In this document: positions 1 through 59,157 of the stretch, in pieces
How the letters are laid out: the number at the start of each line of letters is the position of its first letter
Position numbering within the stretch: the first letter of the stretch is position 1
Source: Thiomargarita sp.
Lineage (GTDB): Bacteria; Pseudomonadota; Gammaproteobacteria; Beggiatoales; Beggiatoaceae
DNA length: 59,157 bases
Direction: 5' to 3'
Assembly: GCA_020721045.1 (NCBI GenBank)
Contig: DYNN01000008.1
Span: forward strand, 1 to 59,157
Translations under genes and position numbers: made by a program
The notes under the pieces: generated by a model
What the model was told of the DNA's origin: nothing
Seen by the model: the letters and a program-made list of their open reading frames with translations, nothing else
Databases searched by the model: none

Positions 1-230
1 TAGCTTCGCAAGGCATTTTTGCTCATTCCAAGTTTGGCAACCGCTTTGCGGAGCGGGATGTAGGTCATTGATCATGTTGGTATATGTGAGTTTATATTAG
101 CTTATGGTAGCTTTTTGGAACTGTTTAGCAACCTTTGCACGAGTAAGCAACAATCTGTTACATTATCTCGTTCCCACATGCTGAAGAAGATTATTTTCAT
201 TCAAAATACCGACGGTTGATCAACTAAATT
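1..230. other. Window-edge noncoding stretch upstream of tpsA-like gene
   Basis: No open reading frame that I can support lies here. The only structured items are a short inverted repeat CCGCT/AGCGG near position 50 and a half-site ATCTCGTTCCCAC at 165-177. That half-site resembles one arm of the hairpin found just after the following gene. The promoter of the exoprotein gene should lie here, but I see no convincing -35/-10 pair. Confidence 0.4.
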
Positions 231-2123
231 ATGTATATTGTAAAGTGGTTTATTACTGAATTATTGATTGTTATTTTTTCTACTGTACAGGCAGAAATCA
301 TCACAGACGGTACTTTAGGCGCTGCTGTCCAATTGGAAGGACCGAATTTTCTAATCAATGCTGAGTTGGGACAACAACGTGGTATCAATTTATTTCATAG
401 TTTTGGTGAATTTAATATTAGTAAAGCAGAAACTGCAACCTTTACTGGTAGTGATGTGATTAATAATGTGATTGCACGTATTACCGGCTCTCATCAATCA
501 GTTATCGATGGTGAGTTAAGTGCGACTATGCCTAATGTTAACTTGTATTTGGTTAATCCCAATGGTTTTGTGTTTGGTCCACATACTCAGTTAAATTTAG
601 GCGGATCATTATTTCTGACAACAGCTAATCGATTGTATTTAGGTGAAAATGGATTGTTTGATGCGACTCAACCTGCGAGTAGTGTATTGACCAGTGCAGT
701 GCCCAGTGCTTTTGGATTTTTAGACAATATTCCAGCGACGATTAGAATGAGTGAGAGTGAATTAGCAATACCTGAAGGCGAGACTTTATCGATTGTGGCG
801 GAAGATATCAAGTTGGAAAAATCTTCTCATCTTGTGGCGAATTCTGGGCGTATTCATTTAACCGCCATTAGTCAAGTCGATCGTTTACCCATAGAATCAA
901 CGGCAATTCTGCCAGACAGTGCTCAATTGGGTAAAATTACTATGGATAATTCGAGTATTGATGTAGGTAAACAGGGCGGTGGGGATATTTTCATTCGCGC
1001 GGGTCAATTTGATTTGAAAAATAAGAGTGATATTGTTGCCAATACGTTTGATAAGAATAATGGCGGTGTTATTGCGATTAAAGTCAATCAGTTATCATTT
1101 GAAAATGGTGCGCGCATTGATAGTCGTACTTTTGGTGCTGGCGAAGGTGGGCATGTCATTATTAGCGTTCGTGATCAGGCAATAATTAGTGATAGTGATA
1201 TTTTTACGACTTCACGCGGTAGCAATGCTGACAATGCTGTTGAAGGGAATGCCGGCACGATTGAACTCAGCGCGCGCACTTTAACTTTATCTAATAGCAC
1301 CATTAGCACAACTACTTTTGGTAATGGTAATGGAGGTAACATCAATATTTATGTTGAGAGTGAAATTGAATTAATTGATGGCGCAATGATACAAGCCAGT
1401 TCTGAAAGCAGCAAAAGTCATGCGGGCAATGCAGGACCTATCTTTATTCAAGCCCATAATCTACGTTTATCTGGAGAAAACAGCAAAATTGATAACAGTA
1501 CGCTCAGTGCTGGACAAGGCGGAAGTATTACGCTAAAGATCAACAATCAATTATATCTCGCTGATCATGCAGTGATTTCAGCCGATAGCCAAGGAAGTGG
1601 TGGTGCAGGCACAATTACTTTGAATGCTAATCGTATCGAAATGCAACAGGGCACAATTTCAACAACAGCGAGTAAAGCCGATGGTGGCAATATTATTTTA
1701 AACGTCAATACCTTACTTCAAATTAGTCAAAGTCGTATTACTTCAACTGTAACCAGTGGACAAGGCAATGGTGGAAACGTTGCTATTGGTAACCCACAAA
1801 CATTATGCTTGCAAGATAGCGATATTGTAGCAAATTCTACTGCAGGCAATGGTGGACTTATTATTATTATCACTAACAATCCTTTGTTGCAAGAAAACAG
1901 TATAATTACAGCCTCTTCTGACACTGGTTTAGATGGTACGGTAAAAATTGACATTCCTAACGTGGATATTACCAGTTTACCCATTGCCTTTTTTGATGCA
2001 AATACTTTAATTAAAAAACGCTGTGAATCACGTTCAGACGGGCAATTTAATAGCTTTGTCGTGGTTGGGCGTAGGGGAATACCTAATGCACCAGATGATT
2101 TACAATCTTATACTTCAGAGTAG
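231..2123 (+). CDS. Short TpsA-type exoprotein (filamentous haemagglutinin N-terminal domain)
   Basis: Predicted secreted beta-helix protein of the two-partner secretion type. It should be exported by Sec and then moved across the outer membrane by a TpsB/FhaC-type pore. Residues 1-21 form a signal peptide (cleavage near VQA-EI). Residues about 22-150 match the TPS domain, with the NPNG motif at 109-112 in LVNPNGFVFG. The rest is a run of short Gly/Asn/Ser/Thr-rich beta strands typical of a right-handed beta-helix. The C-terminus has a single Cys followed by a SFVVVGRRGIP segment; this resembles the end seen in many cyanobacterial and Beggiatoa-like TPS exoproteins, so the protein looks complete although short for the family (630 aa). 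No TpsB gene is in the window, so the transporter must be encoded elsewhere. The substrate or adhesion target is unknown. Confidence 0.8.
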   Translation: MYIVKWFITELLIVIFSTVQAEIITDGTLGAAVQLEGPNFLINAELGQQRGINLFHSFGEFNISKAETATFTGSDVINNVIARITGSHQSVIDGELSATMPNVNLYLVNPNGFVFGPHTQLNLGGSLFLTTANRLYLGENGLFDATQPASSVLTSAVPSAFGFLDNIPATIRMSESELAIPEGETLSIVAEDIKLEKSSHLVANSGRIHLTAISQVDRLPIESTAILPDSAQLGKITMDNSSIDVGKQGGGDIFIRAGQFDLKNKSDIVANTFDKNNGGVIAIKVNQLSFENGARIDSRTFGAGEGGHVIISVRDQAIISDSDIFTTSRGSNADNAVEGNAGTIELSARTLTLSNSTISTTTFGNGNGGNINIYVESEIELIDGAMIQASSESSKSHAGNAGPIFIQAHNLRLSGENSKIDNSTLSAGQGGSITLKINNQLYLADHAVISADSQGSGGAGTITLNANRIEMQQGTISTTASKADGGNIILNVNTLLQISQSRITSTVTSGQGNGGNVAIGNPQTLCLQDSDIVANSTAGNGGLIIIITNNPLLQENSIITASSDTGLDGTVKIDIPNVDITSLPIAFFDANTLIKKRCESRSDGQFNSFVVVGRRGIPNAPDDLQSYTSE

Positions 2124-2130
2124 AAATTAT

Positions 2131-2163
2131 CTCGCTCTCAACGCCACGGGGCGTAAGAACGAG
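2131..2163. repeat. Interrupted palindrome after the tpsA-like gene
   Basis: CTCGCTCT, then ACGCC, a four-base loop, GGCGT and AGAACGAG give an imperfect two-step hairpin starting 8 nt after the exoprotein stop. No T-run follows, so it is more likely a degenerate intergenic palindrome than an intrinsic terminator. A similar half-arm occurs at 165-177, on the other side of the gene. Confidence 0.5.
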
Positions 2164-2263
2164 AAAAAGAGGAATTGTGGAGATTTTAGGGATAGGAAAT
2201 TGAAATATACGAAATGAGCATTCAGATTACAGCGTTTGACTGATTTGCAATTTTAATTAAATT

Positions 2264-2827
2264 CTATGCACGTGATAAATATTCACCTGTGCGCGTATCC
2301 ACTTTAATTAAATCGCCTACATTGACAAATAACGGCACACGCACCACAGCACCGGTTTCTAAAGTGGCGGGTTTACTGCCTCCCCCAGAAGTATCACCGC
2401 GTACCCCCGGGTCTGTTTCAACCACTGCCAAAATCACAAAATTAGGTGGATTCACAGCTAACGGCACATCATTCCATAATGTAATAGTACATAATTCCTC
2501 ACCTTTCAACCACTTATCAGAATCACCAATAATGTCTAAACTGGCACTGTATTGCTCAAAAGTATCTGGCACCATAAAATGAAAAAATTCATCATCTTTA
2601 TATAAATATTGCATGTCGGTCTCCACTACATCTGCACCTTCAAGCGTATCTCCGGATTTAAACGTTTTTTCTAGCACTCTGCCAGTTTTAAGATTGCGCA
2701 ATTTGACTCGATTAAATGCTTGCCCTTTGCCGGGTTTAACATATTCATTTTCTATAATACTACAGGGATCATTTTCTAACATGACCTTGAGTCCTGATTT
2801 AAACTCATTAGTACTGAAAAAAGCCAT
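2264..2827 (-). CDS. efp: Elongation factor P
   Basis: EF-P binds between the P and E sites of the ribosome and stimulates peptide-bond formation at polyproline stretches. The 187-residue length matches the family (E. coli 188). The N-terminal KOW-like domain carries the modification loop PGKGQA with Lys34 at the expected position. The following OB domains include the family signature near residues 150-170 ([14 protein letters not shown]). Lys34 is normally beta-lysylated by EpmA after EpmB isomerises lysine. Consistent with this, the epmB homologue is divergently transcribed from the next 46 bp, as in E. coli. EpmA is not in this window. The start has an AGGAGA-type ribosome binding site (complement of TTCTCCTTC, about 2831-2839). 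Confidence 0.97.
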
Positions 2828-2873
2828 ACATTCTCCTTCATTTTAATTAATAAAAACGGTTGTAAAATAAATA

Positions 2874-3887
2874 ATGATACCTGAAATAAACACCCTTTGG
2901 CATCCTAAACACACAGAAAACACTTGGCAACAAGCACTACGTCAGGTCATTCGCGATCCGAATCAATTATTGAGTTTGCTTGATTTATCCCACCACCCGC
3001 TTGCTCAACAAATCCTGCAACAACCAACGTTTCCATTACGCATACCTTTAGGTTATATTGCCAGAATGCAAAAGGGAAATTTTGACGATCCACTGCTAAG
3101 ACAAGTGTTACCGCTGCGCATAGAATTACAACAACATCGTGCTTTCAGTTGCGATCCGGTTGGTGATAAAGCGGCAGAAAAAATGCCTAATTTATTACAT
3201 AAATATCAAGGACGTATGCTTATTTTAGCCACCAGTGCTTGTGCAATTCATTGTCGTTACTGTTTTCGTCAATATCACCCATATATACCAGAAAATCCTC
3301 TGATTAATCAACAAATTATTGATATTATTCGTGCTGATCAAACCATTACAGAAATTATTCTAAGTGGCGGCGATCCACTGATGTTAGATGATGAATCTTT
3401 GGCTAATTTTACCGCACAACTTGCGACGATACCACAGATCAAACGATTACGTTTACACACCCGAATGCCGATTGTGTTACCCGAACGAATAACTATAAAT
3501 TTAATAAAATCATTAACTTCAACACATTTATCACTTATTATCATTACTCATGCAAACCATGCCAATGAATTTGATCAAAAAGTCAGTTCTGCATTGCACA
3601 AATTGTTTGAAGCTAAAATTACGTTGTTAAATCAATCGGTTTTATTACGCGGCGTCAATGACAACAAAGAAGCTTTGATACATTTAAGCGAAACGCTTTT
3701 TCAAAACCATATCATGCCCTACTATTTACATTTACTAGACAAAGTGCAAGGTGCACAACATTTTGATATTCCTGAAAAACAAGCCATTGAACTAATAGAC
3801 TCTATGCGTAAAAATTTACCAGGTTATTTAGTGCCTAAATTAGTGAGAGAAATTGCAGGATTACCCTACAAACAACAAATTATCTAA
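2874..3887 (+). CDS. epmB: EF-P--(R)-beta-lysine ligase partner: lysine 2,3-aminomutase EpmB
   Basis: Radical SAM, PLP-dependent enzyme that converts (S)-alpha-lysine to (R)-beta-lysine for EF-P modification. The cluster motif CAIHCRYC places the [4Fe-4S] ligands at Cys123, Cys127 and Cys130. A SGGDPL motif follows, as in lysine 2,3-aminomutases. A PLP-binding Lys is expected near the C-terminus (LVPKLVREIAG). At 337 aa it is EpmB-sized, without the extra C-terminal region of catabolic clostridial KamA. The divergent position next to efp supports EpmB over a catabolic aminomutase. Its stop overlaps the convergent gph stop by 4 nt. Confidence 0.94.
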   Translation: MIPEINTLWHPKHTENTWQQALRQVIRDPNQLLSLLDLSHHPLAQQILQQPTFPLRIPLGYIARMQKGNFDDPLLRQVLPLRIELQQHRAFSCDPVGDKAAEKMPNLLHKYQGRMLILATSACAIHCRYCFRQYHPYIPENPLINQQIIDIIRADQTITEIILSGGDPLMLDDESLANFTAQLATIPQIKRLRLHTRMPIVLPERITINLIKSLTSTHLSLIIITHANHANEFDQKVSSALHKLFEAKITLLNQSVLLRGVNDNKEALIHLSETLFQNHIMPYYLHLLDKVQGAQHFDIPEKQAIELIDSMRKNLPGYLVPKLVREIAGLPYKQQII

Positions 3888-4555
3888 GCATTAATCGACA
3901 AATAAGTTAATAAATTCAATGGCGTTTGCAACATACCCGTCGCACCCCATTGATCAGGCTGATCATCGACACCCAAATAACCATAAAGTGCGACAAAAGT
4001 ACGCATACCCGCCCGTTGTCCAGCCTCAATATCACGTTGTGCGTCACCGACATAAATACAATTTTCCGGCTGCGTTTTCGCCAAAGCACACGCATATAAC
4101 AAAGGCGCGGGATCAGGTTTTTTTTGTGGCAAAGTATCCCCGCTAATAGTGCAAACACTTTGCTCAGCCAATCCCAATTTTTCTATCAATGGCATCGTTA
4201 AATAATGTAACTTATTCGTCACAATTCCCCATTGAATGCCTTGTCGTTTAAAAACAGCCAACACTTCGCCCATGCCTGCAAATAAACAAGAACGTTCAGC
4301 AATATGATCGGCATAAATTTCAACCAAACGCTGGCGTAAAAATGCCGTCTGTGAATCCGTATCCGCCAAATTAAAACCATAGCGAATCAACGCCTCAGCC
4401 CCGTGTGATACCCATGGACGAATCACATCAAAAGCCAAAGGTTCACGCCGCTGCTCTTGTAAAACGGTATTCAATGCAAAAGCCAAATCAGGTGCCGTAT
4501 CCAATAAAGTCCCATCGAGATCGAACAAGACCGTCTGTACCGAGTGTTTTTTCAT
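3884..4555 (-). CDS. gph: Phosphoglycolate phosphatase / MupP-like HAD hydrolase
   Basis: HAD-superfamily phosphatase of the Gph type (223 aa). The catalytic motif I, FDLDGTLLDT, puts the nucleophile at Asp12 and the acid/base at Asp14. Motif III Lys and motif IV appear in KKPDPAPLLYA and YVGDAQRDIEA. The cap insertion between motifs I and II fits subclass IA. Gph removes 2-phosphoglycolate formed in DNA repair or by RuBisCO oxygenation. In pseudomonads the close paralogue MupP acts on N-acetylmuramate 6-phosphate, and sequence alone does not separate the two. The usual neighbour ubiG is absent. Confidence 0.85.
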   Translation of the reverse strand: MKKHSVQTVLFDLDGTLLDTAPDLAFALNTVLQEQRREPLAFDVIRPWVSHGAEALIRYGFNLADTDSQTAFLRQRLVEIYADHIAERSCLFAGMGEVLAVFKRQGIQWGIVTNKLHYLTMPLIEKLGLAEQSVCTISGDTLPQKKPDPAPLLYACALAKTQPENCIYVGDAQRDIEAGQRAGMRTFVALYGYLGVDDQPDQWGATGMLQTPLNLLTYLSINA

Positions 4556-4794
4556 GCTAAATGATTAATTAATAATTGAATTATGGAGTTATTTGTCTTT
4601 ACTTTTAATGCTTTTTGTCTCATAATGGTGAGACTACTCAATTCACGATTATACTTGATGCCAGTACCTATTATGCACCTACTTTTTTTACTTAACTCTC
4701 ACTAAATAATCAGCAAATCGCATTATATCAGCAGTAGGCATCCTTCATCTTAGACTATACTATTGCTTTCTGTATTCACATTAGGTCTATTGTC

Positions 4795-5685
4795 ATGAAA
4801 ATTAACATATTTCGTCAGCTTTCTTGGTTTTTTGCCGCATTTTTACTCATTTTTACATTCAACAGTCTTTCCGAAGAATTATTTGCTCAAAAAGGTTTAT
4901 TATGGCAAGTAGAAAAAAACGGCGTTAAACCCAGTTACCTATTTGGTACCATGCACTCTGAAAACCCACAAGTGACCAGATTACTATCAGTGGTTAAACC
5001 TTATTTTACAAAAATCGACACCGTTTTTTTAGAAACAGAATTAAACATTACCGCTATTTTAAAAAGTTCAATCGCCCTTTTTCTAACACCCGGACAAACC
5101 TTAGATCAACTACTAGATAAAACAAAATATACCCAATTAATTCAAATTTTATATGAACACGGCATTCCCGAAGATTTTGCCAAAACATTAAAACCGTGGG
5201 CGATTATGATTATGCTGAGTAGCCCACAACAAAAAACGGGTGATATGTTAGACCTATTATTATACCAAGAAGCACAAGCGCAACATAAAAAAGTATTTGG
5301 ATTAGAAACCATTGAAGAACAATTAGCCATTTTTGAAGATATTTCTTTTCCCGATCAATTAATTTTATTACAAGAAACCATCAATCAATTGGATCAATTG
5401 CCACAGATATTTCAACAAATGTTAGAATTATACACGCAACGTAATTTAACGGGTTTGTTAGATTTTAGCAAAAAATACATGATGAATGACACCAATAAGA
5501 CGTTGATGGACACTTTTATCAAACGAATATTAAATGATCGCAATATAAAAATGGTCGATCGAATGCAAACTGCTTTACAAACAGGCAATTCCTTTATAGC
5601 TGTCGGTGCGTTACATTTACCGGGTAAAAATGGTATATTAAAATTACTTGAACAACAAGGCTATATCTTGACAGCCTTATATTAA
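4795..5685 (+). CDS. TraB/GumN family protein, exported
   Basis: Member of the TraB/GumN (PrgY/TIKI-like) family, thought to be metal-dependent proteases or at least metal-binding envelope proteins. Residues 1-27 form a signal peptide or membrane anchor. The family hallmarks are visible: GTMH at 51-54 near the N-terminus, a conserved Glu-rich FLETEL segment, GLETIEEQLAIF in the middle, and GALHL at 271-275 near the C-terminus. The two His-containing motifs are the proposed metal site. The 296-residue length is typical. It stands alone between gph (divergent) and mutS. A TATACT box at 4756-4761 may be its -10 element. Substrate unknown. Confidence 0.85.
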   Translation: MKINIFRQLSWFFAAFLLIFTFNSLSEELFAQKGLLWQVEKNGVKPSYLFGTMHSENPQVTRLLSVVKPYFTKIDTVFLETELNITAILKSSIALFLTPGQTLDQLLDKTKYTQLIQILYEHGIPEDFAKTLKPWAIMIMLSSPQQKTGDMLDLLLYQEAQAQHKKVFGLETIEEQLAIFEDISFPDQLILLQETINQLDQLPQIFQQMLELYTQRNLTGLLDFSKKYMMNDTNKTLMDTFIKRILNDRNIKMVDRMQTALQTGNSFIAVGALHLPGKNGILKLLEQQGYILTALY

Positions 5686-5792
5686 ACATCTTTCTACTCC
5701 AACTCTTCATAACAAAATGACCAATAGTGAGCACGCCGCATTTTGGACATTTCGCCCAAATAGCTGTGCCACATTTTTTGCCAAATATAAAA

Positions 5793-8354
5793 ATGTCTCG
5801 TTCTGAACAAGAATTATCACAACATACCCCCGTTATGCAACAATATTTGCGGATTAAAGCAAAATATCCCGATATGTTGCTATTTTACCGTATGGGCGAT
5901 TTTTATGAATTATTCTTTGAAGATGCCCAAAAAGCCGCACGATTACTAGATATTACCTTAACTGCGCGTGGCAAAGCCGGTGGACAATCGATTCCCATGG
6001 CAGGCGTGCCTTACCACGCAATTGAAGGCTACTTAGCCAAATTAGTACGACAAGGCGAATCAGCGGTTATTTGCGAACAAGTGAGCGATGCAGCAAGCAG
6101 TAAAGGGTTAGTAGAACGTGAAGTCGCACGGATTATCACGCCGGGCACTTTAACTGATGAAGCTCTTTTAGAAGAACGACAAGACAACTTATTAGCTGCC
6201 GTTCACAGTCAACAAACTGATTTATTTGGCATTGCGACCTTAGAACTTTCCAGTGGACGTTTTACCGTCATCGAAGTGCAAAGTTTATCTTTACTTGCCA
6301 GTGAATTAGCGCGCTTGCGTCCTGCAGAATTATTAATCAGCGAAACTGTAACATTACAACTTCCTCATGTTATATTTAAAAAACAGCCGGCTTGGTTTTT
6401 TGATTTACAAACCGCTAACCGCTTATTAACTGAACAATTTGGTACCCGCGATCTAGCAGGTTTTGGTTGTGAACATTTAACCGTTGCATTAGCTGCCGCG
6501 GGCTGTTTACTACAATATGCTCGTGATACGCAACGTGCAAGTTTGCCACATATTCAAGGTTTACATTGGGAACGACGTGAAGACAGTTTGTTAATTGATG
6601 CCGCCAGCCGCCGTAATTTGGAACTTGACAACGGTTTAGCCGGTAAATATGAACACACTTTAATTAACGTCATGGATCAATGTGCAACACCAATGGGTAG
6701 TAGAATGTTACGTCGTTGGTTACATCGTCCTCTCCGTACAGTAGAAATATTACAATATCGTCATCATGCAGTAGGTACTATCCTAGAACAACAAGCTTCC
6801 GCAACTTTATATCAACAACTTCGTGCTATTGGTGATATAGAACGTATTTTATCGCGAGTTGCCTTAAAAACCGCACGTCCACGAGATTTAACTCAACTGC
6901 GCACTGCGTTGGCTATGTTGCCCGAATTGCAGCAAACATTGACTACATTGATCAGCCCGCGCTTGCAAACTTTAGCGACTGAAATTAAAGAATTTCCCGA
7001 ATTATATCAATTACTTGAACGAGCAATTATTGAAACTCCACCCATGTTAATTCGTGATGGCGGTGTCATTGCCATGGGTTATGATGCAGAACTCGATGAA
7101 TTAAGGGGATTGAGTGAAAATGCTGGACAATATTTGGTTGCATTAGAAGCGCGCGAAAAAGAACGCACTGGTTTGACTAATTTAAAAGTCGGTTATAATA
7201 AAATACACGGCTATTATATTGAAATCAATCGGTTACATGCTGAAAAAGTACCTACTGATTACACGCGCCGTCAAACGTTAAAAGGCGCAGAACGCTATAT
7301 TACTGAAGAATTAAAGCAATTTGAAGATAAAATACTCAGTGCTAAAGAACGAGCGTTAAATCGAGAAAAATATTTATACGAACAATTATTGGATATTTTG
7401 TTAGATTCATTAAAAATATTACAAATTTGTAGTGTCGCATTGGCAGAACTTGATGTGTTACATAATTTTGCTGAACGTGCTGATACACTAAAATATTACC
7501 CAGTGACTTTTACGAATAAAGAAGAAATTGAAATCATTGAAGGTCGGCATCCGGTGGTTGAAGCCATACAAACAACACCGTTTATGCCTAATGATTTAAA
7601 ATTAGATAACAAAAATAGAATGCTTGTAGTGACCGGACCCAATATGGGCGGAAAGTCAGTCTTTATGCGTCAAACAGCTTTAATTGTCTTATTAGCACAT
7701 ATTGGTAGTTTTGTTCCCGCTCAACAAACGATTTTAGGACCGATTGATGGTATTTTTACCCGTATTGGTGCCAGTGATGATTTAGCCGGTGGGCGATCAA
7801 CTTTTATGGTAGAAATGACAGAAACAGCTAATATTTTACATAATGCAACCCGTAATAGCTTGGTTTTAATGGATGAAATAGGTAGAGGAACGAGTACTTT
7901 TGATGGCTTATCATTGGCATGGGCAACCGCTGAGTATTTAGCCCGTCATATAAGCGCATATACACTATTTGCTACCCATTATTTTGAATTAACACGTTTG
8001 CCAGAACAATGTAAAAATATTGCTAATGTACATTTAGATGTCATAGAACAGGATGAAAAGCTTATTTTTATGCATAAAGTGAAGTCTGGCGCGGCAAACA
8101 AGAGTTATGGTTTACAAGTTGCGTTGTTGGCAGGTGTACCAAAAAATGTGGTTAAACAAGCGCAATTACGCTTAAAACAGTTGGAATCTCAACGATTACA
8201 GACTGTGCCGCAACAGGATGAATTTATACTAGCATTACCCACATCGCCAGAAACCCCACATCCAGTATTGGCACAATTAAAAACCGTGTCTCCTGATGAT
8301 TTAACCCCCAAGCAGGCGTTACAAGTGCTTTATCAATTGAAAAAATTATTGTGA
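5793..8354 (+). CDS. mutS: DNA mismatch repair protein MutS
   Basis: Recognises base mismatches and small loops as a dimer and recruits MutL. The mismatch-binding Phe-x-Glu lies in the N-terminal GDFYELFF segment. The ATPase C-terminus has Walker A GPNMGGKS at residues 615-622, Walker B with the signature [12 protein letters not shown], and a helix-turn-helix dimer contact. The last about 25 residues match the tetramerisation tail. I chose the ATG at 5793 because the protein is then 853 aa, the E. coli length, and begins a few residues before the conserved [12 protein letters not shown] block. An in-frame GTG at 5727 would add 22 residues without family similarity. Neither start has a strong ribosome binding site. 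Confidence 0.97.
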
Positions 8355-8376
8355 TAGCTTGAATTGACTGAAAAAT

Positions 8377-9609
8377 TTACTTTGCCATTGGCGGTAAATC
8401 TCCGCTTAACCCCATGGCATGTCGCATCATGGTTTTTTTCACCAAAGGTAGAGCGTTAGTCATGATAAGTCCTTGATTACGCAACCAACTTAGCACAGGT
8501 TGTTGATTGCCAAATAGGTATTTAAAGCCATCCATTGCGGTCATCACGGTCAATGTATTGGCTTTGCGCCACCGTTCATGTCGTTTTAAAATATGCACAT
8601 GACCAAAGTCTCTACTCAGACGATGCGCTTTAATCACTACTTCGCTTAAAGAGGCTACGTCTAATAAACCTAGATTAACGCCTTGACCTGCTAACGGATG
8701 AACACTATGTGCCGCGTCACCTATTAGAGCTAGACGGGATTGGACGTAATGATGTGCATGTCCGCGTTTTAAGGGAAATAATGCGCGTTCGCCACAATTG
8801 ATAATTTGTCCTAATTGACCAGCAATTGCTTGTTCTAATTGGGTTAAAAATTCTTGTTTTGGTAGGGCTATCAATTTTTGCGCAATCGGTGTGTCTGCAC
8901 TCCAAACAATAGAACAGTAGTGAGGATTTGCTAAAGGTAAAAAAGCTAACGGACCAGTTGGTAAAAAGCGTTGCCAAGCAGTTTCTTGATGAGGAAATTC
9001 AGTGTGTATAGTAGCGACAATCGCTTGTTGGGCGTAATCGTGTGTTGTATAAGGAATTCCAGCGGCACTGCGAATACTAGAATTTGCACCTTCTGCACTG
9101 ATGAGTAAACGTGTTATTAATTGGTTATTATCATTAAGTTGTACTTGCATTGCGGTTGCGTCATGTGTGAGTGCAAATTGTTGTATTTTAGCTGGACGAT
9201 ACCATGTAAGTAGTGAATTGTAGTGTTGTAATGCGGCTAATAAGCTGGTTTGTATGGCGCGTTGTTCTACAATATAACCCAATGTCGGTTCAGTAATATC
9301 GCTGCAATCGAAATGAATTTCTCCTGATCCACTTGCATCCCAAACGTGCATTTGTCGAAATGGACTGATGCCGGCTGCCACAATATTATCCCAGATGGAT
9401 AAATGACGAAAAATACGCTCTGAAGCACGTGTCAGCGCGAAAACTCGCAAATCAATTGCATCAATAGGCATTTTTTCATGATTTTGGGAAGGCGTGGCGA
9501 TTGGCATGGCTTCAATTAAGCCAACGCGCATACCCGCTTTTAACAGTGATAATGCGAGTGTGGTGCCCACAATACCGCTGCCAGCAATGAGTACGTCGTG
9601 ATGTTGCAT
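8377..9609 (-). CDS. UbiH/UbiF/VisC-family FAD-dependent hydroxylase
   Basis: Flavin monooxygenase that hydroxylates the aromatic ring during ubiquinone synthesis. The N-terminal Rossmann motif AGSGIVG binds ADP. The DLRVFALTRAS segment and the second FAD motif GDAAHSVHPLAGQGVNLG are diagnostic of the COQ6/UbiH family. At 410 aa from the ATG at 9609 (GGAA 6-9 nt upstream) it is full length; an upstream in-frame TTG at 9621 is less likely. UbiH, UbiI (VisC) and UbiF cannot be told apart with confidence by eye. It is convergent with mutS, 22 bp away, and not in an operon with other ubi genes here. Confidence 0.85.
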   Translation of the reverse strand: MQHHDVLIAGSGIVGTTLALSLLKAGMRVGLIEAMPIATPSQNHEKMPIDAIDLRVFALTRASERIFRHLSIWDNIVAAGISPFRQMHVWDASGSGEIHFDCSDITEPTLGYIVEQRAIQTSLLAALQHYNSLLTWYRPAKIQQFALTHDATAMQVQLNDNNQLITRLLISAEGANSSIRSAAGIPYTTHDYAQQAIVATIHTEFPHQETAWQRFLPTGPLAFLPLANPHYCSIVWSADTPIAQKLIALPKQEFLTQLEQAIAGQLGQIINCGERALFPLKRGHAHHYVQSRLALIGDAAHSVHPLAGQGVNLGLLDVASLSEVVIKAHRLSRDFGHVHILKRHERWRKANTLTVMTAMDGFKYLFGNQQPVLSWLRNQGLIMTNALPLVKKTMMRHAMGLSGDLPPMAK

Positions 9610-9725
9610 AAAGTTTTCCAAATAATTCAGTTTATTTTAATTGGAACTATAGCGCAATAATTATCTCATTATCAAGATGGTGGATTGCGTTCTGGCAATT
9701 CTGAAGTTATCTTAACCTAATTTTC

Positions 9726-9809
9726 GTAGAGTGCATAAGCGTACGTCATACACCGATTTTTGGAACTTTCACATTTCTTGGTGCATGACGCTTCGCTTAT
9801 GCACCTTAC
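9726..9809. repeat. 84-bp imperfect palindrome, copy A
   Basis: Left arm GTAGAGTGCATAAGCGTACG... and right arm ...CGCTTATGCACCTTAC are inverted copies of about 30 bp with an AT-rich centre of about 25 bp. A second 84-bp copy of the same design lies at 43129-43212, so this is a dispersed repeat family and not a local terminator. Confidence 0.85.
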
Positions 9810-9889
9810 GAGCTTGTTGATTTTATCTTTTTAATTTGATCAATTTACGTCATAATCGTATTTTTTACTTTTCATTTTGGAGAAATGCT

Positions 9890-10603
9890 ATGCAATCCTC
9901 AAATCCTCAAATCCTCAAATCCTCAAATCCTCAAATCCTCAAATCCTCAAAAAGTAGCGTAAGAACCTTTGCGCGTTTGTCAAGCCTTGCCGTGATAGTT
10001 TCTTTTGGATGTATTTCTCAAGCTCAAGCGATTTGTCAGGTTGTTTTAGGTACAAACTGGAGCACTGCTAGTTGGTTCGGTTGCTCAAGTTCTCCCCCCG
10101 CCACCAGTGATGATGCTGCGGTCGGACTTAATCTCACCCTTAACCAAAATGTCACCGTTAACAGTCTCACTATCGACGCTGCAAGAACCTTAAATGCCAG
10201 TAGTTTCACCCTCACCCTAGCTGCCACCACACCGCTTATAGTAAATGGTACTTTCACCGCAGGCACTAGCACCGTGAAATTCAGTGATGCGGATCACACA
10301 GTGAATAGCAATATCACCTTCTATAACTTGCAATGGACAAACCCTATCACTGCACCGCGTACCATCACTATCAACGGTGCAATTACTTACACGGGGTCGA
10401 CGTTTAATCTAGGTGGTAGCTCATCAACCAATAAAGTAACCTTTACAGGAACTGGAAGCGTAAATCCCACTGTGACGCTAGACTATTGTACCAGTACGGT
10501 GACGGGGATTAATTGTCCGGTGGTAAATCCACCCGTTGCTGCTTCTATTGGACTTTCGCTCAAAGACAAACCGGTGATTTTTTCTGAAGAGTTGAAAGAA
10601 TAA
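9890..10603 (+). CDS. Exported protein with an 8-bp repeat tract in its 5' end
   Basis: Unknown function; I do not recognise a named domain. The ATG at 9890 has a GGAG at 9879-9882, 7 nt upstream, and gives 237 aa; the upstream in-frame ATG at 9836 has no such site. Right after the start lies the peptide SSNPQILK, repeated twice plus a partial copy and encoded by 8-bp DNA units. A signal peptide follows (RTFARLSSLAVIV..., cleavage near AQA-ICQ). The mature part is rich in Thr, Ser, Asn and Val with regular short strands (LTLNQNVTVNSLTIDA), which suggests a beta-helix or beta-sandwich surface or secreted protein. Four Cys occur in the mature part, two close to the N-terminus and two near the C-terminus. 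A change of one or two repeat units would shift the frame to immediate stops at 9955 or 9960. Confidence 0.7.
   Translation: MQSSNPQILKSSNPQILKSSKSSVRTFARLSSLAVIVSFGCISQAQAICQVVLGTNWSTASWFGCSSSPPATSDDAAVGLNLTLNQNVTVNSLTIDAARTLNASSFTLTLAATTPLIVNGTFTAGTSTVKFSDADHTVNSNITFYNLQWTNPITAPRTITINGAITYTGSTFNLGGSSSTNKVTFTGTGSVNPTVTLDYCTSTVTGINCPVVNPPVAASIGLSLKDKPVIFSEELKE
9893..9948 (+). repeat. Octanucleotide tandem repeat AAATCCTC, about 7 copies
   Basis: Six perfect AAATCCTC units occupy 9901-9948, preceded by one unit with a single mismatch (CAATCCTC, 9893-9900). The tract starts 3 nt after the A of the ATG and lies before the signal-peptide hydrophobic core. Eight is not a multiple of three, so only gains or losses of three units keep the frame. 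Confidence 0.97.
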
Positions 10604-10635
10604 GGCTGTCTCTAAAATCCGTCTGAATCAGCCCG

Positions 10636-10671
10636 CGTAGATCCGATTACGCTACGCTAATCGAACTTACG
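10636..10671. repeat. 36-bp palindromic repeat unit
   Basis: CGTAGATCCGATTACGC is followed, after a short centre, by GCTAATCGAACTTACG, its imperfect inverse. It lies between the repeat-tract gene and the tRNA promoter. The GTCTGAATCAG just upstream resembles another common intergenic repeat. Only one copy is in this window. Confidence 0.6.
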
Positions 10672-10713
10672 GTTTCTAAAATGTTTAACGAGTTGAAATG
10701 TTATTTTAAGTAA

Positions 10714-10742
10714 TTGTATCCTGTTATTTGCAGTGCTATAAT
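10714..10742 (+). promoter_or_regulatory. Sigma70-type promoter of the tRNA genes
   Basis: TTGTAT at 10714-10719 and a consensus TATAAT at 10737-10742 are separated by 17 bp. The -10 ends 11 nt before the tRNA-Ala 5' end, which predicts a very short leader. Confidence 0.75.
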
Positions 10743-10753
10743 TGACGCTCTTT

Positions 10754-10829
<76 letters not shown>

Positions 10830-10886
10830 TTTCTTAAATCTCTATAATTAAAGCCATTCTTGCCTTTTACACATCTTCATCGTTTT

Positions 10887-10962
10887 GTCCCTGTAGCATA
10901 ATGGATAATGCACTGGCCTCCTAAGCCGGAGACTCTAGGTTCAATTCCTAGCAGGGATACCA
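10887..10962 (+). tRNA. tRNA-Arg (anticodon CCT)
   Basis: A 76-nt cloverleaf: acceptor GTCCCTG/CAGGGAT, anticodon stem CTGGC/GCCGG around loop CTCCTAA (anticodon CCT, codon AGG), T-loop TTCAATT, and encoded CCA. It lies 57 nt after tRNA-Ala and may be co-transcribed. Confidence 0.95.
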
Positions 10963-11013
10963 CTGTTTATATTCACTGATGCTATACTAAAATTAACCTT
11001 AAGTTATCATCAA

Positions 11014-12603
11014 ATGAGTCTTTCGATTATGTCTATTAAAATTAAGAATAAGTTATTATTTGCTCTCATTTTTATTTACACTGTTAATGTTTATGCTGTT
11101 GATCCAATGGTTGCAGCAGGTGGTTATTATTCTCTATTTTTAACCGAAGAAGGAACGGTGTGGCAATGGGGCGGACAATTTGCCGCTGTCAATAAGACTG
11201 ATCCACCAACACCACGTCAAATCACACCTTTAGAAAATATAATTGCTGTTGCGGCTGGACGTTATTTTTCTTTAGCTTTAGATCAAGAAAATCAAGTGTG
11301 GGCATGGGGTAGTAATAATCATGGTCAATTAGGTAATGGTGACGTAAGTTATAATAATCCTATACCCGCTTTGGTGAAAGATTTAGCCCACATTACGCAA
11401 ATTAAAGCTGGTTGGTTTCATGGATTAGCATTGCGAGAAGATGGAACTTTATGGAGTTGGGGACAAAATGAAGAGGGACAATTGGGCGATGGGACGCGCA
11501 CAACTCGAACTTTACCTGTACAAGTAACTGATTTAAATAATGTTGTATATATCGCTGCTGGGCGTAATCATTCTTTAGCGGTCACTGATGATGGTCATGT
11601 TTGGGCTTGGGGTGTGAACGAAACTGGGCAGTTAGGCAATGGTAGCAATGTCAGTAGCAGCATACCAATTCAGGTCAAAACTATTTCCAATATCGTCAGT
11701 GTTGCAGCTACCCGCGATCATTCTCTAGCACTTAGCAAAGAGGGTACGGTTTGGGCTTGGGGTGATGATTCGTCGGGGGAATTGGGGGATGAGTTAGAAA
11801 TTGATAGCCATATTCCTGTTAAAGTTAAAGGCTTAAAAGATGTTGTAGCGATTTCGGCAGAAGGTTGGGATCATTCGCTTGCCATTACTAAAACTGGTGA
11901 TGTATGGGCATGGGGATCAAATCAATATGGAAAATTAGGTGATGGTACGGAGGAAAATCGCTCTGTTCCGGTTAAAGTGGAACAAGTTGGTAATATTATT
12001 GGTATTGCAACTGGTTGGGGACATTCTCTTGCTTTAACTAAAACTTATCAAGTGTGGAGTTGGGGAAATAACGATCACGATCAATTAGGTAATATCAATA
12101 GCGGTGAATATTCAGTGTATCCAGTTTTAGTTCAACAAATCGCTTTAGCAAAACCTATTCGCTGTGAAACCGGTTGTGAAGAAGGTAAACCCTGTGTTTG
12201 TTTCGACAGTTTAGAAGACGAATATTCAGTGGGAGAGCAAATAAAATTGTCAGTTACATTAGATACTCATCAAATAGAATCAGACAAGTCGTTAGATTTA
12301 TACGTTATTGTTGGTTTTTATGTCAATGATCAAGCTCAGTTTCTGTTTTTAACCTCCGATCAAACATTTACATCTACCCCAACCCCTTACGATCCTGATA
12401 TTGTTTTATCAGAATCTGAAAAATTAGAACTATTTGATATTCCAGTAGAAAATTGTATGGGCGGTGATTATACGCTGTATGCTGCCTTTGTTAATCAAGG
12501 AGATAAGCCAGAAGTGGAAAATGTCGTTTCTAATTTAGCCACCCGTCAAGTGACTTTAGAAAATATTTGTTCGTCTAGTATAATATCAGATATTGATCAA
12601 TAA
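11014..12603 (+). CDS. Exported RCC1-repeat beta-propeller protein
   Basis: Residues 1 to about 28 are a signal peptide (alternative ATG at 11029). The next about 360 residues hold seven RCC1-type blades with the pattern HSLAL...G.VWAWG.N..GQLG.G, repeated every 50 residues or so, which would close a seven-blade propeller. A C-terminal domain of about 140 residues starts with a Cys cluster (RCETGCEEGKPCVCF) and looks like an all-beta domain. Two more Cys lie near the end, so disulfides are likely. Eukaryotic RCC1 is a Ran exchange factor, but bacterial exported relatives mostly serve binding roles and no GTPase role should be assumed. The signal peptide and cysteines point to the periplasm, the surface or outside. 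The gene is convergent with prmA, 6 bp away. Confidence 0.85.
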   Translation: MSLSIMSIKIKNKLLFALIFIYTVNVYAVDPMVAAGGYYSLFLTEEGTVWQWGGQFAAVNKTDPPTPRQITPLENIIAVAAGRYFSLALDQENQVWAWGSNNHGQLGNGDVSYNNPIPALVKDLAHITQIKAGWFHGLALREDGTLWSWGQNEEGQLGDGTRTTRTLPVQVTDLNNVVYIAAGRNHSLAVTDDGHVWAWGVNETGQLGNGSNVSSSIPIQVKTISNIVSVAATRDHSLALSKEGTVWAWGDDSSGELGDELEIDSHIPVKVKGLKDVVAISAEGWDHSLAITKTGDVWAWGSNQYGKLGDGTEENRSVPVKVEQVGNIIGIATGWGHSLALTKTYQVWSWGNNDHDQLGNINSGEYSVYPVLVQQIALAKPIRCETGCEEGKPCVCFDSLEDEYSVGEQIKLSVTLDTHQIESDKSLDLYVIVGFYVNDQAQFLFLTSDQTFTSTPTPYDPDIVLSESEKLELFDIPVENCMGGDYTLYAAFVNQGDKPEVENVVSNLATRQVTLENICSSSIISDIDQ

Positions 12604-12609
12604 GTTAAT

Positions 12610-13503
12610 CTATTTTTGCGCCACGATTCTCATCCAATTATCCTTTTCGCAGATTTCCACAATGGCGAACCGATTTTGGTAACCGTTAATGATATCGTCG
12701 GTTTGTTCTTGCAAAATACCCGATAACACAATAAAACCGCCCAATTTAATCTGTTGCGCAAATTGTGGTGCCAATGTTATCAAAGGTTTTGCAAGAATAT
12801 TAGCCAAAATACAATCAGCTTGCATATTAGGTAAATTTTCGGGTAAACAAACAGTGAGTTGCTTTTCAACTCCATTTTTAATGGCATTTTCTTCTGTTGC
12901 CAATAATGCCTGTGGATCGTTGTCAACACACCAAACTGTAGTCGCCCCTAATTTAGCAGCAGCAACGGCTAAAATACCCGATCCACAGCCATAATCAATC
13001 ACCGTTTGTCCAATGAAATCAACTTGTTTGTCTAACCATTCTAAACAAAGTGCCGTAGTTGGATGTGTGCCAGTGCCAAATGCTAATCCCGGGTCTAATA
13101 AGATATTAATCGCTTGTGAATCAATTGGTTGTTCCCAACTTGGACAAATCCACAACCGTTGACCAAAACGCATTGGATGAAAATCTGCCATCCAAACTCT
13201 AGTCCACTCTTGATCAGCTAAGGGCACAATTTGGTAAGTCAGTGCGGGATCAATTAATTCAATGAGTTGCTGTTTTAACCACGCTATTTGGATATCACCA
13301 TTAAACAAACCGATAACACAGATTTGTTGCCATAAAGGTGTCGTATTAACAGCAGGTTCATAAACTGGTTGATCAGCCGCATCTTGCAAAGTGATTGATA
13401 ATGCGCCTAATTCCAGTAATATCTCTGATAATTCATCAACTTGAGATTCTGCTACTGCTATACTGATTTGTAGCCAAGCGGGCTGGTTTTCCATAATTAT
13501 CAT
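12610..13503 (-). CDS. prmA: Ribosomal protein L11 methyltransferase
   Basis: SAM-dependent enzyme that methylates ribosomal protein L11. The Rossmann motif I is DYGCGSGIL, with acidic motif II (VDNDPQA) and the PrmA-type NILAKPL catalytic region. The 297-aa length fits the family (E. coli 293), with the N-terminal substrate-recognition domain before residue 100. The first ATG overlaps the stop of the upstream peptidase gene as ATGA, which suggests translational coupling. A second ATG three codons later (13494) is also possible. Confidence 0.95.
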   Translation of the reverse strand: MIIMENQPAWLQISIAVAESQVDELSEILLELGALSITLQDAADQPVYEPAVNTTPLWQQICVIGLFNGDIQIAWLKQQLIELIDPALTYQIVPLADQEWTRVWMADFHPMRFGQRLWICPSWEQPIDSQAINILLDPGLAFGTGTHPTTALCLEWLDKQVDFIGQTVIDYGCGSGILAVAAAKLGATTVWCVDNDPQALLATEENAIKNGVEKQLTVCLPENLPNMQADCILANILAKPLITLAPQFAQQIKLGGFIVLSGILQEQTDDIINGYQNRFAIVEICEKDNWMRIVAQK

Positions 13504-14510
13504 TCAGTTGCTAAAGTTTTAACCACCTCTCTCAAACCAATAACTGTCCGTGTTAAACCGTCATAGTTGATTTTGTCAGGTGTATCTTCGGCAGTGTGAT
13601 AATAGGGGTAGCGAAAAGGTGCGGTATCTGTCACCATCATCGCTGGATAATTATATTGTCCAAATGACCAATGATCAGAAAATTCAACTCCGGGCACGGC
13701 AGCCAATGTGGCTAATCCTTCTGAAGGCAGCGTGGCGTGTTGTCTAAAAATATCAATGGTGTTTTTGACTAATTGACGTGAGGAAAAATTACCAATGAAA
13801 GCGATAAAATTACCTTGATCGGGATAAAAACGTTCAAAAGGCCAAGGATAGTGTTGACTTTGTGGGGCTTCTGTATAATAACCAATTGTCTCTATAGAAA
13901 TCATACCGATAATATCTTGTTGTTGTTCAGCCACTTGAGTCGCGTAAACTAAACTGCCCATCTGTTGAGTACCAAAATAAGGTAATTCTTCATTGGCAAA
14001 AGCAACCAGTTTGACCGTGCGTGCAAACGATTGTCCTTGCAAAAAATCAGCAATAGCGAGCAGTGCCGCAACGCCAGAAGCATTGTCATTGGCACCAGGT
14101 GAATCAGGAATAGAATCATAGTGCGCACCCACAATTAAGATTTCATCGGGTTTTGTTTGCCCAGTAATTGTCACTACTAAATTAGAGAAATCATCAGTTT
14201 CAACAGTATAAGTTTGCTCATCTACTTGATAACCATAATTAGTTAAGGTATTAATTAAATAATTCTTAGCCGCTGTTAATTGGGCTTCATTTTCAATATT
14301 ACGTGGTGAGGCAGCTAATTCGGTAATATGCGATTTCAGTTGTTGTGATAAGGTCGTTGCTGCTGCATCTAAAGGAGGAGCAGTTCCTTTAAAAGAAGTA
14401 TTAGGCATTGAAATCATATAATATAATGAAATACTTACAATAATCGCCAAAATGAGCAAGGTGATGATGATGTCAAATATTAATCGTTTAAGAAAAGAAC
14501 GCATTTTCAT
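13500..14510 (-). CDS. Membrane-anchored M28-family zinc peptidase
   Basis: Aminopeptidase-like metallopeptidase (336 aa). One N-terminal membrane helix (about residues 10-32) anchors it, with the catalytic domain probably in the periplasm. Two-zinc site residues are visible: His and Asp in GAHYDSIPDS, Asp in PGANDNASG, the Glu pair in FANEELPYFG, and a C-terminal His in YPYYHTAEDTPD. The substrate is unknown; relatives release N-terminal residues from peptides. It lies upstream of prmA with a 4-nt overlap, although no functional link is evident. Confidence 0.87.
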   Translation of the reverse strand: MKMRSFLKRLIFDIIITLLILAIIVSISLYYMISMPNTSFKGTAPPLDAAATTLSQQLKSHITELAASPRNIENEAQLTAAKNYLINTLTNYGYQVDEQTYTVETDDFSNLVVTITGQTKPDEILIVGAHYDSIPDSPGANDNASGVAALLAIADFLQGQSFARTVKLVAFANEELPYFGTQQMGSLVYATQVAEQQQDIIGMISIETIGYYTEAPQSQHYPWPFERFYPDQGNFIAFIGNFSSRQLVKNTIDIFRQHATLPSEGLATLAAVPGVEFSDHWSFGQYNYPAMMVTDTAPFRYPYYHTAEDTPDKINYDGLTRTVIGLREVVKTLATE

Positions 14511-14571
14511 ATGAATTTTTAAATCGCAATGGCAGAGTATTTCGTTGGATAATAAAGCATTATCAAGCGGT

Positions 14572-17500
14572 TTACTGAATTTTACGTTCAGCTAAAAGCG
14601 CATTAATATTTTCAAGCAATTCGGTTTCGTTAAAAGGTTTACCTAAATAACGATTAATGCCGATTTTTTCTGCGCGATCGCGATGCTTGGTGCCAGTACG
14701 CGAAGTAATCATAATGATAGGAATGTGCTTTAAATTCGCTGTGTTACGTACTTGAGTGGCTAATTCATAACCATCCATACGCGGCATTTCCACATCTAAT
14801 AACATGAGATCGGGTACATGTTCTTGTAATTGTGCCACCGCATCCACGCCATCTTTGGCAGTCAATACTTCCATGCCTTGGCGTTTTAACAAGCGGGCTG
14901 TGACTTTACGTACGGTAATCGAATCATCAACGACCATAATAGTTGTAACCACAGGCTTTTCTTCAGCCGCTTCTTCCAATTGAGATTGTTCATAATGCAC
15001 TGCTGTATCGACGCGCGTGAGTGTTGGTACGTCTAAAATAAGTACCACACGTCCATCTCCTAAAATCGTGGCACCAGCTATCCAACGAATCGCACCAATT
15101 TGTGGTCCAACGGCTTTAACTACAATTTCTTTACTGCCTTCAATGCTATCGACTAATAGTGCAATTCGTCGTTCACCGGTACGTATTAATAACATTGGAA
15201 TGAGTGGCATATCAACTGACGCTTTTGAAAATCCTAATAAATCAGCTAAATGAAACACACGATATTTTTTCTCCATATAGGTATAATATCGCTCATCTTG
15301 CATTTGACGCGAATCATCACCCAATACCGCTTGTCTTTGAGTGCGCATCACTGCATCGACGTGATTTAACGGTACTGCCATCGTTTCCTCACCAATATGA
15401 ATCATTAATGCTTGCGTAATGGTCAACGATAAAGGCAGACGAATTTCAAACGAAGTACCTTTACCCGTTTGTGAGTAAATTTGTAAACTGCCGCCCAATT
15501 GCTTCACTTCGTTATTCACTACATCCATACCCACACCACGCCCAGAAATTTGAGTAACAGTCTTAGCCGTACTGAATGCAGGTTCTAAAATAAACTGCAT
15601 CAATTCTTGATCATTAATCACGATACCGGGTTTTAGCATTTGTCGTTCTTCAGCTTTTTTACGAATAGCAGACAAATTCAAACCTGCTCCATCATCGCTG
15701 AGTTTAATAATCAAGTCACTGCCTTCTTTTGATAAATCGATGATAATCTTAGCAAGAGCTGGCTTATTAGTTTGTTGACGTGTTTCGCTGTCTTCAATAC
15801 CATGTCCTATTGCGTTGCGCAACAAATGTTCTAAAGGCGCAACGATACGATTCAGCACCGTTCTTTCAAATTCAATACTTTCACCGTTAATAATAAATTC
15901 GACTTGTTTACGCAATTCACGCGAAGTTAAACGTGCAATCCGTTGTAATCTTGGTGTAATTCTGGAAAAAGGAATCATTCGAGTACGCATAATCCCTTCT
16001 TGCAATTCAGCACCGATGCGGGTTTGTTGAATTAACAAGGTATCACTTTGTCGCATCAAGGTTTTTAACTGATCTTGAATGCTAGTTAAATCGCTGACAC
16101 TTTCCATCAAACTACGCGACAGTTGTTGCATAACCGAAAAACGATCAAGTTCTAATGGATCAAATTCTTCATCACCTTCGACATTCAAGGTTTCACCAAA
16201 ATGAGATAAAATTTGTGCTTCTGTCTCAATTTCTAATCGACGCAATTGATCGCGTAAACGGATAACGGTTTGTTCCATTTCTGAAATATTACCGCGTAAC
16301 GATCCTTGTTGTTGTTCCATGTGGGCGCGAGAAATAGAAAGCTCGCCTGCAAGATTAGTCAATTTATCAATCAAAGTAACACGAACACGAATACGATCCT
16401 CACCAGTTTCAGCCATTTCCATGTCTTTTTCGACACGCTCTGGCTTAGGCTCTGTTTCTTCGTCAATAGTTTTGGGCTTTTTAGGTGCTGCTTCAATTGT
16501 AACAGTTTCTGTAGGTGGTGTTAATTCAACAACAGATGCACTGTTATCACTACGATTAGTTTGTTCGGCACCTGAAGTTAAGTAGTTGTTAATTTGGTTA
16601 ATTAAATCATTGGGCAGTTCTAAAGGTACGCTAGAACGCACGGCTTCCAGCATTGCAGCTAATTCATCCACACTATTTTGAACAATTTCTTGCAGCCTAG
16701 GATCAGATTGTGCGGTGCCTTCAACAATGCGCGTTAAAATTGATTCTAAATGATGACTCAGATCGCCCATTGGTTTAATTCCAACCATGCGGGCTCCACC
16801 TTTTAAAGTATGCAATTCGCGTTGTAACTCTTTCATTAATTGCATATTATTGGGCGAAGATTGCCAACGCTCTAACAATGATTGGGTATTTTCTAAAATC
16901 TCTTCAGCTTCATCTAAGAAAATTGCCATAAACTCATCGGAAGCGTCTAGTATATTGTCTTCCGATGGGGATTTAGCGTTATATTCTTCTTCTGATTGTG
17001 ATTCTTTAACTTCGATAGTTTCCAAGACCGATTGTGCTGCTTTAATTTGTTCAAGCAAAGCTCGCTGCCGTTCTAAATCAACGGCACCTGCACTAAGTAC
17101 TTGTTCAATTAATTCACTGGCTTCCTGAAAATAGACTAAAATAGTTGTATCTAATGTGATTTCATGTTCTAACAAAGTGCGCGCATAATTTTCCATAGGT
17201 CCTGCAAGATTGGAAATAGCAAAGAGATGCACACTGCGAGAACTTCCATTTAATGTATGAAAAGCGCGGATCAGCTCTTGGCTAATAGGTTTTGCGACGG
17301 TGGGATCAAATTGTGCCAAAAATTGTTTTAGATTGCCTAAATGTACCTGTGCTTCTATCTTAAAAATTTCCAATAACTTAGGATCAATCGCATCTTCCTC
17401 TTCCATCGATGAAAGTTCGTCCAACTCTGCCGATTCGGACAGAGGAAATACTGTTTCTGCAGTATTTTGTCCTAACTCATCAAAGTTAAAGGATTCTTCT

Positions 17501-18261
17501 AATTGATTGTCAGCTAATTCAGGCAATTCTTCGTTTAATTCTGGCAAATCATCTGTTGAAAATTCAGCATCTAACTCAGCAAAATCTAAACCATTTAAAT
17601 CATCAGAAACTGGATCATCAAATTCTAGTTCATTATCTGAAAATTCAAGAGATTCTAAGCTTTCTTCATTACTTTTTTCAGCTAAAGATGAATCGGCAGG
17701 GGGTAAATTGACAGGTTTAGCCGGTATTTTTTTCACTATGGATTCAGATTTATTGATCGATTCACCAGACGTTTCCGATTTAGGCGCGGATGCACTTAAA
17801 TTAGCTTCTTCTTCAGTTTCAAATTCGCCAATACCTTCCCCTTTAGTCTGATTAAAGTAATCTGCTTGTGAAATTAACAATGCCACTTTGTAAGGTGTCA
17901 CACGACCAGATTGAAAATCTTCGATCATGCCAGGCACCAGTGGTTCAACCTGTTCAATCAGATCAAATACCGTATCAGTAATAGGTATAGTATTTTCTAA
18001 AATACGATTAAGAATACTTTCAAATTTCCATCCCAACTCACCAATTACGATCGCACCCACAAGGCGACCACTGCCTTTCAAAGTGTGAAAAGCACGACGT
18101 AATTCTCTTAATGCCTCAGTATTACTATGATTTTCTTTCCATAGGGTAAAATTTTTGGCAATTTCACCAATCACTTCAGTCACTTCCTCAACGAAGATTT
18201 CAATAATTTCTTCATCAACATCTTCAATTGGAGTTTGTTCTGGAATTTCAAGCAGTTTCAT
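14572..18261 (-). CDS. chpA: ChpA-like chemosensory hybrid histidine kinase, C-terminal part
   Basis: Central kinase of the Pil-Chp type IV pilus chemosensory system. Three Hpt domains carry phosphoacceptor His at 59, 335 and 484 (HTLKGSG, HTLNGSS, HTLKGGA). An acidic Ser/Glu/Asp-rich linker at about 150-290 separates the first two. A CheA-type dimerisation and HATPase core follows (EHLLRNAIGHGIE at 811-823, DDGAG at 857-861), then a CheW-like domain (about 945-1085) and a receiver domain with Asp1156. P. aeruginosa ChpA has eight Hpt-type domains in one chain of about 2470 aa. Here the N-terminal portion is the separate gene just upstream, 58 nt away. Phosphotransfer to PilG and PilH is expected. 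Confidence 0.9.
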   Translation of the reverse strand: MKLLEIPEQTPIEDVDEEIIEIFVEEVTEVIGEIAKNFTLWKENHSNTEALRELRRAFHTLKGSGRLVGAIVIGELGWKFESILNRILENTIPITDTVFDLIEQVEPLVPGMIEDFQSGRVTPYKVALLISQADYFNQTKGEGIGEFETEEEANLSASAPKSETSGESINKSESIVKKIPAKPVNLPPADSSLAEKSNEESLESLEFSDNELEFDDPVSDDLNGLDFAELDAEFSTDDLPELNEELPELADNQLEESFNFDELGQNTAETVFPLSESAELDELSSMEEEDAIDPKLLEIFKIEAQVHLGNLKQFLAQFDPTVAKPISQELIRAFHTLNGSSRSVHLFAISNLAGPMENYARTLLEHEITLDTTILVYFQEASELIEQVLSAGAVDLERQRALLEQIKAAQSVLETIEVKESQSEEEYNAKSPSEDNILDASDEFMAIFLDEAEEILENTQSLLERWQSSPNNMQLMKELQRELHTLKGGARMVGIKPMGDLSHHLESILTRIVEGTAQSDPRLQEIVQNSVDELAAMLEAVRSSVPLELPNDLINQINNYLTSGAEQTNRSDNSASVVELTPPTETVTIEAAPKKPKTIDEETEPKPERVEKDMEMAETGEDRIRVRVTLIDKLTNLAGELSISRAHMEQQQGSLRGNISEMEQTVIRLRDQLRRLEIETEAQILSHFGETLNVEGDEEFDPLELDRFSVMQQLSRSLMESVSDLTSIQDQLKTLMRQSDTLLIQQTRIGAELQEGIMRTRMIPFSRITPRLQRIARLTSRELRKQVEFIINGESIEFERTVLNRIVAPLEHLLRNAIGHGIEDSETRQQTNKPALAKIIIDLSKEGSDLIIKLSDDGAGLNLSAIRKKAEERQMLKPGIVINDQELMQFILEPAFSTAKTVTQISGRGVGMDVVNNEVKQLGGSLQIYSQTGKGTSFEIRLPLSLTITQALMIHIGEETMAVPLNHVDAVMRTQRQAVLGDDSRQMQDERYYTYMEKKYRVFHLADLLGFSKASVDMPLIPMLLIRTGERRIALLVDSIEGSKEIVVKAVGPQIGAIRWIAGATILGDGRVVLILDVPTLTRVDTAVHYEQSQLEEAAEEKPVVTTIMVVDDSITVRKVTARLLKRQGMEVLTAKDGVDAVAQLQEHVPDLMLLDVEMPRMDGYELATQVRNTANLKHIPIIMITSRTGTKHRDRAEKIGINRYLGKPFNETELLENINALLAERKIQ

Positions 18262-18319
18262 GGCTATTCATTCTTAGCGTTGAGACGTTCAAGGAAAACG
18301 CAATCATTACAGGCAAAAT

Positions 18320-19996
18320 TCATTGAGCAAATAAAATTCTTAGTCGTTGTTCAATACTGTCTAAAATATCATCTGCATCCATTGGATTACCCGCTAATGT
18401 ATCTAGGTATAATTCTAATCCAATTAACGTGTCAGCTAATGCTTTTAGCTTATTTTCAGGCGGAACAACTTTATCTTTAACAAATATTTTATCAATGTAT
18501 TGATTACATTTTGCCATTAATTTTGCAGCGCGTGCATGGGCTGCAATGAATAAAAATCCTTCTACTTGCTTTAAACGATTAGGCACTTCAAGTAACTCTT
18601 CATCAGGTTGTCCCGTATCAATAAAGGTAACAAGTGGTTGAATGACTTGGGCTAATTCAGTTTTAGCTTCATTCACACCCACACCTAAAATAATGCCAAA
18701 TTGCGGTGTTTCTGAAAATTCGGTATTAGGGCTTTGTTGTAATCGTTGTCTAGCGTGCACACCTTGTACACCTAAAATATCTAATGCTGCGCTAATTTTT
18801 AATAGTGCATTGGCAATATTTAACAAAGAATTCAAATCTGAAGGTCGCTTATTTTGTGTGACTTCTTCAATCATTTTTGCTTGTTGCAACATTGATTTAT
18901 GCTGAACAGTTAAACCCAACAATCCTAATGTATTTGCCATATCTTTCAACAAGATAATCAGTGGCTCCAATTCTGCTACAGACGGATTATCCGCACGATT
19001 GAAAATATCAAGAGTTTCTTCTACCCGCGCAAATTCATCTTTGAGCAAGGTAATCACTGTTTTCATTAATTCAATATCAGGACCTGAAAACATGAGTCGT
19101 GCATTTTGTAAAGCCGCTTCATTTGGAAAGAAATCGCTTAATTTAAAGACTTCTTTAACACTATGAATAACCTTACCTTTGGAACGTGCATGGGCTGCAA
19201 AATATAACAAATTGGTTAATATCACCTTAGGCACAGGCTGACGTAGCGCGAGATTACCATGATCCACGATTTGTTTGATTAATGCATCAATCTGTTTCAA
19301 TAAACCAATTAGGTTATTATTAAGTTCAATACCTTTCTGTAAAGTTGCCTCCAAAATACCTTCAGTAACCCACCAAACTTTGGTTACTGGCGCACTACCA
19401 GTTACTTGCTGTAGTTTTTGCATCACGCCATAAAGAAATTTGGCGCCTTCGTCGGGAGAAGCGGGATTTTTTGCTAAAGCAACATAGCCTTTTTGATAGG
19501 CAGCTCTCAATTTATTGACATATTCTTTTAGTTTGTCATCTGGCATTTTTGGGGCTTTCACATGAGGAATCGCAACAGAAACATCAGGCGCAAACAAACT
19601 ATTTGCCGGTAAAGCGGCTTGTTTTCTTAACGCACGCAGTTCATTGAGCAAAGGCAATAAAGCCAATGGCATATCGCGCTGCACAATTAGTAGATGGTCT
19701 AAATAATTAGGCAACTGAATTAAAGCCCGCATGAGCACATCATAGGTGGTTTCATTACTGTCAATCTTTCCTGACAATAGCGTTTTGATCGTTTGCTCTA
19801 CATTTTGTACGAGCGATGACGCTGTTTGTAGTTCTAACATGCTGAGCACACCGCGTATTTCATGTAGCCAAACGACACACTGTTGTAATGGTGCTGTATC
19901 TGTCTGGTTTTCAACAAATTGTTCTAATGTCTGGCGTGTTTGTTTCAGACTTTCGTCAATTGTTGCCTTCACCCATCTTAGGGCAGAGTACTTCAT
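18320..19996 (-). CDS. ChpA N-terminal-like protein (separate Hpt-type modules)
   Basis: A 558-aa protein whose start (YSALRWVKATIDESLKQTR) strongly resembles the N-terminus of ChpA. It is mostly helical and seems built of degenerate Hpt-like bundles. I do not see a canonical HTLKG phosphosite; the equivalent place reads VVWLHEIRGVLSML near residue 48. It could be a scaffold or regulatory part of the kinase. In the family this stretch is fused to the kinase; here it ends in TGA and the kinase starts 58 nt downstream in the same operon. Either the gene is split in this lineage or a frameshift or assembly error separates the parts. Confidence 0.75.
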   Translation of the reverse strand: MKYSALRWVKATIDESLKQTRQTLEQFVENQTDTAPLQQCVVWLHEIRGVLSMLELQTASSLVQNVEQTIKTLLSGKIDSNETTYDVLMRALIQLPNYLDHLLIVQRDMPLALLPLLNELRALRKQAALPANSLFAPDVSVAIPHVKAPKMPDDKLKEYVNKLRAAYQKGYVALAKNPASPDEGAKFLYGVMQKLQQVTGSAPVTKVWWVTEGILEATLQKGIELNNNLIGLLKQIDALIKQIVDHGNLALRQPVPKVILTNLLYFAAHARSKGKVIHSVKEVFKLSDFFPNEAALQNARLMFSGPDIELMKTVITLLKDEFARVEETLDIFNRADNPSVAELEPLIILLKDMANTLGLLGLTVQHKSMLQQAKMIEEVTQNKRPSDLNSLLNIANALLKISAALDILGVQGVHARQRLQQSPNTEFSETPQFGIILGVGVNEAKTELAQVIQPLVTFIDTGQPDEELLEVPNRLKQVEGFLFIAAHARAAKLMAKCNQYIDKIFVKDKVVPPENKLKALADTLIGLELYLDTLAGNPMDADDILDSIEQRLRILFAQ

Positions 19997-20034
19997 CTTT
20001 TAGTTACCAATCTCTCTAATGAATCTGTAAATTA

Positions 20035-22116
20035 TTATTTAAGGTTTTTAGTCATTTGTTCAATTTCTTTCAGCGCATCTTCTGGTAATCTAAAGCCAGA
20101 GACTGATGTCTTTAATTCATTGGCTAAGACAGCAAGACGCTCAATAGCCGCAGCGGTTTCTTTAGTACCTTGTGAAGTTTGCGTGGTAATTTCTTGAATA
20201 ATGGTCATTGTACCTGAAATATTGGATGCAACCGCCGCTTGTGTTCGGGAGGTTTGAGAAATATTTTCGATTTGACCAGCTAATTGCACGGAAACCTTTT
20301 CAATTTCGGTGAGTGCCTCACCTGCTCTTTCGGCAATTTTAGCACCATTTACAACCCCACTGGTACTTTGTTCCATTGAACTGACTGCTTCATTGGTATC
20401 GCTTTGAATAGTTTTAACTAATGCGTCAATTTGTTTAGTTGCATTACCGGATCGTTCTGCCAATCGTTGAACTTCATCTGCAACAACCGCAAATCCACGT
20501 CCAGCTTCTCCTGCCATTGCCGCTTGAATCGCAGCATTTAATGCAAGGATATTGGTTTGATCAGCAATATCATCAATTAAACCAACAATTTCCCCAATTT
20601 CTTGTGAACTTTCACCTAAGCGTTTAATACGTTTAGAAGTTTCTTGAATTTGCTCACGAATTGAATCCATACCTGTAATCGTGTCTTGCACTGCTTTAGC
20701 ACCTTTGCTGGCAATGGTAACCGATTTTTTTGCAACATCTGCTGATTCAACTGCATTAGCAGATACTTTCTTAACCGAATTTGCCATACCGATAATGGCT
20801 TGACCGGCTTTGGCAATTTGTTGTGCTTGTCTTTCACTGGCTTGAATCAATTGAGCTGCTGTTTGTCTGGTAGATTGAGCGGCAGCTGTGACTTGAGTGG
20901 CTGTTTTGTTAATACTAATAACTAATTCGCGTAATGCTTCGATGGAATAGTTAATAGCATCTGCAATTGCACCAGTAAAATCTTCTGTAACAGTTGCATT
21001 AACAGTTAGATCACCATCTGCCAAATCAGCAATTTCACTCAATAACCGTAAAATGGCTTCTTGGTTACGTTGATTGGTTTTTTGACTGTCTTGTAAACGT
21101 AATTTAGTTTCAGCTTCTCGTGCTTGATTAATACGTGTGATAATGACACTTAACAATACTAACATTAACAATACGATACCTGCTAATATATTGCCTAAAT
21201 TAGCAGAAATAAACCGCCCTTCAGAGGCGCTGATATATGCTTCGTGTAATTTTTCAATTGCATTTAATATATGGGGATTTGCATCGGTAATTGCTAATAG
21301 TGCGTCTTTTGCTTGAAAGAGTTGTTCTGATTTATCTAAAAAATAATCAATCTGTTCGATGCGAGCTTCAAATAATGCAGCTAAATCTTGAATAGCTTGT
21401 TGTGCTGCGGTATCAGCAATGGGTGTGACTTCATCATTACCATCCAGCAAATTTGCTAATACATCACCAAATTCGCTAATATCATCACCTAATTGTTGTT
21501 CTGCATTAATCGCTTCAGCATCACCGCGAAATGAAATACGAATATTATTAGAAATTCTTTCCAGTAACATAAGTTGATTGGTTGCAAGGCGCATTTGCAT
21601 GGGGGTTGCCTCGCCTGCAATCATGGTTTGTAGCACTGAGTTAGTTTTAGCAGCAATATCGACTGCGATTTGTGATAATTGGGTATATTGTCCATAAAGT
21701 CGTGTGACAGCTTCTTGTGTGCTAACCAGTTGAGCAATGTTGGTTTCTGTTTCTTTCCAAAGTGTGCTTAATACAGTTAGCGCAGGTATTGCTTCCTCTG
21801 GTGTACCCGCCATGCCTGTTTCTTCATTGCCAGTGGAAAGTAAATCCAGACTCTTTTTGTATTGAATACGTGAATCAATAAGGTTTTTGAATGCTTCTTC
21901 ATTACCCCGTGCCGCTGCGGTTGCATGTTGGGTAATTTGCTGTGAAAGCAGACGTTGTTGAGTCACATAACTCAGATATTCCTCGTCATGATCTTTATCA
22001 ATCGCGACAAGGTAAAACGTTAATACCATTAATATAAATGATATTAGTAAGATTCCAATAAACATAAACAGCCATGTATTTTTATTTACAACTGGCTTTA
22101 GTGAAATTTTTTGCAT
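20035..22116 (-). CDS. pilJ: Type IV pilus methyl-accepting chemotaxis protein PilJ
   Basis: Transmembrane chemoreceptor for the Chp system (693 aa). A first membrane helix lies at about 15-38. The periplasmic part contains two PilJ-type modules; the first reads [21 protein letters not shown] second helix lies at about 305-325, followed by a HAMP-like region and a long MCP signalling coiled coil. The hairpin tip has [18 protein letters not shown] and [23 protein letters not shown] lies about 14 nt before the ATG. It is separated from pilI by 435 nt of noncoding DNA but otherwise follows the usual order G-H-I-J. Confidence 0.93.
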
Positions 22117-22551
22117 AAGTAAACTTTACCCTCCACAAACAGGCATACTGGCACGATCACCGCGTATGCAACGATTAAATTTCCAATTTATTTTCGCGCT
22201 ATAAAGCAAACTGGTTTTCCTAAAAAGTTGGCGAGGAAATTCGTGCAGATAATAGTAACTGTTGTTGTCCATTGTCTTCCATGCCTATTTTGATTAACTA
22301 GTAGTGGTAAAACGCTTAAATTTTTGTAAATCACTTACAACAGTTATTGCTAAAACAAGTACTCAACATTATTCTCCCCAATTTCAAACAATATGAGCTT
22401 TCGATTTTCATCAAATCAGCCTGTTTTATAACAGCCACTGTGTAGATTTTACAACGTACGCATCATTTTGTGCGCTTTTCAATGCAGAAAAAAATTATCT
22501 ATCTATTTTTCATTTAGTTATTGCAAGATAAATTATGCTGCTGTAGTAAAA
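22117..22551. other. 435-bp gap between pilI and pilJ, no gene seen
   Basis: No ORF with supportable coding character is present on either strand. The DNA is AT-rich. A gap this large inside an otherwise tight chemosensory operon suggests that pilJ has its own promoter, but I could not identify a clear one. Confidence 0.4.
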
Positions 22552-23100
22552 CTATATTGCTGCTTTTAAAAATATTTCATTTTCGGCTAAAGCATGCATA
22601 TCAAATACGGTCCATGTTGTACTATCATACGAAAATAACCCTTTAGCAAAGGGCGCAATCCATGCTTCTTTACAAGGCGTTTCCATATCACGAATATGTT
22701 CAGGAAAATGCTTGATACCCATAACTTCATCAACCAGTAAACCGGCGTAAATACCGGCATGACTGATGATGACTAAACGTGTCCTGTTTTCGATGATAAG
22801 TGGGCGATTATCTAAGCAAGCTTTTAAATCAATCACTGGCAGTAATAATCCACGCACATTGGCAAGCCCTTTGACCCAAGCTTTTGCGCCCGGCACTTTA
22901 GCTAAAACAGTAGGGCACAAGATCACTTCGCGAATTTCACTAATGGGTGATACAAGTAGTGCTTCTCCTAAACGAAAAGCAATACCTCGCCAAATCTCTT
23001 GTACGTTTTCTTGACGTGGCAACCCTTTGGCACGCAATTTTGCACGTCGTTCAATCTCTTGCAATAATTGAAAAGGAGTATGAATTGTTGTGTTTACCAT
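22552..23100 (-). CDS. pilI: Chemosensory CheW-like adaptor PilI
   Basis: CheW-domain protein of 182 aa that should couple PilJ to the ChpA kinase. The CheW fold is recognisable from the GIAFRLGEALLVSPISEIREV start, the VPGAKAWVKGLANVRGLLLPVIDL segment and the C-terminal VVDEVMGIKHF-like strand, here LLVDEVMGIKHF. Its position downstream of pilG-pilH and upstream of pilJ matches PilI of Pseudomonas. The gap to pilH is 90 nt. Confidence 0.92.
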   Translation of the reverse strand: MVNTTIHTPFQLLQEIERRAKLRAKGLPRQENVQEIWRGIAFRLGEALLVSPISEIREVILCPTVLAKVPGAKAWVKGLANVRGLLLPVIDLKACLDNRPLIIENRTRLVIISHAGIYAGLLVDEVMGIKHFPEHIRDMETPCKEAWIAPFAKGLFSYDSTTWTVFDMHALAENEIFLKAAI

Positions 23101-23190
23101 AGAGCATTATTTTCGTATGATGCGCGTAGCTTTGGTAAGATTATCGTTAAAAATCATCATAACGACAAAAGCTTATCGTCGGTCATCGAT

Positions 23191-23553
23191 TCATCCTATC
23201 AAACGTTTCACTGCATCCAGTAATTCATCTTGCTTGACCGGTTTAACCAGAAATTCTTTAGCACCTTGCATCAAACCCCACGCGCGATCGCTTTCCATAT
23301 TTTTAGAAGAAACGATAATCACTGGGATCGAACTCGTCTCTGGTGCTTTGGTAATCTTGCGGGTTGCTTGAAAGCCATTTAAACCGGGCATGACCACATC
23401 CATAATAATTAAATTAGGCTTAGTGTCTTTAGCCTTTTGTATGCCTTCCTCACCATTAGAAGCTTCGGAAGTCTGGTAACCTTGACCTTCCAAAATATTC
23501 TTAACAAGATAGGCATCGGTAGGAGAATCGTCTACTATTAATATATGTGCCAT
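23191..23553 (-). CDS. pilH: Response regulator PilH
   Basis: Single receiver domain (120 aa) with acidic pocket DD at 8-9, phosphoacceptor Asp52 (IIMDVVMPG) and the conserved Lys in FLVKPVKQDEL. There is no output domain. In the Chp system PilH is the stand-alone regulator associated with pilus retraction or with acting as a phosphate sink. The gene order after pilG supports the name. Confidence 0.92.
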   Translation of the reverse strand: MAHILIVDDSPTDAYLVKNILEGQGYQTSEASNGEEGIQKAKDTKPNLIIMDVVMPGLNGFQATRKITKAPETSSIPVIIVSSKNMESDRAWGLMQGAKEFLVKPVKQDELLDAVKRLIG

Positions 23554-23569
23554 ACCTTATCTCTACAAT

Positions 23570-23998
23570 TTACTGTTGTTTTGAAGTTTCATTAACGTCA
23601 ACTACGTAGGCTTTAATGGTACTTAATAATTCTTCTCGTGTAAAAGGCTTTGTCATGTAGTGTTCAGCTCCTACAATACGCCCTCGCGCTCGCTCAAATA
23701 AGCCATCTTTACTAGATAGCATGACAATGGGTGTCTTTTTAAATGTTGGATTATTTTTAATCAGTGCACAAGTCTGATAACCATCAAGACGTGGCATCAT
23801 GATATCGACAAAAATAATATTGGGTTGATATTCCATTACTTTAGATAAAGATTCAAAACCATCGGTTGCGGTAATGACTTCACAACCGGCTTTTTTTAAA
23901 AGTGTTTCCGCAGTGCGACGAATGGTTTTACTATCATCTATCACTACCACCTTAATTCCTTCAAAATTTGCTTCGCTACTCACGGTTTTATCCACCAC
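23570..23998 (-). CDS. pilG: Response regulator PilG
   Basis: Single receiver domain (142 aa) with acidic pocket residues DD at 21-22, phosphoacceptor Asp65 (IIFVDIMMPR) and Lys in YMTKPFTREEL. The N-terminal extension of about 15 residues before the receiver is typical of PilG, which promotes pilus extension when phosphorylated. It is the first gene of the operon, 16 nt upstream of pilH. Confidence 0.93.
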   Translation of the reverse strand: MVDKTVSSEANFEGIKVVVIDDSKTIRRTAETLLKKAGCEVITATDGFESLSKVMEYQPNIIFVDIMMPRLDGYQTCALIKNNPTFKKTPIVMLSSKDGLFERARGRIVGAEHYMTKPFTREELLSTIKAYVVDVNETSKQQ

Positions 23999-24417
23999 GC
24001 AGAATATATAAAAATACTTTTATTTAGTATAAAACGAGCATGATTCGATTACTATTTATACTAGTCGTTATCAGATATGTCAAACGACATAACCATCTCG
24101 CAAAAAAGAGACCAAACTAACATTGTTTGTTATCATCAGTAGATTATTTCTAGTCAACTCGCAGCAGATAAATTGAACTGTTTTTTTCATATAATAGACC
24201 CTAATATATAGTATCAAGAGTTAGAAGTTACCCGCAGTCACTAGGGTATCGTAAGCTATCTACTGATTTTCTCATGAGTTCAAACATCATTAAGTATTAT
24301 TTTAACACAATACGCAAATGAACACTGGTTTTGATCAAGTTTATTAAAGCTGTATTGTAAACGAAACGACTCGCTAACACACTATTTTAAGTTAACCGAT
24401 TGCTCAAAAGGCACAGT
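23999..24417. other. Divergent control region between pilG and gshA
   Basis: About 420 bp, very AT-rich, lying between the starts of two divergent genes. Both promoters must be here. I see no confident -35/-10 pair and no operator-like palindrome. GCAAAA- and TATA-like tracts occur but are not discriminating in such AT-rich DNA. Confidence 0.4.
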
Positions 24418-25701
24418 ATGTATTCAGATTCTCTCAATACCGTCCCCCATTTAACTACAGTTTTACGTGGACCTTTACAACATTTAGAAAGTCATTTGCT
24501 GCAAAATCAGGCAGAAATCGAAAAATGGTTTCGTCAACAGTGGCATATTGCGCCAGCCCCTTTTTACACTTCTGTTGATTTACGCAATGCAGGATTTAAA
24601 TTGGCTCCAGTGGATACTAATTTATTCCCAGGCGGTTTTAATAATTTGAATCCAGCTTTCTTGCCTCTTTGCATTCAAGCCGTGCAATCAGCAATCGAAC
24701 GCATCAATATTAGTACAACACGGATACTCATTATTTCTGAAAATCACACTAGAAATTTATTTTATTTTGAAAGTATTTTAACCTTGCGTGATATTCTGCA
24801 ACAAGCGGGTGTTGAAGTACGTATTGGCTCTATGCAACCCAATTTAAAAGCACCACAAGAAATTATGTTACCGTCAGGATACAGCATCACATTAGAACCG
24901 CTAATTCGCATTGATAATTATGTGAGCGTTAAAGATTTCATGCCCTGTATCATCTTATTAAATAATGATTTATCAGACGGTTGCCCCCCAATTCTTGAAA
25001 ATATTCAGCAATTAATCATGCCACCATTACATTTAGGTTGGTATACTCGTTTAAAATCTAAGCATTTTACTCACTATCGTCAAGTTGCCCAAGAATTTTC
25101 TCAACAATTAAATGTAGACCCTTGGCTAATTGAACCCTTATTTAAAAATTGTGGCGAAATTGATTTTATGAAACGTTCAGGTGAAGATTGCTTAGCTGAT
25201 AATGTCACCGCTTTGTTACATGATATTCAAAAGAAGTATACTCAATATCAAGTACCCTATAAACCCTTTGTTATCATTAAGGCTGATTCAGGCACTTATG
25301 GTATGGGTATTATGACAATACATGATCCAGAAGAAATTTACCATCTTAACCGCAAACAACGCACCCGCATGGCGGCAACCAAAGCAGGACAAAAAAATAC
25401 GAAAGTGATTATTCAAGAAGGCGTTTATACTTTTGAAACATTAGGAGAAGCGGTTGCTGAACCCGTGGTATATATGATTGATCATTTCGTTGTAGGTGGA
25501 TTTTATCGTGTACATACTGAGCGCGGTATTAACGAAAATCTGAATGCACCGGGCATGCATTTTGAGCCGCTTGCTTTCGTAGATTCTTGCATCACACCAA
25601 ATCAAGACATGGAACCCGATGCCTGTCCCAACCGCTTTTATGCTTACGGCGTTATTGCGCGACTTGCTTTACTGGCAGCCGCCCGCGAATTGCAGGAATA
25701 G
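24418..25701 (+). CDS. gshA: Glutamate--cysteine ligase (proteobacterial ATP-grasp-like type)
   Basis: First step of glutathione synthesis, joining glutamate and cysteine with ATP. The 427-aa protein resembles the Acidithiobacillus-type GshA family, which is unrelated in length to E. coli GshA (518 aa). Recognisable blocks are SVDLRNAGFKLAPVDTNLFP near the N-terminus, the PFVIIKADSGTYGMGIMT nucleotide-binding segment and the C-terminal ACPNRFYAYGVIARLALL. The ATG at 24418 has AAAAGG 6 nt upstream; an in-frame TTG at 24400 is less likely. A gshB gene often follows in this family but does not here; a hairpin terminator comes next. Confidence 0.9.
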   Translation: MYSDSLNTVPHLTTVLRGPLQHLESHLLQNQAEIEKWFRQQWHIAPAPFYTSVDLRNAGFKLAPVDTNLFPGGFNNLNPAFLPLCIQAVQSAIERINISTTRILIISENHTRNLFYFESILTLRDILQQAGVEVRIGSMQPNLKAPQEIMLPSGYSITLEPLIRIDNYVSVKDFMPCIILLNNDLSDGCPPILENIQQLIMPPLHLGWYTRLKSKHFTHYRQVAQEFSQQLNVDPWLIEPLFKNCGEIDFMKRSGEDCLADNVTALLHDIQKKYTQYQVPYKPFVIIKADSGTYGMGIMTIHDPEEIYHLNRKQRTRMAATKAGQKNTKVIIQEGVYTFETLGEAVAEPVVYMIDHFVVGGFYRVHTERGINENLNAPGMHFEPLAFVDSCITPNQDMEPDACPNRFYAYGVIARLALLAAARELQE

Positions 25702-25735
25702 GAAATCAGTTGTAACTTTTAATAAATAATCACAA

Positions 25736-25771
25736 GTAAGATACGGTTTACACTAATTTTCCGTATCTTAC
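25736..25771 (+). terminator. Hairpin after gshA
   Basis: A perfect 11-bp stem, GTAAGATACGG/CCGTATCTTAC, with a 14-nt loop lies 34 nt after the gshA stop. A T-rich stretch ending in six T residues begins a few bases later. It is a probable intrinsic terminator for gshA. Confidence 0.7.
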
Positions 25772-25872
25772 ATTTCCGATTTTTTACTTACCAAAAGCTA
25801 CCATGATTTTAGCAACAGTGAAACAGTCGGGTGAATCTACCAAAGTGCGAATTTTATCTACGTCCGAACCAT

Positions 25873-26232
25873 TCAATTTCTCAAAATAACTAAAACATCT
25901 TCCAACTCTCTAACAAGTTGTTGAATAATTGATGATTGTTCAGAAGAATGCGTGAAATTATTTGTTTCGTCTTCAGTTAAACGCTGTTTTGCGCCACCAA
26001 TGGTAAAACCTTCCTCATAAAGCAAGGCGCGAATCTGACGAATCAGAACCACGTCTTCTCGCTGATAATAACGCCGATTGCCTCGCCGTTTAATCGGTTT
26101 TAGTTGTAAAAATTCTTGTTCCCAATAACGCAACACATGCGGTTTAACTGCACACAAATCACTTACTTCACCGATTGTAAAATAACGTTTACCCGGGATA
26201 ACGGGTAATTCGTTACTGCTTACTTCCAGCAT
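25873..26232 (-). CDS. MerR-family regulator downstream of ihfA
   Basis: A 119-aa protein with a MerR-type winged helix-turn-helix at residues 15-85 ([40 protein letters not shown]). A short helical tail follows and no metal-binding Cys set is seen. This uncharacterised MerR-like protein is widely found directly after ihfA in gammaproteobacteria. The start overlaps the ihfA 3' end by 20 nt, so the two are translated from one mRNA. The regulated genes are unknown. Confidence 0.9.
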
Positions 26233-26512
26233 AGGCTTCTACTCTAGATCTGAGTTTTTGTCCAGGACGGAAAGTCACAACACGACGCGCGCTAATTGGA
26301 ATTTCTTCTCCAGTCTTAGGGTTACGACCTGGGCGTTGATTTTTATCCCGTAAATCAAAATTACCAAATCCGGATAATTTAACTTGTTCTCCCTTTTCTA
26401 ATGCAGTGCGAATTTCTTCAAAAAACAAGTCAACCATTTCTTTGGCTTCTCGCTTATTTAATCCCATTTCTTCAAATAACTTTTCTGCCATTGTTGCTTT
26501 TGTAAGTGCCAT
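26213..26512 (-). CDS. ihfA: Integration host factor subunit alpha
   Basis: HU/IHF-family DNA-bending protein of 99 aa. With IhfB it forms the heterodimer that bends DNA sharply. [20 protein letters not shown] is the typical IhfA N-terminus, and the arm [14 protein letters not shown] carries the intercalating Pro. It sits 3 nt after pheT and overlaps the MerR-like gene, as in most gammaproteobacteria. Confidence 0.97.
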
Positions 26513-26515
26513 AAT

Positions 26516-28900
26516 CTACTTCCTTAGTTGTGCATTGAAATTGTGGTTAAGTGCTTTCAATATTTTTGTCATTACAGTATCAATTTCTGATTCGGTTAGA
26601 TTGCGAGAAAATTCTTGAAAAATCAAGCCTATTGCCAAACTTTTTTTATCAGTTTCAATGCCTTCTCCCTGATACACATCAAATAGAGATATTTCAGTCA
26701 GTAATTCTGATGCTGTTGCTTGAATACAGGTTAACATGTCATTCGCATGAGTTTTGGCTGCAACCACAATCGCAATATCTCGTCTAGTTGATGGATATTT
26801 AGAAATTTCTTGAAATTGGGTCACTGTTGCCTGACAAAGCGGTGCAACTTGTAATTCAAACAAATAAACGGCTTGATTGATTTCTAAGGTTTGCATCAGG
26901 CTGGGATGTAATGCGCCTAATAACCCAATTTGATTTTTTCCATGATAAATTGCTGCAGTTTGTCCCGGATGTAAGGCGTGATGTTGGGCGGGCTTGAATT
27001 GAAAAGCTTGACGACTCAAACCAAGCAATGCCACAATATCAGCTTTTACATCAAAAAAATCAACTGGTTGTGACGATATTCCCCATTGTTCAGAGAGACG
27101 TGATCCTGCTACAATACCGGCAATCATTTTATCTTGCTGTAATTGTTCATTGATCTTAATAAAACGCAAACCCGTTTCAAACAAGCGAATGCGTTGTTGT
27201 TGACGTTTTTGATTGTAAATCAGTGCTTGTAACAGACCTGTCCACAAGCTGGTACGCATAATCGCCAACTCATTTGAAATGGGATTTGCCAATGTGATAC
27301 CTGCCGCCTCAGGATTTATTTTTTCTTGTAATTGCGGATCAACAAAGCTATAAGTAATGGCTTCTTGATAATCTCGTTGAATTAATACGGATTGTATCGT
27401 TGCAGTATCAATCGTCACTTGCGGATGCAGTTGCAAACATGCTTTTGGTGCACGACTGGGCAAGTTATTATATCCATAAGCCCGCACAATTTCTTCAATT
27501 AAATCAGCTTCAATTGAGATGTCAAAGCGGTAACTGGGTGATATTACTTGCCAACCGATGATTTGTGTTGTTTGTTCTTGGAATAGCGCAGTAAATTGCA
27601 TTCCCAAACGGGTTAATATTGCTTCAATTTGCTGTGTGGGTAATGCATAACCCAAAATTCTTTCAATTCTTGCCTGACGTAAAATCACTGTTGGACGGAT
27701 AGGCATTGTATTATGATCAACAACTTCAATCAATTGTCCGGCTTCGCCACCTGCAATGTCTAGTAGTAATTGGGTAGCGCGCTCGATAGCACGTTGTTGC
27801 AATTGTGGATCAACACCGCGTTCAAACCGATGTGATGAATCAGTGTGTAAGCCATAGCGTCTAGCACAACCGGCTAGTTGCGTGGGCGCGAAAAAAGCAC
27901 TTTCAAAAAAGATGGATTGGGTTGACTCAGTCACAGCCGACTCTAATCCACCCATAACACCCGCAATTGCTAACGCTTTTTGTTCATCGGCAATAACTAA
28001 TGTGGTATCGTCTAAGGTGACTGTTTGTCCATCTAATAAAACCAGCGTTTCACCCACATGCGACATTCTCACTTGGATGCTGCCATTAAGTTTTTGTAAA
28101 TCAAAGGCGTGCATCGGTTGCCCTAATTCCAATAATACATAATTGGTAATATCGACAACTGGACTAATGCTACGTAAACCGCCGCGTCGTAAGTGTTCTT
28201 GCATCCACAACGGAGTAGTTGCACTCATATTAATATTTTTAACAATTCGCCCAATATAACGTGGACAAGCGATAGTTTCTTGAATATGAACAGGAAATAT
28301 ATCACTCATCGTCGCTTTCACGGGAACACAATTGACTGGAGTGATGTTCGTTTCTGTCAATAAAGACACTTCGCGCGCCAATCCTTCAATACTGAGACAA
28401 TCACCACGATTAGGAGTTAAATCTACTGTAATACTCACATCATCAAGTTGCAAATAAGACCGTATATCTTCACCAATCGGTGCATCAATCGGTAAGGACA
28501 TAATGCCAGCACCACTTTCTACCAATCCAAGTTCTTGCGCTGAACATAACATGCCTTGCGATTCTACACCGCGTAAGGAGGTTTTTTTAATTTGCATTGA
28601 GGGAAATTGTGCACCAACAAGCGCAGTAGGTACGCGCATACCGTCTTTTACGTTGCTCGCTCCGCATACAATAGTCAATAACGCTGGCGCACCTACGTTC
28701 ACTTGGCAAATGGTTAATTTTTCTGCCTGTGGATGGGGTTCTACAATTTTTACTTCACCTACAACCACGAGATTAAACGAAGAAGCGACTGGTTCAACAC
28801 TATCAACTTCTAATCCTGCCATTGTCAAGCGAGCAGCCATTTCATCAGTAGAAATAGAGGGATTTATCCATTCGCGTAACCAGCGTTCGCTAAATTTCAT
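26516..28900 (-). CDS. pheT: Phenylalanine--tRNA ligase beta subunit
   Basis: Beta subunit of the (alpha-beta)2 PheRS, with editing of Tyr-tRNA(Phe). The 794-aa length equals the family (E. coli 795). The N-terminal EMAP/OB tRNA-binding domain (about 40-150), B3/B4 editing domain (about 210-370), B5 domain (about 400-475) and C-terminal anticodon-binding ferredoxin-like domain (about 700-794, YPSTRRDIAIVV) are all recognisable. Unusually, pheS is not immediately upstream; the neighbour is mdh behind a terminator, so pheT must have its own promoter or depend on a distant pheS copy. Confidence 0.97.
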   Translation of the reverse strand: MKFSERWLREWINPSISTDEMAARLTMAGLEVDSVEPVASSFNLVVVGEVKIVEPHPQAEKLTICQVNVGAPALLTIVCGASNVKDGMRVPTALVGAQFPSMQIKKTSLRGVESQGMLCSAQELGLVESGAGIMSLPIDAPIGEDIRSYLQLDDVSITVDLTPNRGDCLSIEGLAREVSLLTETNITPVNCVPVKATMSDIFPVHIQETIACPRYIGRIVKNINMSATTPLWMQEHLRRGGLRSISPVVDITNYVLLELGQPMHAFDLQKLNGSIQVRMSHVGETLVLLDGQTVTLDDTTLVIADEQKALAIAGVMGGLESAVTESTQSIFFESAFFAPTQLAGCARRYGLHTDSSHRFERGVDPQLQQRAIERATQLLLDIAGGEAGQLIEVVDHNTMPIRPTVILRQARIERILGYALPTQQIEAILTRLGMQFTALFQEQTTQIIGWQVISPSYRFDISIEADLIEEIVRAYGYNNLPSRAPKACLQLHPQVTIDTATIQSVLIQRDYQEAITYSFVDPQLQEKINPEAAGITLANPISNELAIMRTSLWTGLLQALIYNQKRQQQRIRLFETGLRFIKINEQLQQDKMIAGIVAGSRLSEQWGISSQPVDFFDVKADIVALLGLSRQAFQFKPAQHHALHPGQTAAIYHGKNQIGLLGALHPSLMQTLEINQAVYLFELQVAPLCQATVTQFQEISKYPSTRRDIAIVVAAKTHANDMLTCIQATASELLTEISLFDVYQGEGIETDKKSLAIGLIFQEFSRNLTESEIDTVMTKILKALNHNFNAQLRK

Positions 28901-28955
28901 TACGTACCTAATTTTATTAAAAGTTTAGAATGGCGGTAAATTATAAAGGTATTAA

Positions 28956-28984
28956 AAATAACACCTCTTAGTGAGGTGCTATTT
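28956..28984 (-). terminator. Intrinsic terminator after mdh
   Basis: On the minus strand, AAATAGCACCTC and GAGGTGTTATTT form a 12-bp stem with one mismatch and a 5-nt loop, followed by a T-rich tail. It lies between the mdh stop and the pheT start, so it ends mdh transcription and separates the two genes. Confidence 0.8.
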
Positions 28985-29023
28985 CTATAGAACGAAAAGG
29001 AAAATATACATTAAATCAGATGA

Positions 29024-30001
29024 CTAAGCAAGTAATTCAGTAATTGCATCACGTTCTTGCTCTAATTCCTGTTGAGTAACTAACATGCGTTCACGACTAA
29101 ATTCGCTAATCTCCAATCCTTGCACAATTTGATACTCACCCGCTTGCGTTGTAATGGGAAATGAATACACTAATCCTTCAGGAATACCATAACTACCATC
29201 GCTAGGTACAGCCATACTCACCCAATTACCTTGTGAACCGGCAACCCAATCACGCATATGCGCTAATGCAGCCAATCCGGCTGAGGCTGCACTGGATTTT
29301 CCACGTGCTTTGATAACTGCTGCACCACGTTGCTGCACGGTGGGAATAAAATCGTTGATAACCCAATCTTGTTCTACAAAAGAATGAGCGGGCGCTCCAC
29401 TGACGATTGTATGAGAAATATCAGGATATTGTGTGGAAGAGTGATTTCCCCAAATAACCATTTTATTAATATCATTAACACTTACGCCTGTTTTAGCAGC
29501 CAATTGACTCAAAGCGCGATTATGATCAAGGCGTGTCATGGCAGTAAAATTTCTAGGGTTTAAATCAGGTGCCGAATTCATCGCAATATAAGCATTAGTA
29601 TTAGCAGGGTTACCAACAACTAAGACTTTAACGTCACGACTGGCGTATTCATTTAATGCATACCCTTGATTTTTAAAAATTTCCGCATTAATTTTTAACA
29701 GATCGTTTCTTTCCATGCCTAGACCACGCGGGGTTGCGCCCACAAGTAGTGCGTAATCTACATCGGTAAAGGCAATATCATTATCATCTGTCATCACTAT
29801 ATCTTGTAACAGAGGATAAGCGCAATCATCCAATTCCATAACTACACCTTTGAGTGCTTCAAGAGCAGCGGGCACTTCTAACAGGTGTAAAATAACAGGC
29901 TGATCAGTACCGAGCATTTCCCCTGAGGCAATACGAAATACAAGGGAATAAACAATTTGACCTGCGCCTCCAGTAATAGCGACACGTACAGGTTGTTTCA
30001 T
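29024..30001 (-). CDS. mdh: Malate dehydrogenase (NAD-dependent, type 2)
   Basis: Interconverts malate and oxaloacetate with NAD. The 325-aa length fits the bacterial type-2/cytosolic-like MDH group. Substrate-binding Arg residues lie in [14 protein letters not shown], the catalytic Asp in TRLDHNRAL and His in [11 protein letters not shown]. The nucleotide loop reads [11 protein letters not shown], where the family norm is a GAAGQIG pattern. The third glycine is therefore Val17 and the second position Gly12, an unusual substitution in an otherwise intact enzyme. It is a single-gene unit with a terminator on its 3' side. Confidence 0.93.
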
Positions 30002-30264
30002 AGTATATCTTTCCTTATGTCATTAAGAATGATAAATTTTACGGTCGACAGGGTAAAATCAGAAGATGGCAATTTTCTAAATAAACGACAATAATACCTT
30101 GATTATCAATTTGATGCTAGATATTGTATTATAATAGATTGATTATTTGATATCAATAGATTGAATTATAAGATATTTTTTGCAAATAATGTCTGATACA
30201 CAAAAAATATTCACTAAAATAAGGCAGAGCGATTGCCTAATTGATAATTCCACACACGTCGTAT

Positions 30265-32166
<1,902 letters not shown>

Positions 32167-32931
32167 TTATGGTTTTTCAACGGGTGTTTCAGTGTCGTCA
32201 AATAAATCATCGAATAATTCATCAACATCTTCTTGATTTTGTGGTGGATTACCATCGTGTACTAAATAATTACGTCGTTGCAAATAAGCATCACGCATGA
32301 AAGTATAAGGATCAAGTGCCGCCGCATCTAATACCTGTTCTGCTGCCATCAAATCTGCACGTAAGTCCATGAATTTAACAGCGTCGATACCTAAAACGAT
32401 ATCATTATTATCAATATACATCGTTGGGTCTAACCAAATATCTACACCACGTCCGGCAACATCGCGCACTGTGCTGGGTCCTAAAAAGGGTAAAACCAGA
32501 TAAGGACTGCTTTCAATTCCCCAATAGCCAAGGGTTTGTCCAAAATCTTCATCATGTTTGGGTAAGCCTAAATCTGTGGCAAAATCAACAAATCCTAATA
32601 AGCCTATTGTGGAATTCACCAAAAATCGCCCTGAATCTGAAGCCGCTTGTTTGAATTTAAATTGCAGTAAATCATTGGCAACAACCATAATATCATCAAG
32701 ATTATTGAAAAAATTACTGATACCTTGATTAACCGGTTCAGGCGTAACTGTTTGATAGACTTCAGCAATCGGTTTCATTACCATCGCGTCAATGTCTTTA
32801 TTTAGAGTGAATACACCTCGATTAAATTCTTCAAATGGATCATCAGGATTTTGTCCCATGGTAGCACAACCATTCATGCCACTTAACATGATGATTAAAA
32901 TCGTAAATTGACGAGATATTTTATTAAACAT
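32167..32931 (-). CDS. mlaA: Outer-membrane lipoprotein MlaA (VacJ)
   Basis: Part of the Mla pathway that removes misplaced phospholipids from the outer leaflet of the outer membrane and returns them inward. A lipoprotein signal ends at LSGMNGC, with lipidated Cys22. The mature part has the family signature DPFEEFNRGVFTLN and the segment VNSTIGLLGFVDFATDLGL, then GQTLGYWG and YLVLPFLGPSTVRD. The 254-aa length equals the family. The acidic C-terminal tail (DELFDDLFDDTE) is common. The mlaBCDEF genes are not in this window. Confidence 0.95.
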   Translation of the reverse strand: MFNKISRQFTILIIMLSGMNGCATMGQNPDDPFEEFNRGVFTLNKDIDAMVMKPIAEVYQTVTPEPVNQGISNFFNNLDDIMVVANDLLQFKFKQAASDSGRFLVNSTIGLLGFVDFATDLGLPKHDEDFGQTLGYWGIESSPYLVLPFLGPSTVRDVAGRGVDIWLDPTMYIDNNDIVLGIDAVKFMDLRADLMAAEQVLDAAALDPYTFMRDAYLQRRNYLVHDGNPPQNQEDVDELFDDLFDDTETPVEKP

Positions 32932-33020
32932 AGGATACTTTTTAAATTAAACCAACTCAAGGAATTTTTAAATCATAGGTGAGCAACAACCATTCGTGAT
33001 GCTCACCTTGCTTGTACGCG

Positions 33021-34376
33021 TTATTTATCAGAAAATTCTAAATCAGTACGTTGCAAATTAACTGCGTACCAATCAATATTGCGTGTAATATACATGACTA
33101 TTGCCAAAATTAAAAACAATCCAATTGCACCAAATAATAAGGCATAATCTTGTAAATGAAGTAAAACATATAGATAGCCATATAGCAAAATCAGTAGCGT
33201 GCCTAACATAAGCGCGTGTTTTTTACTTTGCAAAATTGCCATACTATAACCGGTAATTAAGACAACCGTTGCCACCATCGCGCTTAAATAGGCAATGACA
33301 AAGCCAAATTGTTCAGCAATCGACAATAGCAATAAGTAGAAAATACATAAAGCAATACCCACCATCATATATTGCAAAAAATGCAGTCGAATAGGATTAA
33401 ACACTTCAAATAGGAAAAATACGGTAAATGTGAGCAAAATAAATAAAATCCCATATTTAATTGAACGCTGAGTTTTTTGATAAAAATCAACTGGTAATAG
33501 TAATTTAATCCCAAAATCACTGTCGCTGAGATACGACCCATTTTGATTTTCTGAATTCCAAAATTGTGGGTAACTACGCCCTAAATGCGAGACTTTCCAA
33601 TTAGCAGTAAAACCTTCTTGAGTAATTTCACGTGCTACAGGTAAAAAAGAGCCGATAAAACTGGGATCAGTCCAAGTCGATTTTACTTGTACCGTGTTTT
33701 GTTTACCTACAGGCGTAAATGAAATGCTGTCGTTACCATTTAAATTAGTCGTAAAGCCAAATTGATAGCTTGTTGCCGTTTCGGTGGCTAAATTAGATAA
33801 ACGAACATGTAAACCTTTGTTAATAAATTCATTATTTCCAGTACCCGATAAAAATTCTATTTTGCTGTTATTCCAATTTAAAAATAAATTTTCTTCAATT
33901 CCGCGCGTATCGGATAATCCTATGGATAACGTTGCATCTTCCCAAATGATGTTTTCAGCCGGAATTTTCCAAATACTTAAATCAGGACGCGAAAAACGTC
34001 CATTAACAGTTAATTTCACCCGATAAACAACCACTTTAAAAATGCCACGCCAACGAATTTCTGGGGCTAATTCGCTATGTATATCCAAATTGTCGGGTAA
34101 AAAATACGATTGATTAATTTTCGTATACACTTTGCTTTGTTCATCATGCCAAGTAGTGCGATAAGGGATGATAATCATCGGACCAGTAATAGTTTGTGCT
34201 GCTCCCCATGAATTATTAATTTCATGAACAACGGATTGTAAACGCGATTCCCTTTCATACACTAGATCATCTACCATTGCCAAAGGTATGAGTAGTGTAA
34301 AAATTAAAATGCCAATAAACACCGTTTTAACTAAAAGCGAGTGACGCGCTGCGAAAGATAACTTGTTAGTTTCCAT
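33021..34376 (-). CDS. creD: Inner-membrane protein CreD
   Basis: Cell-envelope integrity protein of the CreD family (451 aa; E. coli 450). One N-terminal helix (about 12-32) is followed by a large periplasmic beta-rich domain (about 33-305) and a cluster of five or six C-terminal membrane helices. The function is poorly known; it is linked to beta-lactam stress and the Cre regulon in enterobacteria and aeromonads. The creABC regulators are not nearby. It starts 1 nt after the stop of a nitroreductase-like gene, so the two form an operon. Confidence 0.9.
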   Translation of the reverse strand: METNKLSFAARHSLLVKTVFIGILIFTLLIPLAMVDDLVYERESRLQSVVHEINNSWGAAQTITGPMIIIPYRTTWHDEQSKVYTKINQSYFLPDNLDIHSELAPEIRWRGIFKVVVYRVKLTVNGRFSRPDLSIWKIPAENIIWEDATLSIGLSDTRGIEENLFLNWNNSKIEFLSGTGNNEFINKGLHVRLSNLATETATSYQFGFTTNLNGNDSISFTPVGKQNTVQVKSTWTDPSFIGSFLPVAREITQEGFTANWKVSHLGRSYPQFWNSENQNGSYLSDSDFGIKLLLPVDFYQKTQRSIKYGILFILLTFTVFFLFEVFNPIRLHFLQYMMVGIALCIFYLLLLSIAEQFGFVIAYLSAMVATVVLITGYSMAILQSKKHALMLGTLLILLYGYLYVLLHLQDYALLFGAIGLFLILAIVMYITRNIDWYAVNLQRTDLEFSDK

Positions 34377-34377
34377 A

Positions 34378-34995
34378 TTATTTATTTCCGATACCTATAC
34401 CCCAATCACCCATAAAACCAATTTCTGTCAATGGAACACGGGTGCGTGGTTCTTGTTCTCGTTCTAAATAATCGCCAGTTAATGTATTTGATTTTGCTTG
34501 ATAACCCACAGCAATCATCGTCATACAAGTAAATTCTTCTGGAATGTGAAAAATTTCTTTAGCTTTATCAGGATTAAATCCACCCATTTGGTGCGCAATT
34601 AATCCTAATGTAACCGCTTGTAAACATAAATTTTCACTTGCCGCACCACAATCATACTGTGCCCAACGATTAGCAGCTCCATTATGTTTAAATAAATTGC
34701 TCGTCACAGCTAACAGCAAAACCGGCGCATTTTGACACCATACTTGATTAGCTTCAGCCAAACATTGAAAAGCATTGTTCCATGCCGTGGAGTTTGTATT
34801 TTTATCGCAAACAACATATCGCCACGGTTCATTCCCATAACACGAAGGTGCCCAACGTGCAGCTTCTAATAATGCAGCAATTTGCTGAATCGTTACTTTT
34901 TGAGTGGGATCATAAGCGCGCGGACTCCAACGTTGCGCAATGATGTGATGAATGGGTTCCTGAGTGATTGCAGATTTCTCAAATTCACTAAACAT
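34378..34995 (-). CDS. Nitroreductase-family flavoprotein
   Basis: FMN-dependent oxidoreductase of the nitroreductase fold (205 aa). The FMN-binding N-terminal RWSPRAYDP and EAARWAPSCYGNEPWRY are family signatures, and AVGYQAKSN occurs near the C-terminus. Natural substrates are unknown; relatives reduce quinones, nitroaromatics or flavins. It precedes creD in a two-gene operon with 1 nt between stop and start. Confidence 0.88.
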   Translation of the reverse strand: MFSEFEKSAITQEPIHHIIAQRWSPRAYDPTQKVTIQQIAALLEAARWAPSCYGNEPWRYVVCDKNTNSTAWNNAFQCLAEANQVWCQNAPVLLLAVTSNLFKHNGAANRWAQYDCGAASENLCLQAVTLGLIAHQMGGFNPDKAKEIFHIPEEFTCMTMIAVGYQAKSNTLTGDYLEREQEPRTRVPLTEIGFMGDWGIGIGNK

Positions 34996-35204
34996 ATTTT
35001 CTCCTCAAATTTATTGTTCGTATACGTTAAATTAATGACTAAATCCATTGGATAATGTGGTTTTAAATCTGAAATTGCTGCTATAATTACGCCGTTTACT
35101 ACACTTAAACTATCAGTTCCTCTCTATAAATATATACAAAATTCCAGCATTTTGGTAAAAATTAGGGATTATAATCAAAAAAGTTGCTTGTTAAGGTCTC
35201 GTTC

Positions 35205-36221
35205 ATGCGCATACTGCTTATCAAAACATCTTCTTTAGGAGATATCATTCACACTTTACCGGCTCTAACCGATGCGCAACGTCACTATCCTAGTTTACAA
35301 TGTGATTGGGTCGTTGAAGAAGCTTTTGCCGAAATTCCCGCTTGGCATCCGGCAGTAAGGCGAGTGATTCCTGTTGCACTACGGCGTTGGCGTAAAAAAT
35401 GGTGGAAAATGTTATTTCATCATGAATGGCGTCTATTCAAACAAGAATTAATTCAAGATTCTTATGATTATGTCATTGATGCACAAGGGTTATTAAAAAG
35501 TGCATGGTTGGCTTCGCAAGCGCGTGGTCCACGCTGTGGTTTTGATTCATATTCTGCACGCGAATCTATTGCCAGTTTTTTTTATCATCACTGTTTTTCC
35601 GTTTCAACTCAACATCATGCTGTTGAACGATTGCGAAAATTATTTGCTCAAATATTAAATTATGATGTTCCACAATCACCGGTTGATTACGGCATTACCG
35701 AGCATTTTTCTAATCAAACGTTCCCTAAACAAAAGGTTATCATTTTGTTACACAGCACTACATGGTATACTAAGCATTGGATTGAAACTTATTGGACGCA
35801 ACTGGCTCAACGGATTATCACTAAAGGCTATGCCATACGGTTACCTTGGGGTAATGAACGCGAACGCTTGCGGGCTGGAAGAATTGCAGCTATCCACCCG
35901 CAAATCAGAGTGATTCCAAAAAGCGATTTGTCTCATCTCGCGAATGAACTTATACAAGCACATGCCGTGGTGGGCGTTGATACGGGTTTGTCTCATCTTG
36001 CAGCTGCTTTAAATATTCCTACGATTACTTTGTATAGTGTAACTCTTCCTTCTAAAACAGGAACTTACGGTGAACATCAAATTCATTTACGAGCTAAATT
36101 TCCTTGTGCGCCTTGCTTCAGTAAAAACTGTACCTATCAAGGTATTGCAACGGTACATCCTGCTTGTTATAGCGATTTATCAGTGGATAAGGTGTGGCAG
36201 GTGTTACAGACATTGTTGTAA
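35205..36221 (+). CDS. waaC: Lipopolysaccharide heptosyltransferase I
   Basis: GT9-family glycosyltransferase that adds the first L-glycero-D-manno-heptose to Kdo of lipid A. The N-terminus MRILLIKTSSLGDIIHTLPA is the WaaC signature, and the C-terminal half has VVGVDTGLSHLAAALNIPTI. The ATG at 35205 has AAGG 8 nt upstream; a TTG at 35184 would add seven residues of no family likeness. The 338-aa length is normal. WaaF and other core genes are not adjacent. Confidence 0.92.
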   Translation: MRILLIKTSSLGDIIHTLPALTDAQRHYPSLQCDWVVEEAFAEIPAWHPAVRRVIPVALRRWRKKWWKMLFHHEWRLFKQELIQDSYDYVIDAQGLLKSAWLASQARGPRCGFDSYSARESIASFFYHHCFSVSTQHHAVERLRKLFAQILNYDVPQSPVDYGITEHFSNQTFPKQKVIILLHSTTWYTKHWIETYWTQLAQRIITKGYAIRLPWGNERERLRAGRIAAIHPQIRVIPKSDLSHLANELIQAHAVVGVDTGLSHLAAALNIPTITLYSVTLPSKTGTYGEHQIHLRAKFPCAPCFSKNCTYQGIATVHPACYSDLSVDKVWQVLQTLL

Positions 36222-36250
36222 GTGGTTGTTAGTCGATATAGTGGTTGGCT

Positions 36251-36997
36251 TTAAATTAGGAAGTGTGGGTCTTGTAGTAGTGCTTTGTGGATGGTTTGAG
36301 TAAGTGCTTGTGAACTGATCCACACAATTTTAACTGTTTGATTTGTCACAATATTTAATACTGAATGATTTAATAAATAGGCTTCTCTTTTACGCTGATC
36401 ATAAGGTGGATAAGAGACTTTATGTTGATCAACTTGACGCACATAGGCTGGATAAGCGACTTTTTCCCATTTGTATTCATCATGATAAACAATTCCTTCA
36501 ATTATTTTTTCAAAGCGATAATCAACACCAACAGATTGTTCAACTAAATGAACCTGAGTAGCATATAACACATCTAACCCAATGTTTACAATAATATAAT
36601 CCTGCTCAGTCAAGTAATGCAACAAACCCTCTTGCTCAAACATCTTGCAACACACGGAACAAGGTAAATTTTCCAAATAATGTAATACGTCCACCACGCT
36701 AAACATCGGATCAGGCGTTCTAAATTGGGCAAAATGACAACGCACTTCTTCAGAAAACCGTCCCACTTCTGATTTAGAAAATAACGAGTGAAACACCCCG
36801 CCAAACATGAATGTGTAAATTGTATAAGTCGGTACCAAAATGGCAACGGGTTGATATAGAGATTGCAATGTTGAGATTAATTCTCGTGAAAGTTGATAGT
36901 AACCTTTTCCAGTCAACGCATGAAGATCGCGTAATTTAACATGTAAGAATAAAATACGATGCGAAGGAATATCAACATTTTCAAAAAATTCAAACAT
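36251..36997 (-). CDS. AAC(3)-family (antibiotic N-acetyltransferase-like) protein
   Basis: About 248 aa resembling the AAC(3)/YokD/FrbF acetyltransferase fold. Matching blocks are ILFLHVKLRDL near the N-terminus, ILVPTYTIYTF (family [LM]PTxT), SKSEVGRFSEEVR with RTPDPMFSVV, and VNIGLDVLYATQVHLVEQ, where the family has a GxGxxxNTSLHLAE element with the catalytic His. Members include aminoglycoside 3-N-acetyltransferases and enzymes that acetylate amino sugars in polysaccharide pathways. The context next to waaC suggests envelope sugar chemistry rather than resistance, but that is inference. The ATG at 36997 lies 5 nt beyond the upstream stop; an overlapping in-frame GTG at 37030 would add 11 residues and restore the usual N-terminal helix. 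Confidence 0.68.
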   Translation of the reverse strand: MFEFFENVDIPSHRILFLHVKLRDLHALTGKGYYQLSRELISTLQSLYQPVAILVPTYTIYTFMFGGVFHSLFSKSEVGRFSEEVRCHFAQFRTPDPMFSVVDVLHYLENLPCSVCCKMFEQEGLLHYLTEQDYIIVNIGLDVLYATQVHLVEQSVGVDYRFEKIIEGIVYHDEYKWEKVAYPAYVRQVDQHKVSYPPYDQRKREAYLLNHSVLNIVTNQTVKIVWISSQALTQTIHKALLQDPHFLI

Positions 36998-37001
36998 AAT
37001 T

Positions 37002-37916
37002 TTATAAAATCGCGCCCTGCTGAGTCCCACGATCCCGTAACACCTGCTCTACTCCATTAAGAACTAACCATTTCTTATGACACCACAACGGTGTTAATAA
37101 CACATCCATCGCAGCCGTTGCAGTCACCCGATGATATACAACACTTAAAGGCGTTCTTTCTATCATGTCAGCAGCAATATTGAGGTAGTCGTTAAAATCC
37201 AAAGCTTGATACAATCCAGTTCGCCATTGCTTAGCTAATATTGTATGCTTCACCACATGTAACGGGTGCAATTTTAAACCTTGTACACCTAATTCGATCA
37301 CACGCTGTAAACTTTCTAAAGCATGGTCACGTGATTCATTAGGTAAGCCAACGATTAGGTGAGTACAAATTGGTATGTTATATGATTGTATAATATGCAC
37401 AGCACGCTGATAATCAGCAAAAGAATGACCACGATGAATAGCTGCTAACGTAGTATCAAAAGACGATTGCAAACCCAACTCAATCCAAACTTCATAACCT
37501 TGCTGTTGATAGCTAGAAAGCAACTCCAAAACGTCACCACTGATACAATCTGGACGAGTACCCACAGACAAACCAACCACATCAGGAAGTGCCAACGCCT
37601 CCTCATACAAATTCATTAAATGAGCAATATCAGCATAAGTATTTGTATAAGCTTGAAAATAAGCAATGAATCGTTTTGCCCCTGTTCGTTTTGCCAACAC
37701 CTCTCGACCCAAGGCTAGCTGTGTAGTTATTCTCGGTGGTCGTTGCGCATTGGGAGAAAACGAAACATTATTACAAAAAGTGCAACCACCGCGCCCCTTA
37801 GTACCATCTCGATTAGGACAAGTAAAACCAGCATTAATCGCCAATTTGTGGACACGTTCACCATATCGTCTCAATAAATCCTGTCCAAATGTGTTCACAT
37901 AATTTGCTAATGTCAT
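37002..37916 (-). CDS. YhcC-type radical SAM protein (TIGR01212 family)
   Basis: Radical SAM enzyme of 304 aa with an unusual cluster motif spread as CPNRDGTKGRGGCTFC: the cluster ligands are Cys33, Cys45 and Cys48, as in the YhcC/TIGR01212 family. FTCPNRDG and VGLSVGTRPDCI are other family blocks. The reaction is unknown. It lies directly upstream of the AAC(3)-like gene (0-29 nt depending on start), so the two are probably co-transcribed. Confidence 0.9.
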   Translation of the reverse strand: MTLANYVNTFGQDLLRRYGERVHKLAINAGFTCPNRDGTKGRGGCTFCNNVSFSPNAQRPPRITTQLALGREVLAKRTGAKRFIAYFQAYTNTYADIAHLMNLYEEALALPDVVGLSVGTRPDCISGDVLELLSSYQQQGYEVWIELGLQSSFDTTLAAIHRGHSFADYQRAVHIIQSYNIPICTHLIVGLPNESRDHALESLQRVIELGVQGLKLHPLHVVKHTILAKQWRTGLYQALDFNDYLNIAADMIERTPLSVVYHRVTATAAMDVLLTPLWCHKKWLVLNGVEQVLRDRGTQQGAIL

Positions 37917-38093
37917 GAATTTAATAAATTAAATCAATCTAAGATAAGTGCATATTTTTCTACTATAATTGCAAATAGAATATTATTAATTCTGTTTATG
38001 TCAAGTTTTACTTGCACAAAACGACCTAATTTACTTTATTAAGGTGAAATCGTCAATTATACTCGGAAGCTTAATTCGGTAGGAGAATATATT

Positions 38094-39401
38094 ATGCAAT
38101 CCACTTTTTTACATCATTCATTTATTGTAGTAACATTAACCCTCTGTTCTTTAAACAGTTTTGCTTATGATTACGGTGATCCATCGGCGGCAGAACAGGC
38201 ACACTTAGAAGCGATTAATCGTGCGCGTGCTAATCCCACAACGGAAGCCAAACGTGTGAGTCTAAGTAGCGTCACAGAAGGCGTGGCATCAGGTGAAATT
38301 GCGACTTATAGCAATGGTAAAGCAAAGCCACAACCTCCTTTGGTCTTTAATCGCAATTTATCGACTGCAGCTAGCGCACATACGCAGGATATGCTTAGTC
38401 GCGATTTTTTTGCTCACTCTAGCCCTGAGGGAACAACGCCATTTACCCGTATCTCTAAAACGGGTTACCAATTTTCCAATGCCGGTGAAAATATTGCTTT
38501 TACAGCCAGCACTGGACTTTTAAATGAAACCGTTGCCAGTTTGCAATTACACGACGATCTTTTCATTGATAAAGGTTATGCAGGACGTGGGCATCGGATC
38601 AACATTTTATCCAGTGATTATCGTGAAATTGGTATTGGCGTAAAGCTTGGTAAAATCACTCGTAGCGGCATTCAATACAATGCAGCCTTTGTGACCACTG
38701 ATTTTGGTAGCGATTTGACCAATCCTAATAACTTCTTATTGGGCGTCGTTTATGATGATAAAAATGCTGACACTACTTATACTGCTGGAGAAGGCATAAA
38801 AGGGGTTAAAATTTCTATTACAGAAACCGGCGAAAATACAACGACTGCAACAGCGGGCGGTTATGGTATCCCGTTAAAGAAAGGCACATATACTGTCACC
38901 GTTAAACACAACAGTTTAGGGCAGGTATCAAAAACAGTTGAAATTAAAGGACAAAATGTTAAATTGGACATACTTGCCAGTGAATTTAAAGCAAGTGCCA
39001 ATACAACGCCAACTGATAATCCAAGCAATACAACACCCACTGACAATCCCAGTAATACTGTAACAGATGCAACAGGACACTTCGATCTCAATACGGGTGT
39101 TTTAAGCTTACCAGTGGTGAATGTGGGCGGACAAGGGTATAAAATCAATTTCTATCTAGCATCAGTCGAACCTAACCTAGTATTTGGTTTATCCAACAAC
39201 GCCAGCGATATGGTCGCAATCACATTACCTAACAGCGGAAATATTCCCAATTTTGATTCTGCAACATCAATTTTAACCGTACCAAAAGTAATTACGCCAC
39301 TGAACGATGGTAGTACATTAACATTTAGCGCGACAATGCAACTATTGCCGCCATCAGCAACGGGTACTCTTTTATTTAAAACCTTATATCAATTGCAATA
39401 A
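38094..39401 (+). CDS. Exported CAP-domain protein with CnaB-like module
   Basis: Residues 1-24 form a signal peptide (NSFA-YDYG). Residues about 33-205 form a CAP/SCP/PR-1 domain: LEAINRARANPTTEA, AHTQDMLSRDFFAHSSPEG and GENIAF supply the typical His/Glu pocket. Residues about 215-300 resemble a CnaB/SdrD-like beta-sandwich (GVVYDDKNADTTYTAGEGIKG). A Thr/Pro/Asn linker follows, made of two 9-residue repeats (NTTPTDNPS, 27 bp each at 39000-39053). The C-terminal about 110 residues are beta-rich and unassigned. Bacterial CAP proteins are thought to be secreted enzymes or lipid or ligand binders. GGAG occurs before the ATG. Function not assignable. Confidence 0.85.
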   Translation: MQSTFLHHSFIVVTLTLCSLNSFAYDYGDPSAAEQAHLEAINRARANPTTEAKRVSLSSVTEGVASGEIATYSNGKAKPQPPLVFNRNLSTAASAHTQDMLSRDFFAHSSPEGTTPFTRISKTGYQFSNAGENIAFTASTGLLNETVASLQLHDDLFIDKGYAGRGHRINILSSDYREIGIGVKLGKITRSGIQYNAAFVTTDFGSDLTNPNNFLLGVVYDDKNADTTYTAGEGIKGVKISITETGENTTTATAGGYGIPLKKGTYTVTVKHNSLGQVSKTVEIKGQNVKLDILASEFKASANTTPTDNPSNTTPTDNPSNTVTDATGHFDLNTGVLSLPVVNVGGQGYKINFYLASVEPNLVFGLSNNASDMVAITLPNSGNIPNFDSATSILTVPKVITPLNDGSTLTFSATMQLLPPSATGTLLFKTLYQLQ

Positions 39402-39431
39402 ATAAGTGAATAGGGAGGTAGAATCTTTGCC

Positions 39432-39588
39432 TCCCATCGCTACAATGCCATTAAGTTAAGCGTTTCTCCCCTTTTTAAAGGGGGCAGAGGGGATTTAAGT
39501 AATTGAAATATAAAAAATCCCCCTCAATCCCCCTTTGGTAAAGGGGGAAGCAAAATTTCCTTAACTTAATGCTATTATCCCATCGCTA
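39432..39588. mobile_element. 135-bp MITE-like element with terminal inverted repeats and flanking 11-bp direct repeats
   Basis: Terminal inverted repeats CAATGCCATTAAGTTAAG (from 39443) and its inverse, ending at 39577, match at 15 of 18 bases. The copies TCCCATCGCTA at 39432-39442 and 39578-39588 are identical and look like a target duplication. The interior contains two G/C-rich palindromes (CTCCCC...GGGGG and CCCCTTT...AAAGGGG). It codes for nothing. It lies between the convergent CAP and Tat-protein genes, and the right direct repeat contains the stop codon of the latter. Confidence 0.7.
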
Positions 39589-40059
39589 GACATCTTGCCA
39601 TTGCGCAAAAGGATTTTGGCAAGGGTTACGGAGCGGATCATAATAACTGAGATAAGTAATCACATGTTTATCGTTAGCACCGTCCCAAAAAAAATCCGTT
39701 GAAAGCAAAAATCGGGAAATAACGCGCTCTTCAAAATTATGCAGTTTATTAGCATAATGCGTGACTTCTAACAAATCACTATAATTATATATCGGATATA
39801 GATAACTGAGTTTATTAACTTTTTGTAAAAAAACTGCATTACGCTCATCCGCCATAAAATCTTGAATAAACTGTTTCACCTCACCGCGATCCCAACGTAA
39901 AAAAGCAACTCGCTTATCAAATGCAGCCAATAAGATACGCGCAATTCGTTGTTCTTGATTAAAATAACCCGCTTTAAATAACCAAAAACCGCCCGCTGTC
40001 CCCACAAGCGTAATCGCTGATGTCACTAAAAAGGTACGGCGCGTTATTTTGTGTTTCAT
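39586..40059 (-). CDS. Tat-exported small subunit of a GMC dehydrogenase
   Basis: 157-aa protein with a twin-arginine signal, KITRRTFLVTSA, then a hydrophobic stretch to about residue 27. The mature part is small and helical and resembles the gluconate 2-dehydrogenase subunit-3 / FAD-glucose dehydrogenase gamma type that escorts the catalytic subunit through the Tat machinery. The ATG at 40059 has AGGA 7 nt upstream; an ATG six bases earlier sits on top of that site. It starts within 11 nt of the GMC gene end, so the two are co-translated. Confidence 0.78.
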   Translation of the reverse strand: MKHKITRRTFLVTSAITLVGTAGGFWLFKAGYFNQEQRIARILLAAFDKRVAFLRWDRGEVKQFIQDFMADERNAVFLQKVNKLSYLYPIYNYSDLLEVTHYANKLHNFEERVISRFLLSTDFFWDGANDKHVITYLSYYDPLRNPCQNPFAQWQDV

Positions 40060-40069
40060 AATCATATCC

Positions 40070-41488
40070 TTAAAGATGATCCACAGCCCACAGCGTCAGA
40101 GCAGTCATAGTGAGCGTCGGATTTGTCGGTGAATAAGTTGGGAAAACACTGCCGCCTAATACCATTAAGTTGCGAATTTGATGATGAATCAAGTGTTTGT
40201 CCACGATAGAAGTAGCCGCATCGTTACCCATCACCGTGGTTCCCAAAATATGTCCCTCACTATGACTGGGTCCTTTAATTTCCATACGTTCAATTGGTAA
40301 AGGCGATAAAATCTGTGAAACCACTTGTCGAAAATGCGCAATACCACGCTTAGCATAATCAGACGTACCTTGATGCACTGTTTCTGGTAAACGCGGATTT
40401 TCAGCATTTATCGTCACATAGTTTTCTTCGCTGGGCAAGTCTTCAAAAATGAATTTCATATAGGCTTTTTGTTGCCAACGTCCTTTTTCTAAACGTAAAT
40501 CAGGCACATTCCACGCTTCAACTAAACAACCCGAATACTCAGAACGATGCGGACCGTCGTATAACATATAACCACTACCAGTAATACTAGTACTACCCTG
40601 AAAATTATTCACACCATCCAAGTAAAGTTTGACGCTCATACTGGTTTGTTCACCCAATCGCTTGCCTAACAAAGGGTGTTGTACGCCAGATCGTAGTAGT
40701 AAGTGTGGATTAAAAATCGTATTCGCGCCCAACACCACTAAATTTGCTTTAGCCACCTGCTCACGACCTTGTTGCAAATAACGTACACCCGTTGCCCGTC
40801 CACCTTCAATATCAATATGTAGTGCTTCGGCTTCTAACAAGAGAGTTACACGTGGATCGTCATATAACTCACTCATTTCATTAAGAATCGTAAATTTTGA
40901 ATCAGTAGGACACAGACCACAAACTCCAATCCCACAGCAATGCCGACGATTTTTGGTATCAATGCGAGCGCGCGCATTAGGTTGTTGAAAATATAAATCA
41001 GGATAAGCTGCTTTCAATAACTTATCCACTTCATTAAAACGATGTTCAGGCTGAGGATACGGCTGACTTCGAGGATAAGGCGCACCATCATGCGCACCCG
41101 AAACCAACATAATAGTTTCAGCTTCAGTATAATAAGGTTCTAAATCTTCATAAGAAACGGGCCAATCCACACCAACGCCATACTGAGTTTTCATTTTAAA
41201 ATCATTAGGTAACAAACGTAATGTTGCTGCCCACCACGCATTAGAAGCCCCACCTAAGCCAATCATCAACTCCCAATATTTCTGCTCCGGCGTGCGATTT
41301 ACAAAAGATGAATTAGGCGGCGTACTACTAAGTCTTTTATGCTCAATCTGCCATTTATGAGAATGTGAAGTGCCGCGCTCTAACACTAAAATACGTGCGT
41401 TGGCATCTGCTTTAGGTAAATAGCGGTGCAAAAAAAATGAACCCGAAAAACTAGAGCCAACAATAATGACATCAAAAGAATTATCCAA
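40070..41488 (-). CDS. GMC-type FAD dehydrogenase with cysteine cluster
   Basis: 472-aa flavoprotein. The N-terminal FAD site is FDVIIVGSSFSGSFFL (GxSxxG variant), and the C-terminal GMC signatures are GHILGTTVMGND and SPTNPTLTMTAL. Four cysteines lie in CCGIGVCGLC at Cys184, Cys185, Cys190 and Cys193. The CC-x4-C-x2-C spacing matches the [3Fe-4S]-binding region of FAD-dependent glucose dehydrogenase alpha subunits. The substrate is probably a sugar, polyol or alcohol, but the sequence does not tell which. No signal peptide is present, so export would be by hitch-hiking with the Tat small subunit encoded 4-10 nt downstream. No cytochrome c subunit is nearby. A methyltransferase gene precedes it by 58 nt. 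Confidence 0.85.
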   Translation of the reverse strand: MDNSFDVIIVGSSFSGSFFLHRYLPKADANARILVLERGTSHSHKWQIEHKRLSSTPPNSSFVNRTPEQKYWELMIGLGGASNAWWAATLRLLPNDFKMKTQYGVGVDWPVSYEDLEPYYTEAETIMLVSGAHDGAPYPRSQPYPQPEHRFNEVDKLLKAAYPDLYFQQPNARARIDTKNRRHCCGIGVCGLCPTDSKFTILNEMSELYDDPRVTLLLEAEALHIDIEGGRATGVRYLQQGREQVAKANLVVLGANTIFNPHLLLRSGVQHPLLGKRLGEQTSMSVKLYLDGVNNFQGSTSITGSGYMLYDGPHRSEYSGCLVEAWNVPDLRLEKGRWQQKAYMKFIFEDLPSEENYVTINAENPRLPETVHQGTSDYAKRGIAHFRQVVSQILSPLPIERMEIKGPSHSEGHILGTTVMGNDAATSIVDKHLIHHQIRNLMVLGGSVFPTYSPTNPTLTMTALTLWAVDHL

Positions 41489-41546
41489 AATGTCTCCTTA
41501 TGTAATTTAGTGAGTCGCACGACACACGTTTAATCTGAATAAAATC

Positions 41547-43079
41547 TTAGGCTTGTAACAATCCTGCTTTAGCAGCAAATAGAAGTGACTCATTTAATAC
41601 TTGCGTTAAAATACGCGATTTCGCCTCATCCGTTAAATCAACTTCTTTATTCGTACTTGCTTGATTAGCTTGTAATTTTAGCAATCCTTGATCCATCCAT
41701 TCTTTCAGTAAAGCAATCAATGTCTGCTGATCACGTTCACCATCTAAATAGGGCAGAAGTTTTAAACAAATCTGATTATTCATTGTCAAAGATTCACAAC
41801 GCAAATTACTGACTATATTACCTTTTTTAGCCTGATAGCGAATTAAAGCACTGGTTTTTGGATGACTGCTAATCGTAGTAACCAAAGGCAATGGCATCAC
41901 ATGTAACTCGATTAAACCGCTTGAATAACAACGTAATAGAGTATTAGTAATCGCTTGATTATCTTCTGTTGTTAATGGATGCCCAATTTCTTGCTGCACA
42001 TGAATTAATATATCAGAAAAAGCAATTGCTTGGGGCCATTGTTGCGCTAAATAATTAAACGTTGTTTTAACCACAGTTTTATCAGTGGTGATATTACCCA
42101 ATTGGCTCTCAAACGTTTGTTTATCTGCCTCATTTTTGGTCGCGCGTAACGCAGAAGCAATATAAATATTCTTGAGAATAGCCGGAGTTAAATTACGCGA
42201 AATGACCACATGATCATGACAAAGCAAAGTATGGCGTACATGTCGATTGTTCAGCAAATCCATCGTTTGTTCTTGTAATAGCAAATTGCCCGCCATCACC
42301 TTTAAAACCGCCTGTACAGGCTCAGGAAAATTGCTGACCAACATTGAAGGAAAATTGACATCTCCTAAATAATTGAGTTTGTGTGCCCGCATTCTGTCGA
42401 TAAATTGATGAAAATAGACAGCTTCATGTTGTTCGTAATCTTTTGCAAGATAACTATCTGATAATTCAGTAGCTTTTTTAATTTCAGCCTGTAACAAAGA
42501 ATTATAAGCGCCCTTATTATCCGCAATTGCGTTACTAATGGCTTGTAACATGGTTTGCAAAGCAGCAGGTGAAAATTGTTGATTAGGTAGATAACGTGCG
42601 TGATATTGCAAAACATCACGTACACTTTGCTGCATATTCCAACCGGGTTTAGTATCGTAACTAATATAAGCAATCCCTTGATCAGACAAATTATTTTTGC
42701 AAATACTGAGAATTTTCTCCTGTACTTTAGGGGTAGCGTAAGAAAAAATATTGTGCGCAATGATATAATCAAATTGACCCAATTCAGCATCAATTTCTAA
42801 AATATTCATTTGCTTACACTGAACATTTTTTAAACCCAAGGCTTTAATAGTTGAATTAGCTTGCGTAATGTATTGCTCAGACATATCAATACCTAAGCAT
42901 TGCGCGCCGGGTAAAGTTTGGGCAATCGCAACAATATTATCACCGCTACAACAAGCTAATTCTAAAATGTTAGCAGATTGTACGGGTTGCGGATGTAAAC
43001 CAAATAAAGTCGCAAGCGTAGCCAAGCGATCAGGATGAGCGTGTGGAACAGCGTGACAGGTAAATTGATTGTTTTGCAT
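41547..43079 (-). CDS. SAM methyltransferase with regulatory domain
   Basis: 510-aa protein. The N-terminal class I methyltransferase (about 25-200) has motif I LELACCSGDNIVA and an acidic loop GIDMSEQYI. The middle (about 210-290) is the methyltransferase regulatory domain seen after many such bacterial enzymes (YLAKDYEQHEAVYFHQFIDRM). A C-terminal helical part of about 200 residues may form a PqqD-like winged unit (YLDGERDQQTLIALLKEW). The substrate is unknown. I chose the ATG at 43079; an upstream TTG adds three residues. It precedes the GMC dehydrogenase by 58 nt in the same direction, a possible operon. Confidence 0.8.
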   Translation of the reverse strand: MQNNQFTCHAVPHAHPDRLATLATLFGLHPQPVQSANILELACCSGDNIVAIAQTLPGAQCLGIDMSEQYITQANSTIKALGLKNVQCKQMNILEIDAELGQFDYIIAHNIFSYATPKVQEKILSICKNNLSDQGIAYISYDTKPGWNMQQSVRDVLQYHARYLPNQQFSPAALQTMLQAISNAIADNKGAYNSLLQAEIKKATELSDSYLAKDYEQHEAVYFHQFIDRMRAHKLNYLGDVNFPSMLVSNFPEPVQAVLKVMAGNLLLQEQTMDLLNNRHVRHTLLCHDHVVISRNLTPAILKNIYIASALRATKNEADKQTFESQLGNITTDKTVVKTTFNYLAQQWPQAIAFSDILIHVQQEIGHPLTTEDNQAITNTLLRCYSSGLIELHVMPLPLVTTISSHPKTSALIRYQAKKGNIVSNLRCESLTMNNQICLKLLPYLDGERDQQTLIALLKEWMDQGLLKLQANQASTNKEVDLTDEAKSRILTQVLNESLLFAAKAGLLQA

Positions 43080-43128
43080 ATAATTCAACGAAAAATAATT
43101 GTAAAGTTAAAAGTATGTTAAACAGCTT

Positions 43129-43212
43129 GTAGGGTGTATAAGCAAAGCGTCATACACCTTTCGCAATGTTGATATTGTCGGTGCATGACGGCTTACGCCT
43201 TATGCACCCTAC
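43129..43212. repeat. 84-bp imperfect palindrome, copy B
   Basis: GTAGGGTGTATAAGC... and ...GCTTACGCCTTATGCACC form inverted arms with an AT-rich centre. The span (84 bp) and arm sequences match copy A at 9726-9809. The right arm CCCTAC provides the TAG stop codon of the neighbouring endA-like gene. Confidence 0.85.
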
Positions 43213-44021
43213 TTTGCTTGTATTGCAGCAATGCGTTGGTTGCGGGTCTTTTCCCATTCATCAATCGGATCGTCCTTATCCCATTGAATAAAGAGTTCTT
43301 TTTCTTTAGGTGGAAAAGTCACGCCATAAGTTCGCTCCATATAAAAACCCACACGAGCAATGTCGCCACGCACAGCCGGTGCAGGTTCAGCTAGTTTTGA
43401 ATCACGATCAATTTCAAAATCACAAGCCCCATATTCTCGCTTTTCACCCGCAACTATGCCATAAGCTAAATTGCTTCTGTCGCCGTTAATTTCACCTACA
43501 GCTGGCGTTAAATTGTATAGGTCATTGTGAGCAACTCTGAAAAAAGGATCAATATCTAAACAACACTCTCGCCCTTTGTAAGCTTCGCCTTTTTTATCCT
43601 TACAAATGGGTTCATTCCAACATTGTCTGTCCATACCAAACCAAGAAGCTGGAATAATGTGTTCGGCTTCAATTCGGCTAGCACGTTCTGCGTTAAGACG
43701 CGGTTTAACTTGGCAAGATTTTAAATCGACAGCGCGTTTTTTATCGAAATCGCAACCACAATAAAAAGTTTTCTCATGACCCTGGTAAATTTTGTTGTAT
43801 ACAATTGTTTTCGCTTGACTAAAAGAAGAAGGCGTTTTAGGTAATTTTGAAACGTCTGTTTGAATGGGTTTAGAGTCTGATTTTGGTGTCGTTATGTCTT
43901 TAAATCCATCAAATTCAAAGAATAAGAAAGCAATTAAAGCGATGATAGCGATTACAAAGGGATATTTTTTTTGTTGTAAAAGTTGGGTAATTATTGGTGG
44001 TAATTCATTTTTTCTTGCCAT
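43209..44021 (-). CDS. EndA-type endonuclease I
   Basis: Nonspecific DNase of the endonuclease I family (270 aa), with a beta-beta-alpha-metal nuclease core. EHIIPASWFG contains the catalytic His, and NDLYNLTPAVGEINGDRSN contributes Asn and Asp metal-site residues. Many Cys (CGCDF, CCLDI) suggest a disulfide-stabilised extracytoplasmic protein. A hydrophobic segment at about 19-36 acts as anchor or uncleaved signal. Family members degrade DNA in the periplasm or outside the cell. The stop codon lies in the 84-bp palindrome. Confidence 0.88.
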   Translation of the reverse strand: MARKNELPPIITQLLQQKKYPFVIAIIALIAFLFFEFDGFKDITTPKSDSKPIQTDVSKLPKTPSSFSQAKTIVYNKIYQGHEKTFYCGCDFDKKRAVDLKSCQVKPRLNAERASRIEAEHIIPASWFGMDRQCWNEPICKDKKGEAYKGRECCLDIDPFFRVAHNDLYNLTPAVGEINGDRSNLAYGIVAGEKREYGACDFEIDRDSKLAEPAPAVRGDIARVGFYMERTYGVTFPPKEKELFIQWDKDDPIDEWEKTRNQRIAAIQAK

Positions 44022-44097
44022 AAAATCCTCAGTATCGTGTAAAAATAAACCCGTTCTTTATCAACCACATGTTTGTTGACAAAGAATGAGTTGTTAA

Positions 44098-44385
44098 TTA
44101 TTCGTGTGCGATGGTTTTCTCTGTAAATAGATAATCTTTTAATTCCTTATCAAAACTGGCATCTTTGCGACGAATCCATTCAAGAACCATTGCCGCATGT
44201 TCTTTTTCTTCATCTCGGTTATGTGCAAGAATCGCTTTTAATTCTTTGTTTTTGCACGCATCAACCCGTTGATTATACCAATCCACAGCTTCCAATTCTT
44301 CCATTAATGAAGTGATAGCACGATGCATATCCCTAGTTTCATCTGTTAACTCGCTTATCGGTTCATGATAACCTTCATTTGCCAT
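44098..44385 (-). CDS. EncFtn-family ferritin-like protein without loading peptide
   Basis: A 95-aa protein closely resembling encapsulated ferritins (R. rubrum EncFtn type): SLMEELEAVDWYNQRVDAC and AILAHNRDEEKEHAAMVLEW are near-identical blocks. By alignment Glu30, Glu60 and His63 correspond to the di-iron ferroxidase ligands, and Glu29, Glu32, Glu59 and Trp36 to flanking iron-entry residues. EncFtn forms an annular decamer. Encapsulated members have a C-terminal extension with a shell-targeting peptide; here the protein ends at FTEKTIAHE right after the conserved core. The neighbouring genes are endA and a histidine kinase, not an encapsulin. GGAGG lies 7 nt before the ATG (complement of 44392-44396). 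It may be an unencapsulated iron-oxidising or iron-handling homologue. Confidence 0.85.
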   Translation of the reverse strand: MANEGYHEPISELTDETRDMHRAITSLMEELEAVDWYNQRVDACKNKELKAILAHNRDEEKEHAAMVLEWIRRKDASFDKELKDYLFTEKTIAHE

Positions 44386-44637
44386 AAATTACCTCCATTA
44401 TATTGATTAATTTAATGTTTTATCGCCAAATAGCACTGTCCATCAGTGTGCGATTTGTTGACGTTGGATTTCAAACTTGTCATAAGATACCTGTGCAGAT
44501 TGCCCTTGTAAAGTTAAAAGAAGAGATTCACATCGATAAATGCGACAATCACCGTCTTGTCGTCGTTGTTGCTCTCCACATTTTAAGCTTTCTTTTGGCG
44601 ATCATTTTGGTATTTTAGTGGTTTTGATTATAAAATT

Positions 44638-47412
44638 CTATTGTACCGGCAAATAGACAGTAAAAGTTGTTTTTCCAACATCGCTTACCACATCAATATA
44701 ACCATCATGTTTATCAACAATTTTTTTGATAATATGCAAACCTAAACCGCTACCTTCGCCCGCTTTTTTAGTTGTAAAGAAAGGATCGAAAATTTTAGCC
44801 ATAATCTCTTTAGGAATGCCTTTACCATTATCAGTGATAGCAACAGCGATATAGTTATCTTTCAATTTTGCATCAATCAATAAAATTCCTTTATGTTCCA
44901 TCGCTTGTAGCGCATTATGAATCAAATTAGTCCATATTTGGCTCAACTCATCAGGATAACAAAGTATTTCAGGCAATTCTTCATAATTTCTAGTAATTTC
45001 AACGCCGTGCTTTAATAAATTTTGATATAAAGTTAATACCGTTTCTATCGTTTCAGCAACATTCACTTTTTGTTTTTCTTCAAGACAATCATAATGTGCA
45101 TAAGTCTTTAATGCAAAAACAATTTTACCCGCCCGTTTCACAGAAGTTGTGATAGTATCTGTGCTTTTTTGCAAACTCGCCAATTGATAGCCCATATTTA
45201 AAATTATCTTGTTACCTGAATGCGTAAGTAACGGAATCACTTGATTCACGTTATGATTAATGCCAATACTAATTAACTTATTAGCAATAGAATCTACATC
45301 CTCCAATTGATAAGGTTCTAATTGTATTGCTAAATCTTTGCGTAACTGTCGCTTTTCGCGTGAAGATAAACGTGATTCTTGAGAATTAGCATTAGCGAGC
45401 AAATTAAAAAATAACTCGCGTAATTCTGGTAATAAAGATTCAAAAAATTGCGGTAACTCCGGCAAAGTCTGCTTTAAAAAACGATTAATATTTTCGATAG
45501 ATAATTCAATGGCACCCAGAGGCGTATTAATTTCATGTGCAATACCAGCAACTAATTGCCCCAAAGCAACCATTTTTTCAGCATGTATCAATTCTTCTTG
45601 CGTGGCTTGTAAATGTTCTAACGTCGTTTGTAATTCCTCCTTTTGCCTTAACAAAGCCTCATTCGCCTCTTTCAGTTTTTCTTCTGCCTGTTTACGTTCG
45701 GTAATATCTTGAAAAGTACCGGCTAATTTAATAACTTTGCCCTCTCTAAGAATTGGATTACAAATCGTGCGTACCCAAATTTGCCTTCCCTGTGCTGTAA
45801 TATATTTTAATTCAAGATCATAAGGTTTTGCCTCTGCGATTGCCATTTGAATGGCTTGACGAATCGTTTCACGATGTTCTGGGTGATATAAATTAATCCG
45901 ATCTTGCAAAGTAGGTCGATAATTTAAAGGCACCTCGCTAATACGACATAATTCTTCAGTCCAAACAATTTCATTATTTAACAAACACAACTCCCATCCA
46001 CCCACCTTGGCTAATTTTTGCGTTTCATCTAACAGCGTCTTACTTTTACGTAATGTTTCTTCAAATCCTTTACGATCCAAAGTATTAGCTATAATTTGAC
46101 CTGTAATATTAAATGCATAAATCGTTTCTGCCGACCAATTCACTTCACTTTTGATTGAACCGAAACCAATATAACCCAACAACTGATTATTCACTAACAT
46201 TGGTAAATTAATCAATGATTTAACGCCAAATAATTTCAGCATATCCATCATAAATTGATTTTCAACAGTCGGTTGCAATTCAGACATTTTAATTTTAATA
46301 ATTTCACCCGCGCGCAGACGTTTAGTAAAATTTTCAAATTTATCAATACTGATATTATCCAAAATACTATGACGTGATGTGACACCTTCACCAAACCATT
46401 CATTGGTTAATTGAAAAAATTTACCATCTGGAGATAATGAAAAAATATAGCCACGCTCAACAGCGGTGAACTGAGCAACAAAAGCCAAAGTTTCATCAAT
46501 TAAGTAATTAATTTCATTGGTTTTTGTGTTAATAAATTCGTAAGAAATCTGATTAATAAATTCAATAAAAGCAAGACGTTGTTTTAATTCAATTTCTGCT
46601 TTTTTAACTTCATTAATATCTTGTAGCACACTTAACACATATGTTGTGCCATCGGGCAAAATCAACGGCGTTTTTGTCGCATGATAATAGGAAGTATTAC
46701 CCTGAAAATCAGTATAAACTTCCTCCACTTCCTGCGTCTTTAACGTTGACAACACTAACTGATCCGATTGATCATCTAATCCGTGAGTACCGACGGTCAA
46801 TCCATGATTATATTTATTAACTAACTCATCAGTTGAGATGTTAAAAAAATTCCCTACCGCTTGATTTACAAGTAAAAACTTACCAGCATTATCTTTAACA
46901 AAAATCAAATTTGGATCCGTATCTAATATTAATCGCATGAATTCTCTTTCTTTGATTAAAATATCTTCTACTTGGTGACGCTCTTGTATTTCTCGATCCA
47001 ACTGGGCTTTTGTTTGAGCCAAAGTAGCTGTTTGTAAATTAAGCTGTTTTTCTACTTCCAAGTAAGTTTCTTGTAGATAAGTGGTCATCTTATGAAATAC
47101 TTGGGCACATTGTCCTAACTGATTTGCCTGTTCTAAAGAAAAAATCCAATGACCATCAGCTAAATTCTTCATTGCTTCATTTAGTTGTAAAAGAGAATTA
47201 GTTGCTTTTTTTTCGACTGCTAACCCGACGAGTAAAGCAAGTGCAAGGCAAATGAGTAAAATTATAAAATAGGCACCATACATTTGGTTATGATTAATAA
47301 ACAAATGAATAATTAAACCCATTGTGATAATTGATAATCCAAGTGAAATCCAAATAATGAGCGACAATGACACTTTTTTTACTAAACTTTGGAATAATTT
47401 TTGATATAACAT
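44638..47412 (-). CDS. PAS-GAF-PAS sensor histidine kinase
   Basis: 924-aa membrane histidine kinase. Two N-terminal helices (about 15-40 and 45-67) leave almost no periplasmic loop, so sensing is probably cytoplasmic. Domains in order: coiled coil (about 110-155), PAS1 (about 155-270), GAF (about 285-445), PAS2 (about 460-572 with ITERKQAEEKL exit), coiled coil, HisKA with His626 in GIAHEINTPLGAIE, and a HATPase (NLIHNALQAME, GSGLGLHIIKKIVDKHDG). No receiver domain is attached and no cognate regulator is adjacent. The ligand is unknown. It is divergent from the membrane glycosyltransferase-like gene. Confidence 0.92.
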   Translation of the reverse strand: MLYQKLFQSLVKKVSLSLIIWISLGLSIITMGLIIHLFINHNQMYGAYFIILLICLALALLVGLAVEKKATNSLLQLNEAMKNLADGHWIFSLEQANQLGQCAQVFHKMTTYLQETYLEVEKQLNLQTATLAQTKAQLDREIQERHQVEDILIKEREFMRLILDTDPNLIFVKDNAGKFLLVNQAVGNFFNISTDELVNKYNHGLTVGTHGLDDQSDQLVLSTLKTQEVEEVYTDFQGNTSYYHATKTPLILPDGTTYVLSVLQDINEVKKAEIELKQRLAFIEFINQISYEFINTKTNEINYLIDETLAFVAQFTAVERGYIFSLSPDGKFFQLTNEWFGEGVTSRHSILDNISIDKFENFTKRLRAGEIIKIKMSELQPTVENQFMMDMLKLFGVKSLINLPMLVNNQLLGYIGFGSIKSEVNWSAETIYAFNITGQIIANTLDRKGFEETLRKSKTLLDETQKLAKVGGWELCLLNNEIVWTEELCRISEVPLNYRPTLQDRINLYHPEHRETIRQAIQMAIAEAKPYDLELKYITAQGRQIWVRTICNPILREGKVIKLAGTFQDITERKQAEEKLKEANEALLRQKEELQTTLEHLQATQEELIHAEKMVALGQLVAGIAHEINTPLGAIELSIENINRFLKQTLPELPQFFESLLPELRELFFNLLANANSQESRLSSREKRQLRKDLAIQLEPYQLEDVDSIANKLISIGINHNVNQVIPLLTHSGNKIILNMGYQLASLQKSTDTITTSVKRAGKIVFALKTYAHYDCLEEKQKVNVAETIETVLTLYQNLLKHGVEITRNYEELPEILCYPDELSQIWTNLIHNALQAMEHKGILLIDAKLKDNYIAVAITDNGKGIPKEIMAKIFDPFFTTKKAGEGSGLGLHIIKKIVDKHDGYIDVVSDVGKTTFTVYLPVQ

Positions 47413-47528
47413 GTTATTAATTAATATTTTTGCTGTAGACAGTGACCAATTTTACCGTGATTTTGACAGCTAAGTATAATACAATAAACGACAACACCCA
47501 TTCATTACAACACTCAATATTCATTGAT

Positions 47529-49076
47529 ATGTCCACACATTCAAATCGATTATTTACCTTATTATTGCTGATTTTATTCACTATCGGCACGTTAAAACAC
47601 CTGATGCCTCTAGTCAGTCAACAAGATATGCTACATTCTATAACAGAAGATGGCTATTTAATGATGACCATCGCAAGAAATTTAGCATTAGGTTTAGGCA
47701 TGAGTACCGCAGAAGGTAATTTACCCACCAATGGAACCCAACCTCTAGTCACATTCTTATGGGCTGGATTTTATTGGTTAGAAGCCGGTGACAAAATAAA
47801 CACTATTACTTGGATCATCATGGCACAATGGCTTACCGCTATAGCCGCTGCATGGATGTTATGGAAATTAACCACAACCGTATTACAACAACGCATTCAC
47901 TATACCATTATTGCCGGATTAACCACAGCCGCTTGGTTTTCCAGTCCAATCGCCGCTAAACACACAATGAATGGTTTAGAAACAGGACTTTATGGGTTAG
48001 CCGTATTGATAATCGCATTTTTAGTAACAACCGTCATACCGCGTCTTTCTTGGCAAAACAGCCTACTATTAGGCATAACATTGGGCATTACATTCTGGAT
48101 ACGCAATGACGCAGCTTTTTTGATATTTGCAGTCTGTCTACTTTATTTACAAGCCGATGGACAATCTTTGCTAACGCGTTTGGGACAAATCTGTCTCATG
48201 GGCATCACCTCAATTGTTGTTGCTTCACCTTGGCTGATTTACAACAAACTCACCTTTGGTCATCTCATGCCCATCAGTGGTCAAGCCCAAGCACTCACTG
48301 CCGAATTTGGACATAATTTACCTGCACTACCACCTGCGTTATTTGAATATTTGCTGGTATTTTTACCCATTCCAAATAGCTTACAAGCAACATATCCCAT
48401 CCCTATCGCTATTATTTCAACCCTGTTTCTCATGATCACTATAGTGATTTTAATCAAAATATGGGCTAAACTCTATCCACTTGAACAACGATTACTCACT
48501 TTAATATCTATCTATCTCATCGGGTTAAGTTGCTTTTACGGCTTATATTTTGGCGCAGATTACTTCATCGCCCGTTACTTATTTCCAATATCCGCATTTT
48601 TCACATTACTATGGGCAATTACAATTGTGCGATTATGGCAGATTATACCTTCAGTTGCAGTGCGTTATAGCTTTATTACCCTATTTATTGGCATTACCTT
48701 CACCTTAGTTATGCGCACCTACTTCAAAGAAACACTACAACCTCATTTTCAAGCGACAGAATGGGTGGAAAAACATGTCAAACCTAACGAATGGGTGGGC
48801 GCGATTCAATCAGGAACAGTCGGCTATTTTCATGATCGTACCATCAACTTAGACGGTAAAGTCAATCCAGAAGCCCTTGCTGCACGTCAAGAAGATCGTC
48901 TAATTCAGTATGTGATTGATAAAAAAATTGATTATTTAGTCGATTGGATAGGTATTGCCGACTGGATAGAACGTTATCCCTTATTAAAAACCCATTTTAC
49001 ACTGTTAGTTAAAGACCCAAAATCGGGTTCAAAAGGTTTAGCCGTATTAAAACGCATTGAAAACACTACGAATTAA
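47529..49076 (+). CDS. Polytopic membrane protein, GT39-like
   Basis: About 515 aa with roughly 10-12 membrane helices and a soluble C-terminus of about 130 residues. An early extracytoplasmic loop contains EDGYLMMTIARNLALG, resembling the conserved acidic region of GT-C (dolichyl-phosphate-mannose-type) glycosyltransferases. The C-terminal EWVGAIQSGTVGYFHDRT-type segment also fits that group. Lipid-linked sugar donor and acceptor are unknown. I use the ATG at 47529; an in-frame GTG at 47442 would add 29 non-hydrophobic residues with no clear support. It runs directly into nudF (4 nt). Confidence 0.65.
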   Translation: MSTHSNRLFTLLLLILFTIGTLKHLMPLVSQQDMLHSITEDGYLMMTIARNLALGLGMSTAEGNLPTNGTQPLVTFLWAGFYWLEAGDKINTITWIIMAQWLTAIAAAWMLWKLTTTVLQQRIHYTIIAGLTTAAWFSSPIAAKHTMNGLETGLYGLAVLIIAFLVTTVIPRLSWQNSLLLGITLGITFWIRNDAAFLIFAVCLLYLQADGQSLLTRLGQICLMGITSIVVASPWLIYNKLTFGHLMPISGQAQALTAEFGHNLPALPPALFEYLLVFLPIPNSLQATYPIPIAIISTLFLMITIVILIKIWAKLYPLEQRLLTLISIYLIGLSCFYGLYFGADYFIARYLFPISAFFTLLWAITIVRLWQIIPSVAVRYSFITLFIGITFTLVMRTYFKETLQPHFQATEWVEKHVKPNEWVGAIQSGTVGYFHDRTINLDGKVNPEALAARQEDRLIQYVIDKKIDYLVDWIGIADWIERYPLLKTHFTLLVKDPKSGSKGLAVLKRIENTTN

Positions 49077-49080
49077 TAAT

Positions 49081-49680
49081 ATGTCACTACAATTTGAAAT
49101 TTTAGAAAAAACACTATGCCACGATGGTTTTTTTAAACTCGCACGTTACAAACTAAAACACACCTTATTCGCCGGCGGCTGGAGCAGTGAATTAATCCGA
49201 GAACTACTAGAACGTGGACATGCAGCCGCTATTTTGCCCTACGATCCCGTACGCGACGAATTGGTATTTATTGAACAATTTCGTCCGGGTGCCATGCATA
49301 CACAGAAAAATGCTTGGTTATGGGAAATTATTGCTGGCATTATCGAAATCGGAGAAACGCCGGCTGAAGTTGTCACGCGTGAAGCCCAAGAAGAAGCAGG
49401 ATGCGTTGTAACTGATTTAATTCATATTTGCGACTTCTTTGTTAGCCCGGGCAGTACCACAGAAACCACAGCACTTTTCTGTGGCAAAGTTGACGCAACC
49501 ACCGCCACCGGTATTCATGGAATTGCCAGTGAATGTGAAGATATTCAAGTACATGTTCTACCATTTACCACCGCAGTCAATATGCTATACACAGACAAAT
49601 TACTTTACGCGCCTGCCATCATCGCATTACAATGGCTCATGTTAAACAAAGAAAAATTGCAACAACAGTGGAATCAATGA
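49081..49680 (+). CDS. nudF: ADP-ribose pyrophosphatase (NUDIX)
   Basis: Hydrolyses ADP-ribose to AMP and ribose 5-phosphate. The NUDIX box is GIIEIGETPAEVVTREAQEE followed by AG, fitting GX5EX7REUXEEXGU. Upstream blocks VFIEQFRPGA and LWEIIAG are typical of the ADP-ribose subgroup. The 199-aa length from the ATG at 49081 matches; an upstream ATG at 49057 lies inside the previous gene. In E. coli it lies next to tolC/cpdA, but here it is behind a membrane glycosyltransferase. Confidence 0.92.
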   Translation: MSLQFEILEKTLCHDGFFKLARYKLKHTLFAGGWSSELIRELLERGHAAAILPYDPVRDELVFIEQFRPGAMHTQKNAWLWEIIAGIIEIGETPAEVVTREAQEEAGCVVTDLIHICDFFVSPGSTTETTALFCGKVDATTATGIHGIASECEDIQVHVLPFTTAVNMLYTDKLLYAPAIIALQWLMLNKEKLQQQWNQ

Positions 49681-49742
49681 AATTTTATGGCAATGCTTTA
49701 CACTCAAACTACTTTCGTATCAGCATAATAGTGGAGAAATTT

Positions 49743-50222
49743 ATGAAAAAACGACACCTAATTTTGTTAATGTCTTTTATAATAAATATCTCATCCGTTC
49801 AAGCTGAAGCTTTGATTACTGGACAAGCACCTGCTGGTCAAGATATCAAAGAGATTGTTAATATTGTGCAACAATTCATGCTTGCTTCAATGGCGAGTGA
49901 CAAAGAAACCACAGATCGTTATCTTGCAACGGATGCAAAAATTACATTCACAGGCGGGATCAAATTTGCCAAACCTGAAGAAATTGGCGTATTTAATTCA
50001 AAACGTTATAAACAGGTAAAAAAATCTATTGAAAGATGGGATGTGACATACGACAGTGATGAGTTAATCGTATACAGTATGGGTACGCTTTACGGAGAAT
50101 GGTTAGATGGTACGCCGTTTGAAGGCAATCGTTATATCGATCGCTTTGTTATCGTCAATGGCAAAATTACCAAAATGGACGTTTGGAATGACAGTGCTGA
50201 GTTGATGTTGCAGCAAAAATAG
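49743..50222 (+). CDS. Exported NTF2/SnoaL-like protein
   Basis: 159-aa protein with a signal peptide (KKRHLILLMSFIINISSVQA). The remainder looks like the small alpha+beta cone fold of NTF2-like proteins: helix IVNIVQQFMLASMASDKE, then strands FTGGIKF, YSMGTLYGEW and RFVIVNGKITKMDVW. The ATG at 49743 has GGAG at 49733-49736, 6 nt upstream. No catalytic residues can be named and the function is unknown. The gene begins 62 nt after nudF. Confidence 0.68.
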   Translation: MKKRHLILLMSFIINISSVQAEALITGQAPAGQDIKEIVNIVQQFMLASMASDKETTDRYLATDAKITFTGGIKFAKPEEIGVFNSKRYKQVKKSIERWDVTYDSDELIVYSMGTLYGEWLDGTPFEGNRYIDRFVIVNGKITKMDVWNDSAELMLQQK

Positions 50223-50290
50223 TGGAATAATTCGTTCTTTTTTTTAAGTTAATTTACGCGATGTGCAACTTTCCAAGTAATTGAAAAAGA

Positions 50291-50356
50291 GGGCATGGAC
50301 AGGGATAATGGATAGAAAGAAACAATTCAAATAACCCTGAAGAAAAACCCATGCCC
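50291..50356. repeat. Inverted repeat flanking a short ORF remnant
   Basis: GGGCATGG at 50291-50298 and CCATGCCC at 50349-50356 are exact inverse copies 50 bp apart, with AT-rich DNA between. The right copy contains an ATG opening the stub MPIEKFVI followed by a stop. This may be the leftover end of an insertion element. The rest of the 155-bp interval before lpd holds nothing recognisable. Confidence 0.4.
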
Positions 50357-50377
50357 ATAGAAAAATTTGTCATTTAA

Positions 50378-51793
50378 TTAAGCATGAATTGCCCTATTTT
50401 CAACTGCTAAAGCTGCTTCATGCATGGCTTCGGCTAAAGTTGGATGAGCATGAATTGTGCGGGCTAAATCTTCGCTACTGGCTTGAAATTCCATGGCAAG
50501 AACAGCTTCTGCTAATAATTCCGATGCCGAAATTCCAAAAATATGCACACCTAAAACGCGATCAGTCTCTGCATCTGCAATCACACGAATCATACCGCTG
50601 GTATTGCCTTGTGCTTTGGCGCGTCCACTTGCCATAAAGGGAAATTGCCCTACTTTGTACGTAATGCCTTCTGCTTTTAATTGCTCTTCTGTTTTGCCGA
50701 CCCAAGCAATTTCTGGAAAGGTGTAGATAACCCAAGGCATGATGTCGTAGTGCATTTCGGTTTTTTGTCCGGCTAATCGTTCTGCAACCATGATACCTTC
50801 TTCTGAACCTTTATGTGCCAACATGGGTCCGCCAATCACGTCACCAATCGCATAAACACCGGGAATATTGGTTTGACGATCATCACCGACTTTAATAAAA
50901 CCGCGTTCATTCATTTCTATACCAATTGCTGCCAAATTAAGCCCTTCGCTAAACGGTTTTCTGCCCACAGCAACAATTAATTTATCCACTGTTATTTCTT
51001 GTTCACCTTGCGCATTGGAATAGGTTATTTGTACTTGTTGATCAATGACTTTTGTGGCAACTACATTCACACCTAAGCGAATGTCTAAATTTTGTTTTTT
51101 CAGTTCTTTTAGTGCTAAAGTCGCAATTTTACGATCAGCAAAAGCTAAAAAATCTGGTAATCCTTCTAATACAGTGACTTCACTTCCTAGACGACTCCAA
51201 ACACTGCCCAATTCTAAACCAATTGCCCCTGCGCCAATCACACCGATTTTCTTAGGAATTTCAGTCAAAGCTAAGGCACCGGTTGAATCTAAAATATATT
51301 CATTATCAACGGGAGCAATTGATAAGGATACGGGAACAGAACCGGTGGCAATGATAATATTGTCAGCAGTGACTGTTTGTTGACTGCCTTCTTGTGTTGT
51401 GACTTCAATTTGTTTGGCATTAATAAAGCGGGCAGTGCCAGCGAGATGAGTGACTTTATTTTTTTTAAAAAGACTGCCAATGCCTTGGGTTAAGGTGCTG
51501 ACAATATTGTTTTTCCGTGCTTGCATCGCTGCGACATCAATACGTAAGCCGTCACATTGAATGCCGTGTTCATTCGCATGATGATTCATGTCATAGTAGT
51601 GATGAGAAGAATCAAGCAAAGCTTTAGAGGGAATACAACCGACATTGAGACAAGTTCCTCCCAAACTGGGTTTACCCGCTGAATTAATCCATTTATCAAT
51701 ACACGCTGTTTTCATGCCTAGTTGTGCGCAACGAATTGCAGCCACGTAACCGGCAGGTCCTGCACCAATAACAATAACTTGATAATCTGCCAT
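50378..51793 (-). CDS. lpdA: Dihydrolipoyl dehydrogenase
   Basis: E3 flavoprotein of the 2-oxoacid dehydrogenase complexes and the glycine cleavage system. The FAD motif is GAGPAGYVAAIR. The redox disulfide is Cys48-Cys53 in GGTCLNVGCIPSKALL. The NAD motif is GAGAIGLELGSVWSRLG, the second FAD motif is VYAIGDVIGGPMLAHKG, and the His-Glu base pair is HPTLAEAMHEAAL. The 471-aa length matches. It stands alone here; the E1/E2 genes are elsewhere. Confidence 0.96.
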   Translation of the reverse strand: MADYQVIVIGAGPAGYVAAIRCAQLGMKTACIDKWINSAGKPSLGGTCLNVGCIPSKALLDSSHHYYDMNHHANEHGIQCDGLRIDVAAMQARKNNIVSTLTQGIGSLFKKNKVTHLAGTARFINAKQIEVTTQEGSQQTVTADNIIIATGSVPVSLSIAPVDNEYILDSTGALALTEIPKKIGVIGAGAIGLELGSVWSRLGSEVTVLEGLPDFLAFADRKIATLALKELKKQNLDIRLGVNVVATKVIDQQVQITYSNAQGEQEITVDKLIVAVGRKPFSEGLNLAAIGIEMNERGFIKVGDDRQTNIPGVYAIGDVIGGPMLAHKGSEEGIMVAERLAGQKTEMHYDIMPWVIYTFPEIAWVGKTEEQLKAEGITYKVGQFPFMASGRAKAQGNTSGMIRVIADAETDRVLGVHIFGISASELLAEAVLAMEFQASSEDLARTIHAHPTLAEAMHEAALAVENRAIHA

Positions 51794-51868
51794 TTTTCAC
51801 TTAACTCCTAATTCGGGTTTATGTTTATAAAATATATAAAAATTCTGTCGATAGTTTAGAATAGGCGA

Positions 51869-52432
51869 CTATCCATGCCCCGCTTGACTTGATAATAATG
51901 TTAAATCAACCCCTAAATTAGCCGCAGCAGCGTGCCATCGTTTTTCTGGAGGCGTGTTGAAAAGAATTTGTTTGTCTGCAGGTGTACTTAACCATGAATT
52001 ACTAGCCAATTCACGTTCAAGTTGACCGGCTTCCCAACCTGCATAACCTAAAGCGATAAATGCCTGTTGTGGTCCTTGTCCAATGGCAATGGCGTTTAAA
52101 ATATCTTTTGAAGTTGCCACGCCCACTGTATTATCAGCTGTTAGCATAGCATCCCACTTACCGGCAGGTTGATGAATGACAAAACCACGTTCTCGATTTA
52201 CAGGTCCGCCTTCAAAAACGGGCATTTGTATCACAGATTGATCTTTTACTTCAATTTTCATGTAGTCGAGCAATGTGCCCAAATTAACGCCCATTGGACG
52301 ATTGATCACAATGCCCATCGCGCCTTCATTATCGTGCATACAAATATAAGTCACTGTATGAAAAAAATGAGGGTCTACTAAATTAGGCATGGCAATCAAA
52401 AAATGGTCAGTAAGGTAAGTTGTTTCTAACAT
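51869..52432 (-). CDS. YqgE/AlgH-family protein
   Basis: 187-aa protein of the widespread YqgE/AlgH (DUF179) family. Recognisable blocks are YLTDHFLIAMPNLVDPHFFH, GAMGIVINRPM, FEGGPVNRERGFVIH and FIALGYAGWEAGQLERE. The function is poorly defined; in pseudomonads AlgH was linked to alginate regulation. The frequent partner ruvX is absent downstream; trmL is the neighbour. Confidence 0.95.
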   Translation of the reverse strand: MLETTYLTDHFLIAMPNLVDPHFFHTVTYICMHDNEGAMGIVINRPMGVNLGTLLDYMKIEVKDQSVIQMPVFEGGPVNRERGFVIHQPAGKWDAMLTADNTVGVATSKDILNAIAIGQGPQQAFIALGYAGWEAGQLERELASNSWLSTPADKQILFNTPPEKRWHAAAANLGVDLTLLSSQAGHG

Positions 52433-52579
52433 AGTGAAATAGCTTAATTAAAATTCGTGAGTAGAGATTATTAGACTATTGTGAGCATCATGGCGTCAAA
52501 TTGCAAATTGAAATAGTAAAATTAACTGTGATCAGTATCTTCATTGAACATCTTACGCGGCACACTATTTCAGTGTACA

Positions 52580-53041
52580 TTACATGGAATTAGAAAATTT
52601 CAGTTGTCTCCATGCTTCATAAAGAATAATAGCCACTGAATTAGAAAGATTTAGGCTGCGATTACCTTCTGCCATAGGGATTTTAATAACTTGTTCGCCA
52701 CATTGTTCTAAGATAGTATGAGGCAATCCCCGTGTTTCTGGACCAAATAGGAAGGCATCATTAGCTTGATAATGTACATCGGCATAACACTTCTTACCTT
52801 TCGTTGAACAGGCAAATAATCGAGTGGGTTGAATAGTTTGAGTAAAATTCACTAAAGAATCATGCTGTTGTACATTTGCCCATTCATGGTAATCCAATCC
52901 TGCGCGTTTCAATCTTTTATCATCAATTTGAAAACCCAAAGGATGGATTAGGTGTAACTGTATATTACTGTTAGCACACAATCGAATGATATTGCCAGTA
53001 TTTGGTGGGATTTCAGGTTGATAAAGGACGCAATGAAACAT
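52580..53041 (-). CDS. trmL: tRNA (cytidine34-2'-O)-methyltransferase
   Basis: SPOUT-family 2'-O-methyltransferase acting on the wobble position of tRNA-Leu isoacceptors. The trefoil-knot motifs are visible: PEIPPNTGNIIRLCAN at the N-terminus, FGPETRGLP and IPMAEGNRSLNLSNSVAI. The 153-aa length fits TrmL (E. coli 157) and lacks the extra domains of TrmH/RlmB. Confidence 0.94.
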   Translation of the reverse strand: MFHCVLYQPEIPPNTGNIIRLCANSNIQLHLIHPLGFQIDDKRLKRAGLDYHEWANVQQHDSLVNFTQTIQPTRLFACSTKGKKCYADVHYQANDAFLFGPETRGLPHTILEQCGEQVIKIPMAEGNRSLNLSNSVAIILYEAWRQLKFSNSM

Positions 53042-53308
53042 AACGTGAGAAAATAATCTAAATATTCTAATTAAACTAATTCCACAGATTATCTAAGTAT
53101 GATTAGATTGTCAATGTTGTGGTGCAATTTTCGCTGAGAAGAGTTTGGTAAAACGAAACTGAAATAATTGTATCAATGCATTACGATTATTTTCTTAAAT
53201 ATTTATCTACGGTTATCTTTGTTTTAAGGTAACTTGGGTTATTTTTATTCTCAATTGCACTATACTTAGCAGCAAATTTGATCCTCATTTTACTTACAAA
53301 AAATTTTC

Positions 53309-55531
53309 ATGGTAAACAGAAATAGTACTTCTTTACCTTTGATTATGGGCAATAATCCGGATATTCAGGCATGGTTAGAACGGATTACCCATAATCATTC
53401 TGCTACTGAACAACAAGCCATCTATGCGGCTTATCAATTGACTACGGAAGTTGCCGCAACCTTAGCTGATCCACCTCCTTGCAAATCTCTGCTCTATACC
53501 TTGACTATTGTGGATACTTTAGCCGAATTGGGGTTAGAATCTGAGGTACTGATTGCCGTTATTTTATATTATCTCATTGAAAATTCAGAAATAACTGTCG
53601 AAGAAGTGCAAAAGCGTTTTGGATTAGTGATTGCGCGTTTGATTGACGGTATGATAAAAATGAAATTTATCGAAAAATTAGATGATTATACCGGCAAAAC
53701 TAAAGAGGAAGAGAAGAATCAAAACGAGAATGTGCGTAAAATGTTATTGGCTATGGCTGAAGATGTGCGAGTTGTCTTGATTAAATTAGCCGAACGCTTA
53801 AATCAAATGCGTATTTTAAATGAATTACCACCGGAAAAACGTCAGCAAATTGCACAAGAAACATTAGATATTTTCGCACCTTTAGCGAATCGCTTGGGTA
53901 TTTGGCAAATTAAGTGGGAGTTGGAAGATTTATCACTACGTCATTTGGAACCTGATATTTATCGACGCATGGCAAGTTCGCTGGATGAACGACGAATTAA
54001 TCGAGAAGCTTATATTGATAGTATTATTAATGAGTTAGAAGATGAATTGAAACAATCTCGTATCAAAGCCAGCGTTTCTGGTCGTCCTAAACATATTTAT
54101 AGTATTTGGCATAAAATGCAACGCAAAGGCTTAGATGTAGAGCAAATTCATCAAATATTTGATGTGCGTGCAGTCCGCGTTTTAGTCGAAGATATCAACG
54201 ATTGCTATCGTACTTTAGGTATTATCCATAATAAATGGCAACCACTTTCTGACGAATTTGATGATTATATTGCTGTTCCTAAAAGTAATGGTTATCAATC
54301 ACTACATACCGCAGTAATTGGACCTGAAAATAAGATTTTTGAAGTCCAAATTCGTACGATGGAAATGCATCGTCATGCCGAATTAGGTGTTGCTTCTCAT
54401 TGGCGTTATAAGGAAGGTGGAAAACAACAAGATTCTGATTATGAACAAAAAATTAATTGGTTGCGCCAAATGCTCAAGTGGCGTGATGAGGAAAATAGTG
54501 ATGGTGATTTCATCGATCGATTTAAGTCAGAAATTGCTGAAGATCGTGTCTATGTGCTTTCACCACAAGGAAAAATTGTTGATATGCCACAAGGGGCGAC
54601 GCCTTTAGATTTTGCTTATTATATTCACACCGAGTTGGGACATCGTTGTCGCGGTGCTAAAGTGAATAATCGTATTGTTCCTCTAAATTATTCGTTGAAA
54701 AATGGCGAGCAAGTTGAAATATTGGCAGGTAAAGAGGAAAAACCGAGTCGTGATTGGTTAAGTCATCATTTGGGATATTTGAAAACAACGCGTGCTAGAA
54801 ATAAGGTAAAACAGTGGATAAAAAAACAAGATACCAAACAGTTGATTTTACAAGGAAAAATATTAGTAGAACGTGAATTAAGACGCTTGGCGATTAAAGA
54901 AATTACCATCGAGCAATTAGCTCAACAGTTTAATTATCTCAGTAGTGATGATTTTTTAGCGGAAATTGGGCGTGGTGAGATTCATATATCATCAATAATC
55001 AATTTTATCACTGAGCAAATCTTTCCTAAAAATACCGTGTTACAAATTCCACCGTTGCATACCAGTGATAATGAAGCGGGTATTCATATTAGGGGAGTGG
55101 GTAGTTTACTTGTGCGCATTGGTCGTTGTTGTAATCCGGTGCCTAATGAAGCGATTATTGGCTATATTACCCAAGGACGTGGGGTCACTGTACATCATGT
55201 TGCGTGTACTAATGCCCTTATTTGGCAAGATGAGGGAAATGAACGTTTAATTGAAGTGGAATGGGGTGAAGTCAATAAGCAGCAGGCAAGTTTGTATTCT
55301 GTCGATGTACAACTAATTGCTTATGATAGACAAGGATTATTACGCGATGTAACCGTTATGGTAGCTAATGAAAAAATTAATATTATCGCTACACACAGTA
55401 GCACAAATAAAGCAGAAAATACTGTTAAAATGATACTGACATTGGAGGTGGCAGATGCCAATCAACTCAGTCGTATTTTAGCAAAATTGGATAGTTTAAT
55501 GAATGTTATTGAGGTATCACGAAAGATTTAG
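53309..55531 (+). CDS. relA: GTP pyrophosphokinase RelA
   Basis: Ribosome-associated (p)ppGpp synthetase (740 aa; E. coli 744). The N-terminal HD region has lost the metal-binding HD pair (the site reads VILYYLIENSEIT), so hydrolase activity is not expected. The synthetase has the EFDD signature of monofunctional RelA, then GYQSLHTAVIGP and EVQIRTMEMHRHAELGVA. TGS domain about 410-475 (RVYVLSPQGKIVDMPQGATP), a zinc-finger-like region (IGRCCNPVPNEAIIGYIT) about 605-625, and an ACT domain after about 660. Spot-like motifs are absent. A TATACT at 53261-53266 is a possible -10. Confidence 0.95.
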   Translation: MVNRNSTSLPLIMGNNPDIQAWLERITHNHSATEQQAIYAAYQLTTEVAATLADPPPCKSLLYTLTIVDTLAELGLESEVLIAVILYYLIENSEITVEEVQKRFGLVIARLIDGMIKMKFIEKLDDYTGKTKEEEKNQNENVRKMLLAMAEDVRVVLIKLAERLNQMRILNELPPEKRQQIAQETLDIFAPLANRLGIWQIKWELEDLSLRHLEPDIYRRMASSLDERRINREAYIDSIINELEDELKQSRIKASVSGRPKHIYSIWHKMQRKGLDVEQIHQIFDVRAVRVLVEDINDCYRTLGIIHNKWQPLSDEFDDYIAVPKSNGYQSLHTAVIGPENKIFEVQIRTMEMHRHAELGVASHWRYKEGGKQQDSDYEQKINWLRQMLKWRDEENSDGDFIDRFKSEIAEDRVYVLSPQGKIVDMPQGATPLDFAYYIHTELGHRCRGAKVNNRIVPLNYSLKNGEQVEILAGKEEKPSRDWLSHHLGYLKTTRARNKVKQWIKKQDTKQLILQGKILVERELRRLAIKEITIEQLAQQFNYLSSDDFLAEIGRGEIHISSIINFITEQIFPKNTVLQIPPLHTSDNEAGIHIRGVGSLLVRIGRCCNPVPNEAIIGYITQGRGVTVHHVACTNALIWQDEGNERLIEVEWGEVNKQQASLYSVDVQLIAYDRQGLLRDVTVMVANEKINIIATHSSTNKAENTVKMILTLEVADANQLSRILAKLDSLMNVIEVSRKI

Positions 55532-55554
55532 TTTGGTAATTTGTCGAATTCAGC

Positions 55555-55929
55555 TTATTTGACTACTTTTAAAAAAGGTTTTCCACGTTGTGGTTTAGGC
55601 GGTTCTGGTTCTGCAACATCTTCTTCAGGTTGAAAGACCATGCCTTTACCATTTTCTTTGGCATAAACGGCGAGCGTTGCTGCAATAGGCACAAAGATTT
55701 CAACTGCGCGTCCAGAAAAACGTGCGGTGAAACTGACCCAATCATTATCCATATGTAATTTATTAACTGCATTGGGGGAAATGTTTAAAATGATTTTACC
55801 GTCATTAATGTATTCATGCGGCACTTCCACTTGTTCATTGGTCGCATCAACCAATAAGTAAGGGGTCAATCCGTTGTCAATAATCCATTCATGTATGGCA
55901 CGTAGCAAATAGGGACGGGTAGAAGTCAT
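55555..55929 (-). CDS. sspB: ClpXP protease specificity-enhancing factor SspB
   Basis: Adaptor that tethers ssrA-tagged and other substrates to ClpXP. The folded domain (1 to about 100) contains TSTRPYLLRAIHEWIIDNGL, NISPNAVNKLHMDNDWVSF and FSGRAVEIFVP. The acidic linker ends in the ClpX-binding tail RGKPFLKVVK. The 124-aa length is on the short side but complete. In many gammaproteobacteria sspA lies between petC and sspB; here sspA is absent. Confidence 0.93.
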   Translation of the reverse strand: MTSTRPYLLRAIHEWIIDNGLTPYLLVDATNEQVEVPHEYINDGKIILNISPNAVNKLHMDNDWVSFTARFSGRAVEIFVPIAATLAVYAKENGKGMVFQPEEDVAEPEPPKPQRGKPFLKVVK

Positions 55930-55985
55930 GAGTTTCTTTAAAAAAATTTACAAAAGATTCAGTAATAATTTTTGCTATTAATTAC

Positions 55986-56021
55986 CCTCTTCTCTAACAC
56001 TTTGTAAGGTCAAAGAAGAGG
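55986..56021 (+). terminator. Hairpin between petC and sspB
   Basis: CCTCTTC/GAAGAGG with an inner CTTTG/CAAAG stem is followed on the plus strand by TTTTT. As a terminator it reads on the plus strand and not in the direction of petC. It may serve as a bidirectional barrier or a processing site. Confidence 0.45.
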
Positions 56022-56043
56022 TTTTTCAAATATAACCTAAAGA

Positions 56044-56805
56044 TTAATGGACATCGCGCCAGTATTCTTTTTTAAGTAAGTAGGTCACAGGCAACATAAT
56101 GAAAATTAAGAATGCCAACACCCAAATACCTAAACGTTCTCTTTTTAACTTAGCAGGCTCTGCCATATATTCTAAGAAAGTAGTTAAATTACGCGCAGAT
56201 AATTCGTAATCTTCCACTTTTTTCTTGTATTCAGCTTCACTCATTTTGTCTTTATCAACCAATTCTAAACCGACTAAAGCTTGATGTTCATGACCATCTT
56301 CGCCCTTGACAGTTTTGTAAACAGGTTTTTGCCAACCTTGTAAATCCCATAATACATGAGGCATAGCAACGTCTTTAAATAACGTATTGTTTACGCCAGA
56401 AGCTTTAGCATCATCAAGATAAAAACTTAATAAATAAGTGTAAATCCAGTCAGGACCGCGTGAACGTCCAGTCACACTCAAATCAGGCGGAGTTACACCA
56501 AACCATGCTTTGCTATCATCGGCTGGCATACCAATGGTAATTAATTCACCAGGTTTTTCTGCACCGAACATGAAATTTTCTTTCAATTGTTCAGTTGTTA
56601 AACCCATATCTTCACCAAAGCGTTGATAACGTGCATATTGTAGTGAATGACAACCAATACAGTAGTTGAAATACAATTTTGCACCATCAAGTACAGCCGC
56701 CGTATCATGCACGTTAGTATTTGCTTTTTGTAAAACAGGTCCACCGCTACTTGCAAATACCAAATTTGGTATGCATAAAATTAAAGTTAAAACCAATTTT
56801 TTCAT
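56044..56805 (-). CDS. petC: Cytochrome c1 of the bc1 complex
   Basis: Membrane-anchored c-type haem subunit of ubiquinol-cytochrome c reductase (253 aa). A signal peptide spans residues 1-19. The haem motif CIGCH lies at 49-53, with Met in the distal part as sixth ligand. The C-terminal helix RLGIWVLAFLIFIMLPVTYLL anchors it. It starts 4 nt inside the end of petB (ATGA overlap), last of petABC. Confidence 0.95.
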   Translation of the reverse strand: MKKLVLTLILCIPNLVFASSGGPVLQKANTNVHDTAAVLDGAKLYFNYCIGCHSLQYARYQRFGEDMGLTTEQLKENFMFGAEKPGELITIGMPADDSKAWFGVTPPDLSVTGRSRGPDWIYTYLLSFYLDDAKASGVNNTLFKDVAMPHVLWDLQGWQKPVYKTVKGEDGHEHQALVGLELVDKDKMSEAEYKKKVEDYELSARNLTTFLEYMAEPAKLKRERLGIWVLAFLIFIMLPVTYLLKKEYWRDVH

Positions 56806-58037
56806 GATGTTACCCTTTCTGGTACTGGTTTACATTGTCCCCATGTTGAATAGAATGGCATTAGTAAGAAAAATGCAAAGTAAATAACAGAAAAACCTCT
56901 AGCAAAGTTAGTTAAGATAGGGGTTGCAGATTGCATTCCTAAGTAGCACAATGCCAAAAAGCTAATCACAAATAATGCTAAAATAGCTTTAAAAATAGGG
57001 CTTTTATAGCGAATAGATTTGACTGGGCTTCGATCTAACCAAGGTAAGACAAACCAAATACCGACTGCAGCAAACATAGCAATAACCCCTAAGAACTTAT
57101 CAGGAACTGCCCGTAAAATAGCGTAAAATGGCGTAAAGAACCATAATGGCGCAATATGTTCAGGCGTTTGCATAGGATTTGCGGGTACGAAATTAGCGTG
57201 TTCTAGGAAGTAACCGCCAAATTCTGGTGCATAGAAAATAATGCCGCAAAAGATGATTAAGAAAACAACGACACCAAAAATATCTTTTACTGTGTAGTAG
57301 GGATGGAAAGGAATGCCATCTAAATACCAGCCTTTTTCATTCTTAGGTTGCTTTTTAATTTCAATACCATCAGGATTGTTAGAACCAATACCGGTGTGGT
57401 GTAATGCTAAAATATGAACCACAACTAGGGCTAATAAGATAATTGGTACAGAAATGACATGATAGGCAAAGAAGCGGTTTAATGTCACGTCAGAAATAAC
57501 GTAGTCACCACGAATCCATACAGAGAGTGGTTCACCAATGTAGGGAATAGCACCGTATAAGGAAATGATAACTTGTGCGCCCCAATAAGACATTTGTCCC
57601 CAAGGTAATAAGTAACCTAAGAAAGCTTCTGCCATTAAGCACAAATAAATCAACATCCCAATTACCCAAACCAATTCACGAGGTTTACGGTAAGAGCCGT
57701 ACATCACACCACGAAACATGTGTAAGTAGACGGTAATGAAGAAAAATGAAGCACCGGTTGAATGTAAATAACGAATTAACCAACCCCATTCGACATCACG
57801 CATGATATATTCAACTGACGCAAATGCAGCAGCAGCATCAGGTTTATAGTTCATGGTTAAGAAAACGCCGGTGAGAATTTGAATGACTAATACCATTAAG
57901 GCTAAAGAACCGAAATAGTACCAGAAGTTGAAGTTTTTTGGTGCATAGTATTCGGCTAAATGCTCATTCCACATTTTAGTGAGTGGAAAACGGGCATCAA
58001 TCCATCCTAAACTGGCTGTTAATGCAGTCTTCATCAT
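56802..58037 (-). CDS. petB: Cytochrome b of the bc1 complex
   Basis: Eight-helix di-haem subunit holding the Qo and Qi quinone sites (411 aa). The haem ligand pairs are His92/His193 and His106/His208. The usual Qo-site PEWY motif is replaced by PLWF at 297-300 in HIAPLWFFTPFYAILR, so the Glu is missing. Variants of this motif without Glu are known in beta/gammaproteobacteria. ATGA overlaps with petA and petC show a coupled operon. Confidence 0.95.
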   Translation of the reverse strand: MMKTALTASLGWIDARFPLTKMWNEHLAEYYAPKNFNFWYYFGSLALMVLVIQILTGVFLTMNYKPDAAAAFASVEYIMRDVEWGWLIRYLHSTGASFFFITVYLHMFRGVMYGSYRKPRELVWVIGMLIYLCLMAEAFLGYLLPWGQMSYWGAQVIISLYGAIPYIGEPLSVWIRGDYVISDVTLNRFFAYHVISVPIILLALVVVHILALHHTGIGSNNPDGIEIKKQPKNEKGWYLDGIPFHPYYTVKDIFGVVVFLIIFCGIIFYAPEFGGYFLEHANFVPANPMQTPEHIAPLWFFTPFYAILRAVPDKFLGVIAMFAAVGIWFVLPWLDRSPVKSIRYKSPIFKAILALFVISFLALCYLGMQSATPILTNFARGFSVIYFAFFLLMPFYSTWGQCKPVPERVTS

Positions 58038-58633
58038 GCCGCACCTCCTTCTTTATCGACACCTACAATAATTTTAGTATCATTGATGTAAGAGTACTTA
58101 GGCACTTCTAAATTTAATGGTGCAGGTACGCCTTGATACACACGTCCTGCCAAGTCAAAGAAAGAACCATGACAAGGACAGAAAAATCCACCTTTCCAAT
58201 CTGCGCCCAAACTATGCGGATCATCAATTTTGACATACTGTGGCGAACAACCCAAGTGTGTACAAATCCCAACGACGACTAAATATTCAGGTTTAATCGA
58301 ACGATGTTGATTTTTAGCATAAGCGGGTTGTTGTTCCATGTCTGAATTGGGATCGCGTAACTTAGCTTCCATACTTGCTAAATCTTTTAAATTTGCATCC
58401 GTACGTCTCACAATCCAAACAGGTTTTCCACGCCATTCTACAGTCATTCTTTGACCGGGTTCAAGTTTACCAATATCCGCCTCAACTGGCGCACCGGCAG
58501 CTTGGACTCTCGCACTGGGTAACATGGATGCAATAAAGGGATAAGCAACAAATCCAGCCCCTATTGCGCCCACAACCGAAGTGGCAGCCACTAACAACCG
58601 GCGTTTACTATGATTTACGCCATCTGTACTCAT
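58034..58633 (-). CDS. petA: Rieske iron-sulfur subunit of the bc1 complex
   Basis: 199-aa subunit with an N-terminal Tat-like anchor (KRRLLVAATSVVGAIGAGF). The Rieske cluster boxes are CTHLGC (124-129) and CPCHG (152-156): ligands Cys124, His126, Cys152 and His155, disulfide Cys129-Cys154. It transfers electrons from quinol to cytochrome c1. It is the first gene of the petABC operon; GGAGA is upstream of the ATG. Confidence 0.95.
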   Translation of the reverse strand: MSTDGVNHSKRRLLVAATSVVGAIGAGFVAYPFIASMLPSARVQAAGAPVEADIGKLEPGQRMTVEWRGKPVWIVRRTDANLKDLASMEAKLRDPNSDMEQQPAYAKNQHRSIKPEYLVVVGICTHLGCSPQYVKIDDPHSLGADWKGGFFCPCHGSFFDLAGRVYQGVPAPLNLEVPKYSYINDTKIIVGVDKEGGAA

Positions 58634-59024
58634 TTAGCCAATAGTCTCCGTATTTATGTGAGTTAATGAAATTATCAGTTGAAAAAGTAAAGTTATTTGA
58701 GAAAATGCAAAGTCTTTATTTTGTCAAACTGACTAAGATGCTACAAGGTGACATAAGAGTCAAGTAGATTGCAGCGACAAAACCACAAATTATATTATAA
58801 GTTTAATTTAACATTATGTTTTTTTAATAAAAATTATCTTTATAATTTGTTGATATTTCGATTTGATTCTATAGTTAAGTACCACTGTGAATCTGATAGG
58901 AAAAGTGACTATAGAATAATCAATTACGATAAAGTAATTTTTTAAATTATAATCCCCAATTATACAGATAGTTTTTAACTTTTTTCAATCAAATAAGAGA
59001 ATTTTATTCGAGGAGCGCAAGAAA
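58634..59024. other. 391-bp AT-rich gap with petABC promoter region
   Basis: Strongly AT-rich, without a supportable gene on either strand. The petABC promoter must be here, reading leftward, and the promoter of the tiny ORF to the right, but neither is clear. No operator-like palindrome was seen. Confidence 0.4.
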
Positions 59025-59096
59025 GTGGTGTTACGTAAAAAAACTATATTACTTATCAGTGTTATGATGCTTAGTTTATTAGGTTTACTCTTTTAA
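59025..59096 (+). CDS. Tiny hydrophobic ORF at the right edge
   Basis: A 23-codon ORF starting GTG with AGGAG at 59011-59015. It encodes VLRKKTILLISVMM followed by a Leu-rich end: two or three positive residues then one hydrophobic stretch. It looks like a signal peptide or membrane anchor without a body, so it may be a real small membrane peptide or the 5' remnant of a gene broken by the GGACTTACGCA-containing DNA that begins at 59112. Confidence 0.35.
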   Translation: MVLRKKTILLISVMMLSLLGLLF

Positions 59097-59157
59097 TGAA
59101 ATTTATTTATAGGACTTACGCATTGACGGCAGTCCGAAATTGTGGATTGAGATAATC

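Follow-up and report, generated by a model that had tools for sequence, protein, structure and literature searches.

SSR contingency loci have been studied mainly in host-adapted pathogens and commensals, and the class of mechanism considered here is already known from the lic genes of Haemophilus and the opa genes of Neisseria. In the lic genes a CAAT tract lies just after the start codon, where it encodes an SINQ repeat. Described examples include the 5'-CAAT tetramer tracts of lic1A, lic2A and lic3A in Haemophilus influenzae (PMC3938747) and the CTCTT pentamers within the leader-peptide sequence of the Neisseria opa genes (PMC3745409). Octamer tracts are also on record: in H. influenzae biogroup aegyptius, GCATCATC units precede the hmwA gene (PMC3309571). 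Among the Beggiatoaceae, a family of 25 genera (PMC11172852), marine members carry intergenic TAACTGA heptamer repeats, for which a role in post-transcriptional regulation has been proposed (PMC4679880). Within the literature on phase variation and Beggiatoa, the excerpts of that paper (PMC4679880) and of a single-cell genome paper (PMC4853749) contain no start-codon tract of the kind described below.

The stretch of DNA analysed here, referred to as the window, comprises 59,157 nucleotides of a Thiomargarita sp. genome (contig DYNN01000008.1), and all features of the gene under study lie on its + strand. At 9890..10603 is a candidate phase-variable gene for a 237-aa protein predicted to be exported, whose ATG (9890-9892) is followed by one base and then by a perfect octamer array, (AATCCTCA)x7.25, that occupies 9894..9951 (58 nt, period 8) and leaves the gene open at 7 units. 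The SSR begins at base 5 of the ORF, its unit is not a multiple of three, and its 7.25 octamers lie above the cut-off of 3 or more repeats that PhasomeIt applies to 6-9-mers (PMC5953494). A sequence-only reading of this DNA had counted about seven octamer units after the start codon; the array is indeed perfect, but in the AAATCCTC register used there it consists of six full units with a partial one at each end, 7.25 being the count in the AATCCTCA register. Across 50 resamples drawn from an order-2 Markov model of the window, the longest period-8 run was 19 nt, versus the 58 nt observed, and a scan of periods 4 to 12 in the window returned nothing else longer than 20 nt. A search for this octamer in tandem yielded no second site, the window array being the only tandem AAATCCTC (at least two units) in the whole 3.39-Mb genome. 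For this family it is fair to call an octamer unusual, as the sequence-only reading did; outside it, SSRs with 8-bp units are on record, as the GCATCATC tracts at the hmwA promoters of H. influenzae biogroup aegyptius attest (PMC3309571).

Directly 3' of the tract is a stop trap, TAGCGTAA (9955..9962), in which TAG 9955-9957 and TAA 9960-9962 each close one of the two shifted frames. These stops had been calculated by hand, and a unit-number model covering 1 to 13 units bears them out: full-length protein is obtained only at 1, 4, 7, 10 and 13 units, so that only changes by three units keep the gene open and the current number, seven, reads through. In the model 8 units lead to a stop after 26 aa at TAA 9960 and 9 units to a stop after 27 aa at TAG 9955; 5 and 6 units likewise give an early stop. 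The modelled gain or loss of units thus produces premature stops, with one register in three open.

We consider it highly likely that this is a translational phase-variable (contingency) gene within a small family set that shares its heads, and on/off switching of the gene is a strong prediction from its sequence. Slipped-strand mispairing, which presumably takes place in living cells, would add or remove 8-bp units just after the start codon and so shift the reading frame before the signal peptide is reached; of the three registers, one would yield the exported protein, and in the other two translation would end within a few codons at the TAG/TAA trap. The frame model supports the phase-variable reading, as do the same octamer in a homologue from another genus, a shared leader on unrelated proteins, ON and predicted OFF copies, and an ON/OFF pair of poly-G genes.

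Relatives were sought in a set of 43 genomes of the family, representing 25 genera. Two metagenome-assembled genomes recur in what follows, namely G006 (Thiomargarita sp. SulCav_GS10_10_37_43, from a cave), which belongs to another genus than the window's own genome (G000), and G024 (Thiotrichaceae STC_44). The G006 homologue has 55-56% amino acid identity to the window protein and carries the same octamer, AATCCTCA, in the same place. The G006 assembly breaks inside this tract: contig C90 ends with 58 nt of it and contig C44 begins with 55 nt, and the overlap between the two is exactly 55 nt, as it is in two other pairs of G006 contig ends. An assembly graph of k=55 that contains an 8-nt loop would give this pattern, and some molecules would then carry one or more additional units; the break could also stem from another strain or organism that carries the same 55-mer. 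As far as sampled, the octamer is not a class-wide feature: a 24-mer of it had no match in 368 other genomes of the class. Three tandem AAATCCTC units were observed in an IMG/VR viral contig (L190, 11856-11879), the sole match among viral contigs.

Upstream of the start, a ribosome-binding site, GGAG (9879..9882), is situated 7 nt 5' of the ATG, and the arrangement GGAGAAATnnYATGCAATC is kept in G006 contigs C90 and C11 and is near-identical in C117. A looser ribosome-binding-site and start pattern was discarded as a leader finder, as it matched mostly ordinary genes. A second, out-of-frame ATG at 9885 lies 2 nt after the GGAG, probably too close to act as a start, and is without counterpart in C117 or C11. 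Translation could instead truly begin downstream of the tract, at TTG 9982-9984, which would make the tract irrelevant to expression; this TTG is in frame in the window and in G006 C44, C117 and C64, and could in principle begin a shorter signal peptide. Yet no ribosome-binding site precedes it, the positive n-region would be lost, CTG stands at that place in G024:C8, and the GGAG and ATG before the tract are kept in the G006 copies, all of which makes the TTG start very improbable. Further upstream, a 5' region (9813..9886) with an AT-rich, CATAAT-like -10 candidate at 9851-9856 matches the DNA upstream of a different gene, that of G006:C117, in a 74-nt ungapped local alignment of about 86% identity; because no consensus sigma-70 site was scored upstream of the gene on the + strand, the promoter of the tract gene is a putative one. 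The DNA that separates the tract gene from its upstream neighbour includes an 18-nt inverted repeat (9724-9811), whose arms are 89% complementary and lie 52 nt apart; it may be a small hairpin or a MITE-like element. The window also contains mutS (5727-8354), about 1.5 kb upstream of the tract; in other bacteria this mismatch-repair gene influences the stability of tracts, and its proximity here is probably a coincidence.

The rest of the signal peptide, SVRTFARLSSLAVIVSFGCISQAQA (9952..10030; residues 21-47, judged by eye), follows the tract, and the first 72 nt of this region are 96% identical in DNA to the G006 homologue. It is succeeded by a mature body (10031..10510) that is beta-strand-rich according to a fold model of low confidence, which places strands between about residues 88 and 208 and is confident only at about 130-210. 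A PDB fold search with this body, whose model is too poor to name it, gave no significant match, and the 237-aa protein matched no family in Pfam or NCBIfam. The protein ends in a C-terminal tail (10511..10600) that is common to unrelated exported proteins of the family (profile search, E 2e-15, this copy itself being a row of the profile).

The leader is not confined to this gene. A search of the 43 family genomes with the post-tract DNA TAGCGTAARAAC..TTTGCGCGTTTGTCAA, allowing up to 3 mismatches, found 5 sites (the window, G006 C44, C117 and C64, and G024:C8), versus 0 for the reversed control. All five are preceded by an AATC-type tract at the start codon, that of the G006 octamer gene being on C90, and the stop-trap motif TAGCGTAA is kept in these 5 leader copies, which come from three genera. 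The tract is AATCATCA x3.2 in C117, AATC x9.5 coding for SINQ in C64 and a short AATC in G024:C8 (STC_44), in each case with the trap directly after it. Two further tracts extend the series: AATCATGC x5 at the start of a gene in G006:C11, without a trap, and, in the window's own genome (G000:C15), a heptamer, AATCGTC x7.3 after ATGC, which is cut by the contig end before any trap; the other end of this contig was searched for and not found. About 266 kb of G000 was scanned for units of 2-12 bp, covering the window, three loci to which the tail search had led and further contigs chosen by number, C15 being one of the latter; the window octamer and this heptamer were the only two tracts above the cut-offs, both right after an ATG. 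Searching with ATGCAATC and a spaced AATC pattern gave no tandem loci beyond those named, and among 84,980 species genomes a similar leader pattern occurred only in Thiomargarita and STC_44 records, with records near the window possibly left out.

Throughout this leader family the tract unit is 4, 7 or 8 nt and never a multiple of three. The tracts are translated in the ON register, and the repeats could for that reason be taken to encode a functional peptide, an extended n-region whose variation in length is only tolerated. However, the encoded peptides are unrelated between copies (SINQ, SNPQILK, SNHQIIK, SSIVNRQ), a coding repeat would be expected in units of three, and OFF-register copies exist, so that a functional peptide is very improbable. 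As the tract peptides differ, it is therefore the frame change, rather than a peptide, that is kept.

The copies are not all in the same register. The body is read in the frame of the ATG in G024:C8 and G006:C11 (ON). In G006 C117 and C64 the peptide that starts at the ATG stops at the TAG of the trap, after 11 and 15 aa, respectively, with the ORF that follows unbroken as far as the C-terminal tail; on sequence grounds both are predicted to be in the OFF state. A related situation exists in a gene that ends in a tail of this kind and has a poly-G tract in its signal peptide; this tract is G8 and in frame (on) in G000:C146 versus G9 and out of frame (off) in G006:C79. Below the poly-G these two copies differ by dN ~0.24 and dS ~0.66, and the resulting dN/dS of ~0.36 indicates that the gene has been under selection as a protein. 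The ON and OFF copies were seen among different family genes, and the poly-G pair is one between genera. The OFF copies could be recent pseudogenes in decay; reversible switching explains intact but out-of-frame genes better. A G10 tract (L154, 17789-17798), apparently intergenic in G006:C1, is a possible promoter-type variable tract.

With respect to the described systems, the lic genes share with this locus an SSR whose unit is not a multiple of three and whose change in number switches the gene, and AATC is CAAT in another register, as the SINQ of G006:C64 illustrates. In contrast, the lic genes specify LOS enzymes that are not exported and that lack a common signal-peptide head or tail, and in the family described here the unit varies by locus; the window tract is an octamer, not CAAT, and precedes an exported body without a recognised enzyme family, which sets it outside the lic type. 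The opa genes are alike in forming a multigene set of exported proteins with an SSR in the leader region, each copy switching alone, but their bodies are homologous Opa beta-barrels and their unit is always CTCTT, whereas here the bodies are mostly unrelated, the unit varies, and the tract is 5' of the signal peptide proper. With another unit, and a protein that matches no Pfam or NCBIfam entry, the window gene is not of the opa type either. The hmwA tract is likewise an octamer SSR tied to the variable expression of a surface protein, but it is part of the promoter region, where changes in it would act on transcription and not on the reading frame. The TAACTGA repeats have in common with the window tract that they are short tandem repeats in the same bacterial family; they differ in being intergenic and non-coding, whereas the window tract is coding and has a different sequence.

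The heads and bodies of these genes appear to have had different histories. After the tract, the leaders of the window gene and its G006 homologue are identical at 71 of 78 nt (dS 0.17), versus 54% DNA identity and saturated dS in the bodies. The head is also a mosaic, since the window signal peptide matches G006:C44 while the 74 nt upstream match G006:C117, which encodes a different protein, and the window's own homologue (C90) has only a weak local match there. Near-identical leaders on saturated bodies, together with the mosaic upstream region, therefore point to heads that were recombined among genes or genera of the family, or to strong selection on the DNA; of these, recombination is probable from the sequence comparisons. 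The same mosaic heads, and the contrast between the leader dS of 0.17 and the saturated body, lend something to the idea of a repeat that is neutral or related to recombination, with the tract serving as a homology patch for head exchange and switching being incidental. Units that vary by locus (4, 7 or 8 nt) would nevertheless make poor homology patches, and neither the lack of any unit that is a multiple of three, nor the trap after the tract in five copies, nor the intact ORFs kept in OFF copies agrees with it; we rate the homology patch as unlikely.

The window gene belongs to a small set of exported-protein genes whose unrelated bodies are joined to a common head, which runs from the ribosome-binding site and start codon through the AATC-derived tract and the stop trap to the signal peptide, and mostly also to a common tail. 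As such heads sit on unrelated bodies, each with its own tract, several exported proteins would therefore switch independently. The window protein itself is presumably exported and probably located at the surface, where it may take part in surface variation, for example against phages or grazers. A further suggestion, which we hold as tentative and rather less likely to be right than wrong, is that of a modular phase-variation cassette in the Beggiatoaceae, whose head, taken here to include the 5' region and a tract of changeable unit, recombines between genera onto unrelated exported proteins with a common tail, possibly a sorting signal. If this cassette exists, an uncultured, free-living lineage of giant bacteria would be able to switch its surface as host-adapted pathogens do. 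As it stands, switching of exported proteins in the manner of pathogens appears to occur in a sulfur-bacterium lineage that is uncultured and free-living, which suggests that selection comes from phages, grazers or attachment and not from an immune system. The units AATC, AATCATCA and AATCCTCA moreover form a natural series for studying the origin and spread of such tracts.

The tail was defined by a profile of 31 positions, ..SAPIDL......YS.EI.LK, that was searched within the family and matches further exported proteins with unrelated bodies in G000, G006, G024 and G021. NCBIfam gave no match at the tail positions of seven tail proteins, and a sorting or anchoring signal would be our guess as to its function. 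An exported ubiquitin-like protein (L083, G006:C95) carries a version of the same tail and adjoins a contig end that itself begins within a further copy of the tail; its best NCBIfam match, rad23, is below the cut-off of that family. G006 also contains 10-mer arrays of up to 13 copies (AAAAGTGTTC, its rotations or complement) at L019 (5981-6018 and 6086-6219), L156 (11726-11839) and L163 (4901-4934), two of which lie just after ORFs, and a short ORF runs through the long L019 array itself.

What the first reader, a model, noticed from the sequence alone, without database searches (positions are those of the whole stretch)
44098..44385. EncFtn-type ferritin core without encapsulin gene or loading peptide
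The protein has the diagnostic EncFtn segments and di-iron ligands but ends immediately after the fold. Encapsulated members need a C-terminal shell-binding peptide and usually lie beside the shell gene; both are missing, and endA and a sensor kinase are the neighbours. It may be a free annular ferroxidase that hands iron to another store, or cargo for a distant shell bound differently.
Basis: partly seen in the sequence, partly recalled or inferred. Interest (0 to 1): 0.7.

Follow-up and report, generated by a model that had tools for sequence, protein, structure and literature searches.

The report
Tailless EncFtn ferritin without encapsulin shell
This gene encodes a small ring-forming iron-oxidising protein of a type usually packed inside a protein shell, but here, as in scores of related bacteria, the shell and its docking tail are absent; the class is already described, though its job without a shell is unknown.

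Summary
Window 44098..44385 (-) is an intact 95-aa EncFtn-family protein with every ferroxidase ligand and no loading peptide. No frameshift hides a tail, and its near-complete genome has no encapsulin gene. It is an ordinary member of a described class, the "s-FLP" (short ferritin-like protein; type structure 3K6C, NE0167 of Nitrosomonas europaea, also 95 aa, about 83% identical). A 2024 review left open whether s-FLPs are encapsulated and listed their C-terminus (LFTxKPIAHE) as a putative targeting peptide.

My survey argues against encapsulation. In 11 of 11 genomes with a tagged EncFtn the shell gene is adjacent. In about 120 genomes with a tagless EncFtn it is never adjacent. Four of these carry a shell elsewhere; two of those shells sit beside their own tagged EncFtn, and a third (the fourth is its unexamined congener) beside a tagged DyP peroxidase. 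The IAH ending is conserved in genomes without a shell.

The gene is solitary, with no conserved neighbours. The "hands iron to another store" idea finds no ferritin, bacterioferritin or Dps in this genome. Best reading: a free decameric ferroxidase. Its physiological role is untested.

The parts
44098..44385 (-). tailless EncFtn-family protein (s-FLP), 95 aa plus stop
   Evidence: ORF; PF22277 148.8 bits; TIGR04535 133.8 bits; 3k6c E 1.6e-48; AlphaFold2 model pLDDT 88, VIA Z 11.3 to 3k6c
44392..44396 (-). ribosome-binding site GGAGG, 6 nt before the ATG
   Evidence: sequence
44290..44301 (-). E29-E30-x-E32: ferroxidase ligand E30 (Rru E32) and entry-site glutamates E29/E32 (Rru E31/E34)
   Evidence: roles from PMC5012862 and PMC11202242
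44197..44208 (-). E60-x-x-H63 ferroxidase ligands (Rru E62, H65)
   Evidence: invariant in 157 aligned EncFtns; codons
44254..44256 (-). Cys44, nearly invariant in tailless EncFtns (142/145), minority in tagged ones (4/12)
44101..44124 (-). short C-terminus TEKTIAHE in place of a loading peptide; IAH conserved
44048..44092 (-). strong RNA hairpin followed by a U-rich run: probable terminator, so the gene probably ends its transcript
   Evidence: -17.8 kcal/mol, z -5.2

Best explanation
It is a shell-independent EncFtn (s-FLP). Two copies of the helical hairpin pair to build a di-iron ferroxidase site (E30, E60, H63 from each subunit), and five such pairs form an open ring of ten. The ring works free in the cytoplasm, binding Fe(II) through the glutamate gateway (E29/E32) and oxidising it with O2 or peroxide. 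It cannot enclose a mineral, so its most likely job is Fe(II)/oxidant detoxification or short-term iron buffering rather than storage. Shown here: sequence, ligands, absent tag, absent shell, class-wide absence of shell linkage. Inferred from homologues: ring assembly and ferroxidase activity. Hypothesis only: the physiological role.
For: All ferroxidase and gateway residues are invariant across 145 tailless and 12 tagged EncFtns, apart from one Q at the position of E32. The closest solved relative, 3k6c, has 95 aa without a tag and is reported to form decamers like encapsulated EncFtns (PMC11202242). EncFtn without a shell is an active ferroxidase but cannot mineralise iron (PMC5012862). No shell in the window's genome. 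Across genomes: tagged EncFtn has an adjacent shell in 11/11; tailless EncFtn in 0/120, with shells anywhere in 4/120 against a baseline of 8/397. Of the four shells in tailless genomes, two sit beside their own tagged EncFtn (L127, L128), and of the other two, in congeneric genomes, the one examined (L043) sits beside a DyP peroxidase ending SLGIGSLKK.
Against: No biochemistry exists for any s-FLP in the papers I could search; 3k6c is an apo structure. Free Rru-EncFtn gives precipitating Fe(III) in vitro, which would be harmful in a cell unless a partner takes the product. No Fur-box signal was found upstream across about 99 loci, so there is no regulatory support for an iron role. No partner gene is conserved nearby.
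Confidence: 0.62

Rival explanations
1. The protein is cargo after all: the conserved LFTxKPIAHE end is a cryptic targeting peptide for a shell encoded elsewhere (the possibility listed in Eren et al. 2024).
For: The C-terminus is strongly conserved; the review lists it as a putative, uncharacterised TP.
Against: No PF04454 shell in the window's genome and no PF19307 above cut-off; no shell in 116 of about 120 tailless genomes. Where a shell exists and its locus was examined, it has its own tagged partner. The ending lacks the L-x-I/V-G-S-L type motif.
Confidence: 0.05
2. A free ferroxidase that passes Fe(III) to a separate store (ferritin, bacterioferritin or Dps).
For: 32 of 39 sampled genomes with a short EncFtn also encode a PF00210 protein.
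Against: The window's own genome has none, nor do 6 other sampled short-EncFtn genomes; the rate of PF00210 absence is the same with and without EncFtn (7/39 each), so there is no link either way. No such gene is conserved beside it.
Confidence: 0.12
3. A small di-iron protein with another task, such as peroxide or nitric-oxide scavenging, metal sensing or repair, not iron handling as such.
For: An open ring cannot store iron; a near-invariant Cys44 and a C-terminal His distinguish the tailless class from tagged EncFtns; rubrerythrin-like sulerythrin appears among fold matches (Z 8.6, within the range of common helical arrangements).
Against: The ferroxidase and iron-entry residues are all retained, and the conserved Cys and His have no known role.
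Confidence: 0.2
4. A relic: an encapsulin operon that lost its shell and whose EncFtn is decaying.
For: Tagged and tagless forms interleave on the tree, with at least 3 tag changes.
Against: 83-94% identity over the full length across alpha-, beta-, gamma- and zetaproteobacteria, with no premature stops except one doubtful locus, indicates strong purifying selection.
Confidence: 0.01

Closest known systems
s-FLP / NE0167 of Nitrosomonas europaea (PDB 3K6C; 'Ne-EncFtn', PMC11202242)
   Same: 95 aa, about 83% identical, same ending (IAHE), all ferroxidase ligands, no targeting peptide
   Different: NE0167 has Leu where the window and nearly all relatives have Trp36, and Phe for His7. No substantive difference in kind.
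Rhodospirillum rubrum EncFtn Rru_A0973 (PDB 5DA5)
   Same: same fold (Z 11.2, rmsd 1.4 over 82 residues), same ferroxidase site
   Different: 140 aa with a C-terminal SLGIGSLK-type shell-binding tail; encapsulated in its organism; Ser in place of Cys44
Haliangium ochraceum EncFtn (PDB 5N5F), Myxococcus xanthus EncB/EncC (7S5C/7S8T)
   Same: EncFtn fold and EXXH ligands
   Different: tagged, encapsulated cargo; EncB/EncC only about 30% identical

Membership tests
s-FLP (short, tagless EncFtn; Eren et al. 2024) | EncFtn core matching the family profile | tested here: met
   PF22277 148.8 bits, TIGR04535 133.8 bits above cut-off; fold Z 11.3 to 3k6c
s-FLP (short, tagless EncFtn; Eren et al. 2024) | no long C-terminal extension and no targeting peptide; LFT(D/E/N)KPIAHE-type end | tested here: met
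   ends YLFTEKTIAHE; no tag in any frame downstream
s-FLP (short, tagless EncFtn; Eren et al. 2024) | decameric ring | not testable with these tools
   only a monomer was predicted; decamer reported for 3k6c (PMC11202242)
Encapsulated EncFtn cargo (FLP-TP) | C-terminal shell-targeting peptide (L/F-x-V/I-x-x-L/I consensus) | tested here: not met
   absent
Encapsulated EncFtn cargo (FLP-TP) | encapsulin shell gene in the genome, normally adjacent | tested here: not met
   no PF04454 in a 99.92% complete genome; PF19307 best E 0.485, below cut-off
EncFtn ferroxidase | ligands E32/E62/H65 and entry site E31/E34 (Rru numbering) | tested here: met
   E30/E60/H63 and E29/E32
EncFtn ferroxidase | Fe(II) oxidation activity | not testable with these tools
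   needs an assay; shown for Rru, Hoch, Pfu and Tm EncFtn (PMC11202242), not for an s-FLP

The most novel reading that the evidence does not exclude
Tagless EncFtns are a large class of free-standing iron enzymes that is functionally independent of encapsulins in Pseudomonadota. The shell-cargo form is the rarer specialised one, with the tag gained or lost several times. The conserved Cys44 and C-terminal His serve a shell-free function, such as docking to an unknown Fe(III) acceptor or a second metal site, and in ferritin-less genomes like this one it is the main protein handling excess Fe(II).
Probability: 0.3. Interest if true: 0.6.

Novelty: new member of a known kind. Interest (0 to 1): 0.36.

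Why it matters
The standard account says EncFtn oxidises iron and the encapsulin shell stores it, so an EncFtn without a shell should be useless or harmful. In the sampled Pseudomonadota genomes the shell-less form outnumbers the shell-linked form, and its sequence is tightly conserved. That makes 'what does an open ferroxidase ring do with its Fe(III)?' a directly testable question with a deposited structure (3K6C). The survey also argues against reading the s-FLP C-terminus as a targeting peptide, and against naming all TIGR04535 hits 'encapsulin-associated'.

Tried and rejected
Hidden tail by frameshift: none in any frame before endA. Operon or functional neighbours: no gene family recurs in more than 5 of 79 s-FLP neighbourhoods within 4 genes, and the window's endA and methyltransferase have no match in any other s-FLP locus; the kinase matches only through generic ATPase domains. 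Fur-type regulation: the best match to a 19-nt Fur box upstream of s-FLPs is no better than in control or shuffled DNA (means 10.5, 10.0, 10.2), and no shared dyad or 8-mer stood out. s-FLP as a substitute for classical ferritins: PF00210 is absent in 7/39 genomes with a short EncFtn and 7/39 without, so no trend. Plasmid carriage: no relevant match for the gene in plasmids. One upstream small reading frame (about 52 codons, 44445-44610) had no relatives in the fetched loci. Giessen and Silver 2017 could not be read; its classification of s-FLPs as non-encapsulated is cited through PMC11202242.

Full report
OBSERVATION. The ORF 44098..44385 on the minus strand encodes 95 residues and has a good ribosome-binding site. 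It is an unambiguous EncFtn-family protein by Pfam PF22277 (148.8 bits against a cut-off of 27) and NCBIfam TIGR04535 (133.8 against 125). Its ferroxidase ligands E30, E60 and H63 (R. rubrum E32, E62, H65) and the entry-site glutamates E29 and E32 (E31, E34) are present. It ends YLFTEKTIAHE-stop. None of the three frames downstream encodes a loading peptide, and a strong hairpin follows the stop (z -5.2).

CLOSEST RELATIVE. The best solved match is PDB 3k6c, NE0167 of Nitrosomonas europaea: also exactly 95 residues, aligned end to end, E 1.6e-48. An AlphaFold2 model (mean pLDDT 88) matches 3k6c at Z 11.3 with 83% identity over 87 residues, and R. rubrum EncFtn at Z 11.2 (rmsd 1.4 over 82). For helical bundles such Z values alone are not decisive, but the identity is.

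IT IS A DESCRIBED CLASS. The 2024 review by Eren and colleagues (PMC11202242) names four kinds of encapsulated ferritin-like protein. One is 's-FLP': short proteins without an apparent targeting peptide, typified by 3k6c. It says they were first classed as non-encapsulated (citing Giessen and Silver 2017, which I could not read), that 3k6c forms decamers, that it is unclear whether the C-terminus holds an undefined binding sequence, and it lists LFTD(E/N)KPIAHE as a putative uncharacterised targeting peptide. The window protein is a textbook member.

NO SHELL IN THIS GENOME. The window lies in a genome of 3.39 Mb, 99.92% complete, in 253 contigs. It has no match at all to PF04454 even at E 10, and only a sub-threshold chance match to PF19307 (E 0.485). 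It has one EncFtn gene, this one. It also has no PF00210 protein, so no classical ferritin, bacterioferritin or Dps; the same search is positive in all 14 control genomes. Families 3 and 4 of encapsulin-like shells were not tested.

CLASS-WIDE TEST OF ENCAPSULATION. I searched evenly drawn Pseudomonadota (397 genomes), the window's own family (42) and the class of genome G134 within the same phylum (289) for EncFtn, and searched the genomes that had it for PF04454. I also searched 50 s-FLP genomes from the named loci. I read the C-terminus of each EncFtn. Eleven genomes carry a tagged EncFtn (SLGIGSLK, FTIGSLK, LTIGRMK and the like) and all eleven have the shell gene beside it. About 120 carry a tagless EncFtn and none has a shell beside it. 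The count may contain a few duplicate species, because genomes reached by the two routes are unnamed. Four tagless genomes have a shell elsewhere (3%, against 2% of all Pseudomonadota drawn). In two of these (L127 in a Thiohalocapsa MAG; L128, fragmentary) the shell sits beside a second EncFtn with its own tag. The other two are congeners; in the one I examined (L043) the shell sits beside a DyP-type peroxidase ending SLGIGSLKK. The pattern is clean: tag and shell go together, and tagless EncFtn goes with neither. The conserved IAH ending is therefore unlikely to be a targeting peptide, since it is kept where there is no shell to target.

TREE. A core-only tree of 102 EncFtns (tail columns left out) needs four tag changes, at least three on well-supported branches. 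Tagless proteins do not form a single clade: a large IAH-type group (containing the window and NE0167) and a second tagless group, mostly from the class sampled, flank the tagged ones. With 89 columns many forks are unresolved, and the unrooted tree cannot tell gain of the tag from loss.

SIGNATURES. Ferroxidase residues are invariant in both kinds apart from one Q at the E32 position. Two features differ: Cys44 is present in 142 of 145 tagless proteins but 4 of 12 tagged; and a His within the short C-terminal segment is present in 129 of 145 tagless but none of 12 tagged. Many tagless sequences were chosen for similarity to the query, so these figures are inflated by relatedness. The role of either residue is unknown.

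CONTEXT. The gene is solitary. Across 79 neighbourhoods no family recurs in more than five, and the window's endA and methyltransferase have no counterpart beside any other s-FLP, while the kinase is matched only through generic ATPase domains. No Fur-box enrichment was seen upstream.

MECHANISM. From R. rubrum EncFtn: free EncFtn is an active ferroxidase, forms an open ring, cannot mineralise iron, and precipitates Fe(III) in vitro; with the shell it stores thousands of irons (PMC5012862). A shell-free EncFtn is therefore best read as a cytoplasmic Fe(II) oxidase or buffer, not a store. What takes the Fe(III) is the open question.

VERDICT. Observation confirmed; interpretation partly right (free ring likely), partly contradicted (distant shell, hand-off to a classical store); class already described. 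What is added here is class-wide comparative evidence against encapsulation, and the absence of any ferritin-family store in this particular genome.

Noticed in passing
L023-L026 (genomes G071, G051, G122, G223): A very divergent tagless EncFtn-like protein (104 aa, SEEFKHFGMDLEF, ending ILFTTGDIVKAGE..EKKVD) in one genus with 6-7 Mb genomes; it lies on a long branch and its ferroxidase neighbourhood is altered (EEAEA, EEFKH).
   Followed up: partly
genomes G013, G064, G096, G100 (family f48; G064 contig matches L126, a Zetaproteobacteria MAG): Four of five sampled genomes of a zetaproteobacterial family carry an s-FLP but no PF00210 ferritin, bacterioferritin or Dps, notable because zetaproteobacteria are typically iron oxidisers.
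   Followed up: partly
L128 (genome G455): Truncated tagged EncFtn (71-aa frame ending SPTIGNLKLS) immediately followed by a fragment of an encapsulin frame; possibly a decaying EncFtn-encapsulin operon or an assembly fault, in a genome that also has an intact s-FLP.
   Followed up: partly
window 44445-44610 (-): A short Cys-containing reading frame (about 52 codons, SPKESLKCGEQQRRQDGDCRIYRCES...IAH) between the sensor kinase and the s-FLP; no relatives in the fetched loci.
   Followed up: partly
L088 (Pseudomonadales MAG HM.42): The s-FLP frame is interrupted after 53 aa although tblastn covers all 95 residues; sequencing error or pseudogene.
   Followed up: no
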